Shown: in pieces, positions 1 to 35,870 of the stretch | How positions within the stretch are numbered: the stretch's first letter is position 1 | Layout of the letters: each line of letters opens with the position of its first letter | IMG/VR virus record: IMGVR_UViG_3300032893_000189 | Coordinates: 1-35,870 of that record | From: a virus | Direction: 5' to 3' (one strand) | DNA: 35,870 bases | Translations under genes and position numbers: made by a program | Notes under the pieces: generated by a model | Database searches by the model: none | What the model was told of the DNA's origin: nothing | What the model saw: only the letters and a program-made list of their open reading frames with translations

Positions 1-145
1 CGGCCCCGAACCCGAACCCCGCCCCGAACCCGTCCCCGGCACCGAACCCGAACACGTCCCCGAACACGTCCCCGTCCCCGAACCCGTCCCCGTCCCCGTC
101 CCCGAACCCGTCCCCGTCCCCGGCCCCGTCCCCGGCCCCGGCCCA
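1..145. repeat. CCCGNN hexamer tract, left part
   Basis: Phased hexamers CCCGAA, CCCGTC and CCCGGC run without any indel up to the CCAGAA that ends the tract. A few units carry CAC or ACC in place of CCC. It continues from 35617 onward if the molecule is circular. The minus strand has runs of three or four G separated by two or three bases, a G-quadruplex-type pattern. No start codon opens a reading frame through it. Confidence 0.95.
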
Positions 146-165
146 GAAATTTTTCAGATCTTCCA
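1..165. repeat. Left copy of the terminal direct repeat
   Basis: Positions 1-165 match 35706-35870 at every base except 20 (C against A at 35725) and 39 (G against A at 35744). The last 126 bases (40-165) are identical. Most of it is hexamer tract, but it ends in unique sequence running into the end of the first gene. This is what a circular or terminally redundant molecule assembled as a linear contig looks like. The two mismatches fit strain variation or assembly uncertainty in the tract. Confidence 0.9.
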
Positions 166-456
166 TTCCGGGACCGCCTTGATATTCTTTACGGCTTCAG
201 GTTTGCATGGTATGATCTCGATCGCTTCGGTGAGAGTTATCGAATCCACTGGCTGTGCAAATTTGCATTCATCCGGATATTTCACACCCTCCATTGCGAG
301 TTGAGAAAGAGTAGTCGCACCTTTCCAGTACCAGATTCGGCGCGAGTTTTTGAGCACAACCTCTTTCCCTTTCTGCGAGACCAATTCTCCCGTATGCACA
401 CCGGCAGAATATGTTCTTACTACTACATATGGATTTTCCTTTTTCGATTTCTCCAT
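154..456 (-). CDS. DUF6948-like phage protein, 100 aa
   Basis: A small soluble protein of unknown function. It starts MEKSKKENPYVVVRTYSAGVH and contains GKEVVLKNSRRIWYWKGA near the middle, then PDECKF, TEAIEIIPC and a terminal VPEWKI. This layout matches, from memory, the DUF6948 proteins common in tailed phages. The start is preceded by AAAAGGAGG with good spacing. It is the last minus-strand gene before the hexamer tract. No signal peptide, membrane segment or catalytic motif is visible. The family match is good; the function is not known. Confidence 0.8.
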   Translation of the reverse strand: MEKSKKENPYVVVRTYSAGVHTGELVSQKGKEVVLKNSRRIWYWKGATTLSQLAMEGVKYPDECKFAQPVDSITLTEAIEIIPCKPEAVKNIKAVPEWKI

Positions 457-481
457 TTGAAATCCTCCTTTTCCAAAATGA

Positions 482-735
482 CGGCGGAGCAGCCGCCGCT
501 ATGTCGCATAATCCCACGACATCAGGAGGTTATTCGTTACGCATGTTCTCCGAGCACGGTTTCCTCGCTCTCGCTTCGAGGTCATGCGCGACCCGTCTAA
601 CTTATGGCATCGTTTCGAATCCCTATTCGTCTTTCGACTTATGCCACGGGGAATTTCGATGGGGAGGGTTGAACTCCCATCCCGAGTTATTGAGCACGGG
701 ATGCGCCTGCCATCGAAACCTTGTACTCGCAGTAC
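482..735 (-). ncRNA. Candidate structured RNA region with many hairpins
   Basis: About 250 bases hold many inverted repeats: 723-727 with 731-735; 654-662 with 710-718 (9 bp); 678-684 with 697-703 (7 bp); 605-610 with 641-646 (6 bp); 563-567 with 577-581; 580-583 with 590-593; 501-506 with 517-522 (6 bp); and 482-487 with 493-498 (6 bp, GC-only). Some 5-bp stems are expected by chance, but the 9-, 7- and GC-rich 6-bp stems together are not typical of coding DNA. A competing minus-strand frame (499-738, TTG start one base after AAGGAGG, or CTG with better spacing) would encode an Arg-rich 79-residue protein. That protein resembles the translation of tRNA-like sequence more than a known family. 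Strand is assigned by the direction of surrounding genes. Confidence 0.35.
654..718 (-). other. tRNA-like three-helix element without a D-arm
   Basis: On the minus strand a closing helix TTTCGATGG/CCATCGAAA (9 bp) encloses two hairpins. One has stem CATCCCG/CGGGATG with loop TGCTCAATAACT. The other is a textbook T-arm: GGGAG, TTCAACC, CTCCC. The T-arm abuts the 3' strand of the closing helix as in a real tRNA. There is no D-arm and no variable region between the second hairpin and the T-arm. A Leu-type CAA triplet follows a T in the 12-base loop. It may be a degenerate tRNA, a tRNA mimic or coincidence. Confidence 0.4.
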
Positions 736-773
736 CAATCCTCCTTATTCGCAGATTTCTTTTACTCGTGCGA

Positions 774-944
774 CTACTTATCTTTTTCAAAAAACTCCGG
801 ATTAACCGAAGCCCGGCGCCGCTGCCACTCCTCTACCTCGCGATTGCGCCACTGCTTCCGCATATACCGGATCACCCGGATCAGGAGGTAGGCAAAGAGG
901 ATGCAGAACGCGATCAAAACCAGAATATCGATGATCGGTTTCAT
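774..944 (-). CDS. Small single-pass membrane protein, 56 aa
   Basis: Translation begins MKPIIDILVLIAFCILFAYLL. One membrane helix spans about residues 4-23, then a basic segment (RVIRYMRKQWRNR) and a charged tail ending FEKDK. By the positive-inside rule the C-terminus is probably cytoplasmic. The start overlaps the stop of the upstream Cys-rich gene as ATGA, so it is translationally coupled. No family is recognised. A role in host takeover or superinfection control would be guesswork. Confidence 0.65.
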   Translation of the reverse strand: MKPIIDILVLIAFCILFAYLLIRVIRYMRKQWRNREVEEWQRRRASVNPEFFEKDK

Positions 945-1117
945 TTTTGCTTATCCTGTTTTGGTTCGCGCCCTGGACAAATTGCGATTCGAATCAGGTT
1001 TTTTCCAGCTCTCATGCATCTTCCGCCGCTACGACCCTCGAAAGAACCGCCGCCAATTGCGTTTTTTAGCGAATACCATTTACAATTTTCGCAGCCGTAC
1101 TTCTCGCAACGTTTCAT
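941..1117 (-). CDS. Small Cys-rich protein, 58 aa
   Basis: It begins MKRCEKYGCENCKWYS and has five cysteines (residues 4, 9, 12, 34, 47), the first three in a C-x4-C-x2-C cluster that could bind zinc. Gly/Arg-rich stretches (GGGSFEGRSGGR) separate them. GGAGG precedes the ATG, which overlaps the stop of the 67-aa gene upstream as ATGA. The next gene starts inside its own stop codon. Function unknown; the Cys pattern suggests a metal-binding mini-protein. Confidence 0.65.
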   Translation of the reverse strand: MKRCEKYGCENCKWYSLKNAIGGGSFEGRSGGRCMRAGKNLIRIAICPGREPKQDKQK

Positions 1118-1317
1118 CCCAACACCTCCAGCATTCTTTTCAACTGGTCCTGTGTGAGATTCGCAGTTGCAGCAATATGCATCGCTGTCAGATGCAGGAT
1201 GATTTCATCACGAGCATCCTTACTGATGCGCCCGCACCGTTCTTCCTCGATAAAGTGATCAATCGATTTCTTATAGAAATCCCGAACCGATACCATGTTT
1301 ATTCTGTCTTCATCCAT
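1114..1317 (-). CDS. Small helical protein, 67 aa
   Basis: It starts MDEDRINMVSVRDFYKKSID and ends LTQDQLKRMLEVLG. It is entirely soluble and predicted largely helical, with an acidic and basic alternation typical of small phage regulatory proteins. I chose the ATG at 1317 because GGAGG lies eight bases upstream; a GTG three codons earlier is too close to that site. It overlaps the preceding gene by eight bases and the following gene by ATGA. No family recognised. Confidence 0.65.
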   Translation of the reverse strand: MDEDRINMVSVRDFYKKSIDHFIEEERCGRISKDARDEIILHLTAMHIAATANLTQDQLKRMLEVLG

Positions 1318-1486
1318 TGTTGCCACCTCCGAAAGCGTGATCGATTGCGAGTATGATCATCACGTTCGATTCGATCATGTTTCGGGCAATAACTTCGAGG
1401 TTTTTACTTATCTGTGATATTGTATTTTCATTGCGTTCGACTTTTTCCATGACGTAGGTAATATGCTGTTCAGTTGTAGAATTCAC
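1310..1486 (-). CDS. Small amphipathic helical protein, 58 aa, GTG start
   Basis: From a GTG with AAGGA eight bases upstream the product reads as a helix with heptad-like spacing (TYVMEKVERNENTISQIS). A hydrophobic segment (NVMIILAIDHAF) and a Gly/Asn tail follow. A short coiled coil or weak membrane association is possible. An internal ATG (MEKVERNE) is an alternative start without a good ribosome site. It is coupled to the next gene by an eight-base overlap. Function unknown. Confidence 0.5.
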   Translation of the reverse strand: MNSTTEQHITYVMEKVERNENTISQISKNLEVIARNMIESNVMIILAIDHAFGGGNNG

Positions 1487-1584
1487 GGGAACCGTCCTTC
1501 TCTCCCGTATCTGTCCGGGAGCACGACAAAGAAGGGAGCGAGGTCTTGACCTGGGAGGGCTCAACCCCGCTCACCGTGTGAACC
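1487..1584 (-). other. 98-base gap with two inverted repeats
   Basis: Between the RHH gene and the 58-aa GTG gene are a hairpin 1502-1507/1516-1521 (CTCCCG with CGGGAG) and a palindrome AGGTC, TT, GACCT at 1541-1552. A 34-codon frame from a GTG near 1575 crosses the gap but has no convincing ribosome site. I do not call it. Confidence 0.4.
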
Positions 1585-1764
1585 TCATTTCGATTCCTCG
1601 CGATCAAGCTTCTCGATGATCGCTTGTGCTATAAAATCCTGAATATCCTTGTCGTCTTGTGCACATGAAACGCTCATCCTTTTATGCAAATCGTAATCTA
1701 TCTTTGCATAGACCGCCTTTTTCGCTGATTTATAATCAATTATTGTACCTTTCTTCTTACTCAT
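1585..1764 (-). CDS. Ribbon-helix-helix DNA-binding protein, 59 aa
   Basis: The product has a basic N-terminus (MSKKKGTIIDYKSAKKA), a short strand (VYAKIDYDLHKRMS) and two helices (CAQDDKDIQDFIAQAIIEKL). This is the classic RHH plan of Arc- and CopG-like repressors, which dimerise and insert a beta ribbon into the major groove. The gene diverges from the XRE-type gene across a 115-bp AT-rich region. Its promoter (TTGACA, 17 bp, TAATAT) puts the expected transcription start at or within two bases of the ATG, so the message should be leaderless. It probably encodes one arm of a transcriptional switch. Confidence 0.75.
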   Translation of the reverse strand: MSKKKGTIIDYKSAKKAVYAKIDYDLHKRMSVSCAQDDKDIQDFIAQAIIEKLDREESK

Positions 1765-1771
1765 GTTTCAA

Positions 1772-1800
1772 ATATTACTCCTTTTAAATCCAACTGTCAA
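1772..1800 (-). promoter_or_regulatory. Sigma70-type promoter for the RHH gene
   Basis: Minus-strand -35 TTGACA (1795-1800), 17-bp spacer, and -10 TAATAT (1772-1777). The expected start point is about 1765, next to the ATG at 1764. The 12-bp operator word (TTTTAAATCCAA on the plus strand, 1782-1793) lies wholly in the spacer, where a bound protein would block RNA polymerase. Confidence 0.75.
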
Positions 1801-1852
1801 TATATTTTTATATTTTTTTTGTTGTTTTTACTTGATTTTATTGGATTTAAAA
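1782..1852. promoter_or_regulatory. Paired 12-bp operators in inverted orientation
   Basis: TTTTAAATCCAA at 1782-1793 and its exact reverse complement TTGGATTTAAAA at 1841-1852 are separated by 47 bp. Each sits in the spacer of one of the two divergent promoters. Such symmetry is expected for a repressor controlling both directions; looping between the sites is possible. Which of the RHH and XRE proteins binds cannot be told from the sequence. Confidence 0.65.
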
Positions 1853-1860
1853 TCTAAATT
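1832..1860 (+). promoter_or_regulatory. Promoter for the XRE-type gene
   Basis: -35 TTGATT (1832-1837), 17-bp spacer containing the operator, and -10 TAAATT (1855-1860). The predicted start is about 1867, leaving some 13 bases before the ATG at 1880 with no Shine-Dalgarno sequence. Confidence 0.5.
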
Positions 1861-1879
1861 GATAATAAGATTATATTTA

Positions 1880-2080
1880 ATGTATAAGAAAGATTTTTTA
1901 GCCAAGAATATTCGCAGGGCACGCGAAGCAGAGGGAGATACACTTGAGGACTTGTCTAAAAAACTCGGTTATATTAAACCGAGTAGTTTTTCAACGGTTG
2001 GTAAATGGGAAAATGGGTAAAATACTCCTCCTCTCGACACTCTTATTGAAATCGCCAATATCTACAATTTGGATATGTAA
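1880..2080 (+). pseudogene. XRE/Cro-type repressor interrupted by in-frame TAA
   Basis: Translation gives MYKKDFLAKNIRRAREAEGD, then DLSKKLGY and SSFSTVGKWENG, then TAA (2018-2020). The same frame continues NTPPLDTLIEIANIYNLDM to a second TAA (2078-2080). This is a standard HTH_3 domain (helix-turn-helix, WENG, PPLDTLI, final helix) split by one nonsense codon. The first 46 residues lack the last helix, so DNA binding or dimerisation is probably impaired unless the stop is read through. TAA serves as a normal stop for several other genes here, so a wholesale recoding is unlikely. Confidence 0.8.
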
Positions 2081-2085
2081 TTATA

Positions 2086-2109
2086 TATGTCTCAGGGTAT
2101 GTCTCAGGG
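2086..2109. repeat. Perfect 12-bp tandem duplication
   Basis: TATGTCTCAGGG occurs twice head to tail directly after the XRE frame. The second copy starts a weak hairpin (GTCTC 2101-2105 with GAGAC 2121-2125). It could be an operator pair or a replication-slippage scar. Confidence 0.7.
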
Positions 2110-2138
2110 GCTTTTGTGTAGAGACTGTTCCGATTAAA

Positions 2139-2175
2139 AAGCCCTCAACCGGGGTTCCCGATCCGGAGAGGGCTT
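2139..2175 (-). terminator. Terminator of the late operon
   Basis: The stem AAGCCCTC/GAGGGCTT (2139-2146 with 2168-2175) has a GC-rich loop. On the minus strand it is followed by a run of T (GGGCTTTTTAATC). It lies downstream of the last late gene (Tad2-like). In the plus direction it could also stop the XRE transcript, though the T run is weaker there. Confidence 0.75.
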
Positions 2176-2215
2176 CTGGATGTAAGGGCCATAAGGAGGT
2201 AAAAAGGCCCCGATC

Positions 2216-2455
2216 TTAATCTACGATTGACCAATCCTCTGCCATGAGATCGGTCTGAGACGCGAGCCACGGACATCGTGCCCCGGGAGTAGTTTTTGAA
2301 TCTGATGGATATTCGATATATAGATACGGTAAAGTTATTTTACTATTTTCATCCGGAAATTGAGCTTTAACCGTCAACCCTTTCCCATTCCATCCAGCGC
2401 GCTGAATGGATTTTCCTGTTTTTACTGCTTCAAGTGCCTGTGAAAATGTTAGCAT
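2216..2455 (-). CDS. DUF2829 / Tad2-like anti-Thoeris protein, 79 aa
   Basis: The sequence shows the family's whole signature: an N-terminal FSQALEAVKTGKSIQRAGWN followed by GKG, a central strand (ITLPYLYIEYP), and a C-terminal PWLASQTDLMAEDW. From the literature, DUF2829 proteins of the Tad2 group are phage sponges that sequester the cyclic ADP-ribose-type signal of Thoeris, preventing ThsA activation. Length (79 aa) is normal. It is the last gene of the late operon, just before the terminator. Family assignment is strong; activity against a particular Thoeris signal is inferred. Confidence 0.85.
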   Translation of the reverse strand: MLTFSQALEAVKTGKSIQRAGWNGKGLTVKAQFPDENSKITLPYLYIEYPSDSKTTPGARCPWLASQTDLMAEDWSIVD

Positions 2456-2466
2456 TTAAAATTTCC

Positions 2467-2799
2467 TTAAAATAAAATTATGAATGATCCTCCGATGGAG
2501 GTATTGAGTCCTTGCAACATCACATTCGCGCTAAATCCCCACCAGACTTTTTTCTGTTCCTCGAACTTCTTCTTCCAGTCCATGGCGATCGCAGCGTTGA
2601 AGTCGATCGTTTTATCCTTCTCATCGAGTGCGAACGTGATCAGTTCAATCAGGCTTTTTTGCATGTCCTGGGTCAGTAGTGTTGCGTTCGATTTCATCGA
2701 TGATTTGACTATTGTTTTCGCCACATCTTGATTGGTTGAAACCTGCGCTGCCAGACTCAAGGTCGTGAGCAGTAACAGGAGTAGGAATATTCGTTTCAC
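2467..2799 (-). CDS. Secreted protein, 110 aa, GTG start
   Basis: From a GTG preceded by AAGGAGG it reads VKRIFLLLLLLTTLSLAAQV, an excellent Sec signal peptide with likely cleavage after the Ala residues. A helical, charged mature part (SMKSNATLLTQDMQKSLIEL) and a hydrophobic C-terminus (TSIGGSFIILF) follow. There is no lipobox cysteine. It starts inside the gene for a two-helix membrane protein in another frame, an arrangement like overlapping spanin pairs, and it lies in the lysis region. A periplasmic lysis role is plausible but unproven. Confidence 0.65.
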   Translation of the reverse strand: MKRIFLLLLLLTTLSLAAQVSTNQDVAKTIVKSSMKSNATLLTQDMQKSLIELITFALDEKDKTIDFNAAIAMDWKKKFEEQKKVWWGFSANVMLQGLNTSIGGSFIILF

Positions 2800-2998
2800 C
2801 TTTCCCTCCTTGTGAGTCGGTCTCGCCTTTTTTGGCGATAAGAAGTGCAACAGTTCCGGCGATCGCCGCGACAACCGCGGGGATCGAGACCACAATCCAT
2901 TGCCACAACTTTTTTAGGTTTACGGTAGTAAGCGCAAGTGTTATAATCAAGATAACGAAACAGGCGCCTAAAAATAAAAATATGATACCGTACCACAT
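2645..2998 (-). CDS. Two-helix membrane protein with hydrophilic tail, 117 aa
   Basis: The start is MWYGIIFLFLGACFVILIIT (helix 1, about 3-24) and a second helix spans about 33-54 (WIVVSIPAVVAAIAGTVALL). A Lys/Gly-rich hydrophilic tail follows. The last 155 bases overlap the secreted 110-aa protein in another frame, so the tail composition may be dictated by that gene. Position beside the holin candidate and size fit an accessory holin or inner-membrane spanin-like subunit. No family match is certain. Confidence 0.5.
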   Translation of the reverse strand: MWYGIIFLFLGACFVILIITLALTTVNLKKLWQWIVVSIPAVVAAIAGTVALLIAKKGETDSQGGKGETNIPTPVTAHDLESGSAGFNQSRCGENNSQIIDEIERNTTDPGHAKKPD

Positions 2999-2999
2999 T

Positions 3000-3158
3000 C
3001 TACCTTCCTTCTTTCAGGGCTTGTCGCATCCCTTTCGTGAGTCGCTTGCGGCCGCCGACAAGTCGGACTTCTCCGTGTTTGCCGAGACCGTAATCGCGAT
3101 TCGGCAGAATTTTGTATGGATGATCGTCGAAAATAATTCCGATTGCTTTTCTTTTCAT
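3000..3158 (-). CDS. Small basic protein, 52 aa
   Basis: It starts MKRKAIGIIFDDHPYKILPN and ends RKRLTKGMRQALKEGR, giving a strongly basic C-terminus. The ATG overlaps the stop of the membrane protein upstream (ATGA), so it depends on coupling rather than its own ribosome site. A longer frame through the membrane gene exists but has shadow-like composition. Function unknown. Confidence 0.55.
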   Translation of the reverse strand: MKRKAIGIIFDDHPYKILPNRDYGLGKHGEVRLVGGRKRLTKGMRQALKEGR

Positions 3159-3628
3159 GGCGCTGATGTCGTTTTTGCCGAAGTGGTAGTAGGGATTGGC
3201 TCGGGTGCGATCCCAGTCGCGAGTTTGTTGGCCTGCACCCCGAGTATGAGTGCCCCGAGGAGTATCAGCCCCCCGAATCCTGTAGTCATAAGCGGCGTCC
3301 CGAGTTCGAAGACCGGCTTCATTAACTGGACATAGAGTATAACTCCGAAGAGTGCGAACAACATACAAGCCGTGATAATATACTTCCATGCGTCCACTTC
3401 TTTGTACTGCCCAGCCGGAAGGAAACTCGTAGTTCCGATCAGATGTGCGAGATCAAGACCGAGGAATCCTCCTGCGATCGCGACGAACCCGATCACGAGT
3501 GCGCTGATTGTCGTCATCGCCACATAGGGATTGATCGTGATCCCTCCGAATCCGAAGACGAAAATGATGAGCGCGACGATGAGGAAGGCTGCACCGAGCC
3601 ATATCGTCTGTTTGACATTGATGTTCAT
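3155..3628 (-). CDS. Multi-pass membrane protein, holin candidate, 157 aa
   Basis: The start MNINVKQTIWLG follows AGGAGG with proper spacing. Four hydrophobic helices are visible: about 10-30 (AAFLIVALIIFVFGFGG), 37-60 (AMTTISALVIGFVAIAGGF), 82-105 (IITACMLFALFGVILYV) and 115-138 (TTGFGGLILLGALILGVQA). A Thr/Ser/Pro-rich tail follows. It sits immediately downstream of the putative endolysin gene, the usual place for a holin. It is larger than many holins, so a different membrane role remains possible. Confidence 0.55.
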   Translation of the reverse strand: MNINVKQTIWLGAAFLIVALIIFVFGFGGITINPYVAMTTISALVIGFVAIAGGFLGLDLAHLIGTTSFLPAGQYKEVDAWKYIITACMLFALFGVILYVQLMKPVFELGTPLMTTGFGGLILLGALILGVQANKLATGIAPEPIPTTTSAKTTSAP

Positions 3629-3629
3629 T

Positions 3630-4211
3630 TCAAAATACCTCCTGATTTTTGGGAAAGATAAAATATTTGAGATCGGCGATATCGCCGAAAATCTCCTTGA
3701 TTCGGAAGAACCCACAATTCCAGCCAGCCTGCCCTTCCAGAAGGCCGATAGTAGGATCAAAAGGTAAATCATCGGGACAGATGATTGCCTCATGCCCGAG
3801 TGGAGGGAGCGCTTTTGACACCGCCCAAACCGGGATCCCTTCATTTGCATATGCATAAGCCTGTTTTTCTGTAACTTCGTGAGGATATTTCGAAAGCTGT
3901 TCAGGAAGAATAAGATCGTGAGTTCCTCCTGTTGAGATCCCAGACGCCGCCATCCTGATTACGTTGTCATATTCGGTTCCAGTGAGAGTGTTGAGCATGA
4001 TCTCATTCAGGTATTTTCCAGGGTTCATCGCGGTGATGTCGTAGCAGAAATCGGCTACAGGCCAATCCGGAATCCAGTATCGAGCCGCCTGCCATGAAAG
4101 AATGGATTTTGCAAAAAGATTGCAGTAGGTCGTATTGCCCTGTCTTTGGAACTCCGGCCGTTTCACGCCGTATTCAAGAAGTTTTCGAAGATAATAAGCT
4201 TTCTCGTTCAT
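3630..4211 (-). CDS. Putative endolysin with Cys/His hydrolase signature, 193 aa
   Basis: An N-terminal helix precedes TTYCNLFAKSIL (Cys near residue 30). The middle has GISTGGTHDL, and later come AYANEGIPVWAVSKALPPL and GHEAIICPDD (His near residue 139), then a hydrophobic strand. A Cys on a helix followed by His in a strand is the arrangement of NlpC/P60- and CHAP-type papain-like peptidases and amidases that cut peptidoglycan. There is no signal peptide, so export would rely on the neighbouring holin. The family is inferred from motif layout and context, not from a clear homologue. Confidence 0.5.
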   Translation of the reverse strand: MNEKAYYLRKLLEYGVKRPEFQRQGNTTYCNLFAKSILSWQAARYWIPDWPVADFCYDITAMNPGKYLNEIMLNTLTGTEYDNVIRMAASGISTGGTHDLILPEQLSKYPHEVTEKQAYAYANEGIPVWAVSKALPPLGHEAIICPDDLPFDPTIGLLEGQAGWNCGFFRIKEIFGDIADLKYFIFPKNQEVF

Positions 4212-4240
4212 ATTCCCTTCCTATACCTACCGGTACGTAT

Positions 4241-4269
4241 ATTATATCACAAAAAAATATTACTGTCTC
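4241..4269 (-). promoter_or_regulatory. Extended -10 promoter for the lysis genes
   Basis: On the minus strand an exact TATAAT (4241-4246) is preceded by TGA, forming the extended -10 TGATATAAT. A -35-like GAGACA (4264-4269) lies 17 bp upstream. It is placed in the only real gap of this block and reads toward the endolysin gene at 4211. Confidence 0.7.
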
Positions 4270-4856
4270 GTCGAATTGATATGCTCCTGTAATGCATGTT
4301 CGACCTGTACGACTTTATCGTTAAGGTACGTACTTACCATGATCGGACCCGCTACGGCAGCGCCAGCGGCGAGCAAAATAAATGTGCATATCGTGATCAT
4401 CTGTCCAAGGCTCAATTTTGCCTGTTTGAATTTTTTCCCAAACTCACGGAATTGATTTGCAACTTCTTTTACAACAGAAGCAGTAATCCGAGCCGGTTCA
4501 TCTTCCCTGCATTCCGAGATAGACGACTGCGCACTTCGGTTGGCAATATCAGCCAGTTTCTCCACTGCCTGAAATCGTTTCTCCGTGATCTGCTCGAATC
4601 GCTTATACATATCGCCAGGCATCCCCTTTATCGTCGCCTGCAAATTTTCATTCGTTTTCATCAGGTCATCAGCCTGCGTCATGATGCGTACAATATGCTC
4701 CTGTTGTTCCTCGTCGTGTGTTTTATGCAATTGGAATTCCTGTTTTATTTCCTTAATTGTATCTTTCAATTCTGTTATTGCTGCAACTTGAGGAGTTACA
4801 ACCTGTTCCATGATCGTCGCGAACTGTCTATCAGTAAAAAATATTTCGTCTTTCAT
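4260..4856 (-). CDS. Coiled-coil protein with one membrane helix, 198 aa
   Basis: Residues 1-145 are charged and heptad-rich (ITELKDTIKEIKQEFQ, QADDLMKTNENLQ), predicting a long coiled coil. A membrane helix follows at about 152-175 (MITICTFILLAAGAAVAGPIM), with a short helical tail. The cytoplasmic coiled coil plus C-terminal anchor resembles some phage virion or lysis-regulatory proteins, but I recognise no family. It is transcribed with the fibre gene and read just before the lysis promoter, which overlaps its last codons. Confidence 0.65.
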   Translation of the reverse strand: MKDEIFFTDRQFATIMEQVVTPQVAAITELKDTIKEIKQEFQLHKTHDEEQQEHIVRIMTQADDLMKTNENLQATIKGMPGDMYKRFEQITEKRFQAVEKLADIANRSAQSSISECREDEPARITASVVKEVANQFREFGKKFKQAKLSLGQMITICTFILLAAGAAVAGPIMVSTYLNDKVVQVEHALQEHINSTRQ

Positions 4857-4865
4857 GATTCCCTT

Positions 4866-6104
4866 CTATGCTGATTCGTATGCTCCTTGCATCGTCAATT
4901 CGTCGTTAGTCGTCCATGTCATCGGTACCGTATTTGCTATATTTGACATAGAGAGATATGTTCCCGAAGCATTCCCGACCATAATAAGACCAGAAGAAAA
5001 TATATATCCTGCAAAAGTTGCCGTACCGCTATCCAAAATGCGGACAATCCCGATTGGAGTCTCTTGCCCATAATTACTTGATATCGTAACCGGAAAATTA
5101 AGAGTAAGCGCCCCGCCTATTGCGGCACCTGCTGCAAATTTCCAGTTCGTATAGAAATGCACCATCTTGCCGATTTTGCGATAATAGCCAATGTTCGTTC
5201 CGGCTCCTGCGGTCAAATTGGTTATTGTCGGCGTCCAGGATGTCCAACCTGTCATCGGTGGTTCTGAGTTCGCGATCCATGTTGCCGTGCCATCGCTCGT
5301 GAAGCGATAGCATTTATACTGCTCTTGCAAAGTCAACGTCGTTAGTCCGGAAAAAGTATCCGTGCCGTTTCTCACGCACGTAATAACACCTGTACCAATC
5401 GCACCGAGAATAACTATTATTTCGCATCCTGACCCAACGGTAGCGGCCGATGGGAAAGTAAGATTCCACGTACCGGAAGTGCAAAACACTATTTTATCGT
5501 GTGTATCGGACGGAATTGTGAAAAGTGCAGATTTCGAATATACATCCAGAACGCGTTTCCCAATATTTTTATTGATGTAGAAAAAATCGTAGTTTACAGT
5601 ATTCGCATCGTCGCTTGTCCCGTAACCTACATATCCATCGATTCCACCAATCCCGTTCACTACTCCGGTCGGAACTCCGGCAGCATTTATCCACACAACG
5701 CCAACACAGCGATTTGATGCGGTGATATAAAATCCTCCTTTGGTTCCATCATAACTATTTGCGAAATTTGCTGGGATGGATGCAGGATTTGTTTCACCTG
5801 CCATGCTCGTAATTGCAGTGACGACGATTCCTCCAGAGATGGAGAGTTCGATCTGAGCCCAACAGGACGCGGTTTTCCCAGCTACCGAGATCGACCTCGC
5901 CACCGTGTTCGAGACGGCATAATAATGTGAGGTATCCGGAGTGATTCCAATCATCCCAGGACTCAGGTAGAGTGTACCTCCGCTGAGATAGAGATAGCGA
6001 GTATTGGCACCAATTCCGCCGAGAATATTCTGGGCCTGCTCATACTGCGCCCAGACATCATCATCTCCTCCATCCAGCGCGTTTCTCATTACTATGTCAG
6101 ACAT
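4866..6104 (-). CDS. Tail fibre / receptor-binding candidate, 412 aa
   Basis: The N-terminal domain (about 1-150: RNALDGGDDDVWAQYEQAQN, later YDGTKGGFYITASNR) is paralogous to the neighbouring fibre at 6513-7367. The rest is beta-rich, with Gly/Thr/Ser-rich stretches (TSGTWNLTFPSAATVGSG) and a C-terminal WTPTITNLTAGAGTNIGYYR segment seen in many fibre tips. Downstream of the hub gene and upstream of lysis, the position fits an adhesin. It starts at an ATG behind AAGGGGG. Confidence 0.7.
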   Translation of the reverse strand: MSDIVMRNALDGGDDDVWAQYEQAQNILGGIGANTRYLYLSGGTLYLSPGMIGITPDTSHYYAVSNTVARSISVAGKTASCWAQIELSISGGIVVTAITSMAGETNPASIPANFANSYDGTKGGFYITASNRCVGVVWINAAGVPTGVVNGIGGIDGYVGYGTSDDANTVNYDFFYINKNIGKRVLDVYSKSALFTIPSDTHDKIVFCTSGTWNLTFPSAATVGSGCEIIVILGAIGTGVITCVRNGTDTFSGLTTLTLQEQYKCYRFTSDGTATWIANSEPPMTGWTSWTPTITNLTAGAGTNIGYYRKIGKMVHFYTNWKFAAGAAIGGALTLNFPVTISSNYGQETPIGIVRILDSGTATFAGYIFSSGLIMVGNASGTYLSMSNIANTVPMTWTTNDELTMQGAYESA

Positions 6105-6115
6105 AGACGACCCCC

Positions 6116-6144
6116 TTGATTTCCGGCATTGATTGCAGTATATT
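6116..6144 (+). promoter_or_regulatory. Plus-strand promoter for the lipoprotein gene
   Basis: -35 TTGATT (6116-6121), 17-bp spacer and -10 TATATT (6139-6144). It lies directly upstream of the fibre gene on the other strand and points at the lipoprotein gene, giving this moron its own transcription. Confidence 0.55.
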
Positions 6145-6175
6145 TAATACAGATGCGTTACATCGATTGAGTATT

Positions 6176-6212
6176 AAGCTCTGGGGTCGGTAACGCAGCC
6201 CTGGAGCTTTTA
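6176..6212 (+). terminator. Terminator-like hairpin ahead of the lipoprotein gene
   Basis: AAGCTC (6176-6181) pairs with GAGCTT (6204-6209), extended by two wobble pairs and GGG/CCC to an 11-bp stem with a 12-base loop. TTTATTTTAT follows. It lies between the promoter and the ATG at 6229, so it may act as an attenuator or end a short RNA. Confidence 0.55.
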
Positions 6213-6228
6213 TTTTATGGAGGAAATT

Positions 6229-6510
6229 ATGAAAAGGTTTTTTATTATCGCTCTGTTGTGCATGTTCGCTTTCTCTTGTTGCCTTGGGCCGTCGTTTCAA
6301 GAGATTTCCGCACCATATTTGCAGCAATACGGTCAACCGGATTATCGTTTTACCGAGTATTCGAATACTTCTTGGTGCACTTATACAACATGGATGTGGT
6401 ATTTCACCGCTCAGCATTCTGTTGTCTTCAGAGATCGAAATGGCTCTTGGGACGTATTCGAGGATTGCGATTGTCTCTTGAATCAGTCGCATCCTACCGG
6501 TAATATGTGA
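6229..6510 (+). CDS. Small lipoprotein moron, 93 aa
   Basis: The start MKRFFIIALLCMFAFSCC has a basic N-end, hydrophobic core and a lipobox-like FAFSC; the Cys would be lipidated. The mature part has aromatic and Cys-rich stretches (SWCTYTTWMWYFTAQHS, VFEDCDCLL). GGAGG precedes this ATG; an upstream in-frame ATG contains that ribosome site and is unlikely. It is the only plus-strand gene in the tail region and has its own promoter. Phage lipoproteins placed this way often cause superinfection exclusion or lysogenic conversion; here that is inference. Confidence 0.7.
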   Translation: MKRFFIIALLCMFAFSCCLGPSFQEISAPYLQQYGQPDYRFTEYSNTSWCTYTTWMWYFTAQHSVVFRDRNGSWDVFEDCDCLLNQSHPTGNM

Positions 6511-6512
6511 CA

Positions 6513-7367
6513 TTATGTTTCCCATTCGATTAAAACATATCCTCTGTTATATGATGTAGAATCAAAATTCGCACTATCAAATTGTCCTCCCGTTCTCCTT
6601 CTTAATATTACATAAGTAGCTGTAATATAATCTATTCCACCATTCAACAACGAAGGATCGGTTGTATCATAGAAGTAATTCAACGGAGTATATTCCGTTC
6701 CTGCATCATATTTAATCATTACATCTATTTTCCTGATATTTGCATAAGTAATTGCATGATTAAAATAAACATAAATATTAGATGTTGAATCCATATTCCA
6801 GTCACCGATTTCTTGATCCAATTTTGCAATATATTTTTGTGTTCTGGCTCCTGTAGAATCAACATAATCAATCATCGTTATTCCTCGAAATCCCTTGCAT
6901 CCATTCTCGGTGTTAACGATGCGCCCGAGCGTAGCCGTGCGGATGAACACATAGGCGAGCGTTCGGCGCGTCGCCACCCGGTAGTATCCGCCCTTTGTAG
7001 CGTCGTAATAGCCTTTCATGGTGAGGGACATAAACGACTCGTCAGTTTCCCCCGCGAGCACGGTTAAATAAAAGGTTACCGCCGTACCGCTCACGGAGTA
7101 TTCCAGCGCGTGCCAATTATTGTTGGTCGCCCCCACAAGACTCACGCTTCCCGCAGTCGTGACCTGAATCACGCCCTGCCCGTATGTCGTCCCGTCATCA
7201 ATTCCCGCGTATCCGGTTGAGACCGTGAGCGCCCCGGAATTATTGGTAACATCGATCGAGTTCGCCCCGAGTGCTCCGCGATTAAAAAGCGCCTGGAATA
7301 TAGGGAGCCAGACTCCGGAATCTCCGTGATTGATCGCATTTCTCTGATAGATTGCAGTTAAAGCCAT
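6513..7367 (-). CDS. Fibre or tail-tip protein paralogous to the 412-aa fibre, 284 aa
   Basis: The start MALTAIYQRNAINHGDSGVW aligns with RNALDGGDDDVW of the downstream fibre, and YYDATKGGYYRVATRRTLAYV aligns with YDGTKGGFYITASNRCVGVV. The shared domain probably fixes the protein to the tail. The C-terminal third (YTPLNYFYDTT, YNRGYVLIEWET) is unrelated. Its stop lies three bases from the convergent lipoprotein gene. A role as short fibre, tip or fibre connector is likely but not specific. Confidence 0.65.
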   Translation of the reverse strand: MALTAIYQRNAINHGDSGVWLPIFQALFNRGALGANSIDVTNNSGALTVSTGYAGIDDGTTYGQGVIQVTTAGSVSLVGATNNNWHALEYSVSGTAVTFYLTVLAGETDESFMSLTMKGYYDATKGGYYRVATRRTLAYVFIRTATLGRIVNTENGCKGFRGITMIDYVDSTGARTQKYIAKLDQEIGDWNMDSTSNIYVYFNHAITYANIRKIDVMIKYDAGTEYTPLNYFYDTTDPSLLNGGIDYITATYVILRRRTGGQFDSANFDSTSYNRGYVLIEWET

Positions 7368-7374
7368 TGTGTCC

Positions 7375-8607
7375 TCACATTCCTAAACTGATTTGCACAG
7401 TCTGCAATTTTTTTTGTACTTTTAATATTGCATCCTCAAGCAGGAGCGGGATTGTCCCGAGTTCGATTTTCCTTGTTGCTCCGGATGTACTGATGTCATA
7501 TTCGACCTGTTTAATGGCGAGTGTATCATCAGATGTTGTGTATGGTTGTGCGTCGGAACCACCACAAATGCCATCTCCACAATTTCCGTCCCCACACGTT
7601 GTGTAGGTTGCGGTCTGCTGCTGCGCAGGCGGTATTGTGGACATAATTCGGAGATATCCATCAGCAACGATGGGATTCAACTCATCCGGAAACGTAATCG
7701 GCCATTCGATTGATGCCGAGCGAAGTGTTCTCTGTCTATCCATCAAAATCCCTGTCGCCCAATTTAGTAAGTCAGCATCGGACATTGTGGGAGCATTCAC
7801 TTTGTCCATGTAGATATCATTATTCAAAACGCTGTTGATCGTGCCGTAATATGTTTTATCATTTCGAAGCACGATGAGTGCCGTCAGTTCCTCTATTGTG
7901 TCCTGTGGTTCATACGCTGGGATCCCATAACGTCCGGTATTAGCCGTGAAGAGCGTCGACATCACATTGGACGATCGCGGTTGGAAATAAAAATCACCAT
8001 CTTTGTCAACGCCGTAGAGATATTCAATACCTGTCGAGTTCGCAAGATTGAGCATCGTGTCAAAAACATCTTTGATATAGACAAATGGCATGGACAGACT
8101 GGTAACCGTGATTGCAGGCGGATTCAATTTCCCGACGTTGTAGTTGATCGGCGTGTTCGTAATGATATAGGTCGTGATCACATAATTGAGGATATACGAT
8201 ATTGTCTTCGTGGCAAATGAATCATTGCCGGTCATGATGCGGTTGAAATAATCATTGTACCCGAGCCCAGTATATGTATATCCCTGAGTGGTAACCCCCG
8301 CAATAGGAACACGCCGAATCACGCCCGTATAATACCATTGATCGATTCCAAGTCTAATTTTTATAAGATCAGATTTTACGATATCGACCGGAGATGCAAA
8401 CTCGATTGTACAGTCAGCGCATCCGGTATCGTTGTGTAAAAATTGCAGAGACACGAGCGGACTCGAACCTAACTGATACATGGCCTTGAGAGTTCCGGTC
8501 CTGCTCCATACCCAAAGCTGTATCGGATAAAGTGCGGGCAGAATTGGAGGTGTTCGGCCGCTATAAGGTCCAGCTCCATATTTTCCCCGTCCATATGCAG
8601 TGCTCAT
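7375..8607 (-). CDS. Tail hub / tail-associated protein, 410 aa
   Basis: It begins MSTAYGRGKYGAGPYSG. The pattern of strands (IQLWVWSRTG, DLIKIRLGIDQWYYTGVIRR) and the position right after the distal-tail gene match baseplate hub proteins of siphoviruses, which close the tube and hold fibres. Near residue 330 is an unusual loop TYTTCGDGNCGDGICGGSDA. The ATG at 8607 overlaps the upstream stop (ATGA) and was preferred to an in-frame ATG six codons upstream, since GGAGG lies between them. No lytic domain is seen. Confidence 0.65.
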   Translation of the reverse strand: MSTAYGRGKYGAGPYSGRTPPILPALYPIQLWVWSRTGTLKAMYQLGSSPLVSLQFLHNDTGCADCTIEFASPVDIVKSDLIKIRLGIDQWYYTGVIRRVPIAGVTTQGYTYTGLGYNDYFNRIMTGNDSFATKTISYILNYVITTYIITNTPINYNVGKLNPPAITVTSLSMPFVYIKDVFDTMLNLANSTGIEYLYGVDKDGDFYFQPRSSNVMSTLFTANTGRYGIPAYEPQDTIEELTALIVLRNDKTYYGTINSVLNNDIYMDKVNAPTMSDADLLNWATGILMDRQRTLRSASIEWPITFPDELNPIVADGYLRIMSTIPPAQQQTATYTTCGDGNCGDGICGGSDAQPYTTSDDTLAIKQVEYDISTSGATRKIELGTIPLLLEDAILKVQKKLQTVQISLGM

Positions 8608-9368
8608 ATATACAAGCGCCTCCATGCCACGGTAATCGTGCAGGCCGCGCCTTCATAAGCAAACGAGTTCGACATCGGTTGTAACCTTAAAAATACAGAA
8701 TTGGATAAGAGCGATATCCGGCGATCGTTTGAATTAAGCTTCACAGTCCCCGCAGCGGAATCGATGACAAGAGTTGACCCCGCGGTGAACTGGGAATCAT
8801 TGTAATAAAAACTCATACCGCCATCGCTCATGTTCGTGATCTTGATGCTCGGAACGTCGACGCCCTGATCAGCAGCAACGGTGATCACGGGCATCATCAG
8901 ATAATCGGATCCTGAGCCGTCGACGGTGAATGTTCCATTCCCTGTCATTACATTAACCGATGACAGTGCAGTCACATCCTGCCAAAACGGGAATTCGGCG
9001 ATGAAGATTATCGACAGCGTTTTTGAAATCTGAAAGAATTCCCATTCATAGTCTATGTCCGGAACTTTGACTTGAATATACCGATTTACCTTGTCACTAA
9101 TGATTTGTAGTTGGCCGCCCCTGAGCGATGCCGATACTAGAGTCCTGAGTGAACTTTCGAAAGTTGTGGGGTTGTCCTCGATCAAAGCGCCTTCGATTGT
9201 GATCAATCTGTAATTATAAAATCCGTCTCCGACCTGTTTGCCGCCGCTGCCATATGCATACTTGAGCATATTCGTTGATGCGTTCAAACTGCATTTGCTG
9301 ATCTGGAATGTTGTTGGGTAACTATACGCATTCCCGTTTGCATCGGTTATTATGAGGTATGGGATCAT
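8604..9368 (-). CDS. Distal tail protein candidate, 254 aa
   Basis: It starts MIPYLIITDANGNAYSYPTT, then YRLITIEGALIEDNPTTFES, then a long C-terminal beta domain (MPVITVAADQGVDVPSIKI). Dit-type proteins form the hexameric ring joining tape measure end, tube and hub. Size (254 aa), position between tape measure and hub and the two-domain plan agree. Its ATG overlaps the tape-measure stop (ATGA). The hydrophobic FIAEFPFWQD segment marks the domain boundary. Confidence 0.7.
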   Translation of the reverse strand: MIPYLIITDANGNAYSYPTTFQISKCSLNASTNMLKYAYGSGGKQVGDGFYNYRLITIEGALIEDNPTTFESSLRTLVSASLRGGQLQIISDKVNRYIQVKVPDIDYEWEFFQISKTLSIIFIAEFPFWQDVTALSSVNVMTGNGTFTVDGSGSDYLMMPVITVAADQGVDVPSIKITNMSDGGMSFYYNDSQFTAGSTLVIDSAAGTVKLNSNDRRISLLSNSVFLRLQPMSNSFAYEGAACTITVAWRRLYI

Positions 9369-11434
9369 TTCGACCTCCGTGACATCGATTGGAATCTCAG
9401 GTAGGCGCGTTGCATCCCCTTTTCGAGATCAACGTCGGAATTGACAGTCCCGATTTGGACGGTCATCCCTCCGCCATATCCGCCGCCAGACGAATCAAGC
9501 GGTTCCACGCGTACATGTTCTCGGCCGCTTGGGTTGTCGCCTACCATCAACAATTGAGGTCCGTTTGTCACAAAGTCCCCACCTTTTGCCAGTGAATTCG
9601 CCCACGCTGAGATAGCCCCAGATGCGATGTAAGCAGCGGCAGCACCGGCTCCGAGTTCTGCTGCTGCTGCATACTGCCCGGGGGCTGCCCAGGAAGAAAA
9701 TGGATCAAGGCTGTCTGCTATCGCCTCCGCGAGTTTTGCTGCTGCCATTGCTCCGAGCTGGTCGCCCAGGCTCTTGACGATCGCAGCTATTGCCAATACG
9801 CCAGCCTTCCCGACGTTTTTCCAGGCATCACCCTGGGTCACGAGAGCAGCACCGATCGACTCAAATACTGGACCGAGTGCTTGTCCGGTCATATCGACAT
9901 AGGTTTTAATTGTGTTACATGAGTCCTGCCAATCTTTTTTCGCATCATCGGTTGCAATCTTGGTTTCTGCTGCGATCAATTGCATCGCATTTCCGTAATA
10001 TTTCCGGTAATTGTCTACTGCCTCCTGGGTTTTCCTGATCTGTATCTGTTGCTGTTCCATCGAATTCTTGACAACGGCATCGCCTTTCGACATCGATGCT
10101 GCCATGGCAGATACTGCATCGTTATAAGTCTTCTGAATTTCTTTGCCGTTGTTTTTCGAATCCGTGGTGAACGTTTTGAAAGCGTTTTGCATATCGGTGA
10201 TTACCCCCCCGACATCCGAAAATGCTTTCTTCCCGAAATCGGCGAAGTTTTGGAAAACCTGTTTTCCCTGATCCGCGACCTTCTGCCATTTCGAGGCGTT
10301 GAGTGGGTCTGTGATCGCAGTTCCGAATGTCTGGAAAATTCCTATCGTGTCTTTGATTGAATTCACCAGTAGTACTATTTCCTGGATGAAGAGGTCGACG
10401 AACTTGGCCGAAATTGAAAATCCGGTTCCAATTATTTTTAGCGCACCGCCGAGGATATCAAAGGTGACATTCGCTTCATTCCCTTTTCCTGCAACCGCTG
10501 AAAATCCTGTTTTGATGCTGTCGAAAATATTCCCCGCGTATTTCGAGAGCGTTTCGAAGAGCTGGCCGCCTACTTTCCACATCACGGACAGAACACCTGC
10601 GAGTTGAGATGCAACGGCAGTGACTTCCTGCATCCCCGCTTTCGAGTTCAGAAAATCATTGATCCCTTTCGTCATCTGGACCGTCTGCTCGACGAATGGC
10701 CTACCAATCTTCGCGATATACGATCCGCCTGTTATCTGTAGTTCGGTAAAATTGGATTGCAACGCCTTGAGAGCACCGCCGAATGTATCACGCGCAGCGC
10801 GTGCGGATCCGCCGAATTCGGTTTGTAATTCCTTGAGAATCAGAGCTTGAGCTTTTGCCTGCTGGCCGGTTTTTACGAGATTTTCGATTACCGATTTTTG
10901 TTCATCATTAAAATTGACGCCGACTCGACGAAGTGCGGTAATACCATTTACCGGGTCTTGGAGAGCTTTCCCGACCTGAATGCACGCCGATTTCAAATCC
11001 TCTTTGAGAGCGACTGACATGTCGAGGACGGTTTCGGTAACCTGCGGGAATACATCTTTTTTGATATTGGTAAAAGTAAGAAGTAGATTTTGCGCCCCGA
11101 TAATTGTATCAGTCTCAACTCCCGTAAGACTGGAAAGACTTTCCGCTATGTTGACTACTTCGCCTGAGGTTAATCCTGCGGCGTGTCCCGTTGAGTTGAG
11201 AACGGTATCGAGTTGCTTAATGGCTTTCTCATGCTCAATGAATTTCTCTGTACTGCCAATTACCACTTCCTTGAGAACTTCTACGGCCTTTCTCAACAGA
11301 TCGTGAGCAATTTCAGCTTTTAGAATTGATCCTGTGAGTCCTTCGGTTTTCTTTTTGGCTTCGTCGAGCCCCGAATCGTATCCCTGTTTGTCGGTTCGAA
11401 GCTCTAAGACCGCCTCACCTAATTTTTCCGGCAT
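9365..11434 (-). CDS. Tape measure protein, 689 aa
   Basis: It is the longest gene of the tail module, directly after the frameshifted chaperones. The N-terminal half is helical (GYDSGLDEAKKKTEGL, KFIEHEKAIKQLDTVL). Near residues 560-615 is an Ala-rich hydrophobic stretch (AGVLAIAAIVKSLGDQLGAMAAAK and ELGAGAAAAYIASGAI). The C-terminus (GGDFVTNGPQLLMVGDN, GREHVRVEP) is typical of tape measures. At about 1.5 angstrom per residue the tail should be roughly 100 nm. No lysozyme or peptidase domain is visible. Confidence 0.85.
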   Translation of the reverse strand: MPEKLGEAVLELRTDKQGYDSGLDEAKKKTEGLTGSILKAEIAHDLLRKAVEVLKEVVIGSTEKFIEHEKAIKQLDTVLNSTGHAAGLTSGEVVNIAESLSSLTGVETDTIIGAQNLLLTFTNIKKDVFPQVTETVLDMSVALKEDLKSACIQVGKALQDPVNGITALRRVGVNFNDEQKSVIENLVKTGQQAKAQALILKELQTEFGGSARAARDTFGGALKALQSNFTELQITGGSYIAKIGRPFVEQTVQMTKGINDFLNSKAGMQEVTAVASQLAGVLSVMWKVGGQLFETLSKYAGNIFDSIKTGFSAVAGKGNEANVTFDILGGALKIIGTGFSISAKFVDLFIQEIVLLVNSIKDTIGIFQTFGTAITDPLNASKWQKVADQGKQVFQNFADFGKKAFSDVGGVITDMQNAFKTFTTDSKNNGKEIQKTYNDAVSAMAASMSKGDAVVKNSMEQQQIQIRKTQEAVDNYRKYYGNAMQLIAAETKIATDDAKKDWQDSCNTIKTYVDMTGQALGPVFESIGAALVTQGDAWKNVGKAGVLAIAAIVKSLGDQLGAMAAAKLAEAIADSLDPFSSWAAPGQYAAAAELGAGAAAAYIASGAISAWANSLAKGGDFVTNGPQLLMVGDNPSGREHVRVEPLDSSGGGYGGGMTVQIGTVNSDVDLEKGMQRAYLRFQSMSRRSK

Positions 11435-12038
11435 TCCTCGACCTTTATTCCTATAGATGCGAGCATGATTTTACTCTGTTCTTTCGATAATTTGGGGCGT
11501 TGCTGTCCTTCGAGTGCGTCATTTCTCCATCCGTTGATCAACTGTTTACGATCCTCCTCTTTCATGGTTCCCGCACCGATTGCCGCAATCTTCCACGCCT
11601 CGGTATTTTCCTCACCTCGGAGACGTGGCAACATTCGTACATATAGATCAACTGCCCATATCGGCAGACTTAGCCAGGCTTCCGGGTCTCCCCCGTAGAA
11701 TCTTTGAAGTCTGGGGATGAATTCGAGATATTTTGTACCGCTCTTTTCCTTGCTTCTAAAAAAAAAGCGATGATTTGTATTTTTTGAGTCCCGGATAATC
11801 TTTTGCGTACTTTCTTTGGAGCAAGTAAAATCTTTTCGAGTAGCACGTCATACGCCTTCATCAGTTCGTTCACTTTTTTAGGCGTAAAGTCTTTATCTTC
11901 GAGATTTTCAAATTGACTTGCCTCGCGCTGTAGTTTGAGATAGTCCTTGAGTTCGAATTCATCGGCGTTGAGCATATCGTACTGGATACCGTCGATTTTA
12001 ATCTTCTCTCTCGGTACTACTGTCGATAATTCCAGCAT
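11419..12038 (-). CDS. Tail assembly chaperone fusion made by -1 frameshift (gpGT-like)
   Basis: At nine consecutive T on the minus strand (11758-11766; frame zero GCT TTT TTT TTA) a -1 slip continues the frame without a stop. It runs from RSKEKSGTKYLEFIPRLQRF through PEAWLSLPIWAVDLYVRMLP to EECRKN, ending at 11419. This reproduces the lambda G/GT arrangement, in which a minor fusion product recruits tape measure. The last part alone would be a 71-residue orphan frame with no ribosome site. The tape-measure gene starts 16 bases before the end. Confidence 0.8.
11670..12038 (-). CDS. Tail assembly chaperone, unshifted product (gpG-like), 122 aa
   Basis: It starts MLELSTVVPREKIKIDGIQY behind AAAGGAGG, is helical and charged (ELKDYLKLQREASQFENLED) and ends GETRKPG at a TAA beyond the slippery run. 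Length and the place between major tail protein and tape measure match the G proteins of siphoviruses, which coat the tape measure during tail assembly and are absent from the virion. Confidence 0.8.
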   Translation of the reverse strand: MLELSTVVPREKIKIDGIQYDMLNADEFELKDYLKLQREASQFENLEDKDFTPKKVNELMKAYDVLLEKILLAPKKVRKRLSGTQKIQIIAFFLEARKRAVQNISNSSPDFKDSTGETRKPG

Positions 12039-12063
12039 GGAAAACCTCCTTTAGTTTGTTTTT

Positions 12064-12663
12064 TTATGATGTCGCTGCCGCCGTCTGCATGATCAGCTTA
12101 CCGAATCTTTCCTCATCGGTAGGAGCATCAGGATCCTCGATCGCTTCGAATTCCAGCTTCAGGGATGCCGCATTTGATTTATCAAATACTGGTGCGGGGT
12201 TGCCTTTCTGGTAGCACTTTGGTACTTGGTACTGGCCGTTCAGGTTCTCGTCATAGGATGAGACGCCGCGAATCAGCATTGCGTATGTGCTGACGTTAGC
12301 TCCCATGTGTAGTGTGAGATTCTTCTGCCCCGCGACTCCTGCTGCCGCCGCTATCTCTGCAATTGCAACGCCGTTGAGTGCGTTCGAATACTGCTCGAGT
12401 GTCATGTCCTCAAGCACGAATGTCGCGGTAAGTCCCTCCTCAGTCCGCACCACCTTGAGCGGTCCAGTAGTTCCGGCAGTCCTGTGTTCTGTTATTTTTT
12501 GCGTGTGCGTGACTGTGACTCCTGCATCAGACATGTTGCGTTTTCCATTGCTCCCGAGTTTTTTCCAGTTTCCGGCCGGCACGGCGTCGATGGCAGGCAC
12601 GGCCTCCCCGACAGGAGCGAGATATACCTCAAAAGGTGCGATGATAATTTCAAATGGTGTCAT
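12064..12663 (-). CDS. Major tail (tube) protein, 199 aa
   Basis: It starts MTPFEIIIAPFEVYLAPVGE behind TAGGAGG. GNWKKLGSNGKRNMSDAGVT, TGPLKVVRTEEGLTATFVLE and DMTLEQYSNALN are characteristic of phage tail-tube subunits with the beta-sandwich fold that stack into hexameric rings. The C-terminus (ASLKLEFEAIEDPDAPTDEE) completes the sheet. It is followed by the chaperone genes, as in most siphoviruses. Confidence 0.85.
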   Translation of the reverse strand: MTPFEIIIAPFEVYLAPVGEAVPAIDAVPAGNWKKLGSNGKRNMSDAGVTVTHTQKITEHRTAGTTGPLKVVRTEEGLTATFVLEDMTLEQYSNALNGVAIAEIAAAAGVAGQKNLTLHMGANVSTYAMLIRGVSSYDENLNGQYQVPKCYQKGNPAPVFDKSNAASLKLEFEAIEDPDAPTDEERFGKLIMQTAAATS

Positions 12664-12674
12664 TTTTGATCCTC

Positions 12675-13088
12675 CTAAATTATTGATCTATCATCCGCGA
12701 TGACGCTTACGCTTCGAATCATCGCAGGCCATCCCGTGTCCGGATCCCTGTAGGGATGCGGGCCACCGGAAAGCGCGACAGAATGTATGAGCATGCCGTC
12801 AATAGTCACGCGCTCGACCGTTTTCAGCGCATCGTAGGCGGCACGACTCAACAGTCTTGCCTCGTACTTGGTCTCCCCGTAGCACCAGATATCGAAGCGC
12901 GCCGAGATCGTGCTCGAGGTCTGATTCTTCTCGACTCCCCCCGCGCTCACGACTGCAATCATCTTCGACGGCAGATTCACGATTTCGTCGCGCGGTATCT
13001 CTTCTCCGAAAACCTTTTCGCCTATAAGGTTGGTGATTGTGGCATCGGCCTTGAGTATGTCCATGACTCCGATCAAGACGTCGATCAC
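12675..13088 (-). CDS. Tail terminator-like protein, 137 aa, GTG start
   Basis: From a GTG overlapping the upstream stop (GTGA) it reads VIDVLIGVMDILKADATITN, then EEIPRDEIVNLPSKMIAVV, STISARFDIWCYGET and ending VSVIADDRSII. This is the plan of tail-completion proteins (lambda gpU / HK97 gp10 neighbour class) that cap the tube and join it to the head. A longer frame upstream starts in Arg/Pro-rich shadow sequence and is rejected. Confidence 0.7.
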   Translation of the reverse strand: MIDVLIGVMDILKADATITNLIGEKVFGEEIPRDEIVNLPSKMIAVVSAGGVEKNQTSSTISARFDIWCYGETKYEARLLSRAAYDALKTVERVTIDGMLIHSVALSGGPHPYRDPDTGWPAMIRSVSVIADDRSII

Positions 13089-13510
13089 GTACTGCCACCT
13101 TGTGCAGCGAGTCCGTCCCGGATGTGTCCCGCGAGCTCGGGGTAATGGTGGTCGGCTGACGGACGGAGGAACGGATGCTCCTTCGTTCCGGGATGATTCA
13201 CTGATTTCACGGGATGATCGGCACCAGGCCAAAACAAAGCCTGTTTGTCTTTCGGGAAAATCTTGTGTGGCGCCGTCCCGAGCTCGACAAAAAGTGCATA
13301 CATGACCTGAAACGATCCCCAGAGGCCTGACCAGAACCCGGGATGTTTTTCCGCAGGTCGCATCTGTATCGAGCCCTGCAAGATCGTGGTTTTTTTCGGT
13401 ACGAGCTGTTTCGATTCCCTCACGCAGTTCTCCATCGTCTTCTCGATCCCGTATTTACAGGCGATATCCATCTTCTTTTTAAGTTGTTCTCCGTTCCATT
13501 TAAGTTGCAT
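13085..13510 (-). CDS. HK97 gp10-like head-tail joining protein, 141 aa
   Basis: It starts MQLKWNGEQLKKKMDIACKY, with REAL-type features of the family: VRESKQLVPKKTTILQGSIQ, VMYALFVELGTAPHKIFPKD (the Y-x-x-x-V-E-x-G-T motif) and a C-terminal FLRPSADHHYPEL. These proteins sit at the head-tail interface. The start overlaps the preceding gene by 11 bases; the end overlaps the terminator gene by GTGA. Confidence 0.8.
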   Translation of the reverse strand: MQLKWNGEQLKKKMDIACKYGIEKTMENCVRESKQLVPKKTTILQGSIQMRPAEKHPGFWSGLWGSFQVMYALFVELGTAPHKIFPKDKQALFWPGADHPVKSVNHPGTKEHPFLRPSADHHYPELAGHIRDGLAAQGGST

Positions 13511-13841
13511 TGTACAATCTCACTTCGAGATGCGTTTTCTGTCGTGCGACTCCGTCGATTCGCATTGTGCCATAGAGCGGATTCCCGAGACGATCGGTCA
13601 CGCTTTCGATCCTGTCGTCAATTGTGATATCCGTCGCAACCGGGACAATCATCATCGGTCTACATGCCTCAATAATCACCGGAGTTCCGAATCTTGTATG
13701 ATTGGGTTCATCCCAAACCCAACATGACAGATTCGAGTCAATCGTTCTCCAATCCGATACATAGGGGTTACCATCGGGATTTTTCTCGGCGCGGTTGCGT
13801 TGTAATACCGCACGCATTGTCATTTTCTGCCGTGCGCTCAT
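13500..13841 (-). CDS. Head closure / head-tail adaptor protein, 113 aa
   Basis: It starts MSARQKMTMRAVLQRNRAEK and contains GNPYVSDWRTIDSNLSCWVW and a DDRIESVTDRLGNPLYGTMR strand pair, ending THLEVRLYNAT. Size and gene order (connector, this, gp10-like, terminator) match the SPP1 gp16-type head-completion family. The fold is inferred from position and a beta-rich pattern. Confidence 0.65.
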   Translation of the reverse strand: MSARQKMTMRAVLQRNRAEKNPDGNPYVSDWRTIDSNLSCWVWDEPNHTRFGTPVIIEACRPMMIVPVATDITIDDRIESVTDRLGNPLYGTMRIDGVARQKTHLEVRLYNAT

Positions 13842-13844
13842 GCC

Positions 13845-14024
13845 TTAATCCGCCAGAGTTGCTTTTTCAATTTCTGATTGAGCCGTCCACCACTCGGCCA
13901 GTCTCCCGGATTCATCCTTATATTCAACAAGATATTGGATACCGGACCTTACTGAATTGCTTATGCAAACAATAAAACCGGTCACATTCCATTTCTTAAT
14001 TATCACTCTGTCATTCAAATTCAT
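13845..14024 (-). CDS. Small beta-rich protein, 59 aa
   Basis: It starts MNLNDRVIIKKWNVTGFIVC behind AAGGAGT and ends EIEKATLAD. The order DRVIIKKW, GFIVC, GIQYLVEYKDESG, AEWWTAQSEIE suggests a small barrel as in KOW/SH3-like domains. It lies between connector and closure genes and would be easy to overlook. Structural or assembly role unknown. Confidence 0.7.
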   Translation of the reverse strand: MNLNDRVIIKKWNVTGFIVCISNSVRSGIQYLVEYKDESGRLAEWWTAQSEIEKATLAD

Positions 14025-14036
14025 AAAATACTCCTT

Positions 14037-14600
14037 TCATGCGAAACTCCACGAGCGAAGCCGCTGGATAAGCTGATTGCGTTCCAGCATGTGATCTTTC
14101 GAGGATGACGAGTAATTCCCGACCCGCTCCGACTGTACCCCATTATACGCGATTTCGAGTTTCACGATATCGATTGTGACGGCCTTCCGTCTTATCGTGT
14201 CATCCTGGGGGACATAGGTCACTGTCACTACATTTCCCCACATCGTCCGTGGATTCGTACCGGATGCGAGGCGCTCAATCACTCGGTTGTTCTCGCGCAA
14301 GAGATAGTCATCAGCGGCAAGTGTCTGCGTCAGATATCCCGCGCCCCATCTTACTTTTTCCACGATGCTCGAGATCGATGATGCTTTTCGCGCGAGGAAG
14401 ACGTATAATCCGTCCGTTTCTCGCGCGTAGAAAAACTGCATCGAGCTTTCTTCATTCGTGAAGATATCGACCTGAGACGCAAGCGCCCCGACCTGCTCGG
14501 TGATTTCCGCTTCCGCGTCATCTATGAGCAATTGGAGCGCGTCGTCATTGAGATCAGTCTCGATATGTGCGCGGGCTTCGCCGAGTGATAGCGTTGACAT
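14037..14600 (-). CDS. Head-tail connector (gp6-like), 187 aa
   Basis: It starts MSTLSLGEARAHIETDLNDD, followed by ALQLLIDDAEAEITEQVGAL, the helical opening typical of DNA-packaging connector proteins (HK97 gp6 / SPP1 gp15). A strand segment DGLYVFLARKASSISSIVEK and a long C-terminal helical part end in RLRSWSFA. It forms a ring beneath the portal. Its ATG overlaps the stop of the decoration-like gene (TAATG). Confidence 0.75.
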   Translation of the reverse strand: MSTLSLGEARAHIETDLNDDALQLLIDDAEAEITEQVGALASQVDIFTNEESSMQFFYARETDGLYVFLARKASSISSIVEKVRWGAGYLTQTLAADDYLLRENNRVIERLASGTNPRTMWGNVVTVTYVPQDDTIRRKAVTIDIVKLEIAYNGVQSERVGNYSSSSKDHMLERNQLIQRLRSWSFA

Positions 14601-14941
14601 TACAGGCTCACCACCCCGACCGTGAGGCCGGTAACTTCGCTGAGGGTGATATTCACGTCACCTGCTCCGTCGTTATAGATGGACGGCTGGAATGGTCCGA
14701 TCATTTTGTCGCCTGTGGTTGCTACGACCGTGACAGTCTGTTCAGCGACAGCGAGGCCGCCTACCGTTTTCGGCGTCTGGATTGTGACTACGCAATCTGA
14801 TGCACCGGATTTCTTGAAGTGCACGAATGTGCGCCCGTCGTTCCTGATCTTGTACGTGTTCGTGGTCAGTAGACTCCCGGTATAACTCGGGGTGATACCC
14901 GTATCCGCCAATGTCTGCGGACTCAATCTTACATCTGCCAT
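14600..14941 (-). CDS. Small head or decoration-like protein, 113 aa
   Basis: It starts MADVRLSPQTLADTGITPSY. The stretch YKIRNDGRTFVHFKKSGASD followed by TIQTPKTVGGLAVAEQTVTV and GDKMIGPFQPSIYND is one I recall in many phage head clusters. A beta-sandwich is likely, decorating the capsid or vertex. AAAGGAG precedes the start. The exact site on the virion is unknown. Confidence 0.65.
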   Translation of the reverse strand: MADVRLSPQTLADTGITPSYTGSLLTTNTYKIRNDGRTFVHFKKSGASDCVVTIQTPKTVGGLAVAEQTVTVVATTGDKMIGPFQPSIYNDGAGDVNITLSEVTGLTVGVVSL

Positions 14942-14972
14942 TATTTACTCCTTTTCCGGTAATTCCGGATAT

Positions 14973-15281
14973 TTATTCGGACTCTGTAGCATCGTTTATT
15001 ACGAGCCCTCTCGTTTTACCGATGTTCTCATCGGTTTTGTAATCTTCTTTCGGCTCCTCGGCCTTGGTTTCGACTTCTTTCACCCGCTTGTCGGGCGGGA
15101 TGTAATGGACGTTCATGTTCGGGACTGGATCGGCTTTTTTCTCCATGAGCCCGTATTTGATCGCCTCCGCATCGGAGATGTCGTCTCCGGGAACAGCAAA
15201 GAGGTATCGACCTGTATGATCATTCTCTTTGACGATTCTCTTTCTGTCCTCTGTGAGATACAATCTCTCTGTGATCCGCAT
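14973..15281 (-). CDS. Head-cluster protein with shared N-terminal domain, 102 aa
   Basis: Residues 1-45 (MRITERLYLTEDRKRIVKEN, FAVPGDDISDAEAIKYGL) align with the start of the next upstream gene product (TITAPERIYYNSAKTALVKE, CKVGDVISAADLV). The C-terminal half is a charged linker rich in Glu and Lys (KRVKEVETKAEEPKEDYK), likely disordered. The ATG follows TAA of the upstream gene by one base with GGGGG as ribosome site. Function unknown. Confidence 0.65.
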   Translation of the reverse strand: MRITERLYLTEDRKRIVKENDHTGRYLFAVPGDDISDAEAIKYGLMEKKADPVPNMNVHYIPPDKRVKEVETKAEEPKEDYKTDENIGKTRGLVINDATESE

Positions 15282-15887
15282 TTATACCCCCTTGATTTCC
15301 GGGAGGATGATATAGAGGACGTGGATCGTCCATTCTCCCGCAGTCCCGGCGCTGTTGAGCGTATTCGTGAGCGTGACGCCGTTCGGATAGTATCGCCTCG
15401 CCTTGATGCGCTGATTGTCGTCATTGTTGGTGCTCGTGATGAGCGCGCCGCGTCCCTTGAAATCTGGGGTCGTATCGAACACATTGCTCGTGAGATCGCA
15501 AATCTCAGGCTGTCCGAGTCCGTCCATGATCCCGTCGGTGTCCCCTCCGAATTCCCCGAAATCCACATTCGGACTTCCCGCCGCCGCCTCTGTGCACTGG
15601 ACATAAACATCCTGGATGATTGTTCGCGGGGGAAGATCGATCCTTTTGGTCCCGGAGGCATCATCGTGTTTTACGTGGATGCTCTTGACCTGTATGGGCG
15701 CGCTCTGAGCCTCGGTCGCCCCGATCCATCCGAATGATTCGAAGTAGGCTTTCCAGGTGACGAGATCGGCGGCGCTGATGACATCACCGACTTTGCAATA
15801 GAGTGTCTTTGCGGCGCTGTCACCCTCTTTTACGAGAGCGGTTTTTGCCGAATTGTAGTAGATCCGCTCCGGTGCTGTTATGGTCAT
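15282..15887 (-). CDS. Head-cluster protein, 201 aa
   Basis: It starts MTITAPERIYYNSAKTALVK; I chose this ATG because GGGGGAA sits just upstream, five codons inside the longest frame. The N-terminal 45-residue domain is shared with the 102-aa protein. The remainder is beta-rich (AAPIQVKSIHVKHDD-like strands, DLPPRTIIQDVYVQCTEA, TAGEWTIHVLYIILPEIKGV). The profile fits a head fibre or decoration protein but no family is certain. Its last codons share a 17-bp word with the leader of the 412-aa fibre. Confidence 0.6.
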   Translation of the reverse strand: MTITAPERIYYNSAKTALVKEGDSAAKTLYCKVGDVISAADLVTWKAYFESFGWIGATEAQSAPIQVKSIHVKHDDASGTKRIDLPPRTIIQDVYVQCTEAAAGSPNVDFGEFGGDTDGIMDGLGQPEICDLTSNVFDTTPDFKGRGALITSTNNDDNQRIKARRYYPNGVTLTNTLNSAGTAGEWTIHVLYIILPEIKGV

Positions 15888-15906
15888 AAGTTCCCCCTTC
15901 AAAATA

Positions 15907-15926
15907 GGCGGGGATTGCTCCCCGCC
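15907..15926 (-). terminator. Rho-independent-type hairpin
   Basis: GGCGGGG (15907-15913) pairs with CCCCGCC (15920-15926), 7 GC pairs with a 6-base loop. TATTTTG follows in the minus direction. It sits between two head genes and would trim transcription after the strongly expressed upstream genes. Confidence 0.6.
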
Positions 15927-15932
15927 GGATTG

Positions 15933-16580
15933 TTATTTGTCGATGTGCGCAAAAATCGCGTATTCGAGATACCCCTGATTCGTCGCGTTGTCGATTGTGA
16001 CGTAAAACGGTTCCCCGATGTAGGGGTGTGCGAGCACTATTGACGGTGCGCCCTTCGCGCCGCCCCAGTCCGTCTCGACGCTCGCAGTCGATTTGAGTTT
16101 GAGATATGTACCATCGCCGACGACTCCGAAGATGAGGAATTTCGCGCCTGCCGCAACTGCGGTTGCTCCTGCTCCTGCATCAACTCCCGTGATGTTCGAG
16201 GTGAGCGTGATTGCCTTTGTTGCGACCGATGAAATCGTGTTGAATTCCCATGTCCCGTCCGTGAGCTGATAGGCTACGATGTCCGACGCTGCCGCTGCAT
16301 TTCCTGCTGTATCCCTCGGGGTGGTTGTGACGTTGATCACTGCCTGTCCTGAGACTGCCAGTGCGCTCGTTGTGTTGCGCGAACTTCCGGGGTATGCCGC
16401 GGCATCTTTCGCATACAGGAAGCAAATGCTATGAGCAGTTGCACCGGAAAGATATGCAAGCGAGATCAGCGCAAGCCGCTGCCCGTCGTGTGCCTGAATC
16501 TTTTCGTCGATAACTGTTGTCGCTGTTTCGGTATGATAATCCACTACCTCGAACCCTGATATATAAGCTCCAATACCCAT
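15933..16580 (-). CDS. Probable decoration/minor head protein, 215 aa
   Basis: It starts MGIGAYISGFEVVDYHTETA behind GGAG. The sequence is Ala/Thr/Gly-rich with alternating strands (AQAVINVTTTPRDTAG-like, ITLTSNITGVDAGAGATAVA) and ends YLEYAIFAHIDK. Genes directly after the major capsid gene with this composition usually encode outer capsid decoration proteins. It is flanked by hairpins that would set its expression level. No firm family match. Confidence 0.6.
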   Translation of the reverse strand: MGIGAYISGFEVVDYHTETATTVIDEKIQAHDGQRLALISLAYLSGATAHSICFLYAKDAAAYPGSSRNTTSALAVSGQAVINVTTTPRDTAGNAAAASDIVAYQLTDGTWEFNTISSVATKAITLTSNITGVDAGAGATAVAAGAKFLIFGVVGDGTYLKLKSTASVETDWGGAKGAPSIVLAHPYIGEPFYVTIDNATNQGYLEYAIFAHIDK

Positions 16581-16600
16581 TGTATTCTCCTTATTTTAAT

Positions 16601-16647
16601 AGGGCGGGATTAGCCGCCCTTAACATTTTAACGCTACGATGTAGCGT
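16601..16647 (-). terminator. Double hairpin after the major capsid gene
   Basis: ACGCTAC (16631-16637) pairs with GTAGCGT (16641-16647). AGGGCGG (16601-16607) pairs with CCGCCCT (16614-16620) and is followed by ATTAAAAT in the minus direction. The pair lies between capsid stop and decoration start, so it probably ends or protects capsid mRNA. Confidence 0.65.
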
Positions 16648-16655
16648 CTGTTCGC

Positions 16656-17891
16656 TTAGAAATTAGTGATCACGCAGAACGCTGCGGGTCTGTACATGAC
16701 GAACGCAACACGGACTTCCGCCCTGATTGCGAGCTTGCCATAAATGAAATAAGTGTCGTGGCTGTCGCTGATCTGGATGTCGATGCCCTTCTTCTCGTAG
16801 AGCGCGCAGAAGTTGGCGAAGTCGCCGACGACGACACTGTTCTCGGTCTCGGCCGTGGATTCGACCACTGGCAGTCCCCAGATTCTGGTGACGCCGGGAT
16901 CGTTGGGATTTCCGAGGATGTAGAGACCGCTGTCGGTTCGCATGAGCCGCACCTGCTGGAAATCGTTTGGATGCATGACGATGGCGTTTGGATCCGCAAA
17001 CGCGATCGTGCGCACGTTTTTGATTGCGGTGTAAATGACGTCGAACACGTCTCCGCCTGCGCGAGAGAAGGTCTGTATACCGGATTTGTTCAGGATTCCC
17101 GTCATGTTCGGGGCAACTCCATCGCCTGTGAGCATCTGCAAGTCAAGCCGCTGCCGGATCATGAATCCTAGCCTGTTCTGGAGATAGGACTGGATTCCCT
17201 CCACATCCTCAAGCTGTTCCGTGGTGACCGGAATCCACACGGGCACTTTTCGGACTGTGACGCTCCGCTCTGTGAGCGCGAGAGCCGCTTCCTCGGATGC
17301 CATAGAGTTCGCTTCCGTGACTTCCGCCGCGGCGTTCGTGAAAGTCGTTTCCTCCATGAAAAGGACCGCTGCCATGTTGGTTTTCGCACCCGGCACAATA
17401 TCCACGATTCGAATCGGCCTTGTGGCGTAAGGGATCACGATCCCAGTCCTGATCGACTGCGGAGCCCATCCTGCGGATGTGGTGAATGCAGTCTTCATCG
17501 GGATATTCAGGGTCGATGTCCCTTTTGTCTTGTCCTTCATGTATCCCTTGTATGCGTCGGAATCCGTGAACATCTTGCCGATGTCGATCTCTTCCTCTGC
17601 GCCTTTCTGTGTCGGCTGAGGGATTCCCTGTGCCTGCTTCGACTCGTCATTGAGCGTCTTGAGTGCTTTCTTGGCGTTCTCGACTTCAACGAGATCATCA
17701 ACCGACTTTCTGAGGTCGGTGAGCTCGGCATTCATCTTGCGGATTTCCGCGACTTTGGCCGCATCGTCGCCCTCAATACATTTGACTTTCGTCATGTCGA
17801 GTTCGTCACCTGCTTCCTTGAAAATCTGCCCGAGCTTGTCCTGCTTCGCTTCGAGTTCTTTTCTCTTTCTGATCAATTCTGCTGATGGCAT
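16656..17891 (-). CDS. HK97-fold major capsid protein, 411 aa
   Basis: A coiled-coil delta domain (about 1-95: RKRKELEAKQDKLGQIFKEA, NAELTDLRKSVDDLVEVENA) precedes the mature shell protein, which contains RIVDIVPGAKTNMAAVLFME, ERSVTVRKVPVWIPVTTEQL and LQMLTGDGVAPNMTGILN. The C-terminus (HDTYFIYGKLAIRAEVRVAF) is typical. The order protease, capsid in one operon and the length match HK97-type heads. The delta domain is expected to be cut off by the upstream protease. Confidence 0.92.
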   Translation of the reverse strand: MPSAELIRKRKELEAKQDKLGQIFKEAGDELDMTKVKCIEGDDAAKVAEIRKMNAELTDLRKSVDDLVEVENAKKALKTLNDESKQAQGIPQPTQKGAEEEIDIGKMFTDSDAYKGYMKDKTKGTSTLNIPMKTAFTTSAGWAPQSIRTGIVIPYATRPIRIVDIVPGAKTNMAAVLFMEETTFTNAAAEVTEANSMASEEAALALTERSVTVRKVPVWIPVTTEQLEDVEGIQSYLQNRLGFMIRQRLDLQMLTGDGVAPNMTGILNKSGIQTFSRAGGDVFDVIYTAIKNVRTIAFADPNAIVMHPNDFQQVRLMRTDSGLYILGNPNDPGVTRIWGLPVVESTAETENSVVVGDFANFCALYEKKGIDIQISDSHDTYFIYGKLAIRAEVRVAFVMYRPAAFCVITNF

Positions 17892-18974
17892 TTAATTTGC
17901 CCTCCCTGTTATCAATTTTTGAAAGCGCAAAAACTCGCTATAGACCGCATTGTGTTTTTCTTCGACCGCTCCCAGTCTGCGAGAGAGATCATCTAATCCG
18001 GTCTTTATAACGGCTATACGCTTCAGAGTCGCTTGCGAAGGATGCCTCCCCTCTGTGTCTCTCAATTCCCCCAGGTCTTCGACTCTCTCCGCCGCTTCCT
18101 CGATGTCTGCGAGCAACACTTCAAGATGATCAGCGAGTTTAAGTCGAGTTCCTTCGGAATCGAAAGACTTCAATTCGGGTGGTTCCTTCCCTGCGTCTTT
18201 TATGTGTTTGGCAAGGTGGTTATAAACTCCCTTTCGATCTGCGTCAGGGATTTTCGTTCCCCCTCGCCCTCCGTTCAATATCGCAATCCCCGCGCTGCAA
18301 GCGACTGTGCTCGCAGCTCCCGGGGTTCCGTCCGAGTCAACAAAATGATGTATGAATTTGTAAGATGATTTTACGCCGTCGTCACCCGATGGATCATACC
18401 AGGCGTAGATCTTGGCGTAATAGGATCTGGCTTCACCGCTTTTGACGTTCTTCTTCTGTGCTCCGGCGTCCCATTTCCCGTCGTCGGTTTTCGTGGAGTG
18501 TGAGCCGAAGGCGGTCTTCATATCGACCGTCTGTGTTCCTTCGCCTGCTCCCATAAGCACGGGGGCAACTTCGTTCACCGTGATTTTTTTGAGCACGCGC
18601 ACGCGCTGCCCATTCTCCTGCTGTTTGTATTCAAAATCGATTGCGGGCAGGGAGTATGACCATTCTTGCAAGGCTCCCACATTTTTGACCGTGAGGTATG
18701 TTTCTTTTCCTGATTCGGTATCCATGAAAAACTTGCCCTCGACGATTGCGTTGTTGTCTTCTTCGTAGATTTTGCCTTTACCACAGGGAAGTTTGTCCTG
18801 CCACGATTTGTGATTGTATGCGCCGATGATGACTTGCTGATTTCCAAATGCACCCGGCATTGTGATGTCGCCATCCTTATCGAGTACATTCATCGTTGCA
18901 AAAATCGCTTTGAATTCTCCTGTCGGCTGCGATGTGAAATCCTTGAAAATATATGATTTTGTCTTAGGCTGCAT
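17892..18974 (-). CDS. HK97-type prohead protease with C-terminal extension, 360 aa
   Basis: The catalytic half (1-150) has the S78/U35 landmarks: FKAIFATMNVLDKDGDIT, IIGAYNHKSWQDKLPCGKG (His) and LQEWSYSLPAID (Ser), then MGAGEGTQTVD. A second domain (about 180-280) contains VKSSYKFIHHFVDSDGTPGA and RKGVYNHLAKHIKDAGKEPP, followed by a coiled-coil tail (ADIEEAAERVEDLGEL). The extension may act as an internal scaffold. It starts behind GGAGGGG. Confidence 0.85.
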   Translation of the reverse strand: MQPKTKSYIFKDFTSQPTGEFKAIFATMNVLDKDGDITMPGAFGNQQVIIGAYNHKSWQDKLPCGKGKIYEEDNNAIVEGKFFMDTESGKETYLTVKNVGALQEWSYSLPAIDFEYKQQENGQRVRVLKKITVNEVAPVLMGAGEGTQTVDMKTAFGSHSTKTDDGKWDAGAQKKNVKSGEARSYYAKIYAWYDPSGDDGVKSSYKFIHHFVDSDGTPGAASTVACSAGIAILNGGRGGTKIPDADRKGVYNHLAKHIKDAGKEPPELKSFDSEGTRLKLADHLEVLLADIEEAAERVEDLGELRDTEGRHPSQATLKRIAVIKTGLDDLSRRLGAVEEKHNAVYSEFLRFQKLITGRAN

Positions 18975-21114
18975 TTTCCCCTCCTGGGAGATCGATTACG
19001 GGTGTGAATGAGAGCGTCCCGTTCGGATGCTCATCAAGGCCCATGGCCTGATCGATTGGGATAATTTCGCCGTTTCGCGAAATACAAAATTCATCAGACG
19101 TCGGGAGTTGCCCATCTACGATTTCCACGCGCTCGACGCCTCCGGATTTATAAGCCTCGATGCTGGATACATTCTGCGCATTCTTCGTCTCTGTGCGCGC
19201 TATGCACTGCGATCGGGTTTCCACGCTTGCCCAGGGCCCTGCCTCGACTTTGTCCGCGATCAATCGCGCTGTTGCATCCGCCCCGAGTCCGTATTCACGC
19301 GCTTCTGTAAGTGCGTCAAAAATGGCTTGCCGCGTCTGCGCCTTCATGTCGATCAAACCCTTTCGAGTTCCTCCCTCGTTGAGGATTCGCTGTTGTGCAG
19401 GGTCGGAGAGGTTGACCATGAGCGTTGTCACGGCGTCGATGATCGAGTAGGTTTCGACCGCAACCCGCATGTATTGCGCGCCGTAGTCGAGAATGTCAGT
19501 CTTCACTTCGCCTGTGATGAGATCGGCATAATATTCCGTCTGCGGGTCTTTCGTCTGCGGCTTATCTGCTGAGAGAGTGGTTATCCCGCGATTCTCCGCG
19601 GTCCTTCTCCAGGCCTCGCTGCATTTTTCGCCGAGCGCCTTGAATTGCTTTTTGAGAGATGCCGCGAAGAGCTTTTGCTGATGTGCGCACGATCTATCGA
19701 ACTCTTTGACGAGCTTCGTTTTCCAACTCTTCGTCTGCGACTCTTTCGCGCTCTTTCCAGAGTCCGTGTTCGTCGCCTGGTTGTTCGGGTCGACGCTATT
19801 ATCAGTGCTCGAGGGAGGAGTCATCCCACCGGGGACGAAGATCGGGGCCGGGGCCTTTGGTTTGGGTTTTGCGAATTCTGAGGCAGGTGTAACAGTAACG
19901 GCATTTGGAATAAAATATACATCGTCTTCATCATCGCTTTCTGGATGTGCATTATAGCCGAGTTCTTTCCGACCTTCGCAATGCATCAGAATCCCGCCTG
20001 TTACAAGCTTCGTGATTCGATCGACTCGCGCGGTTTCATCTTCCTGGAGAATGCGAATATTCGAGAGATCGAAATCCAGTTTGAAATCGTTGGGACTTTC
20101 TTCGAACTCTGGGAGAAGTTGTAGATCGAGCTCGTCAGCCATTGAGTTTTGCATCGGGATAATACAATCTTCGTAGGATGATTCGCGCATTTCCTTCATC
20201 GTCGCGCCGACTTTCGTCTGTTGTAATCCCGTTCCGAACCCGACAACAGCCGCCGCCACACCGAGGATCGCACACACGCGCTCTTCTGGGATGTTCCTGA
20301 TATTTCCCAAGTCCATCGCCTGCGGGGAGAAACCGAATTGCTTGATTTCGGTTTTTGCCGTCATGACGAGGGGATCTCCAGTGTTGTCATCACCGAATTT
20401 CGACTTAAATGCCATTTTGACGGCCTGTTTGTCGTCTTCGGCAACGGTCACATTGTCCGATCCTGGGCTGATGATGATTCCGGGAATGCCCATATTGCGA
20501 AGCAGGGACGCCGTGAAGTTCGCGGCCTGGTCGTCGGTGAAAATCTCGCGGAAAAGACTCTTGAGCGGAGCCATACCCTTCCGGATGTTGAACGAGTCAA
20601 TGCCGTTGCGGATATGCACCACATCCTCTGGCATGATCTGGATTGGCTCGGTTCCGGGTTGATATCGGTAATAGTCGATGTACTCAAGCCCGTCGTCCGG
20701 CCAATGAGGCTCCATGAGCCAATGCGGAATATACCAGAGCTGAATCACCTTGAGCTGTTTGTTTCTGATTTTGAGCCAGTAGACATTTCCGTCAGTGTTG
20801 TAGGAGATCGCCGACGCCATTCGTAGAGCACGCCCAGAGTAAAAAGGATTCGGTTTGTTGAGTAATCTCAACATGTCGTGATCGTCGAGCTTCTCCCCGT
20901 CTTTGTCGAGCATCATGTACTTCGCTTCCGCGAGCCTTCGAGCTATCCAGAACAGCGGTGCCATGATGACGGAGGAGCGATCGCCCTGTCCTACTTCGCG
21001 CTCATAGTCGTAATGCGTGCGCGGCAGCATCCAGCGCCAGATGGCTTGTCCGGCATGGACCATGTTCGTCATGGCTTTTGTAAGCAGGCGCGAAAAAAAT
21101 CCCTGTTTCTTCAC
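18964..21114 (-). CDS. Portal protein fused to a MuF-type minor head domain, 716 aa
   Basis: Residues 1-430 are HK97-family portal: YDYEREVGQGDRSSVIMAPL, RMASAISYNTDGNVYWLK, YRYQPGTEPIQIMPEDVVHI, VCAILGVAAAVVGFGTGL. A Pro-rich linker (KPKPKAPAPIFVPGGMTPPS) leads to a helical part and a MuF segment near 620-680 (GLGADATARLIADKVEAG, RSQCIARTETKNAQNVS). The GTG at 21114 overlaps the terminase stop (GTGA) behind GGAGG. Portal forms the packaging channel; MuF proteins are minor internal head components. Confidence 0.85.
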   Translation of the reverse strand: MKKQGFFSRLLTKAMTNMVHAGQAIWRWMLPRTHYDYEREVGQGDRSSVIMAPLFWIARRLAEAKYMMLDKDGEKLDDHDMLRLLNKPNPFYSGRALRMASAISYNTDGNVYWLKIRNKQLKVIQLWYIPHWLMEPHWPDDGLEYIDYYRYQPGTEPIQIMPEDVVHIRNGIDSFNIRKGMAPLKSLFREIFTDDQAANFTASLLRNMGIPGIIISPGSDNVTVAEDDKQAVKMAFKSKFGDDNTGDPLVMTAKTEIKQFGFSPQAMDLGNIRNIPEERVCAILGVAAAVVGFGTGLQQTKVGATMKEMRESSYEDCIIPMQNSMADELDLQLLPEFEESPNDFKLDFDLSNIRILQEDETARVDRITKLVTGGILMHCEGRKELGYNAHPESDDEDDVYFIPNAVTVTPASEFAKPKPKAPAPIFVPGGMTPPSSTDNSVDPNNQATNTDSGKSAKESQTKSWKTKLVKEFDRSCAHQQKLFAASLKKQFKALGEKCSEAWRRTAENRGITTLSADKPQTKDPQTEYYADLITGEVKTDILDYGAQYMRVAVETYSIIDAVTTLMVNLSDPAQQRILNEGGTRKGLIDMKAQTRQAIFDALTEAREYGLGADATARLIADKVEAGPWASVETRSQCIARTETKNAQNVSSIEAYKSGGVERVEIVDGQLPTSDEFCISRNGEIIPIDQAMGLDEHPNGTLSFTPVIDLPGGENAA

Positions 21115-22310
21115 GCGGGCCTCCAATGCGGGGCCGCTTTGTGCGAGAATATCCCGTACCGCATTGCATCCATTTCGTGGTCATTTTCTTTGACGATTCG
21201 CTCTTTCTCATCCCGGCGATATGTTGCGATTCCGTCGATTGTGTTTCGGCACGTTTCCACAATCCAGAAGTTTTTGCGGTGCATAAGGTTCCGGATACAA
21301 TCAATTCCCGGCTCTACGGAGTTAAGCGCATCGCGGCCGCCGTAAATCTGCCGCACACGCTCTCCTCCCGACGGATCGCAATATGCAACATACTTCTTGT
21401 CTTTCCACCGCTCGATCATTGCCTGATTCAGGATTGCCGCATTCGAATTGTAGAGACAGATTTCATCAACGATATAAACGCTTTCTCCTGCGAATCCACA
21501 GAGAATAGCAACTGAGTTCATCCCGAAATCGAGACCAACGGAGTAATATTCCATCGCCGGAAGCTTCGAAGCGGGAATGATCATACTCTCGTCGAACTGG
21601 TCGTAGATGACGCCTTCGGTCTTCACGAACTCTCCGTCGCGCATCCTCGCCCGCTCCCTCGCTGGAAGTGTGTCAAGAAAATCTGAAATGTAGTTTTCTG
21701 GAAGATGAGAAAGATTATCGAAAGGGTTCATCCTGAGAGATGCGTAAAGTTCAGGACGCGCGAGCGGCGTTCCATCTTTCGGGTCTTGTTTGAGGATAAA
21801 TTGCTTGAATGACCAATGTAGCGGGCTCGGTGGGTTGCAGTCATAAAAAGCCTTATTGATGCACCACGGGATATTTTGCGCGAGCCGGGTCATCCCTAGC
21901 GTTACGGTTTTATAGTCAATCTGCGAAATCTCGTTGAAAAAAACTGTTGAGTATTCATGCCCCAGGATCTTCTCAATCCGGTCTGCATCATCAAACCCGC
22001 CTATCCAGATTTCCGAGCCGTTTATGAATTCAATGCAATGGTCTGTCTTGTTGATGTTATAGATTGCGGATGGGAGCTCCTTAAGTGCGGGCGTGAAAGT
22101 CTCGTGGAAAAGCGAGGTCTTAGCATGAGCGAATCTGAGACGCGCCGCCAAGTGACGAGACCCCGGATACCTTAGAGCCCGATAAATGATCGACTCTGCA
22201 AGCACCGCAGTTTTCCCTGAGCGTGTACCGCCATAGAGAAATACGTGTTTTGCGGGAGATCGCAGGAGTTCAAGTGCTTCGGCTTGCTTGGGGGTCGGAT
22301 CAAACACCAT
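21111..22310 (-). CDS. terL: Terminase large subunit, 399 aa
   Basis: Walker A FLYGGTRSGKTAV is at about 24-36, and Walker B with catalytic acid is YSTVFFNEIS near 115. The nuclease half has YYSVGLDFGMNSVAIL (first Asp), AYCDPSGGERVRQ, and a final acidic NDHEMDAMRYGI. It translocates DNA into the prohead and cuts it. The ATG reading MVFDPTPKQAEALE overlaps the small terminase end by 11 bases; the longer frame upstream is the shadow of that gene. Confidence 0.92.
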   Translation of the reverse strand: MVFDPTPKQAEALELLRSPAKHVFLYGGTRSGKTAVLAESIIYRALRYPGSRHLAARLRFAHAKTSLFHETFTPALKELPSAIYNINKTDHCIEFINGSEIWIGGFDDADRIEKILGHEYSTVFFNEISQIDYKTVTLGMTRLAQNIPWCINKAFYDCNPPSPLHWSFKQFILKQDPKDGTPLARPELYASLRMNPFDNLSHLPENYISDFLDTLPARERARMRDGEFVKTEGVIYDQFDESMIIPASKLPAMEYYSVGLDFGMNSVAILCGFAGESVYIVDEICLYNSNAAILNQAMIERWKDKKYVAYCDPSGGERVRQIYGGRDALNSVEPGIDCIRNLMHRKNFWIVETCRNTIDGIATYRRDEKERIVKENDHEMDAMRYGIFSHKAAPHWRPA

Positions 22311-22788
22311 CAAAATGATTGCTAAAAGTAATGGCAATCGGCGCACCTCCTTCCCCTGTGAGTTCATGGCGATCGCGCCAAATCTTCGGTCGCCGATTTT
22401 TGAGATAGAAAATCTGAGCCGTGACATCCGGAGGAACGTGCTCCATAAAACGCACAATGCAAGGAGGTTCACCTTTGACCTTGAATATCTTAACGGTCGG
22501 AAAAAAATAACCGACAGCCCGCTCGTAGAGAGAGCGCTCGACTTTATCATCCGGATCGATTTTGCCTACATTGAGCGCCTCTTTGAATTCGGGGTATTTC
22601 TGTTTCCAGTTATTAAGGGTTCTTTCTGAGATCCCCATCTTTGGCGCTATCTCGGAATCGAAGAGTCCCAGACTGGCAAGCGCATTCGCGAGGCGACAAT
22701 ACATCTGTGGATTTTTAATATAAAGCGATCTGGTAGTTTTAGATCCGGTTTGTTTCGTTTCGTCCCATCCCGAGGATAAAATGATACT
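22300..22788 (-). CDS. terS: Terminase small subunit; start codon unclear
   Basis: From the first ATG (22704) the product is 134 residues with an HTH (EIAPKMGISERTLNNWKQKY) followed by PEFKEALNVGK, the usual DNA-recognition start of TerS. The frame stays open and protein-like upstream (GSKTTRSLYIKNPQMYCRLA) back to a TGA at 22789-22791, with no ATG, GTG or TTG in between. The homologous N-terminus of TerS proteins normally includes such a LY-K-P segment. An ATT at 22780-22782 or a neighbouring codon may be used. The limits here give the whole open frame. Confidence 0.75.
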   Translation of the reverse strand, partial: SIILSSGWDETKQTGSKTTRSLYIKNPQMYCRLANALASLGLFDSEIAPKMGISERTLNNWKQKYPEFKEALNVGKIDPDDKVERSLYERAVGYFFPTVKIFKVKGEPPCIVRFMEHVPPDVTAQIFYLKNRRPKIWRDRHELTGEGGAPIAITFSNHFDGV

Positions 22789-22797
22789 TCACCAGAT

Positions 22798-22825
22798 ATT
22801 ATGACCTTATTTTTGGAGCTGTCAA
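22798..22825 (-). promoter_or_regulatory. Late-operon promoter
   Basis: Minus-strand TTGACA (22820-22825), 16-bp spacer, and CATAAT (22798-22803); TAATAT two bases on is an alternative with an 18-bp spacer. The start point should be near 22790, almost inside the small terminase frame, leaving little or no leader. The -35 overlaps a TGTC, TT, GACA palindrome that could be an operator. Confidence 0.7.
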
Positions 22826-22904
22826 GACATTTTGGCACTATTTATTTGTTAAGTAGTTTTCGAAACTTTTTTAAAAAAAGGCGAAAAATGTCAGTAGATT
22901 TTGT
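22826..22904. other. AT-rich gap between divergent promoters
   Basis: About 80 bases without a gene. They include AT palindromes (GTTTTCGAAAC near 22856 and a T-run/A-run CTTTTTTAAAAAAAG near 22867) that may form a bent or melted region between the leftward late and rightward promoters. Confidence 0.5.
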
Positions 22905-22933
22905 TTGACAAATATAACTCACTTGAGTTATAT
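22905..22933 (+). promoter_or_regulatory. Strong promoter with perfect operator palindrome
   Basis: TTGACA (22905-22910), 17-bp spacer, and -10 TTATAT (22928-22933). An exact inverted repeat, ATATAACTCA (22912-22921) and TGAGTTATAT (22924-22933) with a CT centre, fills the spacer and -10. A dimeric repressor on this site would shut the promoter. The motif differs from the operator near 1.8 kb, so another regulator is implied. Confidence 0.8.
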
Positions 22934-22944
22934 TTTTATTATCA

Positions 22945-22991
22945 GGCTTGCGAGAGCAAGCAGGAAATTAAGGCCACCCGTGGGGCAAGCC
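22945..22991 (+). promoter_or_regulatory. Structured leader with alternative pairings
   Basis: GGCTTGC (22945-22951) can pair with the adjacent GCAAGC (22956-22961), closing a GAGA tetraloop of GNRA type. It can also pair with GCAAGCC (22985-22991), a 7-bp alternative. The two pairings are mutually exclusive. The leader ends just before the Shine-Dalgarno of the 112-aa gene. Confidence 0.5.
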
Positions 22992-23009
22992 CTGAGAGAG
23001 GAGAAGAAG

Positions 23010-23348
23010 ATGACAGATAGAGAGATGAAGAAAGCGATCATAAAGACACAGATAAGCCAGTTACAGGCTGGAAAGCAGATCGAGGCCGATCTTAACCTTT
23101 CATCGCTGATGAGTGACGAAGAAGTATCTATGTGGAAAAAGATGATGCCAGTTGAGCTTCATACTTTTTTCGATATCATCGTAGCAGTGACAAGAAAAGC
23201 CGTCGAAGCTTCAAGGGCAGAGCATAGAGCCTTCACGAAAAAAGCAGTCGAAGAAGAAGTCGCGCGCGATCTTGCGATCGAAAAAGACTATGCCAGCTTT
23301 CACGAGATACTTAAAAGCGGACAAGTCGAGACGGAAAGAAACGCATAA
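23010..23348 (+). CDS. Charged helical protein, 112 aa
   Basis: It starts MTDREMKKAIIKTQISQLQA behind GAGAGGAGAAG; a longer frame upstream runs through the promoter and is rejected. It is all-helical and charged (MSDEEVSMWKKMMPVELHTF, VEEEVARDLAIEKDYASFHE). As first gene of the only plus-strand early operon it is a candidate regulator or host-takeover protein. No family recognised. Confidence 0.7.
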   Translation: MTDREMKKAIIKTQISQLQAGKQIEADLNLSSLMSDEEVSMWKKMMPVELHTFFDIIVAVTRKAVEASRAEHRAFTKKAVEEEVARDLAIEKDYASFHEILKSGQVETERNA

Positions 23349-23366
23349 AGGAAGGAGAAGAAGAAG

Positions 23367-23552
23367 ATGAAGACAAGATCAGAGCTTATCGAAGAGATCG
23401 AAGCGTCAAAGTCAGAGTATGTCGTATACGGTGATATGATCACGCCGGTCAAGAAAGAAGATGCGATCGAAGATATCGAGTGTATGGACGAAGAGCTGAT
23501 AGGTGATGGCGACTGGACAGAGTGTGATGCACAAGGAAAATTTATCGAATAG
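23367..23552 (+). CDS. Acidic small protein, 61 aa
   Basis: It starts MKTRSELIEEIEASKSEYVV behind AAGGAAGGAG and ends GDGDWTECDAQGKFIE. It is strongly acidic, with about a third Asp plus Glu. Small acidic early phage proteins often mimic DNA or block host nucleic-acid enzymes; nothing here proves that. It is co-transcribed with its neighbours. Confidence 0.7.
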   Translation: MKTRSELIEEIEASKSEYVVYGDMITPVKKEDAIEDIECMDEELIGDGDWTECDAQGKFIE

Positions 23553-23615
23553 GTGACGGCGCTTCGGGGCGTAAACCACGAGCCTCGTCAGAAGTCGAGG
23601 CAAAAGGAGGGTATA

Positions 23616-23822
23616 TTGAAAAACATGAGATTTGACATCTATGAATCCTTTATAGATGGCGGAGGCGAGCACAAAATGAATCGTCAGCAAATTCAAAATG
23701 TTTTGACACCTGACGAACTCAAACATATGTGCAGTTTAAATGCAGACGAAATTACCAAAGGCAATTTGAAATATTGGGCAGAGGAAGCGATGAATTACGC
23801 CTTGGGAATTCCTTGTCCATGA
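23616..23822 (+). CDS. Small protein, 68 aa, TTG start
   Basis: AAAGGAGG lies five bases before a TTG at 23616, reading LKNMRFDIYESFIDGGGEHK; an ATG three codons later is 14 bases from the ribosome site and less likely. The protein continues MNRQQIQNVLTPDELKHMCS and ends MNYALGIPCP. It is soluble, with unknown function. Its stop overlaps the next start (ATGA). Confidence 0.6.
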   Translation: MKNMRFDIYESFIDGGGEHKMNRQQIQNVLTPDELKHMCSLNADEITKGNLKYWAEEAMNYALGIPCP

Positions 23823-23989
23823 TCGTCTACACCTCGCGCGATATCGCCCGCGAACTCCATATCTCGCAGTCTGCGGCCATGAACCGAGTGCGAAAGGCCG
23901 GACTCACGCTTCCGCTATCCATGGAGGAGTTGGAACTAATTCGAAATTGGCGCGGGCCTGGGAATTTATCACGTGCAAAGCCGGAGTGA
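23819..23989 (+). CDS. HTH DNA-binding protein, 56 aa
   Basis: It starts MIVYTSRDIARELHISQSAA followed by MNRVRKAGLTLPLSMEELEL, a compact helix-turn-helix with a winged end like excisionase or MerR N-terminal domains. It is last in the rightward operon and a plausible ligand of the palindromic operator at the operon promoter. The TGA stop lies in the loop of the terminator hairpin. Confidence 0.7.
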   Translation: MIVYTSRDIARELHISQSAAMNRVRKAGLTLPLSMEELELIRNWRGPGNLSRAKPE

Positions 23990-24001
23990 TCCGGCTTTTT
24001 T
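23977..24001 (+). terminator. Terminator of the rightward operon
   Basis: AAAGCCGG (23977-23984), loop AGTGAT, CCGGCTTT, then more T. The perfect 8-bp stem with T tail is a textbook intrinsic terminator. The loop holds the stop codon of the HTH gene. Minus-strand genes converge on it from the right. Confidence 0.9.
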
Positions 24002-24014
24002 ATTCCCATGCCTG

Positions 24015-24341
24015 CTATCGACGCTTTTTCGCTTCTTCGAGAGCGTATACTTTCCAACATTCCTTACTGTTCTCATCACATATCTCTCCTTCAGATGGGC
24101 AAGAAAAATCTTTAGATTCATATGCGCATTCTCCAGGGCAGCTATGTTGGATTTCTATCAATACATCAATTATTGCATCTCTGAGAGCTAATTCAGATTC
24201 ATATACTTTTTCTAATATTTCAAATTCTTTTCTAAAAGTATTATTTTCGTTTTCCAGCAGAATGGCGTCGTCGGCCTTGCACCAATCGCCATCGTCGCGT
24301 TTGCAATAGTTATCTTCCCAAACTTCATATCGCTGTATCAT
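24015..24341 (-). CDS. MIQRY-family protein copy 3, 108 aa
   Basis: It starts MIQRYEVWEDNYCKRDDGDW, with Cys-rich C-terminal half (CPGECAYESKDFSCPSEGEI, CDENSKECWKVYALEEAKK). It shares the opening with the copy at 24895-25134 and the closing AYALEEAKKRR-type helix. Cys spacing suggests zinc binding. The first bases are nearly identical to the first copy at DNA level, so the duplication is recent. Function unknown. Confidence 0.75.
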   Translation of the reverse strand: MIQRYEVWEDNYCKRDDGDWCKADDAILLENENNTFRKEFEILEKVYESELALRDAIIDVLIEIQHSCPGECAYESKDFSCPSEGEICDENSKECWKVYALEEAKKRR

Positions 24342-24898
24342 TTGCTCCTCCCTATAAGCTCCATGATTGCGTCAAGAATGGTCTCGATGGGAGTATCAAT
24401 TGTTATCCATTCCGCAGACGATCTCCACGAACCATGCCCGAACTTTTTGAGTAATGTAGCAAGCGCATCCCTGTCTACAGGCCGACGCAAAGAAGCAAGC
24501 TCGGCACGGGCTTGATTTATAAATTCTTTATCAATAGCAACCATTTTTATGTTATTTTCATCTGTGTTACTTTCAGAAACAATATTAATCAGTTCCTCAA
24601 TTGCCCCTTTCTCTACCGGCACCACCGGCCCATCTGGTAAAAAGCTTGGGCAATCAATAACAGGTTCTACAAATCCTCGACACTCTGTGCCTTTGCGCAA
24701 ACATACCGGACATAAACTCTTTCGAGTTTTGAGCGCCGCATTCTCGGATTCGAGCTGCTTGATTCTCTCTATGGTGTCGATTTTAACTTTACCTTTGCAA
24801 GCTTCTAATTCGTTGCATTCATCGGGATTATTAGGACATCCATAGCATTCCTCAACATCAATAAAAATCTTTCTCGCATCACAATATCGCTGTATCAT
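24338..24898 (-). CDS. MIQRY-family protein copy 2, longer form, 186 aa
   Basis: It shares MIQRY and the Cys-rich N-end (VEECYGCPNNPDECNELEAC) and then diverges: a short coiled coil (RIKQLESENAALKTRK), a CPVCLRKGTEC zinc-knuckle-like motif and a C-terminal helical domain. WRSSAEWITIDTPIETILDA in that domain recalls C-terminal segments of other small phage proteins. It is coupled by overlaps to both neighbours. Function unknown. Confidence 0.7.
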   Translation of the reverse strand: MIQRYCDARKIFIDVEECYGCPNNPDECNELEACKGKVKIDTIERIKQLESENAALKTRKSLCPVCLRKGTECRGFVEPVIDCPSFLPDGPVVPVEKGAIEELINIVSESNTDENNIKMVAIDKEFINQARAELASLRRPVDRDALATLLKKFGHGSWRSSAEWITIDTPIETILDAIMELIGRSK

Positions 24899-25134
24899 CC
24901 CATCCTCCTTCTCGCTTCTTCGAAAGCATAAGCCTTAAGTAAACTCACACAGTCTTCATCTGTGTCTTGGCATCTCTTAATACATGGACAGTTATTGCAT
25001 GGAGTTATATCGGAAAATTCTTTTGCCAGCACATCGAGCGCAACATCTTGCAGGAGTGCATCTTGTGCATTGCACCAATCGCCATCGTCACATTTGTAAT
25101 AGTTATCTTCCCAAACTTCATATCGCTGTATCAT
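24895..25134 (-). CDS. MIQRY-family protein copy 1, 79 aa
   Basis: It starts MIQRYEVWEDNYYKCDDGDW, then NAQDALLQDVALDVLAKEFS, a CNNCPCIKRC cluster and the closing AYAFEEARRRMG. The short form is probably the basic unit of the family. Its ribosome site AGAAGGAGG lies in a duplicated EEARRRMG-coding end upstream. Function unknown; possibly metal-binding. Confidence 0.75.
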   Translation of the reverse strand: MIQRYEVWEDNYYKCDDGDWCNAQDALLQDVALDVLAKEFSDITPCNNCPCIKRCQDTDEDCVSLLKAYAFEEARRRMG

Positions 25135-25169
25135 CCCATCCTCCTTCTCGCTTCTTCAAAATCGCTCAT
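25131..25169 (-). pseudogene. Remnant of another MIQRY-family 3' end
   Basis: MSDFEEARRRMG and a stop (12 codons) reproduce the C-terminus of the 79-aa copy and overlap its start by ATGA. It looks like the tail of a deleted family member kept because it carries the ribosome site for the next gene. Confidence 0.55.
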
Positions 25170-25171
25170 AA

Positions 25172-25384
25172 TCACACTCCTCCTTGTCGCTTTTTAAACT
25201 CTTCCGGGCTACATAATTCTTGGCGGCATATACTGCAAAAATATTGATGTTCTGCATCATAGCCAGTACCTCGCGGCATACCATCCCAGATATATTCATG
25301 ATGATTCCATTCATGCAAAATATCTGCATCGGGATGTTTTTCACAGATCGACGGTAATACATTCGCCTCTCGTTCATCGCTCAT
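25172..25384 (-). CDS. Small zinc-binding-type protein, 70 aa
   Basis: It starts MSDEREANVLPSICEKHPDA behind AAGGAGG. CEKH near residue 14, an HEWNHHEYIWDG stretch and CSICRQELC near residue 50 give a plausible Cys/His zinc site. It ends KKRQGGV. It overlaps the nuclease stop by ATGA. No specific family. Confidence 0.65.
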   Translation of the reverse strand: MSDEREANVLPSICEKHPDADILHEWNHHEYIWDGMPRGTGYDAEHQYFCSICRQELCSPEEFKKRQGGV

Positions 25385-25698
25385 GGGTTCCTCCTTTTTA
25401 AGGACTGCATCTCGGCAGTCGCAGAAATTACATCGTCGAGATCGCAGGCCACGATCGACAGCCCTCCGCGTCGCCGATGCTCAGACAAAAACTCGATTTG
25501 CTCCTGGCTCAATCTCCCATCCTTAAGCTTACATTCAATTGCGATCGCGCGCCCTCGGGGATCCACGCCGAGAATATCCGCTGCGCCTTTTTTCCCAAAG
25601 CGGTAACGGCCCCTAGCTCCGGTAGAATTGCGCCAGACGTAACATCCGCGGAGGGTGAGATAGTCGATTATCTGCTGATATAGGTTGCGCTCACTCAT
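25381..25698 (-). CDS. VRR-NUC domain nuclease, 105 aa
   Basis: It starts MSERNLYQQIIDYLTLRGCY and has the catalytic layout of the family: GKKGAADILGVDPRGRAIAIECK (Asp, then Glu-x-Lys) and LSQEQIEFLSEHRRRGG with the conserved Gln. Stand-alone VRR-NUC proteins of phages are PD-(D/E)XK endonucleases thought to cut branched DNA in replication or recombination. Length is normal. Context with initiator and SbcCD fits. Confidence 0.88.
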   Translation of the reverse strand: MSERNLYQQIIDYLTLRGCYVWRNSTGARGRYRFGKKGAADILGVDPRGRAIAIECKLKDGRLSQEQIEFLSEHRRRGGLSIVACDLDDVISATAEMQSLKRRNP

Positions 25699-26255
25699 AA
25701 TTCTTCGTCTTTACCAGTTTTATTCTTCGTCGACAGTTCGTGCCATTCTTGTTTATAATCCGCCTCAAATTGTTCGAGTTCGTATTGCAATCCGAATCTT
25801 TTTTTTCCGTGCTTGATCAGCATCCATCCACAGTGCGAGCAACGTAAATCCGTATTTGACCCGAAAACATAAAGTTGACCCGCAACAAATTCTTGATACA
25901 GCCATGGGAACCTATGATGCTTGCTACAATTCGGACATTTTGGATAACAGTCACAAGCAGGTTCAAAAAAATGGACGTAACCGAATTTATTTTCAAACTC
26001 AATCTCGCGCCAGCGATGTTTGCAAAGTGGGCAAATCCCTGTTTCAGTTTCGGCCGTATAAAGACGCATTATTTCATCCTGTTTATGTGGTTTGGCGGCT
26101 TTGAAAATATCACTCCATTGCTCGGTTCTTATTTTAATCTTTTCCGCCCATTCCGCTTTTTTCTCGTCGCTGGTTTTTTCCCGGAACGATCGAGTCAATA
26201 ATTTCCCGACAGGCGAAAAACTCGCTTCCGCTTTTTCGATTATTTCTGTACTCAT
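25695..26255 (-). CDS. Cys-rich protein beside the replication initiator, 186 aa
   Basis: The N-terminal helical part (MSTEIIEKAEASFSPVGKLL, EKKAEWAEKIKIRTEQWSDI) is followed by several Cys pairs: CPLCKHRW, CDCYPKCPNCSKHH and CSHCGW, enough for two or three zinc sites. It ends with an acidic tail (TKNKTGKDEEL). Coupled to the initiator gene, it may be a helicase-loading or DNA-binding accessory. This is inferred from position; no ATPase motif is present. Confidence 0.65.
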   Translation of the reverse strand: MSTEIIEKAEASFSPVGKLLTRSFREKTSDEKKAEWAEKIKIRTEQWSDIFKAAKPHKQDEIMRLYTAETETGICPLCKHRWREIEFENKFGYVHFFEPACDCYPKCPNCSKHHRFPWLYQEFVAGQLYVFGSNTDLRCSHCGWMLIKHGKKRFGLQYELEQFEADYKQEWHELSTKNKTGKDEEL

Positions 26256-27163
26256 GATGATCCTTTCTGCCGTTCATACTCTCCGATGATCAACGGCCAA
26301 GTTTTTTCTGCCATCAAATGGCGAGGTGCAAGTTGTAATTTCCCCGTCAAAAAATGCTTATCCTCCCCTACGCAAATCCTGCGGAATACGCCAAGAATCG
26401 CCGAAAGGAAATTGAGCTGTCCAGATTCCGTCGGAGATCGTGCTCGAGCTTCCTCGATGAGTAGTTTGATGTAGGGAGTTTCCCGTTTCCAATCGTTTTT
26501 CGATACGAAAATTCCGGGATTGTGTTTGTAAAACCAATCTTTTACTCGAGTATAAAGTGGATCCGGTTCTTTCTCGATTTTCTCATGTTTTTTTTCAACA
26601 CATTCCACGCCGGAGCTTTGCGGAGGCGTAGAAGGCTCGGATTCAGATTTTTCGACTTTCGGAAAAATATCAGGCTCCGTTTCGGATTCCGCCGGCTCTT
26701 TGCCGCCGCGCGTGATATAACTTAACTTAACTTGACTTAACTTAACTTCAGACGGATGGTTTCCGGCAATCTTCCGGAAATCTTCCGGCTTAATTTTGGG
26801 AAATAATTTCCCATTTTTGGGATCTGGGATATAAGATTTAGGTTCCCGCTCGTATCTCATTCCTATCTGTTCCCCTTTAAATCCGGGGAAAAAAATCCAT
26901 TTATCACCTTTAGCCTCATACCAAACGATTAGGCCGGAGTAGTACCATTCACGGATAAAATACTCCATATCATCAATCGTTATATCTTCCCGACGCGGGA
27001 AAATAATCGATTTTAAAACAGAGGGTTCTCCTTGAATTCGGCCATCACGATCGAGATGAGTAATTGCCCACGAAAATGCGAGTCTACTGGTATCACTCGA
27101 AAGATCATGAAGGCGTTTATCAACTGAAACTTTTTTTGATAAAAATCTACCTTGTGCCATCAT
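26252..27163 (-). CDS. Phage replication initiator (O/DnaD-like), 303 aa
   Basis: The N-terminal winged-helix domain (SSDTSRLAFSWAITHLDRDG, SIIFPRREDITIDDMEYFIR, EWYYSGLIVWYEAKGDKWIF, GMRYEREPKSYIPD) matches the widely found phage replisome-organiser domain. A variable linker (EVKLSQVKLSYITRGGKEP, then Glu/Pro-rich) contains the CTTAA repeat cluster. The C-terminal half (RVKDWFYKHNPGIFVSKNDW, LLIEEARARSPTESGQ) resembles DnaD-type helicase-contact regions. It likely binds the origin within its own gene and recruits host helicase. Confidence 0.8.
   Translation of the reverse strand: MMAQGRFLSKKVSVDKRLHDLSSDTSRLAFSWAITHLDRDGRIQGEPSVLKSIIFPRREDITIDDMEYFIREWYYSGLIVWYEAKGDKWIFFPGFKGEQIGMRYEREPKSYIPDPKNGKLFPKIKPEDFRKIAGNHPSEVKLSQVKLSYITRGGKEPAESETEPDIFPKVEKSESEPSTPPQSSGVECVEKKHEKIEKEPDPLYTRVKDWFYKHNPGIFVSKNDWKRETPYIKLLIEEARARSPTESGQLNFLSAILGVFRRICVGEDKHFLTGKLQLAPRHLMAEKTWPLIIGEYERQKGSS
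26721..26750. repeat. Iteron-like pentamers, possible origin
   Basis: Six tandem pentamers CTTAA, CTTAA, CTTGA, CTTAA, CTTAA, CTTCA form two 15-mers (CTTAACTTAACTTGA and CTTAACTTAACTTCA). They lie inside the initiator gene, where lambda-type phages keep origin iterons. Confidence 0.55.
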
Positions 27164-27174
27164 TCCCCTCCCAG

Positions 27175-27405
27175 TTACTCTATTAAATTACTTTTCGATC
27201 TGTGGGGATTCTCTTTGATCCGCTCCCTCAGATTCTTAATTTCCCAATCGATCTCACGCTTGTAGCGTCGGTTCTCGCGATCCCTGCGCACGGTCAGGAG
27301 CATATTGATCGATGCCTCAAGGCGCGGCTGCGAATAGAATACGACCTCTTTCGAGCCTATACCAATGTTGCCGCCATGGTTGGTATCCCCGAGCTTACGA
27401 GGCAT
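27175..27405 (-). CDS. Small basic protein, 76 aa
   Basis: It starts MPRKLGDTNHGGNIGIGSKE and has a basic helical part (VRRDRENRRYKREIDWEIKN, LRERIKENPHRSKSNLIE). The high Arg content suggests nucleic-acid or protein binding. It lies between methyltransferase and initiator. Ribosome site AGAAGGAAA. No family recognised. Confidence 0.6.
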   Translation of the reverse strand: MPRKLGDTNHGGNIGIGSKEVVFYSQPRLEASINMLLTVRRDRENRRYKREIDWEIKNLRERIKENPHRSKSNLIE

Positions 27406-27424
27406 TTAATTTCCTTCTCCAATT

Positions 27425-28456
27425 TTATAAAAAAAGTGGTATTTCATTATGCAACCTATTCATTGCTATCTCTATATATTTGGGATTTAATTCGATCCCA
27501 AAAAAATTACGATTCAGCTTTCGCGCCACTATGGCAGTTGTACCCGCTCCAATAAATGGATCGAGTACTATCCCCTCTGGAGGACACCCAGCAAGAATAC
27601 AAGGCTCTATAAGTTTCTCCGGAAAAGTTGCGAAGTGGGCATCTCTGAACGGTTGTGTAGAGACGGTCCACACGCTGCGTTTATTCGCCCTTCTATTTCC
27701 GATAAGATTTCCTTCTGCATCATAATTGCCAGAGTGGCCGAGAAAAGATGTCCCACCGCCTCCCTGTGAGGCATTATATTGTTTTCTGCGAGTGAATGCG
27801 CTTTTTTCGGTCCGGCCGCGCCGCGAAAATTCGACTACATCATAAGATCCTTTTGATTGCATCCAACCATCAGGAATAGAATTTGAAATAGATTTAGCAT
27901 CCTCTTGAATCGCTTTGTAATCATAGTAATATCGTTGAGATTTTGAGAGAAGAAAAATATATTCATGGCTTTTTGTGCATCTATCTTTCACACTCTCGGG
28001 CATGGGATTCGGTTTTGACCAAATCAAATCTTGACGCAAATACCAATCGTCAGCACGAAGAGCAAAAGCAAGCATCCAGGGAATGCCGCAAAGGTCTTTA
28101 GGCTTCATTCCCGAGGGTAGTTTCCGCGGCTTTCGTTCTCCGGAATGTTTCTGCGACGTTCTACCGTGATTTCCGACTAAAGCGCAATCGCCGCGGCCAC
28201 TCGCTCCGGAAGCGTAAGAATCGCCCATATTGAGCCAAAGCGTCCCGTCTTTCCTGAGCACGCGCCGGACCTCGCGGAATACCACTACAATCTTCTCGAT
28301 ATATTCCTCCGGCGTATCTTCTAACCCGATCTGTCCGTCAATCCCGTAATCACGCAAACACCAGTAGGGAGGAGAAGTCACGCAACAATTCACCGATTCA
28401 TCCGGCAGAGTCTTGAGTATTTCAAGCGAATCGCCCAGTAAGATTTTATTTTTCAT
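27425..28456 (-). CDS. Orphan DNA methyltransferase (N4/N6 beta class), 343 aa
   Basis: Catalytic motif IV TSPPYW at about 28-33 precedes motif I DPFIGAGTT near 305, the beta-class order. FGIELNPKYIEIAMNRL follows. DSLEILKTLPDESVN and LIWSKPNPMPESVKDRCTKS are typical of the family. SPPY enzymes make N4-methylcytosine or N6-methyladenine. There is no restriction partner nearby, so it probably protects phage DNA or regulates. Starts by ATGA overlap. Confidence 0.88.
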   Translation of the reverse strand: MKNKILLGDSLEILKTLPDESVNCCVTSPPYWCLRDYGIDGQIGLEDTPEEYIEKIVVVFREVRRVLRKDGTLWLNMGDSYASGASGRGDCALVGNHGRTSQKHSGERKPRKLPSGMKPKDLCGIPWMLAFALRADDWYLRQDLIWSKPNPMPESVKDRCTKSHEYIFLLSKSQRYYYDYKAIQEDAKSISNSIPDGWMQSKGSYDVVEFSRRGRTEKSAFTRRKQYNASQGGGGTSFLGHSGNYDAEGNLIGNRRANKRSVWTVSTQPFRDAHFATFPEKLIEPCILAGCPPEGIVLDPFIGAGTTAIVARKLNRNFFGIELNPKYIEIAMNRLHNEIPLFL

Positions 28457-28746
28457 CGATTTCCGATTTTCGTTTTCTCGAATACAGACAGTTTCTCAAC
28501 CGGTTCTGTTTTTTTTCTCCGTGACTGTTTACGTTTCCATTTATCGAGTTCTGCCGCCACGATCGTGGACGCGAACCCGAGACCACCTGCGATGAAAAAT
28601 CCGGTGCAAATCGCGATCAGGTTCATCGTGAAAATCGAAGGCCGTATATACCGAATCGCTTCGGTATCATTGACATAACCGTGAAGTGCCAAAAATGAAC
28701 CGACAATCAGAAATACGAAAATCAAAGTACATATTGCATTTCTCAT
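28453..28746 (-). CDS. Two-helix membrane protein, 97 aa
   Basis: Helix 1 about 4-24 (AICTLIFVFLIVGSFLALHG), helix 2 about 42-64 (LIAICTGFFIAGGLGFASTI), then a strongly basic cytoplasmic tail (KWKRKQSRRKKTEPVEK). It is an early gene coupled to the methyltransferase by ATGA. It may serve exclusion or anchoring. No family. Confidence 0.65.
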   Translation of the reverse strand: MRNAICTLIFVFLIVGSFLALHGYVNDTEAIRYIRPSIFTMNLIAICTGFFIAGGLGFASTIVAAELDKWKRKQSRRKKTEPVEKLSVFEKTKIGNR

Positions 28747-29060
28747 TTTTTTAAATCTCCCTTTTCTTGAATCATTCCGAAGACTCCATGTTTTCTATCA
28801 AGCAAAACATATTTCATCCCGCGTTCCTCACAGATATGTTGCATCCGAGTCGATGGTGTAGGAACCTTTAAAAGAAATCCTTTCTCATTTATCTTGTCCA
28901 TTAACGTTCTGACATTCCCTTGTTTTTCTTGCCTGCTAATAATCATGGATATCCAAATATATTTACCAATCCGCCACAAATAACTTCCAACGAATTTATC
29001 AGATGTAAATCCGATTTCTTTTCCAAATTGACTATCAAGTTCAATTATCCCATTTCTCAT
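28743..29060 (-). CDS. Hypothetical protein, 105 aa
   Basis: It starts MRNGIIELDSQFGKEIGFTS, continues FVGSYLWRIGKYIWISMIIS and ends MIQEKGDLKK. The pattern of a single hydrophobic strand/helix pair and mixed charged helices suggests a small alpha/beta protein; the motif STRMQHICEERGMKYV may be a binding loop. Ribosome site GGAG. Function unknown. Confidence 0.65.
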   Translation of the reverse strand: MRNGIIELDSQFGKEIGFTSDKFVGSYLWRIGKYIWISMIISRQEKQGNVRTLMDKINEKGFLLKVPTPSTRMQHICEERGMKYVLLDRKHGVFGMIQEKGDLKK

Positions 29061-29085
29061 TTTTAAATCTCCAGTTTTAAAAGAT

Positions 29086-29110
29086 GCGGCCTGTATGGTA
29101 TTCAGGCCGC
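29086..29110 (-). terminator. Intrinsic terminator downstream of the SbcDC segment
   Basis: GCGGCCTG (29086-29093) and CAGGCCGC (29103-29110) form a perfect 8-bp stem with a 9-base loop. ATCTTTTAAAA follows in the minus direction. It separates the recombination genes from the membrane-protein/methyltransferase set. Confidence 0.75.
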
Positions 29111-29122
29111 TTCGATCAGTCT

Positions 29123-29329
29123 CTAATCCCCGGCCTCTTTTGATTTATTTCGATCCCTCACACGGAAGGAGTTATCATTTAATGGTGTATGAACCGGACA
29201 GTTGGCGCGTCGAAACCATATTATTTGTTTCCGTTTCCCTATTAGACATTCCTCGCCTTTCCCATTTTTATTTGCTATGGGATCACAAATACACCCGTTT
29301 TTAACTGCTTCGGGGCTGCCTGGTTTCAT
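29123..29329 (-). CDS. Small Cys/His protein, 68 aa
   Basis: It starts MKPGSPEAVKNGCICDPIAN and continues to NCPVHTPLNDNS. The order PGSPEA, GCIC, GKGEEC, then CPVH is one I recall from a common short phage family, probably zinc-binding. Coupled to the SbcDC stop by ATGA. Function unknown. Confidence 0.65.
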   Translation of the reverse strand: MKPGSPEAVKNGCICDPIANKNGKGEECLIGKRKQIIWFRRANCPVHTPLNDNSFRVRDRNKSKEAGD

Positions 29330-32300
29330 ATCGGTACCGCTTTCTTCATCTCGATCTTTTGTACGATCTGCTCCTGCGCGGCCTCACTATGGGTGACGAG
29401 TATTGTGTGATGTCGCCCTGTGCGCTGGTGAGTGCTCGCGAGCTGCTGGAAGAAGATGCGCTTATGCTCTGGATCGAGCTTTCCATCGAGTTCGTCCTGA
29501 AACACGGTCAGGAAACGCACGCCAGTATTCCGAGCCCGGGTAATCTCAAAGGCGTCGGAAATCGCTTTCTTGATCCAGGTCTTTTCTCCGCCTGAGAGCG
29601 TCGAATACTCCTGCTCCCATCCATCAGAAGCATCCTTGATCCAGATCGAGAAATCCTCTACCTGCTTCTTTTTCGAGCCCGTGCCTGCGATTTTTGTTGT
29701 CCTGAATTCAACCTGAAAACGCTGGCCGTACGATTCGGCGAGGAGTTCATTGGCGGTTGCGCTGATCTCCGGCGCTACAGCGTCGAGTTCGAGCGCCGGG
29801 ATCCCGTCGATCCCACAGGCTTCGGCGAGGAAGTCCCAGTCGCAGAGTTCGGATTTATTTTTCTCAACCTTGGTCTTTAGGTTATCGATTTCAACAACCT
29901 TAACTTTCTTCTCCTCGATCTCTTTCGCGAGCACCGAGATACGCCCTTGTAGCCCGGAAATCTCAGCATTCTTATCGCTCCACTTACGGCGCTCGGTTTC
30001 GTATTTATATGAGGTTTCGGAATAGAGTCGATCGGCTTCGGAGTCGAGAATGATCGTAAGTTCCTCTATCTCGCTCGTGAGAGAATCGATTTTCGCATGG
30101 AGTTTCTTGATCTGGTTCTCGGCATTGACGCGATCCTGCTCGACGGTTTTCGCTTGTCCCGCGATTTTCATGAGTTGGTTTATATCGATACCATAGAGTT
30201 CTTTTTTCACGGCTTCGAGAGGTGCCACGTTCCAGTTCACGTATTGGATAGCATGGCGTTTTTCTTCGATTTCCTTGTCGACATCGAAGATTTTTTCTGA
30301 AACTTGTCTTTTCTGGGTTTCGATTTGTTCGCGATTTAAGGCGAATTGTTCTCCACATTTTGGACAGGTAATTTTTTTCGCAAGCATTCTGTCGAAATCT
30401 CCCACCTGATCGATGAGAAATTGTTTTTTCTCCCGCAGTTGTGCGACTTCATTCTCAATTTTTTTCATTTCCAGATTGTGGCGATCGACTTCATTTTTCT
30501 GCGATTCCAGTTCATTCTTTTTCTGCGCAAGTTCGGCGTGGTATTGGATTTGCTCCTCAAGTTCAGTCACACTCTCAATCCCAACCGGTAGGGAGAACGA
30601 TTTCGCGGTTTGTAACTTCCGATCCTGATTTGCAAGTTCAGAATAAGCCGTTCCTTTTACCCTCATCAAAGTATCGATTTTTGCTTGAGTCTCCCCATTC
30701 GCCTTCACAATTGCGGCGAAGTGATCGAGCGTGATTTTCAGATTCCTTCCCGTGAGTTCATGCGCAGTCAGTTCTTTCTGCGCGGATTTAATAGATTTTT
30801 CGAGTTCTGTTTTTTCCTGTTCGAGATCAGAGAGTTTTTCCAGTAGACCTTGATTCGCGGTGATTGTCGCTTCATCTGCGTCGAGCTGCATCCGGATTTC
30901 CTTTACCCGTGAGGTAATGCTTTTTACATATGCTGAATAAAATCCGATGCCCGAGAGTTCGTAGAAGATGCGTTTTTTCTCGCCCTGGGCGATGTATCCG
31001 AGGTCGGGGCTCTGTGGCGTGGGCTCCGCGGGGATGAAGGCTGATCGCAGGTAGATCGATTCCAACCCGAAGAGTTCGGCAACTTTCGCCTCATAGTCCT
31101 CTTTTTTCCCGCTCGAGATCGGTTTCCATTGGTTTTGCGCGATCGAGCCCTTAAAGAGATAATATTCTGCCTTTCCGGATTTGTTTTTCCCGTCGATGAG
31201 CATTTGCCCGTAATAGTCGATCCCTGTCACCTCATCAGTGGCATAGACATCACGTTGCGAATCCCGGAGGCAAAAATAATCTTGGAGTTTTCCTCCCGAG
31301 AGCAAAACTGAGGTGAAAAAGTGGCAGTTCGTCATTAAACTGGTTTTTCCGGTTCCGTTCTCGGCCACGAGTGCGATGAGACCCTGCTCGTAGTGGTCAA
31401 AATCGATCTCGAAATCATCGATCCCCATGCCGCGCTTGATCCCCTTAAGGCCGCGGACATGGACCTTCCGGAGCCTCCAGGCGTGAGGTTGCGGCAGATA
31501 TCCGGCTTTTTTTGCCTCGGTTTCGAGTTGTCGTGCCTTCTCAAGCACGCTCTCACGAACCTCAAGTCCTGAGTTTTTCGCCCAAACTTCAACTTTTTCG
31601 GGGAGTGATTTCACACCCTGGATTTCGATCGCGCGCACGGTTTCCGTTGGAATCGGAGTAAAATCAACACGAGATCCAGGTAGAGCTCCTGCATCAATCA
31701 AGTCGGAAACATTGAGAATTCCAACGTGATCTTTGATCGTTTGGAAATCTCGAACACACCACCAAACCTGAAATCCATCAACTTTTTCGATGGTAACAGG
31801 ATCAGAACATGTTGCATCGATTTTTTTCCTCGGTGCATGCGGGAAAGAAAGACGTTGGATTTGTAATGCCCATTCGAAGGATTTCCAATCCGGATCACCA
31901 TCCCCAACGATATTGACGACATTGAACTGTTTCTGCTCCAACTCCCCCCAGTCTGTCGGGTACGCTGATCCCGCATAATACGCGGGGAGTCCGGGGATTT
32001 GCTGCGCCTTGTGGATATGACCAAGCGCGTAATAATCCGCACCCGCGAGCGATAGATCGTCGCGACTGATCCCGATATCTCCGGTGAGAGCTTGTCCTGT
32101 CGAAGTGCTTGCGCCGTCGACGAGACCGTGATACAACATGAGGCAGGGGATTGAGGGATTATTTTTTCTCACGGCACCATACCCGAGAAGAATGTCTCGC
32201 AATCCCTGTTTTATTTTCGCATTCGCCTCGTCTTTTCCGATTCCGTTCTCGCCGGCGAGTAGCCAGGCTTTCGAGGGTTCGGGCATTCCAAGAATGAGCA

Positions 32301-32709
32301 GGTCTCCCGAATCATTTCCGGTATCCTCATCATGTACAAACGTAATAGGATTTTCATCGTGATCTTCCCCTGTTGTTAATCGATAAGTTTTTCCAGGTTG
32401 TAAGAGGATGAATTGATGCAGAGCGCTTATTCGAGTCAGAACATCATAGCAACCTACCACGTCATGGGTCATTGTTCCCTGGACGCATACCATCGGAGCG
32501 AGGTCGAGCATCTGTCGGATGATGTCGAGCAACTCCCCGAACCCGTCTCGATCCGAGTTCTGGATGCCACGCTCAAATAAATCCCCGGGTAACGCCCAGA
32601 GATCGATCCTCTCGCGCTTCCCAGTTTCGAGAAGAACGCGTAGACTCGCGAGTGCCATATCTTTGTACTCACGGCAATAGTGCACATCTGCAAAGTGGAT
32701 TATTTTCAC
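29326..32709 (-). CDS. Single-chain SbcD-SbcC (Mre11-Rad50-type) nuclease-ATPase, 1127 aa
   Basis: The N-terminal 400 residues are an Mre11/SbcD phosphoesterase: IIHFADVHY, PGDLFERG, GTMTHDVVG (a variant of GNHD) and ALGHIHKAQ. The rest is SbcC/Rad50: Walker A AENGTGKTSL near 450, long coiled coils with zinc-hook CPKCGEQF near 782, signature TLSGGEKTWI near 1036 and Walker B FLTVFQDELDGK near 1071. These complexes trim DNA ends and open hairpins. GTG start overlaps the upstream stop (GTGA) behind GGAGG. T4 gp47/gp46 are separate; fusion is the unusual point. Confidence 0.9.
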   Translation of the reverse strand: MKIIHFADVHYCREYKDMALASLRVLLETGKRERIDLWALPGDLFERGIQNSDRDGFGELLDIIRQMLDLAPMVCVQGTMTHDVVGCYDVLTRISALHQFILLQPGKTYRLTTGEDHDENPITFVHDEDTGNDSGDLLILGMPEPSKAWLLAGENGIGKDEANAKIKQGLRDILLGYGAVRKNNPSIPCLMLYHGLVDGASTSTGQALTGDIGISRDDLSLAGADYYALGHIHKAQQIPGLPAYYAGSAYPTDWGELEQKQFNVVNIVGDGDPDWKSFEWALQIQRLSFPHAPRKKIDATCSDPVTIEKVDGFQVWWCVRDFQTIKDHVGILNVSDLIDAGALPGSRVDFTPIPTETVRAIEIQGVKSLPEKVEVWAKNSGLEVRESVLEKARQLETEAKKAGYLPQPHAWRLRKVHVRGLKGIKRGMGIDDFEIDFDHYEQGLIALVAENGTGKTSLMTNCHFFTSVLLSGGKLQDYFCLRDSQRDVYATDEVTGIDYYGQMLIDGKNKSGKAEYYLFKGSIAQNQWKPISSGKKEDYEAKVAELFGLESIYLRSAFIPAEPTPQSPDLGYIAQGEKKRIFYELSGIGFYSAYVKSITSRVKEIRMQLDADEATITANQGLLEKLSDLEQEKTELEKSIKSAQKELTAHELTGRNLKITLDHFAAIVKANGETQAKIDTLMRVKGTAYSELANQDRKLQTAKSFSLPVGIESVTELEEQIQYHAELAQKKNELESQKNEVDRHNLEMKKIENEVAQLREKKQFLIDQVGDFDRMLAKKITCPKCGEQFALNREQIETQKRQVSEKIFDVDKEIEEKRHAIQYVNWNVAPLEAVKKELYGIDINQLMKIAGQAKTVEQDRVNAENQIKKLHAKIDSLTSEIEELTIILDSEADRLYSETSYKYETERRKWSDKNAEISGLQGRISVLAKEIEEKKVKVVEIDNLKTKVEKNKSELCDWDFLAEACGIDGIPALELDAVAPEISATANELLAESYGQRFQVEFRTTKIAGTGSKKKQVEDFSIWIKDASDGWEQEYSTLSGGEKTWIKKAISDAFEITRARNTGVRFLTVFQDELDGKLDPEHKRIFFQQLASTHQRTGRHHTILVTHSEAAQEQIVQKIEMKKAVPI

Positions 32710-33032
32710 GATTTTGCCTCCTTCGCATCTTTGATGTACTCGCTGTACATGCCACAGAACAAGGCGATATAATCGCAATCTCCATCATGTGAGCCTAATT
32801 CCCCATGTTCGAGACACCATTTTTTGAAATCATCTTGCGAGACTGTGATTGAATGGTCTTTCGGGTATTTCTCCACACACTGATAGCCGATCACGATTAA
32901 GCAGGCCCACTTAAATGGGTCGCTGCCTTTGTTTGCGGAATTGATTCCGTTTAGGTGGTAATATGCGGCCTGTTCAATTCTCATGGCCTGGTCTTCGCTA
33001 AAAGTTTCGACAAATGAATTTCTTACACTCAT
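32706..33032 (-). CDS. Hypothetical protein in the recombination operon, 108 aa
   Basis: It starts MSVRNSFVETFSEDQAMRIE and has the stretch YYHLNGINSANKGSDPFKWA, then CLIVIGYQCVEKYP, which I recall in uncharacterised phage proteins. The Cys residues near the C-terminus (FKKWCLEHG, YIALFCGM) are spaced loosely. Overlaps both neighbours, so expressed with SbcDC. Role unknown. Confidence 0.65.
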   Translation of the reverse strand: MSVRNSFVETFSEDQAMRIEQAAYYHLNGINSANKGSDPFKWACLIVIGYQCVEKYPKDHSITVSQDDFKKWCLEHGELGSHDGDCDYIALFCGMYSEYIKDAKEAKS

Positions 33033-34081
33033 TCCGCGCCTCTTTTCTTACCTGCAATCGCGCCCTTGATCTTTGTCTTCATCGCGCGTAATTCGTCGAT
33101 ATCCTCGAATGCTTTCGTCTGCATCCACGCCGTAAGTCCGGCCTGATTCGATGGCGAGAGCTGGGGACAGATGTTGACGAGATAACTCCGTAGTTCTTTG
33201 TATTCGGCTTCGGCTGGGTCTTCCTCTTGCTCGGTGGAAATTGCGCTACCGAAAAGATCAACCTCCTCACCTTCCGTCACATCTTCCGCGCAGCCGGTGA
33301 TTGTGTTTCCGTTTGTGAGTTGTGGCCTATCCTCCGGGGTGTGGTCGCTGTTACCAAAGATAGACCGCGCGCTCCCAGTCATCTTGTCGATCGCGGCATC
33401 TCTCAAAGCCGGATTCTGTAGCATCTTCTCGGCATCAAGGGTCACGTGCGGGAACGCGAAAGGTTTCGCAAGCTCCGCCGACGTATACATGTCCTTGATC
33501 GCGATGAGTTGCCGAATCACCCGCTCTTTCGCCTTCGTCATGGCAATTTCGTGCATGTACTTATTGACCTGGACGAGTGCCTTCTCGATCGTTGTTTCCA
33601 TCTCATCGTTATCCTTCCAGGGTCGGTATGCATACTTTTTCTGTGCGTCATCCCACTCACTTTTTCCTTTTTTAGCTTCGAGGCGCTGCTCGCGTTCGAT
33701 CGCAGTGAGGTCGACGGTCTTCTCATCGGTGAGGCTGATATATTCGCCGTTCGGTTTTTTCAGGATGCCCGTGGCTTTCGCTCGGGCTTTGGTGGGCGTG
33801 CTCTCAACGATCCCCGTGTATTTGGGATCCCAGATGATATTGAGAGCATTGGCAATACTCATCAGTGGCCGCTTCCCGAGAGCGTATTCGCCTTTTTTTC
33901 CGGGTTGGTATACATCCTTAGATGTTGCATCTATCTTGACTAGTTCGAAACTGATCTTGTCGTATTTACCGATGATCTCACCGAAGGTCTGGGTTGGGAG
34001 CATGAGGTTCACATTTTGAAGCGTGATCCCCTGTCCCGCGATTGCAGCCTGTACGACTGCTGGTAAGTTTTGATTTTCCAT
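33029..34081 (-). CDS. Recombination-operon protein, annealing-protein candidate, 350 aa
   Basis: It starts MENQNLPAVVQAAIAGQGIT behind GAGGAGA; a longer frame upstream is low-complexity shadow. The core (LGKRPLMSIANALNIIWDPK, VESTPTKARAKATGILKKPN, TKAKERVIRQLIAIKDMYTS, FAFPHVTL) recalls a widespread phage protein next to recombination nucleases. Size and gene order resemble RecT/Erf-type single-strand annealers, but no diagnostic motif is seen, so the role is tentative. The C-terminal third is acidic and probably flexible (EEVDLFGSAISTEQEEDPAE). Confidence 0.5.
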   Translation of the reverse strand: MENQNLPAVVQAAIAGQGITLQNVNLMLPTQTFGEIIGKYDKISFELVKIDATSKDVYQPGKKGEYALGKRPLMSIANALNIIWDPKYTGIVESTPTKARAKATGILKKPNGEYISLTDEKTVDLTAIEREQRLEAKKGKSEWDDAQKKYAYRPWKDNDEMETTIEKALVQVNKYMHEIAMTKAKERVIRQLIAIKDMYTSAELAKPFAFPHVTLDAEKMLQNPALRDAAIDKMTGSARSIFGNSDHTPEDRPQLTNGNTITGCAEDVTEGEEVDLFGSAISTEQEEDPAEAEYKELRSYLVNICPQLSPSNQAGLTAWMQTKAFEDIDELRAMKTKIKGAIAGKKRGAE

Positions 34082-34110
34082 AATTTCAATCTCCTCTCGT
34101 GATAAAAATA

Positions 34111-34149
34111 GGGAGGAGCACACTGGGCAGTGCGTCGCTCTCTCCTCCC
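34111..34149 (-). terminator. Hairpin between early genes
   Basis: GGGAGGAG (34111-34118) pairs with CTCCTCCC (34142-34149), with an inner CACTG/CAGTG pair. TATTTTTATC follows in the minus direction. It may attenuate transcription ahead of the 350-aa gene. Confidence 0.65.
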
Positions 34150-34208
34150 TTTGATCCGAGAGGGGATCGGCTGAGAGCGATTCCCGCCGACTCCCTCTAT
34201 TCCGGGGA

Positions 34209-34394
34209 TTACTCACCGCTTGATAGTGCGTATCCGCGATCGGTGACGAGTTTCTTCGTCTGATCGATCGCATCCCCGAGAAGCTTCGCGCTTTCTTCGA
34301 CATTCCCTGTCTCGGCCGTGATGTCGAACTGAACCGCACCTTTCGCAGTCTGCTTCACGTTGATTCGCACCCTCGGTACATTTGTTCCTTCCAT
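34209..34394 (-). CDS. Small protein, 61 aa
   Basis: It starts MEGTNVPRVRINVKQTAKGA behind AGGAGGAATTG; the product has VQFDITAETGNVEESAKLLG then DAIDQTKKLVTDRG. A beta strand pair then two helices suggests a small regulatory or single-strand-DNA-associated fold seen in other phages. Function unknown. Confidence 0.65.
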   Translation of the reverse strand: MEGTNVPRVRINVKQTAKGAVQFDITAETGNVEESAKLLGDAIDQTKKLVTDRGYALSSGE

Positions 34395-34406
34395 CAATTC
34401 CTCCTT

Positions 34407-34610
34407 TTATCGATGTCTCAGATCGGTAATGACCTGATCTAATCGTTCATTCTCTTTCAGTGCCTCGCATAAGGGGCAAGCCGAATATTTGGACTGATCA
34501 AAAACAACGCGACAATTATCGTGTTGTTCGCAGACTTCAACGAATTTATAGTTCTGCATCGTCTTATCCACGATCGCTGCCTCTTGCTCGGTCACATTTT
34601 TTTCGCTCAT
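34407..34610 (-). CDS. Small zinc-finger-like protein, 67 aa
   Basis: It starts MSEKNVTEQEAAIVDKTMQN, with VCEQHDNCRVVFDQ and SACPLCEALKENERLDQV. The C-x2-H-x2-C and CPLC motifs suggest zinc binding, with a helical ending. Coupled to the HTH gene upstream. Function unknown. Confidence 0.65.
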   Translation of the reverse strand: MSEKNVTEQEAAIVDKTMQNYKFVEVCEQHDNCRVVFDQSKYSACPLCEALKENERLDQVITDLRHR

Positions 34611-34924
34611 GATTTCGATCCCCCCTTGGATATGAATTCTAAAACAGCGTGTGAAGTGATCCGGTAGTCCGCCCCGATTTTCACCGCTGTCAATTTTTTT
34701 TCATGGATGAACTTTCGCACCATCTGTTCCGAGGCTTTGAGATAGACCGCAACTCCGGCCACAGTATTGACATCGCCGAGGATTCCAGCTTTCGCCTCGA
34801 TCCGGGCGAGCCGGCTACCCTGCGAGATGAGTTCGGTCATGATCGCCTCGTACTCTGGCGTCGTGATTGCCACGTACGGACGCTCTTGCACTGGAGTTGG
34901 AACTGGAAGTTCTCGTTTACTCAT
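34607..34924 (-). CDS. Excisionase-family HTH protein, 105 aa
   Basis: An N-terminal helix (YEAIMTELISQGSRLARIEA) is followed by a HTH_17-type domain: VAGVAVYLKASEQMVRKFIH, EKKLTAVKIGADYRITSHAV and LEFISKGG. Such domains act as excisionases or regulators. No integrase is present in this genome, so a regulatory or origin-related role is more likely. Start by ATGA coupling. Confidence 0.75.
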   Translation of the reverse strand: MSKRELPVPTPVQERPYVAITTPEYEAIMTELISQGSRLARIEAKAGILGDVNTVAGVAVYLKASEQMVRKFIHEKKLTAVKIGADYRITSHAVLEFISKGGSKS

Positions 34925-35091
34925 TGCGCAATTCCTTTAAAGATTTTTTCAAGCCGTTCGACTTTGCGAGAATCATTAATCGGTGTAGAGAGTATGTTCC
35001 GTACTTGCTCAACGATAAGTTTTACTTTTTCCGCGCAGGCTCGGCAATTTTCAGTTTTCATGTATTTTTTACAATCTTGGCATGGTTTCAT
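34921..35091 (-). CDS. Small zinc-knuckle protein, 56 aa
   Basis: It begins MKPCQDCKKYMKTENCRACA: two CxxC pairs (residues 4, 7 and 16, 19) forming a zinc ribbon, then a helix (VKLIVEQVRNILS) and a basic end. The start follows AAAGGTG, eight bases upstream. First of the coupled early zinc/HTH set. Function unknown. Confidence 0.65.
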   Translation of the reverse strand: MKPCQDCKKYMKTENCRACAEKVKLIVEQVRNILSTPINDSRKVERLEKIFKGIAQ

Positions 35092-35113
35092 GATTCACCT
35101 TTCGACCCTACCG

Positions 35114-35140
35114 GCCCGGATATCCTCGTCATATCCGGGC
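35114..35140. other. Perfect 10-bp hairpin
   Basis: GCCCGGATAT (35114-35123) and ATATCCGGGC (35131-35140) with a 7-base loop. No T run follows in the minus direction, so it may be a processing or stability element for the tRNA-like transcript or the next mRNA rather than a terminator. Confidence 0.7.
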
Positions 35141-35142
35141 TT

Positions 35143-35208
35143 TCAGGTTTGATTTACCCTCGGGTTTAGTAGCACTGTCATACATCCGATGTACTCGGGA
35201 TCAGCCAC
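35143..35208 (-). CDS. Possible mini-protein, 21 aa
   Basis: A GTG behind AAGGTGAAAGG opens VADPEYIGCMTVLLNPRVNQ with a TGA. A palindrome (TACATC, C, GATGTA) lies inside it. The ribosome site is decent but the length makes chance likely. Confidence 0.2.
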   Translation of the reverse strand: MADPEYIGCMTVLLNPRVNQT

Positions 35209-35242
35209 CCTTTCACCTTGACCGCATGGTGTGGGTTTTCTC

Positions 35243-35342
35243 TGCGAGTGGCAGGATTCGAACCTGCATGATTAATGTGTGTTGTCGCATTAATCTCCGG
35301 AGAGAGCTCACGCCGAATGTCTGCCATTTCCACCACGCTCGC
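35243..35342 (-). tRNA. Class II tRNA-Leu-like gene with abnormal anticodon arm
   Basis: The 5' part GCGAGCGTGGTGGAAATGGC has a Leu-type acceptor and D-arm (T8, GG at 18-19). The T-arm is textbook: GCAGG, TTCGAAT, CCTGC. The acceptor 3' strand CACTCGC plus discriminator A pairs with one mismatch. The long variable arm has an 8-bp perfect stem GATTAATG/CATTAATC. The anticodon arm instead has TTCGG/CCGGA around 12 bases (CGTGAGCTCTCT). With one extra G-C pair after a C-T mismatch the loop is 8 bases. Total length 100, longer than usual; CCA is not encoded. It may be a tRNA variant, mimic or decayed gene. Confidence 0.65.
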
Positions 35343-35438
35343 ACCACCGCTCTTTTTCTCGGCTCGTCAACACCTAACTTCTCAACCTGGGTGTGGGTAA
35401 TTACGGGGAATACTCGCCCCAATTCGACTTCCTCATGC
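35343..35438 (-). other. 96-base gap upstream of the tRNA-like gene
   Basis: Between the 50-aa gene and the tRNA-like element I see no convincing gene. A 13-codon frame ([13 protein letters not shown]) coupled to the preceding stop by ATGA is present but short. A frame crossing into the tRNA-like gene reads through its structure and is rejected. Confidence 0.4.
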
Positions 35439-35591
35439 TCATGATTTCAGTACGACCCCGATCTGGTTCGCAGTCTTCTCGATCGTCTTCACAGATCGAT
35501 CCATCTTTTTCGAAAGCTGCTCAGCCGTCATCGTCGATCCTTTTTCAAGGATCATTTTTCTTTCTTCTTTTGATAACTGACCTTTTTTCAT
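35439..35591 (-). CDS. Small HTH-type protein, 50 aa
   Basis: It starts [20 protein letters not shown] behind AAAAGGAGG; then [20 protein letters not shown], a helix-turn-helix with recognition helix, and ends [10 protein letters not shown]. It is the first gene after the hexamer tract, so it may act at that region or regulate the early genes. No family name is certain. Confidence 0.75.
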
Positions 35592-35616
35592 TCAGTCCTC
35601 CTTTTCTATTTTTTTA

Positions 35617-35850
35617 GCCCCCGGCACCGAACCCGTCCCCGGCACCGTCCCCGGCCCCGGCCCCGAACCCGTCCCCGGCCCCGTCCCCGAACCCGAACCC
35701 GAACCCGGCCCCGAACCCGAACCCAGCCCCGAACCCGTCCCCGACACCGAACCCGAACACGTCCCCGAACACGTCCCCGTCCCCGAACCCGTCCCCGTCC
35801 CCGTCCCCGAACCCGTCCCCGTCCCCGGCCCCGTCCCCGGCCCCGGCCCA
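35617..35850. repeat. CCCGNN hexamer tract, right part
   Basis: About 39 hexamers in one phase with no indel. The last two bases are almost always AA, TC or GC. The plus strand in one frame reads (Pro-Glu/Val/Gly)n, but there is no start codon and a TGA sits at 35578-35580. The minus strand is G-run-rich. It occupies the whole gap between the 50-aa gene and the first gene across the circle junction. Confidence 0.95.
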
Positions 35851-35870
35851 GAAATTTTTCAGATCTTCCA
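35706..35870. repeat. Right copy of the terminal direct repeat
   Basis: It matches 1-165 except at 35725 and 35744. The exact part is 126 bases (35745-35870). Joining the two copies gives a circle of about 35,705 bp and reunites the two parts of the hexamer tract. Confidence 0.9.

Follow-up and report, generated by a model that had tools for sequence, protein, structure and literature searches.

The DNA analyzed is a single virus record from IMG/VR, 35,870 bp long; this whole stretch of DNA is referred to below as the window. Near its right end lies a CCCGNN tract of 234 bp (35617-35850), consisting of 38 hexamer slots in a single phase. Exact CCCGNN fills 32 of the 38 slots, with the variable dinucleotide being TC in 11, AA in 11, GC in 9 and AC in 1; the six substituted slots read ACCGAA (twice), ACCGTC, CCCAGC and CACGTC (twice). 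The description of about 39 hexamers in perfect phase, given in a first-pass annotation made from the sequence, is correct if such substitutions are allowed. Other 234-bp stretches of the window contain at most 3 phased CCCG on the same strand. In 2000 shuffled versions of the tract itself the maximum was 8, compared with the 32 observed.

Positions 1-165 of the window repeat positions 35706-35870 with two mismatches, at positions 20 and 39. The genome is circular or terminally redundant, with a unit of 35,705 bp and contig ends at the repeat, so that a gene runs across the circle junction. It also follows from this overlap that the 35,705-bp circle contains a single tract, the copy at 1-145 being redundant: the tract had been described as spanning the junction, and the contig ends do overlap by 165 bp, but they hold one tract only. 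The features around the junction are:

35614-35870, minus strand: (Gly-X)n repeat gene, 85 aa, open frame with X = Asp, Phe or Ala; the product ends in ...DGFGAGG
35614-35616, minus strand: stop codon TAA of the (Gly-X)n gene
1-166, minus strand: redundant 5' copy of the (Gly-X)n gene, with the complete ATG (166-164)
173-180, minus strand: Shine-Dalgarno-like AAGGCGGT, 6 nt ahead of the ATG of the (Gly-X)n gene, as judged from the sequence
154-456, minus strand: DUF6948 protein, 100 aa, predicted Sm-like fold; PF22253, E 1.1e-33
35439-35591, minus strand: small protein of 50 aa, HTH-like, encoded by the following gene of the run; weak matches to HTH_11 and phrog_323
35597-35605, minus strand: AGGAGG of the HTH-like gene

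When the ends are joined, the minus strand encodes MEDLKNFW followed by (Gly-X)n (GX below), in which X is Asp, Phe or Ala. Gly is found at 36 of the 38 Gly positions (33 GGG and 3 GGT codons), and X is Asp in 14 cases, Phe in 13 and Ala in 9, encoded mostly by GAC, TTC and GCC. The restriction of the variable position to three dinucleotides is thus explained by the genetic code: they belong to Asp, Phe and Ala codons placed between GGG glycines. Where the two end copies differ, position 39 gives Ala or Val at an X position and position 20 is synonymous, with no Gly affected. The first-pass annotation found no start codon, and this holds for the plus strand, but on the minus strand the ATG at 166-164 opens the tract; it went unseen by the reader and by the ORF list because the right end (35870) cuts this ATG by one base and the left copy also runs off the contig. 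The idea of a coding repeat was likewise right about coding but wrong about strand and protein, the product being minus-strand Gly-Asp, Gly-Phe and Gly-Ala rather than plus-strand Pro-Glu, Pro-Val and Pro-Gly. The HTH-like gene reported beside the tract is indeed present (35591-35439). Two candidate readings were rejected: the plus-strand Pro-rich frame, which lacks a start and is not the frame retained in relatives, and the Pfam and NCBIfam matches of the repeat itself (TrAA12, ser_rich_anae_1), which are low-complexity noise under the cut-off.

The gene that precedes GX passes the curated Pfam cut-off for PF22253 (DUF6948) by a wide margin (115.7 bits vs 27). Its stop codon (TGA) and the GX start overlap in the pattern ATGGAAGATCTGA, with the GX ATG inside the last DUF6948 codons, as in the main class of homologues. 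We surveyed 274 DUF6948 loci from IMG/VR, GTDB genomes, phages and plasmids, which are the best matches to our queries and not a random sample; a scan of viral sequences with a single query sequence had returned no relatives, and alignments were needed as the query. After relatives were dropped at 90% identity, 190 genes remained, and a GX ORF was counted when it scored at least 8 pairs and started within -40 to +150 of the DUF6948 stop. By this definition, a GX ORF lies behind DUF6948 in 176 of the 190 genes, which come from phages and prophages of numerous bacterial phyla; the search for the tract in related genomes, which the earlier annotation had proposed, thus yielded homologous (Gly-X)n ORFs almost throughout the survey. 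The remaining loci comprise six with a shorter or degenerate GX, one (L103) with a very short GX, three at a contig end, one in-frame DUF6948-GX fusion (L266), and three (L231, L073, L087) with no GX ORF at -40 to +150 of the stop. In addition, the profile phrog_18306 matches both DUF6948 (154-240) and the GX tract (58-136); together with the L266 fusion, this suggests that the two proteins act jointly.

The arrangement of the two genes is also highly regular. An ATG overlaps the end of DUF6948 at 174 loci, the longest ORF from there being GX at 161 of them, and the offsets of the GX start from the DUF6948 stop are mainly -13 (96), -17 (45) and -16 (15). We considered TGA read-through from DUF6948 into the repeat, for which a frame (GPGTG...) is open in the window, and rejected it because the start-overlap frame is GX at 161 of the 174 loci. 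Within the first 107 loci (471 kb), 109 GX tracts lie no more than 500 bp downstream of DUF6948 and 14 lie elsewhere, several of these 14 being tandem copies of the GX gene. Tandem duplication was seen in L023, L028, L079, L046 and L097, as 2-3 copies with alike ends and differing middles, and at one such locus the copies flank DUF6948 on both sides. Published annotations of the gene are faulty in two phages: in Iodobacter phage phiPLPE (L005) it is unannotated, in the gap between genes 84 and 83, and in Chlorobiaceae phage CV-1-33 (L004) the wrong frame is annotated as gene 25 (MAMAMALA...).

We also performed the reciprocal search: IMG/VR was scanned solely with a DNA pattern that specifies ten Gly-[Asp/Ala/Tyr/Ser] pairs, and 80 loci were returned. 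DUF6948 is directly upstream at 40 of the 80, and another 13 are truncated by the start of the contig. At least 10 of the other 27 have a diverged DUF6948 relative upstream, mostly as overlapping or close ORFs: the upstream gene is above the Pfam cut-off at L307 and L289 and weak at L349 (E 2.5e-4), and a group characterized by 'VVVVDRGWIFAGDV' and 'VVLDRGFVYVGDV' gives a profile-profile alignment to DUF6948 with E 1.6e-4 and a probability of 50%. The 'VVVVDRGWIFAGDV' family, which has no Pfam model, precedes GX genes at L294, L308, L312, L325, L346, L290 and L292, and it is probably a distant Sm-like relative. The rest of the 27 are seemingly unrelated low-complexity stretches or unclassifiable. 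Comparison of these loci gives good support to the conclusion that the tract is a coding gene and that it is paired with DUF6948.

What is conserved among these tracts is the encoded protein. Across the GX ORFs linked to DUF6948, X is Ser, Tyr or Asp in 86% of cases; in about 5,200 X residues we counted Ser 38%, Tyr 26%, Asp 22%, Asn 4% and Phe 2%, with Ala also present, while Leu, Ile, Val, Arg, Thr, Pro and Lys each account for less than 1%. In the window, Asp is retained, with Ala used for Ser and Phe for Tyr. Prokaryotic low-complexity regions are generally depleted of aromatic residues (PMC6821194), which makes the Tyr/Phe content of the GX proteins unusual. The dominant Gly codon differs between loci (GGC at 136, GGT at 14, GGG, the type of the window, at 7, and GGA at 4), and it is usually near-uniform inside one tract. 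That one protein grammar is written in differing hexamers points to selection on the protein, not on the DNA, and the uniformity of the Gly codon within a tract points to recent amplification.

These data bear directly on the view that the tract is a non-coding DNA or RNA element (a G-quadruplex, a packaging site, a terminus) or open junk left by slippage. The minus strand of the window is indeed G-rich, and all three minus frames are open across the tract, as this view would have it. However, the DNA is not conserved, with four different dominant Gly codons among homologues, while the position of the start codon and the composition of X are. A G-quadruplex motif occurs in only 7 of 165 homologous GX ORFs, and Shine-Dalgarno-like sites of at least 5 nt are enriched before the GX start (47/165 vs 304/3300 control positions; odds ratio 3.9, P 8e-12). 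We consider a non-coding origin highly improbable. The G-quadruplex or packaging element was dropped as a candidate, since the motif is not conserved and the Gly codon varies by genome, and the broader proposal of a regulatory, packaging or replication-terminus element meets the same difficulty, because homologues with GGC, GGT, GGG or GGA codons specify the same (Gly-X)n protein. A relic of a Pro-rich gene, also proposed earlier, does not agree with homologous tracts that retain the (Gly-X)n protein while their DNA changes.

Close relatives show how quickly the repeat changes. In the seven phages of the Koroua/Setonix group, whose DUF6948 proteins are at least 95% identical, the GX proteins are 53, 67, 73, 83, 85 and 89 aa long; all of these lengths differ by even numbers, and the ends of the proteins are nearly identical. 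Prophages of N. gonorrhoeae contain 16 distinct GX proteins. Length differences are mostly even numbers of residues; premature ends and, in L044, a frame-shifted stretch are among the exceptions. Thus the earlier suggestion of a hypervariable tract is borne out: close relatives vary in length, mostly by whole dipeptides. Contig ends within 500 bp of DUF6948 are far more frequent downstream than upstream of it (35 vs 4), indicating that the GX tract is a general assembly breakpoint, as it is in the window. This explains a recurrent artefact, in which GX tracts end assemblies and low-complexity filters hide GX genes. It also bears on the possibility, raised earlier, that the contig ends were joined into an assembly chimera. 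The two mismatches within the 165-bp end overlap could be taken as a sign of this, but such tracts generally end contigs, and joining the ends restores the DUF6948-to-(Gly-X)n order found at 176 of the 190 DUF6948 genes; a chimera is very unlikely, and we regard its probability as negligible.

What kind of protein is the partner of GX? The DUF6948 pattern G..FGEL..K.G.EV.L.NARR...LTEAIEIIP resembles the Sm motifs, a likeness that we noted ahead of the fold searches. An AlphaFold2 model from a 72-sequence alignment (pLDDT 94, pTM 0.84) is a five-stranded Sm-type barrel, with strands at residues 10-15, 20-29, 32-43, 70-75 and 78-83; unlike canonical Sm proteins, it has no helix before residue 10, and has one at 86-93 instead. 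Among the matches listed, nearly all PDB structures similar to the model are Sm/LSm or archaeal SmAP proteins. The Foldseek matches include 6ppn_H (probability 1.0, with a weak E-value of 4e-3), and VIA aligns DUF6948 with 1i8f_C at Z 7.1 (2.1 Å over 60 residues), a score below 8 and thus at a level that may mean just a common arrangement, so that the likeness is one of fold only. A sequence search of the PDB with DUF6948 gave only a chance hit and no significant match to a solved Sm protein, and the diverged relative at L349 has a subthreshold match to Hfq (E 0.023). As judged from the model, DUF6948 very probably has an Sm-like fold; the Z below 8, the lack of a sequence match and the missing N-terminal helix are the reasons why we go no further than the term Sm-like and do not assign it to the LSm/Hfq proteins. 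Taking the comparative evidence together, we estimate a probability of roughly 0.8 that the tract is a coding gene whose product acts together with this Sm-like partner.

How might such a pair work? We read the (Gly-X)n gene as the second partner in a conserved pair of phage genes, the first being DUF6948 with its predicted Sm fold. Its product would be a short low-complexity protein whose X positions take only small (Ser/Ala), aromatic (Tyr/Phe) or acidic (Asp) residues. We suggest that the DUF6948 protein forms a putative RNA-binding ring, and that coupled re-initiation makes the glycine-repeat protein, which would supply a disordered acidic and aromatic tail in trans to the Sm-like ring. 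The Asp residues of the tail may compete with RNA or sweep it, as the acidic tail of Hfq does, and/or its spaced Tyr/Phe may drive the assembly of RNA-protein bodies. Replication slippage of the 6-bp unit would alter the length of the tail without breaking the frame. We hold this scheme of a ring with a tail in trans at somewhat below even odds; it draws on analogy with known Sm proteins, and one point against it is that an Asp-rich GX chain, being acidic, is itself unlikely to bind RNA. The wider picture, a widespread phage ribonucleoprotein system of Sm-like ring and trans tail with slippage-set length, possibly forming condensates in infected cells, is more doubtful. Neighbors of the module with known domains are mostly genes of DNA recombination and replication (RecT, YqaJ, ERF, SSB, Gp157), which suggests early expression. 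In relatives from gut phages, a conserved domain of ~150 aa comes after the GX tract, whose purpose may therefore be different in these phages. Phages of gut Bacteroidota and Clostridia have this domain at about 40 loci besides L199 (3079-3540), L101 and L110; it carries the motif H-x3-LTGSCxxGR and gives a confident model (pLDDT 95), with no match in Pfam, NCBIfam or PHROGs and no informative fold match in the PDB.

It is instructive to compare the pair with known Sm proteins. Eukaryotic SmD1, SmD3 and SmB combine the Sm fold with RG dipeptide tails; they resemble the phage pair in joining an Sm fold to Gly-X dipeptide repeats, but their X is Arg (basic and methylated) instead of Asp, Tyr or Ser, and their tails are in cis. 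The protein 3by7, Sm/LSm-like and from an uncultured organism, shares the Sm-like barrel with DUF6948 and is one of its top structural hits (Z 6.6, again under 8; 2.8 Å over 69) but is only 11-15% identical to it, and we know of no repeat partner for it. Hfq of Acinetobacter baumannii has GGFGGQ repeats, and its glycine-repeat tail is needed for function, with length mattering (PMC11617691); like the phage pair, it has acidic residues and joins an Sm core to a long, disordered repeat region of glycine and aromatic residues, but it is a host gene with the tail in the same polypeptide, whereas the phage tail would be a separate overlapping gene with strict Gly-X alternation. The acidic C-terminal tail of E. 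coli Hfq is a nucleic-acid mimic that binds the basic rim, in competition with RNA (PMC5606850); this combination of acidic disordered sequence and Sm core is the source of our proposed mechanism, although the Hfq tail is in cis, a short acidic tip, and free of dipeptide repeats. Borg elements attach disordered tandem-repeat regions to Sm proteins (PMC9879509), and thus offer another Sm protein of a mobile element with fast-evolving in-frame repeats; theirs are N-terminal and in cis, with units of 4-17 aa, on archaeal elements. Low-complexity regions of the hnRNPA1 type (PMC4822317) are also Gly/Ser/Tyr-rich, belong to RNA-binding proteins and are linked to RNA granules, but they are eukaryotic, in cis, and irregular in place of the strict alternation.

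Other functions for the pair have to be weighed against the ring with a tail in trans. The module could be an accessory anti-defence or host-takeover device, in which the Sm/SH3-like barrel would sequester host RNA or a nucleotide while a host factor would be blocked or decoyed by the hypervariable repeat protein. Its place among early/accessory genes, adjoining the recombination and replication genes named above, is consistent with this, as is fast length change, which fits an arms race, and a Tad2-like gene lies in the window ~2 kb from the DUF6948-GX pair (2216-2455, minus strand; PF11195, E 2.6e-21; Thoeris anti-defence family). However, no defence system is linked to the module, and a single anti-defence gene would not usually be as conserved, or as widely spread across phyla, as DUF6948 is; the lack of a PADLOC match refers to a library of defence, not anti-defence, proteins. 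We consider this explanation unlikely. Somewhat less likely still, the repeat protein could form a silk-like or polyglycine-II-like polymer with a structural or adhesive role of its own (for example, in the virion or at the cell surface), its gene being merely co-transcribed with DUF6948. The alternation of Gly-Ala, Gly-Ser and Gly-Tyr does resemble silk and glycine-rich fibres. Against a polymer acting alone, the tight overlap of the genes, the L266 fusion and the phrog_18306 profile all tie GX to DUF6948, the neighbors with known domains are mostly DNA-metabolism genes, and no signal peptide is evident by eye at the GX N-termini.

A literature search, with subscription papers mostly outside its reach, found no paper on DUF6948 or on phage Gly-X proteins; the pairing appears to be undescribed, while Sm cores with repeat tails are already known. 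What looked like a junk repeat is, on this evidence, one of two partner genes that occur together in phages (phiPLPE included) and prophages across numerous bacterial phyla. If the pair is indeed a ring with a tail in trans, it would provide a simple natural system for the roles of tail length and of aromatic and acidic content in Sm proteins, and its natural length variants would be available for testing effects of tail length.

Three minor features of the window were also recorded. A tRNA-like gene at 35243-35342 (minus strand) scores 30.1 against an Rfam gathering score of 29 and was not called by ARAGORN; its middle is odd, with a long insert and no clear anticodon arm. Just past the terminase gene, 23552-23599 (plus strand) gives a subthreshold match to the Twister-P5 ribozyme (29.2 bits, gathering score 37.6, E 0.024). 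Finally, TAACT is repeated six times in tandem at 26718-26748, inside the reading frame 26252-27163.
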